22,701 bases of DNA. Source: a bacterium (GTDB taxonomy: Bacteria > CAIJMQ01 > JAADFP01). The stretch is taken from NCBI GenBank assembly GCA_027021085.1, contig JALUVB010000286.1, positions 1 to 22,701 of the forward strand. Direction: 5' to 3'. A program made the translations under genes and the position numbers. This document shows positions 1 to 22,701 of this stretch, in pieces (position 1 is the first letter of the stretch; each line of letters begins with the position of its first letter). The notes beneath the pieces are model-generated. The model saw only the letters and a program-made list of their open reading frames with translations, made no database searches and was not told the origin of the DNA.

Positions 1-1507
1 CGGAAAACCCGCTTTTGAAGTGGGGATTTTCTTCCAGTTTTGAGAAATTGTTATGAGGGAAATCCCCGAACAACTCATTTTTTCTTACGAAAGCAATAAG
101 CCATGCACCCCGGGCAGACATTTGGCTTCTGTAAAGAGAGAGAGCCAGTAGTTTTTCCTGGATTTCCTGCTCTTGTAGGGGGGAGGATTTCCATTCCACC
201 CCCTCTTGCAGGCCAAGAGGTGGTAGTAAAGGAAGCTGGGGATGGTAGTGGAAAGGTGCGGGCCAGAGGCCGTAGTGGGTAAGATAGGGATATACCAGGG
301 GTGGAGGGATTTTCCCTTTAAGATCAAGTAATGCTACTTTTAGGAAACAATAGAGAGCCTGGTGGTCAGAATTCTTATCAGCCGGGTGAGAGACAAATAT
401 TCTGGTGGGTCTGAAATTAACTATAATTTCCTCTAAGTCTTTCAAAATACTTTCCCCGGTATAGGGAGCTTTGTAATGGTAGGCGCCCTGGTAAGGAACA
501 GAGGAGACTCTGTTGAAAATGCTGGTATAGGGTTTCTGCCAGAAAGCCTGCCAGATAGAGAGCGTTCCTCTATCAGGATAGCCCAGGAAGATTAAATCCT
601 TCTTTTTCATCCCAAGCTTTCGCGTACCCAGTATAGCTTCTCTCATGCGCATCTTTCCCATTCTCGTGTAAGCGGAAGGCGCTAAAGCTATTTTTTTCTT
701 ATAAGAAGCAAAAGAGAGGAAATTACTCTCGCCACTGGTAAGGTAAACGATCTTGATGTTTGCTCCTGCTTTTAATGTTTTCTGGATTATTCCGGCACAG
801 GCAATGGTTTCGTCATCGGGATGAGGGGCTAAGATAAGGATGTTCTCGCCCTTTTGGATAGGGGAGAGAAGCGGTAATTCTGAGTACTCGCTTTTATTAA
901 ACGTATCCATGCCCCAGAAAACGGTGTATACTTCAAGTCCTACCAGGTATAATACGGTAATAAGAAAAACTACATGGGCTATCTTAATGGCTTTATCCCA
1001 CGATTTCTTCATCTTCAAAGGCAGGAGGAAAGGGGTCTCTTTCCTGTAATCAAGGTATGCTTCTCCGAACCGCTTTAAAAGAGATTTCTCTTCTACCGGA
1101 ACCGTGTATGAACGAAGGAAAATTAATATGCTGCATACGGAGAATATGAGAAGGGATAAGGAATGAAACAGGAAGGAAAAGCCCACAAAAAGCAGAATGT
1201 AGCCTAAGTATAGCGGGTTACGGCAGTAATTATAGACTCCCGCCTGCACTAATTTCTTTGGCGAGTAATGGGGAATTATGGTGCCTTCTCCTTTCACGGT
1301 GAGGTCCAGGAACGAACGAACTGTCCAGAAAATCCCCAGGCTGACAAATACTACGAAGAAAAAAAGGTTAGCCAGTATTTCAGGCATACCGAAAGGCAAC
1401 CTTTTCTCTACGTAGAAAGAAACCCAGGCAATGGGGACGGGGATAATCAGGTATTGCCAGATGACTCCCAGTATAATAGCCAATCTCTTTTTAAGCTGTT
1501 CTTTCAT
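1..1507 (-). CDS. Fusion of isoprenylcysteine/phospholipid methyltransferase-like membrane domain with PIG-L deacetylase (3' end outside window)
   Basis: The frame is open from the ATG at 1507 to the left edge (502 codons), so the C-terminus is missing. Residues 1-190 resemble the ICMT/PEMT membrane methyltransferase family. Hydrophobic segments lie near 10-32, 43-62, 102-135 and 172-192. The family signature RNPLYLG is at 96-102, followed by EE at 139-140 and a FGEAYLDYRKE stretch that normally closes the SAM-binding site. From about residue 222 the protein becomes a PIG-L (LmbE-type) zinc deacetylase: APHPDDE at 227-233 supplies two metal ligands, and SHPADKNSDH at 373-382 supplies the distal His. 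PIG-L enzymes remove N-acetyl groups from sugars or amino-sugar lipids; the substrate here is unknown. The start overlaps the upstream DUF2062 stop by 17 bp, so translation is probably coupled. Both domain calls are firm; the joint function is inference. Confidence 0.85.
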   Translation of the reverse strand, partial: MKEQLKKRLAIILGVIWQYLIIPVPIAWVSFYVEKRLPFGMPEILANLFFFVVFVSLGIFWTVRSFLDLTVKGEGTIIPHYSPKKLVQAGVYNYCRNPLYLGYILLFVGFSFLFHSLSLLIFSVCSILIFLRSYTVPVEEKSLLKRFGEAYLDYRKETPFLLPLKMKKSWDKAIKIAHVVFLITVLYLVGLEVYTVFWGMDTFNKSEYSELPLLSPIQKGENILILAPHPDDETIACAGIIQKTLKAGANIKIVYLTSGESNFLSFASYKKKIALAPSAYTRMGKMRMREAILGTRKLGMKKKDLIFLGYPDRGTLSIWQAFWQKPYTSIFNRVSSVPYQGAYHYKAPYTGESILKDLEEIIVNFRPTRIFVSHPADKNSDHQALYCFLKVALLDLKGKIPPPLVYPYLTHYGLWPAPFHYHPQLPLLPPLGLQEGVEWKSSPLQEQEIQEKLLALSLYRSQMSARGAWLIAFVRKNELFGDFPHNNFSKLEENPHFKSGFS

Positions 1508-1988
1508 GCACTTTTCCTGTTTTCCTGGTTTTATTAAGAATTAAGAAAGTAAGCGCAAAAGTAATTATACTGCCAATTACTGCCATTATAAAAGACCCTA
1601 TCAATAAGGGCTTGCCGTACATGGGGACTAACTTCCAGCTAAGCACACTGGGGATAGGGATACTTTGTGCTTGCGGGGTACCCTTGTTTATCTCTCCCAG
1701 GAAAACTTCCCCCACTTTGTAAGAAAATAGGTAAACAAGAGGAATAAGCGGGGGGATTCCGGTTACAATACTGCTTCCCAGGTAGGTAAGTAGGAAGCTT
1801 TTTTTAAAAATCTTTGAAAAGATATAATCAAGAACAGTCTGAAACCCCACTGTGGGAGTGAACCCGATGAATACACCAGCGGAAAGAGAAAGGGCTAAAT
1901 CCCTGTTATTGCCTTTAAATTGTGCCAGTTCATGCTGCCACTGAGAACGTATCCAGCCTGCTTTAATTTTATTTAAGATGCTCTTCAA
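1491..1988 (-). CDS. DUF2062 family membrane protein
   Basis: This 165-residue protein has the DUF2062 hallmark near residues 33-50: a Leu/Ser-rich helix running into GVFIGFTPTVGFQ, then a second Gly/Pro-rich hydrophobic stretch (GSSIVTGIPPLIPL). A C-terminal hydrophobic helix follows at about 130-152. Two or three membrane passes are likely. The family has no established biochemical role; members often sit beside glycosyltransferase, deacetylase or lipid/cell-envelope genes, which fits the PIG-L fusion immediately downstream (17-bp overlap). The gap to the EIIA gene upstream is 49 bp and holds AT-rich sequence (TATATT-like) but no convincing separate promoter. Its own SD (GAAGAG) is weak, suggesting translation depends on the operon mRNA. 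The family call is good; the function is not known. Confidence 0.8.
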   Translation of the reverse strand: MKSILNKIKAGWIRSQWQHELAQFKGNNRDLALSLSAGVFIGFTPTVGFQTVLDYIFSKIFKKSFLLTYLGSSIVTGIPPLIPLVYLFSYKVGEVFLGEINKGTPQAQSIPIPSVLSWKLVPMYGKPLLIGSFIMAVIGSIITFALTFLILNKTRKTGKVHERTA

Positions 1989-2037
1989 AATAATATAATT
2001 ACTCCGGCTTCCGAAACAATAACGGCGAGGGATTGGG

Positions 2038-2553
2038 TTATCCCGGAGTAGGGTAGATGGTTCTTCCTTCCTTGAGTTTTACCTTCTCCGGTTTCTCAGA
2101 GCCGATATCAAAACCTTTTATAATCCCCAGAATCTCATGTCTGTTTTCGGATTTTATAAGTGCATCTTTCATCTTCTCATTTTTACAGAGCCTGGCAATT
2201 CTTGCCAGTATCTGGAGGTATTCTTTTTTTATATGAGGAGGAGAGGCTATCATAAAGATTAGATGCACGGGTTTTCCATCCAGGGAATCAAAGTCTACCC
2301 CCTCTTTAGATTTGGCAAAAGCAACCGTTAATCGCTCTACCGTGTCTGAACGGGCATGAGGTATAGCTATCCCTCCTCCGATGGCAGTGCTTTCTATCTC
2401 CTCTCTCGCTTTTACCTCCCCCACAAATTGCTCCACTTCTTTAACTACTCCCGCCTCTTCAAACTTTGCGGTTATCTCGTTGATTACTTCATCTTTTTCT
2501 CTATGTTTCAGCTCATCTATAATTAAATTCTCCCCCATAACTTCTATAAGCAT
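2038..2553 (-). CDS. PTS EIIA-type (PtsN/fructose-family) phosphocarrier, regulatory
   Basis: The 171-residue protein is a single PTS_EIIA type-2 domain. The phospho-accepting His is H66 in IAIPHARSD, preceded by the usual Gly-rich turn (AIGGG). A LIFMIASPP strand and the LQILARIARL helix, typical of the family, follow. A tail of about 20 residues after the domain (ending YPTPG) is extra. No EIIB or EIIC lies nearby, so a regulatory PtsN-like role is more likely than sugar uptake. It is the first gene of a minus-strand operon with DUF2062 and the methyltransferase/PIG-L fusion. The start at 2553 is supported by an AGG-containing SD (GAGGCAGGAA) just upstream; an ATG six codons in is possible but lacks that spacing. 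It is paralogous to the EIIA-CBS protein at 3530-4420, transcribed away from it. Confidence 0.88.
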   Translation of the reverse strand: MLIEVMGENLIIDELKHREKDEVINEITAKFEEAGVVKEVEQFVGEVKAREEIESTAIGGGIAIPHARSDTVERLTVAFAKSKEGVDFDSLDGKPVHLIFMIASPPHIKKEYLQILARIARLCKNEKMKDALIKSENRHEILGIIKGFDIGSEKPEKVKLKEGRTIYPTPG

Positions 2554-2685
2554 TTCCTGCCTCCTTACTGAATTTGCCTAAACCCTTTGCATTTATCTAT
2601 TGTCCTGGCAAAACAACCAGCCACGCCTTACAGGTAGAAATTAGACCACCCTACTGTTCTCCTTAATTTCTTTCCCCAACCTGCA

Positions 2686-2694
2686 ATTATATCA
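2686..2694 (-). promoter_or_regulatory. Extended -10 promoter for the EIIA operon
   Basis: Read on the minus strand this is TGATATAAT, a perfect extended -10 hexamer with the TGn motif. No good -35 lies at 17 bp (TTGCAG sits about 21 bp upstream), as tolerated in extended -10 promoters. Transcription would begin near 2679, giving a leader of about 125 nt before the ATG at 2553. I recognise no riboswitch in that leader. Confidence 0.5.
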
Positions 2695-2737
2695 CTTCTT
2701 TCTATTTTTGTGCTGCAAGTTACTATAAAGAATGGAT

Positions 2738-2847
2738 GTTAGACTGTAGACCGTAAACTGGGGAAATAGTGAACAGTAAGCAGTAAACAGTAAGCAGTGA
2801 ATAGTGAACAGTAAGCAGTGAACAGAGTGAGTAGCGGGTAGCGGGCA
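2738..2847 (+). repeat. Heptad repeat array A (TAGAC, AGTRAAC and GTAGCG modules)
   Basis: This is a continuous run of degenerate 7-bp units between the divergent EIIA genes. It opens with TAGAC-type heptads (GTTAGAC, TGTAGAC, CGTAAAC). About nine AGTRARC-type units follow (AGTGAAC, AGTAAGC, AGTAAAC, AGTGAAT), then GTAGCGG-type units. The phase is kept by units, not by exact copies. Related arrays occur in three other intergenic regions of this window. The rest of 2554-2995 holds the minus-strand promoter and leader, the plus-strand promoter, and otherwise nothing I can identify. Confidence 0.85.
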
Positions 2848-2960
2848 GAGGATACGGGTTGGGGTACGGTTGCCGGATAACACTTCCCGTTTCGCGCACA
2901 ATTTCGCCGTGTATTGTTAGTAAGTCTCAACCGATATTTTATGAAGACTTATGCAAAGGA

Positions 2961-2988
2961 TTGAAAAATAGCGCATTAGCTGTTAAAT
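2961..2988 (+). promoter_or_regulatory. Promoter for the NUDIX-EIIA/CBS-transporter-tilS operon
   Basis: TTGAAA (2961-2966), a 16-bp spacer and TTAAAT (2983-2988) resemble a sigma-70-type promoter. Seven bases past the -10 is about 2995, directly before the ATG at 2996, so a leaderless or nearly leaderless mRNA is possible. Only a weak GAGAG could act as an SD. Confidence 0.45.
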
Positions 2989-2995
2989 TGAGAGT

Positions 2996-3523
2996 ATGGA
3001 AGAAATTATTTCGGAGAAGTATGTCTACAAAGGGAAAGTGGTTAATCTCAAGCTGGACAGGGTGAAATTACCCGGCGGAGAAGAGCATCTCAGGGAGGTC
3101 GTGGAGCATAGGGGTTCAGTGGCTATTCTCCCGGTTACCCCAGGAAAAGAATTTTTTCTTATAAAGCAGTTCAGAATGGCAGTGGGAGAGGAGTTATGGG
3201 AGATCCCTGCCGGGAGGATAGAGGAGGGAGAGAGCATAGAAGAATGCGTAAAGAGAGAATTGAAAGAAGAGACAGGATTATCGGCAGGCAAAATAAAGAA
3301 ATTGGGTGAGTACTATCCCTCCCCCGGCTATTGCACGGAAATTATTCATATTTACCTGGCTGAGGAACTGGAAGAAGGCGAGGCTTCGCCGGAGAAAGAC
3401 GAATTCATAGAAATGGGGAAGTTTACCCGGGAAGAGATAGTGAAATTAATTAAGGAAGGGGGGATAAAAGACGGGAAAACTTACACCTCTTTTCTTCTCT
3501 TCTTCCTGGAGCAAGGAGGGTAG
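2996..3523 (+). CDS. NUDIX hydrolase, ADP-ribose pyrophosphatase type
   Basis: A 175-residue protein with a perfect Nudix box at 73-95 matching GX5EX7REUXEEXGU (G73, E79, R87-E88, E91-E92, G94). The Glu residues bind the catalytic Mg2+. The N-terminal part (VVEHRGSVAILPV, IKQFR, GEELWEIPAG) and the YYPSPGYCTE segment after the box are characteristic of the ADP-ribose pyrophosphatase (NudF/YqkG-like) branch, which hydrolyses ADP-ribose to AMP and ribose-5-phosphate; its length suits that branch. It opens a four-gene operon and is separated from the EIIA-CBS gene by 6 bp, whose SD (GGAGGG) lies in the end of this gene. The ATG at 2996 is the only start that retains the conserved N-terminus. Substrate assignment is by motif only; other nucleoside-diphosphate sugars are possible. 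Confidence 0.88.
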   Translation: MEEIISEKYVYKGKVVNLKLDRVKLPGGEEHLREVVEHRGSVAILPVTPGKEFFLIKQFRMAVGEELWEIPAGRIEEGESIEECVKRELKEETGLSAGKIKKLGEYYPSPGYCTEIIHIYLAEELEEGEASPEKDEFIEMGKFTREEIVKLIKEGGIKDGKTYTSFLLFFLEQGG

Positions 3524-3529
3524 GGGAAA

Positions 3530-4420
3530 ATGAAACTTTCCAGTTTTCTTCATCCGCACTTTATTAAAATTAAGCATGGCGCGGCTTCTTCCGAAGAAGT
3601 CATACAGGATTTGGTCAAGGAAATATGCCGGGAATTTTCGCCCGAATTTGAGAAAAAGGTAATAGATCTGATTATGGAAAGAGAAAGACAGGGGCCCACG
3701 GTAGAAAAGGGAGTTTCCATCCCGCATGCCCGTATTGAGGGTTTCCGGGACCTTATAATTGCTATCTCCATACCGGAAAACCCGGTTACCGTGGACGGGG
3801 AAGAAGTAAAGATATTTTTCCTTATTCTCACCTCGAAGACAGCTTCGCGCATTTACCTGAATACCCTTGCGGCCATTGCCCGGCTGGCAAAGAATGGTGA
3901 GCTTCTAAAAAGAATAATTGCTGCTGCGAAACCAGAGGATGTAATAAATATAATTGAAAAAGAAGGTATACAGGTAAAAGAGGAACTTACTGTAAAGGAT
4001 ATAATGGAGAAGAAGTTCCCCGTGGTTGCTCCCGGGGAAACATTAAAGGAAGTTATCGACCTCCTCCACAGAGAAGATTCTCTTTTTGCCCTGGTGGTGG
4101 AGAACGGTGAGCTGACAGGCGAAGTTAGGCTCCTGGAAATAGTGGAAAAGGGGCTCCCTGACTATGCAAAGAGCCTGGTAAACTTAAAATTCTTAAAAAC
4201 TTTTGAGCCCCTGGAAGGGCTCCTGGAAAAAGAGGAGAGGATACGGGTCAGGGAAGTCATGTCTCCTTTAAGCGTAACCCTAACTCCTTCCTCTTCCATT
4301 GTAGAAGCTGTGGTAAGGATGGTAAAGGAAAAACGTTTTTATATTCCTGTAGTAGAAGATAAAAAACCAGTAGGTGTGGTAACACTCAAAGAGTTTGTCA
4401 CGCGTATCCTTAGAGTATAA
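3530..4420 (+). CDS. PTS EIIA domain fused to a CBS-domain pair
   Basis: The 296-residue protein has an N-terminal EIIA type-2 domain (about 1-145) with the phospho-acceptor H66 in VSIPHARIE. A C-terminal pair of CBS repeats begins at about 152 (LTVKDIMEKKFPVV...) and 238 (IRVREVMSPLSVTL...). CBS pairs commonly bind adenosine nucleotides or c-di-AMP and gate transporters or enzymes; EIIA domains report PTS phosphorylation state. The combination therefore suggests a regulator integrating phosphate flux and nucleotide level. The gene lies 6 bp before a membrane transporter, whose regulation is the obvious candidate role (inference). No EIIB/EIIC partner is present. The start at 3530 follows a GGAGGGTAGGGG stretch. 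It resembles the EIIA at 2038-2553 around the active-site His but not in its C-terminal half. Confidence 0.88.
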   Translation: MKLSSFLHPHFIKIKHGAASSEEVIQDLVKEICREFSPEFEKKVIDLIMERERQGPTVEKGVSIPHARIEGFRDLIIAISIPENPVTVDGEEVKIFFLILTSKTASRIYLNTLAAIARLAKNGELLKRIIAAAKPEDVINIIEKEGIQVKEELTVKDIMEKKFPVVAPGETLKEVIDLLHREDSLFALVVENGELTGEVRLLEIVEKGLPDYAKSLVNLKFLKTFEPLEGLLEKEERIRVREVMSPLSVTLTPSSSIVEAVVRMVKEKRFYIPVVEDKKPVGVVTLKEFVTRILRV

Positions 4421-4426
4421 CTTGTA

Positions 4427-5713
4427 ATGTCCTTTTTGCTGATTGTCGGAATAATCATATTTGTTGCGGTTTACATTACCATAATATCAGATAAGGTACA
4501 TCGTACCATTGTGGCTGTCCTGGGCGGCATGCTGATGATTAGCCTCAGGATTGTGCCCAAGGCAAAAGCTTTCCATTATGTTGACTGGAACGTAATCTTT
4601 CTATTGATAGGCATGATGATTCTGGTGGGAGCAATACAGAGGACAGGTCTTCTGCAGTACATGGCTATTAAAGGGGCAAAGATTGCCCGGGGTAATCCAT
4701 ACGTTACCATGAGTTTACTCATCCTGATTACAGCCCTGTTTTCTGCCTTTCTGGATAATGTTACCACAGTAGTACTCATTGCCCCGGTAAGTATTCTTAT
4801 TGCAGTAGAGCTGGGCATTTCTCCCGTTCCCTTCCTCATTTCCGAAGCTCTTGCCTCCAACGTGGGTGGTACGGCTACCTTAATAGGGGATCCTCCTAAC
4901 ATAATAATCGGGAGTGCGGCAAACCTGGGGTTCATGGATTTTATCAAGAACATGACCCCCCCCGTAGTTCTTATGATTCTTCTCCTGCCTATCATTATGA
5001 AGTGGATGATGGGGAAAAAGATGGTGGTAAGCTACGAAAGAAAAGCCAGAATCATGGAGTTTGATACTTCCCAGATAATCGAGGACCCCGTACTGCTGAA
5101 AAAATCCCTGATTATCTTTTCCCTGGTGATAATCGGGTTTTTCATACATTCCCTTATAGACGTGGATGTTTCCGTTATAGCTATGTTGGGTGCTTTCTTC
5201 CTGCTTCTTATCCTTAAAGACCAGAGAAAAATGTTAAGGGAATTGCTCAGCCAGATTGAATGGACTACCCTCTTCTTCTTCATGGGCTTTTTTATCATGG
5301 TGGGCGGCTTGTTAGAATTGGGAGTAATCGACAGGATTTCCTATAAATTGTTTGCCCTCTTTAAAAACAACCTTTCCCTGGCCTCCCTCTCCATCCTGTG
5401 GTCTTCGGGCATCCTCTCTTCCATTCTTGATAATATCCCTTTTGTTACCACCATGACCCCGGTGGTTAAGGCGCTGGGAGCCCAGTGGGGTGCACAAACG
5501 ATACTTCCCATATGGTGGTCACTGGCGCTGGGAGCCTGCCTGGGCGGGAATATGACCCTGATAGGTGCAGCAGCCAACGTGGTAGTGGCGGACATCTCGG
5601 AAAGAAACGGTTACACTATAAATTTCTGGGAATTTGCCAGGTACGGTGCCGTGGTAACCTTTGTCAACCTTTTTATATCTTCCGTTTACGTATGGTTAAG
5701 GTATCTCCGCTGA
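4427..5713 (+). CDS. ArsB/NhaD-type ion transporter (CitMHS/SLC13-like permease)
   Basis: A 428-residue polytopic membrane protein with roughly 10-12 hydrophobic segments. It has the two inverted-repeat signatures of the ion-transporter superfamily: FLDNVTTVVLIAP (D110-N111) with NVGGTATLIGDPPN (145-158), and ILDNIPFVTTMTP (D335-N336) with GGNMTLIGAAAN (373-384). These re-entrant loops form the substrate/cation site in ArsB, NhaD and DASS carriers. No arsenate-operon genes (arsC, arsR) are nearby, so a Na+/H+ or organic-anion role is as likely as arsenite export. The soluble loop near 195-225 is charged. The gene follows the EIIA-CBS regulator by 6 bp with only a weak SD, implying translational coupling. 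Its last 22 bp overlap tilS. The family is sure; the substrate is not. Confidence 0.85.
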   Translation: MSFLLIVGIIIFVAVYITIISDKVHRTIVAVLGGMLMISLRIVPKAKAFHYVDWNVIFLLIGMMILVGAIQRTGLLQYMAIKGAKIARGNPYVTMSLLILITALFSAFLDNVTTVVLIAPVSILIAVELGISPVPFLISEALASNVGGTATLIGDPPNIIIGSAANLGFMDFIKNMTPPVVLMILLLPIIMKWMMGKKMVVSYERKARIMEFDTSQIIEDPVLLKKSLIIFSLVIIGFFIHSLIDVDVSVIAMLGAFFLLLILKDQRKMLRELLSQIEWTTLFFFMGFFIMVGGLLELGVIDRISYKLFALFKNNLSLASLSILWSSGILSSILDNIPFVTTMTPVVKALGAQWGAQTILPIWWSLALGACLGGNMTLIGAAANVVVADISERNGYTINFWEFARYGAVVTFVNLFISSVYVWLRYLR

Positions 5714-7071
5714 GGGAAAAAGTTCTTCGTGTTGTTCAGAGCTATAATCTCGTAGGGAAGGGCGAAAAAGTCCTGGTGGGAGTCTCCGGCGGAGGGGACT
5801 CGCTCGCACTTCTTCATATCCTTCTGCATTTACCGCTGAACCTGGGAATTTATGTTTTTCATCTTAACCATCTTTTAAGAGAAGATGAATCAAGTAGGGA
5901 TGAGAAGAAAGTGCAGGAAATTTGCGGTAAATTATCTCTTCCTCTTTTCCTGGAAAGGAGGAACATTCTAAAAGAAAGAAAAAAAGGCGAGTCTGTAGAA
6001 GAAGCAGCCCGCAGGATAAGATTTACTCTTCTGGAAGAAATAGCTAAAAAAGAAAAGATCAAAAAAATAGCCCTGGGGCATCACCTTGATGACCAGGTGG
6101 AAACATTTTTATTCAGGCTCCTGAAGGGAACCAGTCTGCACGGCCTCTCGGTGATGAGGATAAAAAGTTTCCGGCAGGGACTGGAAATTATCCGTCCCTT
6201 GCTTCCTTTTCCCAGGAAGGAAATTGAGCTCTACCTGGAAAAAGAGGGGCTTTCACCTGTACAGGATTCTTCCAATTTCAACCTGGATATTCCCCGTAAC
6301 TTCATTCGGCATAAAGTGATCCCTCTTCTGTCAGAAATCAATCCCCGTTTCAGAGAAAAAATATATTCCCTTATCCGGATAATCCAGAGTGATGAAGGCT
6401 ACTTTGCTTCGCTTGTTTCCAATCTGATAAGAGATTATTCCCGGGAGGAAGAAATAATAATTCCCCTGCAAGAAATCGCCTCTTTCCCTCTTTCCCTCCG
6501 CTATCGTCTCGTAAAAGAAATCTTTTCCAGATTAGGAGAGGAGCAAGTCAGCCTGGGAAGGATTGAGGAAGTAGAAAAAATGATTATCTCCCCGCGTCCC
6601 AACCTGGAGAAAAAATTTACCCTGCTGCAGGTAAGAAAGGAATACGAAAAAATGGTGTTCGGCCCCTTTCGGGAAGAGGAAAAAAGCTCCTATAAATATA
6701 CCCTGCCCTGTCCCGGAGAGGTTTATATACCGGAGATAGAGAAAAGAATAAAAGCAGAATTCTCCTCAAAAGAAGAAGTTGAGTATACGCATAATTACAG
6801 GGTATTCCTTGATGCGGGGAGAATGAAATTCCCGTTGGTAGTAAGAAACAGGAGGCCAGGCGATCGTTTTTATCCTCTGGGGTCTCCGGGCAGGAAAAAA
6901 CTGAAAGATTTCTTTATAGAGAAAAAGATACTCCTAAGAGAAAGAGACAGGATACCCCTGGTGATTTCAGGGGAAGAAATTATCTGGGTAGCGGGTATTG
7001 AAATAAGTCATCTCTTCCGCATACAAAAAGGCACTTCCCGCATCATTTCCCTTGCCTTTGACAGTAAATAG
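5692..7071 (+). CDS. tilS: tRNA(Ile)-lysidine synthase TilS
   Basis: TilS ligates lysine to C34 of the CAU-anticodon tRNA(Ile), changing its decoding from AUG to AUA; it is an essential cytoplasmic enzyme. The 459-residue protein starts MVKVSPLREK and has the PP-loop SGGGDS at 32-37, then GHHLDDQVETFLFRLLKGT and PRNFIRHKVIPLL, all TilS N-domain hallmarks. The C-terminal part (RPGDRFYPLG, KLKDFF, IPLV...WVAGIEIS) is the TilS C-domain that recognises the acceptor stem. The ATG at 5692 was chosen because it begins just before the conserved helix and gives normal family length. A longer frame from 5485 only adds 69 residues translated out of frame from the transporter gene. The start overlaps the transporter stop by 22 bp. 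Activation would use ATP through the PP-loop. Confidence 0.95.
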   Translation: MVKVSPLREKVLRVVQSYNLVGKGEKVLVGVSGGGDSLALLHILLHLPLNLGIYVFHLNHLLREDESSRDEKKVQEICGKLSLPLFLERRNILKERKKGESVEEAARRIRFTLLEEIAKKEKIKKIALGHHLDDQVETFLFRLLKGTSLHGLSVMRIKSFRQGLEIIRPLLPFPRKEIELYLEKEGLSPVQDSSNFNLDIPRNFIRHKVIPLLSEINPRFREKIYSLIRIIQSDEGYFASLVSNLIRDYSREEEIIIPLQEIASFPLSLRYRLVKEIFSRLGEEQVSLGRIEEVEKMIISPRPNLEKKFTLLQVRKEYEKMVFGPFREEEKSSYKYTLPCPGEVYIPEIEKRIKAEFSSKEEVEYTHNYRVFLDAGRMKFPLVVRNRRPGDRFYPLGSPGRKKLKDFFIEKKILLRERDRIPLVISGEEIIWVAGIEISHLFRIQKGTSRIISLAFDSK

Positions 7072-7080
7072 TCTATAGTC

Positions 7081-7139
7081 AAAGAGTTGTGAGTCATCCC
7101 CGATGTCCATCGGTCCCGGCGCATGTCGGGGCACCTATT
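7081..7139 (+). repeat. 59-bp hairpin element, copy 1
   Basis: This element recurs in inverted orientation at 21297-21355: 54 of 59 positions match and the last 40 are identical. An outer stem CCCCGA (7098-7103) with TCGGGG (7126-7131), extendable by G-U pairs, competes with an internal hairpin CCGATG-TC-CATCGG (7100-7113). No T-run follows, so it is not a standard terminator. It lies just after the tilS stop and before the TAGAC heptads. Confidence 0.85.
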
Positions 7140-7146
7140 CCCCCAT

Positions 7147-7268
7147 GTTAGACTATAGATATCAGACTTTAGACATTAGACGGGAAAAACACATGATACG
7201 GGGGACCAACTCACTATTTACTGTTCACTATTTGCTATTTACTATCTTCCCTCGCTACTAACTACTCA
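7147..7268 (+). repeat. Heptad repeat array B
   Basis: TAGAC-type heptads run forward at 7147-7185. AGTAAAT-type units (7211-7245) and a short GTAGCG/GTAGTTA block (to 7268) then appear in reverse orientation, seen on the plus strand as ACTATTT and CTACTAA. On the reverse strand the junction GCGAGGG-GAAGATAGTAAA matches the one at about 21045-21063. The remainder of the 283-bp gap 7072-7354 contains the 59-bp element and the ftsH promoter region. Confidence 0.8.
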
Positions 7269-7320
7269 TCCACATTCTATCTACCCAAAAGAAAGATGAG
7301 CCGCACGTGGCATAAAAAGG

Positions 7321-7348
7321 TAGTGAAAAATGGTTTATATGGTAAAAT
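7321..7348 (+). promoter_or_regulatory. Probable ftsH promoter
   Basis: TAAAAT (7343-7348) within TATGGTAAAATAG resembles a -10 box. A weak -35 (TAGTGA, 7321-7326) lies 16 bp upstream. The predicted start of transcription, about 7355, coincides with the ftsH ATG, again suggesting a very short leader. No SD-like sequence is present before that ATG. Confidence 0.35.
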
Positions 7349-7354
7349 AGCAGT

Positions 7355-9232
7355 ATGGAAGAGAAAAAGCAGGTGCCGCCAAAAAATAATTTTTTAAAGT
7401 CCATAGCCTTCTGGCTGGTAATAGGGATAATGGTGTTCTGGGCTATGAGCTTTTTTTCTACCCGCACCCAGGCACCGGAAAAATTTTCCTATTCCCAGTT
7501 CCTGGGATACGTAGAAAAGGGAGAGGTAAAGCAGGTAAGTATTGCCGACCAATACATTCGAGGAGAACTTAAAAATGGCCGCAAGTTTACCACCTATGCC
7601 CCCAATGACCCGGAACTGGTAAGAATACTTATCCAGAACAAGGTAGATGTAGTGGCCAAGCCGCAGGAAAGCATGTGGCGGCAGATTCTGGTCTCAGTGC
7701 TGCCATTTCTTCTCTTCATATTCTTCCTCTGGTTTTTCATATATCGCCAGATGCAGGCGGGAGGGAATAGGGCCCTTTCTTTTGCCAAGAGCCGGGCAAA
7801 ACTCATGGTAGAGGGTAAACCGGAAGTTACCTTTCAGGATGTGGCCGGTGTGGACGAAGCCAAGGAAGAACTGCAGGAGATAATCGAGTTTTTGAAAGAC
7901 CCCAAGAGATTTCAGACACTGGGAGGTAAAATCCCCAAGGGCGTTTTGTTAATAGGGCCTCCGGGAACCGGTAAAACTCTTCTGGCTAAGGCAGTGGCCG
8001 GAGAAGCAAAAGTCCCTTTCTTCTCCATAAGCGGTTCCGATTTTGTGGAAATGTTTGTGGGGGTGGGAGCAGCCCGGGTAAGAGACCTCTTTGAGCAGGC
8101 TAAAAAGCATTCACCCTGCCTGGTGTTTATAGACGAGATTGATGCCGTAGGCAGGCAGAGGTTTGCTGGTCTGGGTGGAGGACACGATGAAAGGGAGCAG
8201 ACGCTGAACCAATTGCTGGTGGAGATGGACGGTTTTGATACCAAGGGAGGAGTAATAATAATAGCAGCTACCAACCGGCCGGATGTGCTGGACCCGGCAC
8301 TTCTGAGGCCAGGCCGTTTCGACCGCCAGGTAGTTATTGATAAACCAGATGTAAAAGGGAGGGAAGCAATCTTAAGAGTTCATTCCAAAGAGGTCAAACT
8401 TGGAGATGATATAGACCTTGCTGTTATTGCCCGGGAGACCCCCGGGTTTTCCGGTGCCGACCTGGCTAACCTGGTAAATGAGTCTGCCCTTCTGGCTGCC
8501 AGGAGAGGTAAGAAGGCAGTGAGTATGGAAGAAATGGAAGAGGCCATAGAGAGAGTTATAACCGGTCCGGAAAGAAAAAGCCGGGTAATAAGTGATTACG
8601 AGAAAAAGCTTATTGCCTTTCATGAATCAGGCCATACTATCCTGGGACATCTTCTCCCTCACACTGATCCTGTTCACAAGGTTTCTATAATTCCGCGTGG
8701 GGTAGGGGCTTTGGGATATACGATTCAATTACCCCTGGAAGACAGGTACATCATGACCAGGACAGAGCTTATGGAGAGGATAATCGTGTTGATGGGAGGA
8801 AGAGCCTCGGAAAGCTTGTTCTTTAAAGAGTTTACCACGGGGGCCCATAATGATTTAAAGGTTGCCACGGAGATGGCCCGCCGGATGGTCTGTGATTATG
8901 GAATGAGCGAAACCTTGGGCCCTATAACTCTGGGCAGTAAAGAGGAGCAGGTTTTCCTGGGCAGGGACCTTCTCAAGGAAAAGAACTACAGCGAGACAGT
9001 GGCTTCTGAAATAGATGCGGAAGTGAGGAAAATAGTTGAGGAATGCTACGAGAAAGCTGAGGCGATAATAAAGAAAAACCAGAAAAAAGTCAAAAAGTTA
9101 GCAGAGACACTCCTGGAAAAAGAAGTTCTGGAAGGGTCCGCCATCAGAGCAATACTCGATTCTCCCCGGTCTGCTACAGAAAGAACCAGAAAAAAGGCCA
9201 AACCTGCAGGGAAAGCTGAAAAGACCGAATAG
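7355..9232 (+). CDS. ftsH: ATP-dependent zinc metalloprotease FtsH
   Basis: FtsH is a hexameric membrane AAA+ protease that extracts and degrades misassembled membrane proteins and short-lived regulators. The 625-residue protein has TM helices at about 15-33 and 109-131 flanking a small extracytoplasmic domain. The AAA domain carries Walker A GPPGTGKT (201-208), Walker B LVFIDEID (256-263) and second-region-of-homology Arg fingers R321/R324 in RPGRFDR. The protease site is HESGH (423-427; most homologues have HEAGH) with the third zinc ligand D500 in GAHNDLKVA. The C-terminus ends in a Lys-rich tail. folP follows after 9 bp, and the order ftsH-folP-cdaA-cdaR is shared with other bacteria. The start at 7355 gives the normal N-terminus, although no SD is seen. 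Confidence 0.97.
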
Positions 9233-9241
9233 ATACCCAAA

Positions 9242-10039
9242 ATGAAAATAATGGGGATTCTTAACATTACCCCTGATTCCTTTTACGACGGGGGGAGATA
9301 CGTAGCCTTGCAGGCAGCGGTAGAGAGAGCAAAGGCCATGAAAAAAGAAGGAGTAGATGTAATTGACATAGGAGGTGTCTCTACCCGGCCTGGTTCCTTG
9401 CCTCCCTCGGAGGAGGAGGAAATGAAGAGGGTGCTTCCCGTGGTGGAAGCGCTGAGAGAGGTAGAAGTTCCCCTTTCCATAGACACATTTCGTTCCCGGG
9501 TGGCTGAAGAGTGCTTCAAGAGAGGCGTAAAAATCCTAAACGATGTCACTGCTTTGAGAGGAGACAGCAATATGGTCTATCTGGCCCGGGATTACCAGGT
9601 GGAAGTTATACTCATGCACATGAAGGGTACTCCCCGGGATATGCAAAAAAATCCTGAGTATAAAGATGTGCTGAAAGAAGTAAAAGAATTTTTCCGGGAG
9701 AGAATTGGCTTTGCCGTACGGCGGGGAATAGAGGAGGAAAGAATCTGGATAGACCCCGGGATAGGGTTTGGCAAGACTCTTTCTCATAACCTCTCTTTGC
9801 TCAGGAATATCTCTTCCTTCAAAAGGGATTTAGGCAGGCCTATACTGATAGGTCCTTCCCGCAAGGCTTTTGTGGGCGCTATTCTGGGACTTCCTTCCCG
9901 GGAAAGGCTTTTTGGCACTCTCGGGGCAGTAGCCTGGTGTTACTTACAGGGAGTGGATATGGTGCGGGTGCATGATACCAGGGAAACAAAAGAAATGTTG
10001 AAAGTTATGGAGAGTATAAATGGCGGAAATAATCAGTAA
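9242..10039 (+). CDS. folP: Dihydropteroate synthase FolP
   Basis: FolP condenses p-aminobenzoate with 6-hydroxymethyl-7,8-dihydropterin diphosphate to make dihydropteroate in folate synthesis; it is the sulfonamide target. The 265-residue TIM-barrel enzyme has MGILNITPDSFYDGG at the N-terminus, IDIGGVSTRPG (usual DIGGESTRPG, here Val for Glu), ILNDVTAL, HMKGTPRDMQ, DPGIGFGKT and GPSRKAFVG: all substrate-loop and pterin-site motifs in order. The ATG at 9242 is retained because it leaves a conventional short lead before MGIL; the ATG of MGIL itself at 9251 is an alternative. The 3' end overlaps cdaA by 20 bp, so the pair is translationally coupled. The SD is weak; translation may follow re-initiation after ftsH. 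Confidence 0.96.
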   Translation: MKIMGILNITPDSFYDGGRYVALQAAVERAKAMKKEGVDVIDIGGVSTRPGSLPPSEEEEMKRVLPVVEALREVEVPLSIDTFRSRVAEECFKRGVKILNDVTALRGDSNMVYLARDYQVEVILMHMKGTPRDMQKNPEYKDVLKEVKEFFRERIGFAVRRGIEEERIWIDPGIGFGKTLSHNLSLLRNISSFKRDLGRPILIGPSRKAFVGAILGLPSRERLFGTLGAVAWCYLQGVDMVRVHDTRETKEMLKVMESINGGNNQ

Positions 10040-10802
10040 TTTTCGCTGGCAGGACGGGATAGAGATTATACTCTTCACTTTTATCATCTACCGTTTTTTT
10101 CTGTTTATCAGGGGCAGGAAAACACAGGGAGTGTTTTACGGATTACTTTTCCTGCTCATGGTGGGATTCCTGGCACAATTCCTGGAGTTTTATACAATTT
10201 CCTGGGTATTCAAGAATCTTTTTGCCATCTGGGTCATTGCTCTTTTGATAGTATTTCAGCCGGAGTTGCGGAGCGGCCTGGCTCGTCTGGGAAGAAACCC
10301 CTTCCTTATTCCCCCGCAGGAAAGTGCAGTTATCGACGAGATAGTTAAATCGGCCAACTACCTTTCCAGGAATCGTATGGGCGCTATTATTGTGCTGAAA
10401 AGGGAAATGGGGATGAAAGATTACATGGAAGGTGGAGTGTTGATAGACGCCCAGGTTTCCTCCGAGCTTATTACCACTATCTTTACCCATTTGACCCCCC
10501 TGCATGATGGTGCAGTAATTATTGACAGGGACAGGATAGTGGCGGCTAACTGCATTCTCCCTCTTCCGGAGGAGCGGGAAAGCATGAGGGGAATGGGTAC
10601 CCGTCACCGGGCTGCTTTCAACCTTGCCCACGAGACTGATGCTGTGGTAGTGGTGGTATCCGAGGAAACAGGCAGGATTTCCCTGGCACATCAGGGGAAA
10701 ATAGAAACGGGATTAGACGGGATAACCCTTAGAGAGCGGTTGAAGGAGATTCTGGGTAGTTCGCAAAAAGGCAGGTTCCGCATTGCAAAAGGTAAGAAAT
10801 GA
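10020..10802 (+). CDS. cdaA: Diadenylate cyclase CdaA (DacA), membrane-bound c-di-AMP synthase
   Basis: CdaA condenses two ATP into cyclic di-AMP, a second messenger controlling potassium and osmolyte uptake and wall homeostasis. The 260-residue protein has three N-terminal membrane helices (about 15-30, 37-56 and 62-79). The DisA_N catalytic domain shows the two diagnostic motifs DGA (163-165) and GTRHRAA (193-199), and LVFQPELR-type sequence (IVFQPELRSGLARLG) links membrane and catalytic parts, as in B. subtilis CdaA. The start overlaps folP by 20 bp. The stop overlaps the cdaR start as ATGA. This arrangement with cdaR is conserved; the usual third partner glmM is not next, although an amino-sugar enzyme (nagB) occurs 10 kb away. 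Confidence 0.96.
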   Translation: MAEIISNFRWQDGIEIILFTFIIYRFFLFIRGRKTQGVFYGLLFLLMVGFLAQFLEFYTISWVFKNLFAIWVIALLIVFQPELRSGLARLGRNPFLIPPQESAVIDEIVKSANYLSRNRMGAIIVLKREMGMKDYMEGGVLIDAQVSSELITTIFTHLTPLHDGAVIIDRDRIVAANCILPLPEERESMRGMGTRHRAAFNLAHETDAVVVVVSEETGRISLAHQGKIETGLDGITLRERLKEILGSSQKGRFRIAKGKK

Positions 10803-11197
10803 AAAAGATTTTCAGTAATTTCTGGCTGAAGTTATTCTCACTCTTATTGGCCAGTATCATGTGGTATTACGTTAATACCCAGAGCAGGCTTCTTCCTGCA
10901 GGATTAACGGAAAGGGAATTCCGGGAGGTGCCGGTAAAGATACTGCTTTCTTCCCGGGATACGGGGGAAATAAAAATATCTCCTGAAAAAGTAAATATTA
11001 AAGTAAAAGGAAAGAAAGCAATAATTTCCAAGCTGGGCAAGAATGACATAATTCTCTTTGTTAATCTGGAAGGGCTGAAAGAAGGACGCTATCTCTTGCC
11101 CTTACACTGGGAACTTCCTGCAGAGGTAAAGATAATCTCCCTCTCTCCCAGGGAAGTAAAAGTCGAGATAACTTTTAATTCCCTTCGCTACAAGTAG
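10799..11197 (+). CDS. cdaR: CdaR-like YbbR-domain protein, minimal single-repeat form
   Basis: The 132-residue protein has one N-terminal membrane helix (about 8-24, LKLFSLLLASIMWYYV) and then a single YbbR domain: REVPVKILLSSRDTGEI, KISPEKVNIKVKG, a LFVNLEGLKEGRYLLPL strand pair, and a terminal SPREVKVEI strand. CdaR anchors in the membrane with YbbR repeats outside and modulates CdaA. Well-studied CdaR proteins carry several YbbR repeats (four in B. subtilis), so this is a reduced version. Its location directly after cdaA with a 4-bp ATGA overlap strongly supports the pairing. It ends the ftsH operon; a minus-strand gene converges 13 bp beyond the stop and no terminator hairpin is apparent between them. 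Confidence 0.88.
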   Translation: MKKIFSNFWLKLFSLLLASIMWYYVNTQSRLLPAGLTEREFREVPVKILLSSRDTGEIKISPEKVNIKVKGKKAIISKLGKNDIILFVNLEGLKEGRYLLPLHWELPAEVKIISLSPREVKVEITFNSLRYK

Positions 11198-11210
11198 CAT
11201 AAAAGCCTCT

Positions 11211-12254
11211 CTATTCCTTCAGGAACTTAGCAAAGAAGGAGAAAGCCCGGTTCCCGGCAAAGGAATGTTCCCCGGCGAATATCTCAATCCACAAGTTCTC
11301 TGCTGCTCCTGCTATTTCGTATGCTTGCTTTAGTATGGCATGTGCCTTCTTGGCTGAGGGAAGATAGAAGCAGGAGTCATTTGCTCCGCTCTCTATAAGG
11401 AGCGGCTTGGGAGAGATTGCTGCCATTATATCGCCTATATCCGCATATCTGTAAAGGTAGGGGACCAGTTGCGACCCGCAGAAGTTTATTCTGTTTATAG
11501 CATAATGCTCGGTGGTGGTGGCATAGCATATTATATCCCCGCATTTTATCCTCTCGTCAAGCAGGGTTAAGTAGGTAGTCATGGTGCCTCCGAAAGAGAG
11601 CCCCATACAGCCTATCCTTTCTGCATCAACTTCTTCCCGGGTCAAAAGAAAATCTATAGCCCGCATCCCGTCAAAAATATTTGCCCCCAGTAATGTTCTG
11701 CCTAAAATAAGGTGCTGGATAAAGTGAACGTTGCATATATCCTTTCCGGGAAACGAGTTCACTCCATACCCAGTTCTTTCCCCGAAGCTTCTCCAGTCCG
11801 GAATAATGGTTATATATCCTCTTTCTGCCATCTGTTCCCCGTAGTTGTAATTAAGCTCGCGTATCTGGGCTATCCTTTGCGGACTATTGAAGTGCACTCC
11901 TGCTACGGCATCCTTCCCGTACTTTCCGTGCCCGTGACAGCAGAGTATGGCGGGAAGTTTTCCCCGGCGAATTTTCGGAATAAGGAGATAAAGGGGCATA
12001 TAGCAGTTTTCTTCTGTTTGAATAACCCATTTTTCTCTTATGTACTTCTCCTTCTCTTCCCGGGAATAAAACTCCGGGTTCAAAGGCGCTTTTTCGGGTA
12101 GCTCGCCTAACAATTCTTTTACCTTGGAAATAAGAACCTTTTTCCATGCCTCAAACTCTTCCCTGCTCCTGGCCTGAAAAGATAAAGATGGTTTTATTCC
12201 TTTGTAAAAAGCCTTGATAAAACTATCTGTCATATACGGTATATCTTCTAACAT
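11211..12254 (-). CDS. Alpha/beta hydrolase, acetyl-xylan-esterase/dienelactone-hydrolase-like
   Basis: A 347-residue serine hydrolase. Counting from the chosen start, the nucleophile is S220 in GLSFGG, the acid is probably D293 in SGANDSCF and the base H330 in AGEHSF. An oxyanion-side CCHGHGKYGKD segment near 105-115 and the IPDWRSFGER stretch resemble the abhydrolase/acetyl-xylan-esterase group (PF12715-like). These enzymes hydrolyse acetyl or other short ester groups on sugars or small molecules; the substrate cannot be deduced. No secretion signal is evident, so it should be cytoplasmic. The start at 12254 is preferred because AGGAGGGCAAA directly precedes it; the ATG at 12320 would place that SD inside the coding region and lacks one of its own. 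It converges on cdaR and diverges from dnaK. Confidence 0.85.
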   Translation of the reverse strand: MLEDIPYMTDSFIKAFYKGIKPSLSFQARSREEFEAWKKVLISKVKELLGELPEKAPLNPEFYSREEKEKYIREKWVIQTEENCYMPLYLLIPKIRRGKLPAILCCHGHGKYGKDAVAGVHFNSPQRIAQIRELNYNYGEQMAERGYITIIPDWRSFGERTGYGVNSFPGKDICNVHFIQHLILGRTLLGANIFDGMRAIDFLLTREEVDAERIGCMGLSFGGTMTTYLTLLDERIKCGDIICYATTTEHYAINRINFCGSQLVPYLYRYADIGDIMAAISPKPLLIESGANDSCFYLPSAKKAHAILKQAYEIAGAAENLWIEIFAGEHSFAGNRAFSFFAKFLKE

Positions 12255-12292
12255 TTTGCCCTCCTTGCTAAAAAGTTTCTCTCTGTAAAGAA

Positions 12293-12320
12293 GTTTAACG
12301 GCATTGGAAATAATTTGCAA
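12293..12320 (-). promoter_or_regulatory. Candidate promoter of the alpha/beta hydrolase
   Basis: On the minus strand TTGCAA (12320-12315), 16 bp, then TTAAAC (12298-12293) gives a weak sigma-70-like match. It would start near 12286 with a leader of about 31 nt containing the strong SD. The inverted repeat at 12331-12359 sits directly upstream of the -35. Confidence 0.3.
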
Positions 12321-12330
12321 TTCTTTTGTA

Positions 12331-12359
12331 AGTGAGTAAAATTTTCCCCTTTACTCACT
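12331..12359. promoter_or_regulatory. Perfect 10-bp inverted repeat with 9-bp spacer (candidate operator)
   Basis: AGTGAGTAAA (12331-12340), nine bases, then TTTACTCACT (12350-12359) form a perfect inverted repeat. The 9-bp spacing equals that of the CIRCE heat-shock operator, but the arms differ from TTAGCACTC/GAGTGCTAA. It lies 77 bp upstream of the hydrolase ATG and 154 bp upstream of the dnaK ATG. A T-tract is absent on both sides, so it is not a terminator. A dimeric regulator is the likeliest reader (inference). Confidence 0.6.
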
Positions 12360-12434
12360 CAGAAAGGAAAAGTTGTGCCAAATTGTCACTTTTCTGTTCC
12401 GGCCTCTTTGAAATCCCTTTATTTACCTTGTTTT

Positions 12435-12464
12435 TTCAATTGGCATGCTATTTGATTGTACAAT
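12435..12464 (+). promoter_or_regulatory. Candidate dnaK operon promoter
   Basis: TACAAT (12459-12464) is a good -10 box. It ends a perfect 10-bp palindrome, ATTGTACAAT (12455-12464). The -35 at 18 bp (TTCAAT, 12435-12440) is weak. Transcription would start near 12471, giving a 43-nt leader with the SD GAGGGGG before the ATG at 12514. Confidence 0.45.
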
Positions 12465-12513
12465 AGGAAGTCGGAATGGAAATTAGATACGAAAATAAGA
12501 GGGGGTAAGAGAA

Positions 12514-14442
12514 ATGGCAAAAGTAATAGGTATAGACCTGGGAACAACCAATTCCTGTATGGCTTATATGGAAGCAGGGAAACCTGTGGTTATTACTAAT
12601 CGGGAAGGAGGCAGGGTAACTCCTTCCGTGGTTGCAGTTACCAAGAACGGGGAAAGATTGGTAGGTGCTCCGGCCAAAAGGCAGATAATAACCAATTCGG
12701 AGAATACTATTTTCTCTATAAAGAGGTTCATGGGAAGAAGTTATTCTGAAGTGAGCGAAGAAATCAAAATGGTTCCCTATAAAGTGACCAAGGATGAAAG
12801 GGGCAGAGTAAAGGTAATGCTGGGAGGGAAGGAGTATACCCCACCCGAAATTTCCGCCATGATTCTAAGGAAGATGAAGGAAGATGCGGAGGCTTATCTG
12901 GGGGAAGAGGTCAAAGAAGCCGTGATTACGGTTCCTGCCTACTTCAACGATTCCCAGCGGCAGGCTACAAGAGATGCGGGCAGAATTGCCGGCCTGGAAG
13001 TCTTGAGAATTATAAATGAGCCTACTGCTTCCTGTCTTGCCTATGGGCTGGACAAGAAAAAATCCGGAATAGTGGCAGTGTACGACCTGGGAGGGGGCAC
13101 CTTTGATATATCTATCCTGGAAATTGGCGAGGGAGTTTTTGAGGTTAAATCCACCAGTGGTAACACGCATCTGGGAGGAGACAACTTTGACCAGAAGATT
13201 ATAGACTGGATAGCAGAAGAATTCATGAAAGAACACGGGATAGACCTGCGCAAAGATAGGATGGCCCTGCAGAGACTCAGGGAAGCAGCGGAAAAAGCCA
13301 AGGTGGAATTGTCCTCGGCCATGGAAACGGAAATAAACCTGCCCTTTATCACCGCGGATGCTGCCGGCCCCAAGCATTTAAACCTCGTGCTTAGCCGGGC
13401 AAAGCTGGAACAATTGGTGATGGGGTTAATCGAGGAGAGTTTAGGTCCCTGCAAACAGGCCATGGAAGATGCCAAGTTGACCCGGAAGGATATTGACGAG
13501 GTTGTATTGGTAGGCGGTATGACCAGGATGCCAAAAGTCCAGGAAATGGTGGCTGAGTTCTTTGGCAAAGAGCCTCAGAAAGGAGTTAATCCGGACGAGG
13601 CGGTAGCCATGGGAGCAGCTATCCAGGCAGGAGTGTTGAAAGGTGAAGTAAAAGACATTCTTCTTCTGGACGTTACCCCTCTTACCCTGGGAATTGAGAC
13701 CCTGGGTGGAGTAATGACACCGCTTATTACCCGAAATACCACCATCCCCTGCAGAAAAAGCGAGATATTTACCACTGCGGCGGACAACCAGACCTCCGTG
13801 GAGATACATGTACTGCAGGGGGAAAGAAAGATGGCAGTGGATAATAAGAGCATAGGCAGATTTATCCTGGATGGGATTCCGCCTGCGCCCCGGGGTGTTC
13901 CCCAGATAGAGGTTACCTTTGACCTGGATGCCAATGGTATCCTTAATGTCACAGCAAAGGACCTCTCCACGGGAAAGAGCCAATCCATAAAAGTGCAGCC
14001 TTCCAGTGGTTTAAGCAAGGAAGAAGTGGAAAATTTAGTGAAGGAAGCGGAGAAATACGCGGAAGAGGATGTGAAGAAAAGAGAGAAAGTAGAAGCCAGG
14101 AACAAGGCAGACGAGGTAGTATACCAGAGTGAGAAACTGATAAAAGAATTTGCCGATAAAATGACCCAGGAGCAAAAAGGCAAATTGCAGGCCGCAATAG
14201 ATAAGGTAAAAGAATCCATGAAGAAAGATAACCTGGAAGAAATAAAGAAGAGCACGCAGGAGCTGTTCGAGGTATGGCATCCCATCTCCAGCGAGCTTTA
14301 CCAGAAGCAGCAGGCACAGGCTGGTCCCCAGGCAGGGAAGACGCAAGCGGGCGGACCGCAGGAAGAGGGAACTGCCGAGGGGCCAAAGGAAGGGGAAGTC
14401 ATAGATGCAGAATTTAAAGAAGAGGGAGAAGACAAGAAATGA
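12514..14442 (+). CDS. dnaK: Molecular chaperone DnaK (Hsp70)
   Basis: DnaK is the cytoplasmic Hsp70 ATPase that binds exposed hydrophobic peptides. The 642-residue protein has the nucleotide-binding motifs [10 protein letters not shown] (5-14), DLGGGTFD (191-198) and [10 protein letters not shown] (331-340), the interdomain linker [10 protein letters not shown] (381-390), the beta-sandwich substrate domain and the helical lid. The Gln/Gly-rich disordered tail ends in VIDAEFKEE, the usual C-terminal signature. Length is normal. An SD-like GAGGGGG lies 6-7 bp before the ATG. It heads a six-gene stress operon and overlaps grpE by 4 bp (ATGA). The cochaperone gene dnaJ, often next in other bacteria, is absent from the window, as is hrcA. 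Confidence 0.98.
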
Positions 14443-14981
14443 GCCGCCGTTTGACTAAAGAACAACTGAAAAAACTCCTGGAAGAAAGAGAGAAAGAGAT
14501 AAAGGAGCTGAAAGCTCAGTTGGAGCAGGCCAGCAAGGAAAGGGAGGAATACCTGGACCTGGCACGCCGGGTGAGCGCGGATTTTGATAATTACCGCAAG
14601 AGAATAATGCAGAGAGAGGAAGAAATGAGAAAATTTGCCGGGGAGAACCTAATCCGGAATCTCCTTCCTATTATTGATGATCTGGAAAGAGCGCTTAACC
14701 ATATGCATCCCGCTTCCTCGCTGAAGGAATTGAAAAAAGGCGTGGAGATGGTATATAAGAAATTTCACGATTTTCTCAAATCGTATAATGTAGAGAAAAT
14801 GGAAGTGGTGGGAAAAGAGTTTAACCCGCATTTTCACGAGGCCTTGATTGTGGAGGGAGAAGGCGAAGGCCAGGAGGTGGTTATGGAAGAGCTGGAGCCT
14901 GGGTACCTCATGCACGGGAGGCTTCTCCGTCCCGCCAAAGTGAAAGTGCACAAGAGAAAGGGGGCGCAAAATGAGGCGTAA
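14439..14981 (+). CDS. grpE: GrpE nucleotide exchange factor
   Basis: GrpE dimers release ADP from DnaK. The 180-residue protein shows the family layout: a long charged N-terminal coiled coil (about 5-45, Lys/Glu-rich heptads), the DFDNYRKR motif (about 49-56), the [13 protein letters not shown] helix near 71-83, and the C-terminal beta-domain signature NPHFHEAL followed by [21 protein letters not shown]. All core motifs are intact. It overlaps dnaK as ATGA and overlaps the htrA start by 11 bp, so DnaK, GrpE and HtrA are probably made from one coupled message. The acidic low-complexity N-terminal extension seen in many GrpE proteins is short here. Confidence 0.97.
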
Positions 14982-16401
14982 TCTGGTTCTTTGTCTGGCC
15001 TTGCTTTTCTGGGGGTTTACCACCCTCTATGCAGATATTTCGGCAGAGAAGCTGGCGGAGCAACTAAGCGGAGAATTTGCCAAGGTGGCCGAAGAAGTCA
15101 GCCCTGCAGTAGTGAGTATAGTTTCTGTAAAAATTATCCAGGCGCCCGCAGGAGGCACCATGCCCTTTGAAGAACCTTTCTTTGATGACTTGAAAAGGTT
15201 CTTTGGAGATGACTTCTTCAAGTTTTTTACCCCTTCACCCCGCAAGGGAAGAAAATACCAGCAAAGAGGATTGGGAAGCGGAGTTATTGTCAGTCCGGAT
15301 GGGGTGATTCTTACCAACAATCATGTGGTGGGAGAAGCAGATAAGATTAAAGTCACTCTTTACGATGGAAGGGAGTTCAAGGCAGAAGTGAAAGGAAAAG
15401 ACCCCAAGACAGACCTGGCAGTAATAAAAATCAAGGGAAAAAACCTGCCCTATGCCAGGCTGGGAGATTCTGACAAGATTAAAGTGGGGGAAATAGTCCT
15501 GGCTATTGGTAATCCCTTTGGCTTAAAGTCCACTGTTACCCAGGGAATAATTTCTGCCAAGGGCAGGTCAGACGTGGGTATTGCCACCTACGAAAACTTC
15601 ATCCAGACAGATGCGGCCATAAACCCGGGCAACAGCGGAGGTCCCCTGGTCAACCTGAAAGGGGAAGTGATCGGAATAAACACTGCCATATTTACCAGGA
15701 GCGGAGGATACATGGGCGTAGGCTTTGCCATACCCATAAACATGGCAAAATCTGTTATGAAGCAGCTCATGGAAAAGGGAAGAGTGATAAGGGGCTGGTT
15801 AGGCGTGGTAATTCAGCCGCTCACCGAGGAATTGGCAGAAAGTTTCGGAATAAAGGGTAAAAAGGGAGTCTTGATAGGAGATGTGATGAAGGGGTCTCCC
15901 GCTGCAAAAGCCGGGCTGAAAAGGGGAGATATTATCATTAAGTTTGCCGGGAAAAAGGTGGATACTCCTTCTGCCCTGCAGGAGAAGGTAGCCAGCACGG
16001 CTCCGGGAACCCGGGTGAAGATAGATATATTGAGAAAGGGAAGACCTTTGACTCTCAGCGTAAAAATCGCAGAGATGCCGAAAGAAAGGGCAGAAGCAAG
16101 AGAGAAAAAGGTAGAGGAAGAATTGGGAATGCGAGTAGGAGAATTGACCCCCGAGCTTGCTTCCAAGCTTGGCTATGAAGGAGAAAAGGGAGTCCTGGTG
16201 CTTGAGGTATTCCCGGGCAGTATAGCAGAGCTGGCAGGGTTGGCACGGGGTGACCTTATCAAGGAAATCAACGACAAAAAGATAGATAACCTGGAAGATT
16301 ACCGCAGGATTATAGGTAAACTCTTAAAAAGCAAGGCACCTATAAGACTCCTGGTGAAAAGAGGCGAATATACCTTCTTCACCGTGATTAAAGTGGAATA
16401 A
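14971..16401 (+). CDS. HtrA/DegP-family serine protease with two PDZ domains
   Basis: HtrA proteins are oligomeric envelope proteases/chaperones that degrade misfolded exported proteins. The 476-residue precursor begins with a signal peptide (basic MRRN, hydrophobic 5-19, probable cleavage after LYA at 21). The trypsin-like domain has the triad H118 (TNNHVV), D148 (TDLAVI) and S222 (GNSGGPL). Two PDZ domains follow, at about 275-368 ([11 protein letters not shown]..., [13 protein letters not shown]) and 385-475 ([11 protein letters not shown]...AGLARGD). Two PDZ domains point to the DegP/DegQ branch rather than DegS. It overlaps grpE by 11 bp and has a GGGGG-type SD. Placing an extracytoplasmic protease inside the cytoplasmic chaperone operon ties envelope and cytosolic stress responses together (inference). 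Confidence 0.95.
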
Positions 16402-16414
16402 GAGAAGAGGAAAA

Positions 16415-19012
16415 ATGCAGTTAAGAAATTTTACCCTTAAAGCGCAGGAGGCACTGGCCAAGGCAGAGGAGCTGGCTCGTGTCCGCAGCCATTCCGAGGT
16501 AGCGGCAGAGCATCTTCTCAAGGTGCTGCTGGAGGAAGAAGGAGTAGTCAGGGAAGTACTGCAGAAAATAGGCGCAAATATTTCTTCCCTCAGCGAAGAA
16601 ACAGAAAGAGCGCTAAACAAGCTTCCCAAGCTGTACTCTCCCCAGCCCCAGCTTTACGTTTCTCAAAGCTTAGCCATGGTCATTCACATTGCCCAGGAAG
16701 AGGCTGCCCAGTTGAAGGATTCCTATGTAAGCACAGAACATCTTCTCCTGGGTATTTCCCGGGAGCAGAGGAGTGAAGCGGGAGAGATACTGCGCAGCAG
16801 CGGCATAAACCGGGAGAGAATCATCAAGGCCATGGAAGAAATAAGGCAGGGACAAAATATCACAGACGAATTTGGAGAAGAAAAGTTAAATGCCCTCAAG
16901 AAATTCGGCAAGGACCTTACTGAATTGGCTCACCAGGGAAAACTTGACCCGGTAATCGGCAGAGATGAAGAGATAAGAAGAGTTATCCAGGTGCTCTCTC
17001 GCCGCACAAAAAACAACCCGGTAATGATAGGTGAGCCTGGAGTGGGAAAAACTGCCATTGTGGAGGGACTGGCGCAAAGAATTGCCAAGGGAGATGTGCC
17101 GGAAACATTAAAGGATAAAAAAGTGGTGGCGCTGGATATCGGTTCCATCGTAGCCGGTACCAAGTTCAGGGGAGAGTTCGAAGAAAGATTCAAATCAGTG
17201 CTCAAAGAAGTGGAAGCAGGAGAAGGCAGTATCATTCTTTTCATTGACGAATTGCATGCAGTGGTGGGAGCCGGGGGTGCGGAGGGAGCAGTGGATGCTG
17301 CCAATATGCTGAAACCCTATTTAGCCCGGGGTACTCTGCGCTGCATAGGGGCTACCACGCTGGACGAATACCGCCAGCACATAGAAAAAGACCCGGCGCT
17401 GGAGAGAAGGTTCCAGCCTGTTTACGTGGCAGAACCCTCCGTGGAAGATACTATTGCCATTCTCAGGGGATTGAAAGAACGCTACGAGGTGCACCATGGA
17501 GTAAGGATAACGGATGGAGCCCTGGTTACCGCGGCTACCCTTTCCCACAGATATATAACCGACAGGTTCCTTCCCGATAAGGCTATTGACCTCATAGATG
17601 AAGCAGCAGCCCGCCTGCGCATGGAAATAGATTCCCGTCCCCAGGAGATTGATGAGGTAGAGAGAAAAATCAGGCAGCTGGAAATAGAACGGGAAGCCTT
17701 AAAAAAGGAAAAAGATAAAGACTCCAGGGACAGGCTCAAAAAGATAGAGGATGAAATCAAAAAAGATAAAGAAAAGCTGGAATACCTTACCAAACACTGG
17801 GAAAAAGAAAGAGAGGCTATAAAGAAGATACAAAGACTCAAGGAAGACATCGAGAATACCAAGAAGTTATCCGAAAAGGCGGAAGCAGAAGGCGACCTGG
17901 CCAAAGCAGCCGAACTCAAGTACGGAAAACTCATAGAATTGCAGAAGAAACTTGCAGAAGAAAACAAGAAACTCCAGGAACTGCAGAAGGACCTGAGAAT
18001 GCTCAAAGAAGAAGTGGAATCGGAAGACATAGCAGAAATAGTTTCCAGGTGGACAGGCATACCGGTTTCCCGCCTTATGGAGGGAGAAAAGGAAAAACTG
18101 TTGCACATGGAGGAACGTATTAAGGAGAGAGTTGTAGGACAGGATGAGGCCGTGCTTAAAGTTTCCGAGGCGATAAGAAGAGCCCGGGCAGGAATATCCG
18201 ACCCGAATCGCCCCCTGGCCTCCTTTATTTTCCTGGGCCCTACCGGCGTGGGGAAAACCGAGCTGGCAAAGAGCCTGGCCTGGTTCCTGTTTGACGATGA
18301 AAATGCACTCCTTCGCCTGGACATGTCTGAATACATGGAAAGACACAGCGTCTCCCGCCTGATTGGTGCACCTCCGGGTTATGTAGGATACGAAGAAGGA
18401 GGACAGCTTACCGAGAGAGTAAGAAGAAGGCCCTATTCGGTCTTACTGCTTGATGAGATTGAAAAGGCGCATCCCGAGGTGTTCAACCTCCTTCTCCAGA
18501 TCCTGGATGACGGAAGGCTTACCGACGGGCAGGGAAGAACGGTGAATTTCAGGAATACTGTAATAATAATGACTTCCAACATTGGCAGCCAGTGGATATA
18601 CGAGGCAAAAGGAGAAGACCTGAGACCCCGTATCATGGAGGAATTAAGAGCCCATTTCAGGCCGGAATTCCTGAACAGGATAGACGAAATAGTTATATTT
18701 AACTCTCTCAGTAAAGAGGAAATAACAAAAATAGTGGATATTCAAATCGGGTATCTGAGGAACCGGCTGCAGGATAGGAAAATAGACATAGAGGTTACTG
18801 ATAGGCTCAAGAGTTTCCTGGCCGGGATTGGGTTTGACCCCAATTTTGGTGCGCGTCCTTTGAAGAGAGCCATTCAGCAGTATGTGGAAAACCCTCTGGC
18901 CAGGAAGATATTGGCTGGAGAGGTAAAAGAAGGCGACAGGGTGCGGCTGGATTACGACGAGACGGAGAAAAAAGTGGTAATAGGTTCTGTAGGAAAATCA
19001 TCAGAAAATTAA
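16415..19012 (+). CDS. clpB: ATP-dependent disaggregase ClpB
   Basis: ClpB (Hsp104) is a hexameric AAA+ disaggregase that works with DnaK to rescue aggregated proteins. The 865-residue protein has the N-terminal Clp_N double repeat (about 3-145), then AAA-1 with Walker A GEPGVGKT (206-213) and Walker B LFIDELH (275-281). A long Lys/Glu-rich coiled-coil middle domain (about 408-535) follows; this identifies ClpB rather than ClpC/ClpA. AAA-2 carries Walker A GPTGVGKT (608-615) and ends in the ClpB D2-small domain. Length is standard. It follows htrA by 13 bp, with GAAGAGGAAA as SD, and precedes groES by 18 bp. Its place in one operon with dnaK and grpE matches their functional partnership. Confidence 0.98.
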
Positions 19013-19030
19013 AGAAAGGAGGGATGAGTT

Positions 19031-20966
<1,936 letters not shown>

Positions 20967-20985
20967 TCTTTCCCGGCTGTTTTAT

Positions 20986-21033
20986 ATATCCCCCTCCGTT
21001 CCGTACTTGCGGAACCGAGGGGGGTATTTTTTT
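20986..21033 (+). terminator. Rho-independent terminator of the stress operon
   Basis: A stem of about 16 bp pairs CCCCCTCCGTTCC (20990-21002) with GGAACCGAGGGGGG (21011-21024) with one C-C mismatch. It is extended by ATA/TAT and a G-U pair at the base, with loop GTACTTGC and seven Ts (21027-21033) after it. It begins 20 bp beyond the groEL stop. Confidence 0.92.
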
Positions 21034-21057
21034 GTGGTTTAGCAGCGAGGGGAAGAT

Positions 21058-21126
21058 AGTAAACAGTGAACAGTAAATAGTAAATGGTGAGAAAGTAGCG
21101 GGTAGCGAGTAGTTAGTAGTGAGAGG
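21058..21126 (+). repeat. Heptad repeat array C (AGTAAAC and GTAGCG modules)
   Basis: AGTAAAC/AGTGAAC/AGTAAAT units occupy 21058-21091 and GTAGCGG/GTAGCGA/GTAGTTA units 21095-21126, both in forward orientation. They lie in the 533-bp gap between the groEL terminator and nagB. The reverse complement of array B shares the junction GCGAGGG-GAAGATAGTAAA with this region. Confidence 0.82.
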
Positions 21127-21130
21127 GAAT

Positions 21131-21155
21131 AGATTCCTGCTTGCGCGGGAATGAC
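21131..21155 (-). repeat. GTCAT-type short hairpin repeat, copy 1
   Basis: On the minus strand this reads GTCATTCCCGCGCAAGCAGG then AATCT: a hairpin of ATTCCYGC arms (21133-21140 and 21145-21152) with a 4-nt loop. It is an imperfect inverted partner of the element at 21192-21216 and resembles the widely dispersed GTCATTCCCGCGAAAG-type intergenic repeat of many bacteria. Confidence 0.7.
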
Positions 21156-21191
21156 AAAAGAGAAGCAGAAAGGGAAAAACCAATCCTACCT

Positions 21192-21216
21192 GTCATGCCT
21201 GCGAAAGCAGGCATCC
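21192..21216 (+). repeat. GTCAT-type short hairpin repeat, copy 2
   Basis: GTC followed by the perfect inverted repeat ATGCCTGC-GAAA-GCAGGCAT (21195-21214), closed by a GAAA (GNRA) tetraloop, then CC. The arms differ from copy 1 by compensating changes (TTCCC/GGGAA against TGCCT/AGGCA), so pairing is conserved although sequence is not. Confidence 0.78.
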
Positions 21217-21220
21217 AGGA

Positions 21221-21260
21221 TTTTAGACTTTAGACCGTAGACTTTAGACGTTAGACTGGG
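21221..21260 (+). repeat. Heptad repeat, TAGAC module
   Basis: TTTAGAC-type heptads repeat five times (TTTAGAC, TTTAGAC, CGTAGAC, TTTAGAC, GTTAGAC) and end in TGGG, as in arrays A and D. A single further unit (CTTTAGACGGGG) occurs at 21359-21371, on the far side of the 59-bp element. Confidence 0.8.
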
Positions 21261-21296
21261 AAAGGGAAGATCCAGAAGGCAAAATACAGGCGGTGT

Positions 21297-21355
21297 AATA
21301 GGTGCCCCGACATGCGCCGGGACCGATGGACATCGGGAGAAACTCGCAACTCTTT
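21297..21355 (-). repeat. 59-bp hairpin element, copy 2 (inverted)
   Basis: The reverse complement matches 7081-7139 at 54 of 59 positions, with all differences in the first 19 bases. The outer stem (CCCGA/TCGGG) and the inner CCGATG-TC-CATCGG hairpin are both kept. As in copy 1, the copy abuts TAGAC heptads. The two copies are about 14.2 kb apart. Confidence 0.85.
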
Positions 21356-21466
21356 TAGCCTTTAGACGGGGAGAAGGGAAGGAACATGTCTTTACCAAAA
21401 TATCGGTAAATTTCCAGTAAAATTTCCAAATTTTTGAAAGTAAAAGCGGGAAATTTTTCTAAAATT

Positions 21467-21498
21467 TTGTAGATTTTTTTTTACCTGTGTAGTATAAT
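21467..21498 (+). promoter_or_regulatory. nagB promoter
   Basis: A perfect -10, TATAAT (21493-21498), lies below a strongly A/T-rich region with A- and T-tracts (21395-21480) that could serve as an UP element. The -35 is poor: TTGTAG (21467-21472) is 20 bp away and TAGATT (21470-21475) is 17 bp away. Transcription would begin near 21505, with a leader of about 62 nt. Confidence 0.6.
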
Positions 21499-21566
21499 AA
21501 ACGCTCTCCAAATTGCAGGAGAGATTTTACAATGGAGTACTTGCAACATCAAAAAGGAGGTTTTAA

Positions 21567-22361
21567 ATGAGAGTAGTGATAAGAAAGGATTACGAGGCAA
21601 TGTCTAAGACCGCGGCAGAAATAGTGGCCAGGCTGGTAAGGAGCAAACCTGATTGTGTCCTGGGGCTGGCCACGGGCAGCACTCCGGTGGGGCTTTACCA
21701 GGAACTTGCCCGCATGTGCAAGGAAGAAGGGCTGGATTTTTCCCGGGTAACCACGTTCAACCTGGACGAATACTTTGGCCTTTCTCCGGACCATCCCCAG
21801 AGTTATCGTTACTTCATGAATGATAACCTGTTCAACCACATCAACATAAAAAAGGAAAATACGCATGTGCCGGACGGCACGGTAAGTTTAGACAAGGTAG
21901 AAGAATTCTGCGCGAGTTACGAGAAGATGATAAAAGAAGCAGGCGGAATAGACCTGCAAGTGTTGGGGATAGGTGGAGACGGCCACATTGCATTCAATGA
22001 ACCGGGCTCTTCTCTTGCTTCTCGCACCAGGCTCATAGCCCTGGAAGAACAAACTCGTATAGACAACGCAAGATTTTTCGATTCCCTGGATGAAGTGCCC
22101 CGCGCGGCTCTCAGCATGGGAGTGGGGACTATTCTCGAAGCCAAATGTTGCCTCTTCCTGGCCAACGGCAGAAAAAAGGCAGGCGTGGTAGCAGAGAGTA
22201 TCGAAGGCCCGATTACCAGCCAGATTACTGCTTCTGCCCTGCAACTTCACCCAAATACCATAGCCATAATAGAAGAAGAAGCAGCCAGCGAGCTGAAGAG
22301 AAAAGAGTACTACCTTTACGCAGAAAAGATGTGGAAAGAACTCGGCAAGAGCATGATTTAG
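21567..22361 (+). CDS. nagB: Glucosamine-6-phosphate deaminase NagB
   Basis: NagB converts glucosamine-6-phosphate to fructose-6-phosphate and ammonia, feeding amino sugars into glycolysis. The 264-residue protein has the substrate loop GLATGSTPVGLYQEL (33-47), the catalytic FNLDEYFGL with D67, and GIGGDGHIAFNEPGSSL containing D138, H140 and E145 (equivalent to E. coli D141, H143 and E148). SRTR (152-155) and the C-terminal SALQLHPN segment complete the family pattern. The length is normal. The AAGGAGG SD lies 8 bp before the ATG at 21567. It is transcribed from its own promoter and flanked by repeat arrays on both sides. The next gene, cut by the window edge, is 266 bp away. Confidence 0.97.
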   Translation: MRVVIRKDYEAMSKTAAEIVARLVRSKPDCVLGLATGSTPVGLYQELARMCKEEGLDFSRVTTFNLDEYFGLSPDHPQSYRYFMNDNLFNHINIKKENTHVPDGTVSLDKVEEFCASYEKMIKEAGGIDLQVLGIGGDGHIAFNEPGSSLASRTRLIALEEQTRIDNARFFDSLDEVPRAALSMGVGTILEAKCCLFLANGRKKAGVVAESIEGPITSQITASALQLHPNTIAIIEEEAASELKRKEYYLYAEKMWKELGKSMI

Positions 22362-22363
22362 GA

Positions 22364-22520
22364 TTAGTAGCGGGTAGTGAGGGGGATTTTAGACCTTAGA
22401 CCATAGACTGTAGACTTTAGACTGGGAGATGGTGGACAGTAGCGAGTAGCGGGTAGTTAGTAGTGAGGGAGGATAGGAAGTAGTAAATAGTAAACAGTGA
22501 GCGGTGGATGGTGGGAGGGT
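22364..22520 (+). repeat. Heptad repeat array D
   Basis: The array begins 3 bp after the nagB stop: two GTAGCG/GTAGTGA units, five TAGAC heptads (22388-22423, ending TGGG), a GTAGCG/GTAGTTA block (22438-22468), then AGTAAAT/AGTAAAC/AGTGAGC units (22478-22511). All modules are forward. The remaining 22521-22627 shows nothing identifiable beyond the SD of the next gene; no terminator hairpin was found for nagB. Confidence 0.82.
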
Positions 22521-22627
22521 ATCCGGGACAGTCCACCTTAAAGGTTGTACATGGTGTTAGTTTTTAGTGTTTGGGTTTGAGTTTGGTAAGAAGGGGAACT
22601 AAGAACCGAGGCAAAAGGGAGTGAAAC

Positions 22628-22701
22628 ATGAAGCTGGTAGATATCTTTGATTATAAAAAAGTAATGGAATCTTCCGAACTGGTAAACGGCTTGCAGGTAA
22701 A
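22628..22701 (+). CDS. Unidentified protein, 5' end only
   Basis: An ATG at 22628 opens a frame of 24 complete codons (MKLVDIFDYKKVMESSELVN then GLQV) to the right edge. AGGGAG (22615-22620) lies 7 bp upstream and acts as SD. Codon choice resembles the neighbouring genes. Too little is present to assign a family. Its position after nagB makes an amino-sugar or carbohydrate function plausible but unsupported. Confidence 0.6.
   Translation, partial: MKLVDIFDYKKVMESSELVNGLQV

Follow-up and report, generated by a model that had tools for sequence, protein, structure and literature searches.

In Francisella, through NaxD/FlmK, and in the Arn modification of lipid A, the envelope becomes cationic when a lipid-linked amino sugar is deacetylated or deformylated. 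The best-known enzymes of the PIG-L family face the cytoplasm, and we know of no substrate for most exported PIG-L proteins nor for most bacterial ICMT/PEMT-like methyltransferases. The PIG-L enzymes characterised so far cleave N-acyl-glucosamine cores, and the LmbE-like metal site is defined as an HxD1D2 motif with a distal histidine, that is two histidines and one aspartate, D1 being the general base (PMC4101496). In P. aeruginosa GpgSD carries out glycolipid N-deacetylation, and its GpgD component belongs to COG3233 and is predicted to be cytoplasmic (PMC12713373). Here we describe a gene that, in an uncultured bacterium, joins a methyltransferase and a PIG-L deacetylase in one protein, within a window of 22,701 nucleotides that makes up an entire contig (G000:C286). 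Its domains and upstream neighbours are as follows.

2-1507, minus strand: fusion gene encoding methyltransferase, extra transmembrane helix and PIG-L deacetylase (502 codons, 3' end past the contig)
1019-1483, minus strand: PEMT/ICMT-type methyltransferase domain (residues about 9-163; Pfam PEMT/ICMT above cut-off, match to PDB 4A2N)
914-988, minus strand: extra transmembrane helix (residues about 174-198; hydropathy and charge)
38-850, minus strand: PIG-L/LmbE deacetylase domain (residues about 220-490; Pfam PIG-L, E-value 1.3e-23)
1491-1988, minus strand: DUF2062 membrane protein (Pfam; 17-base overlap with the start of the fusion gene)
2038-2553, minus strand: PTS EIIA_2 protein of the fructose/nitrogen type (E-value 3e-36; upstream of the fusion gene)

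The fusion frame starts with an ATG at 1507 and runs without a stop over 502 codons, for which the random probability at the local G+C content is about 3e-13. It is still open at the contig edge and is therefore cut at its 3' end. An earlier note on this DNA had proposed that a single open frame joins the two enzymes, and indeed the Pfam domains of both are found above cut-off on the minus strand; the domains were correctly described, but with the 3' end cut off the note could not see a C-terminal domain of about 140 residues. This domain became apparent from a congeneric species, one of whose contigs (JAADFP010000135.1, ‘Caldisericota bacterium’; L002) encodes the same fusion at 86% identity in a single frame of 571 codons, likewise open at its end. 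The last 28 bases of this contig are identical to the first 28 of G001:C111 (L090), a second contig from that genome, on which the frame stays open for another 71 residues before it meets a stop. We infer from this overlap that the two contigs join, in agreement with the order of their matches to the PIG-L protein of a sister family (G005). The joined congener protein would have about 642 residues; the roughly 140 that the window protein lacks form a C-terminal domain similar to the one of stand-alone PIG-L relatives. No convincing Pfam family was found for this domain at E-values up to 1, and the domain was not found elsewhere in the window genome. Comparison of the window and congener genes gave a dN/dS of 0.076 for the whole fusion; taken separately, the methyltransferase part has 0.087 and the PIG-L part 0.055, and both halves are under purifying selection. 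The gene is thus a real and conserved fusion of two known enzyme families, restricted to one lineage.

The PIG-L half (PF02585, residues 224-389) scores 84.3 bits at an E-value of 1.3e-23, against a gathering score of 28.2. It carries the metal-site motifs H229-P-D231-D232 and D381-H382, and H229, D231, D232 and H382 provide the HxDD and distal histidine of the family definition; the spacer between D232 and H382 is 149 residues, one above the range of 97-148 given in PMC4101496. H229, D231, D232, R287, D377, D381, H382 and H411 are invariant in 8 homologues, among them the three residues (H229, D232 and H382) for which a conservation check had been proposed. LmbE-type deacetylases are the best solved relatives of this half, and a profile of PIG-L relatives matches the diacetylchitobiose deacetylase, TT1542, BshB-like and MshB structures (PDB 8BGN, 1UAN, 2IXD and 1Q74). 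The equivalog cut-offs of the bacillithiol and mycothiol deacetylases were missed by far (TIGR04001, 37.2 versus 182.5; TIGR03445, 21.1 versus 224.35). The PIG-L half would hydrolyse an N-acetylglucosamine-type substrate with one catalytic metal ion if it acts as its family does. The window genome also encodes a second, simple PIG-L protein within a glycosyltransferase cluster (L096 1699-2412; G000:C64).

The methyltransferase half matches Pfam PEMT over residues 53-149 (E-value 5.8e-9, 36.8 bits versus a gathering score of 25) and ICMT (PF04140; 2.8e-6, 28.1 bits versus 24), and its best solved relative is the archaeal ICMT 4A2N (8e-9 across residues 21-163). Its motifs are RNPLYLG (96-102), EE (139-140) and FGxxYxxY (147-154). 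R96, P98, E139, E140, F147, G148, Y151 and Y154 are invariant in all four members of the methyltransferase subfamily; Y100 is replaced by tryptophan in one of them (G212). All residues named in the earlier note, namely R96 in RNPLY, E139/E140, H229, D232 and H382, were located where it had placed them, and its suggestion to check R96 and E139/E140 for conservation was borne out across the four subfamily members. The cut-off for protein-S-isoprenylcysteine O-methyltransferase (NF040696) was missed with 47.7 bits versus 160, and that for the lipid A 1-phosphate methyltransferase LmtA (TIGR04571) with 31.7 versus 325. This half would probably carry out SAM-dependent methylation at the cytoplasmic face of the membrane. 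Elsewhere, in two distantly related genomes, the fusion partner of a PEMT/ICMT-type methyltransferase is a PlsC-like acyltransferase (PF01553), with a tail that resembles a zinc ribbon (L059 601-2406 in G315 and L092 840-2411 in G329); the two proteins are 26% identical.

How the two halves are placed relative to the membrane bears directly on what the protein could do. Hydropathy scored the 36-residue hydrophobic stretch 100-135 as one segment. The known ICMT fold has a hairpin at the corresponding stretch, and if this were also the case here the methyltransferase part would comprise four helices, placing its basic N terminus and the basic loop after residue 163 inside. The extra helix (about 174-198) has a basic N side (LKMKKSWDKAIK; five positive and one negative charge) and an acidic C side (one positive and three negative). 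The N terminus and methyltransferase site would then be in the cytoplasm, where SAM is, and the helix would cross outward and tether the deacetylase, with the C-terminal domain, on the outside of the inner membrane. Most stand-alone PIG-L relatives start with a single hydrophobic segment after lysine or arginine, as an exported or anchored protein would. Because of this positive-inside charge bias and the signal anchors of most stand-alone relatives, the deacetylase is most likely external and the methyltransferase site cytoplasmic, on opposite faces of the membrane. The basis of this topology is hydropathy and charge only; an AlphaFold2 model built from a two-sequence alignment (mean pLDDT 39) was discarded. 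LpxC is present in both fusion genomes (G000 and G001), in the sister family (G005) and in G212, so an envelope with lipid A, which could contain substrates of this kind, is likely. Taken together the data point to an inner-membrane protein with two functions in a diderm bacterium, an outer-face deacetylase and lipid methylation on the inner side, a reading that we consider rather probable. The earlier note had proposed a membrane-anchored enzyme that deacetylates and possibly methylates one lipid-linked amino sugar; the anchoring and the fusion of two enzymes hold, but a substrate common to both halves does not follow and would need flipping, because the active sites are predicted on opposite faces.

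The fusion was found in one genus only. Its architecture had been described as non-standard and we detected none outside this genus in about 395 sampled genomes, nor a record covering 80% of it, or of the methyltransferase-CE4 protein described below, among 72,556 plasmids; our literature searches for a methyltransferase-PIG-L architecture found no description. The PIG-L subfamily itself occurs at E-values below 1e-30 in about 25 of 386 sampled genomes and is joined to a methyltransferase in none outside the genus (a second survey of 386 genomes largely overlapped this sample and adds little). At an E-value of 0.001, neither half had a match in four further genomes of the phylum. In G005 the closest relatives of both halves are separate genes on different contigs, so the fusion is lineage-specific. 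The PIG-L protein there has 467 residues, with an N-terminal hydrophobic segment and 44% identity to the PIG-L half, and the methyltransferase (207 residues, 41% identity) already ends in the extra helix. The fusion probably arose from a methyltransferase already bearing this C-terminal helix, which took the place of the signal anchor in an exported PIG-L protein that had stood alone.

A profile built from the four methyltransferase subfamily members found only one other close relative, that of G212:C27 (E-value 1.4e-94; the next is at 9.5e-26), a gap that is partly by construction as this sequence was among the four. This genome belongs to another phylum; its fusion protein (L047 8-1234) continues after the methyltransferase and the same extra helix into a CE4/NodB polysaccharide deacetylase (PF01522, E-value 1.4e-35, motif TFDDGP), an enzyme type that commonly occurs outside the cytoplasm. 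Towards its 3' end (about 1150-1234) the CE4 domain appears to slip frame, whether by sequencing error or in reality; the junction is clean. G212 also carries a separate PIG-L subfamily gene, adjoining a PMT/ArnT-type membrane glycosyltransferase and a two-component system. Thus both genomes in which the methyltransferase is not fused to PIG-L, G005 and G212, carry the PIG-L subfamily, for which the probability by chance is near 0.004, calculated from the above frequency for two genomes and hence for a very small sample.

The parallel fusions to PIG-L and CE4 hint that methylation and deacetylation belong together. One way in which they might is as two steps on one carrier, in which a polyprenyl- or lipid-linked amino sugar (or phosphate) would be methylated inside and flipped before PIG-L removes the N-acetyl group outside. 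The joining of one methyltransferase subfamily to two unrelated deacetylases fits this scheme, as do the co-occurrence with an otherwise sparse PIG-L subfamily and a distant resemblance, below cut-off, to the NCBIfam family of LmtA, which methylates lipid A phosphate. Yet only two genomes are informative, neither a flippase nor a glycosyltransferase was found adjoining the fusion, and the opposite-face topology rules out direct coupling, so that we regard a shared carrier as possible but not as the expected outcome. Going one step further, we may speculate about a two-sided envelope enzyme class, in which one methyltransferase subfamily was twice independently joined via the same helix to unrelated outer-face deacetylases because internal lipid methylation and external amino-sugar deacetylation both belong to a single, as yet undescribed pathway of a glycolipid or lipid carrier; this we hold to be unlikely.

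Two further readings, both of them quite doubtful, would remove one side of the bifunctional inner-membrane protein. The methyltransferase half could be only an anchor that tethers a secreted deacetylase, its catalysis irrelevant or lost, since the stand-alone PIG-L relatives need just a signal anchor and the extra helix takes its place; but a mere anchor would need neither the invariance of the motif residues in all four subfamily members nor the dN/dS of 0.087. Equally doubtful is a cytoplasmic PIG-L domain, in which case both sites would face the cytoplasm and the precursor would be UDP- or lipid-linked, as it is for BshB, MshB and eukaryotic PIG-L. The cytoplasmic orientation of the best-known PIG-L enzymes speaks for it, and the family is not uniformly exported: in two Thermus-type relatives the domain is preceded by two helices and basic residues and looks cytoplasmic. 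Moreover, in 7 of 17 loci inspected (L033, L049, L050, L051, L052, L056 and L006) a related GNAT gene (Pfam Acetyltransf_1) lies directly beside the PIG-L gene; in five of these pairs both genes point the same way, almost or entirely without a gap. This arrangement suggests that acetylation and deacetylation are paired in the wider PIG-L subfamily. GNAT acetyltransferases use a cytoplasmic donor, which counts against an outer-face deacetylase, as does the lack of a match to this partner in G000 and G001. A cytoplasmic PIG-L domain is at odds with the biased charges flanking helix 174-198 and with the lone hydrophobic segment at the N terminus of most relatives. Finally, an artefact of assembly or sequencing, to which the frame stopping at the contig edge and the separate genes of G005 could be taken to point, is highly improbable and refuted by the same fusion on an independent congener contig: with this recurrence, and with low dN/dS across a junction without stop or frame slip, there is no sequencing error, and homologues are not always split, as the earlier note had considered, but fused in the congener and split outside the genus.

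The upstream neighbours DUF2062 and EIIA were correctly recognised in the earlier note, as Pfam confirmed. The order EIIA, DUF2062, fusion is the same in the window and the congener, where the overlap of DUF2062 and fusion is 4 bases, and is not kept in G005. An EIIA_2-CBS protein is encoded directly before a CitMHS/ArsB-type transporter in the window (3530-5713), and in the congener the fusion is followed by a Na+/H+ exchanger gene. EIIA may thus regulate ion transport, which fits at least as well as envelope control; with this setting and the loss of the order in G005, the proposed PTS-controlled envelope or glycolipid modification appears weak. The same contig also holds a glucosamine-6-phosphate deaminase-type gene (21567-22361; PF01182).

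The most likely role of the bifunctional inner-membrane protein, with substrates inferred, would be envelope amino-sugar deacetylation outside the inner membrane together with lipid methylation inside. The deacetylase would remove the N-acetyl group from an envelope glycan or glycolipid containing GlcNAc or GalNAc, leaving a positively charged amine. On the cytoplasmic side the methyltransferase half would probably still methylate a lipid, which may be the one that carries or accepts this glycan. The fusion and the parallel CE4 fusion are independent evidence that this type of methyltransferase works alongside envelope amino-sugar deacetylation, which narrows the substrate search for both enzyme families. 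A third partner open to testing is the GNAT gene that lies next to the PIG-L subfamily gene in several lineages.

Compared with known systems, the fusion shares the RNP.Y, EE and FGxxYxxY motifs of its methyltransferase half with archaeal ICMT 4A2N, LmtA and MddA (PF04191/PF04140), but lies far under the NCBIfam equivalog cut-offs for LmtA, MddA and prenylcysteine methyltransferase and differs from known PEMT/ICMT enzymes by the additional C-terminal helix and the fused deacetylase. The HxDD and distal DH residues are common to the PIG-L/LmbE family, including MshB, BshB, diacetylchitobiose deacetylase, TT1542 and teicoplanin deacetylase, whereas all NCBIfam PIG-L equivalogs are far from cut-off. 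Known PIG-L members are soluble or simply anchored; in the fusion, a methyltransferase and a helix precede the domain, and there is an additional domain at the C terminus. With its methyltransferase the G212 protein falls into the same subfamily (35% identical across 179 residues, into the extra helix), but its NodB/CE4 deacetylase is unrelated to PIG-L. GpgSD, NaxD/FlmK and the Arn pathways resemble the proposed role of the fusion in that they remove an acetyl or formyl group from a lipid-linked amino sugar and so make the envelope cationic; unlike the fusion, none of them has PIG-L joined to a methyltransferase.
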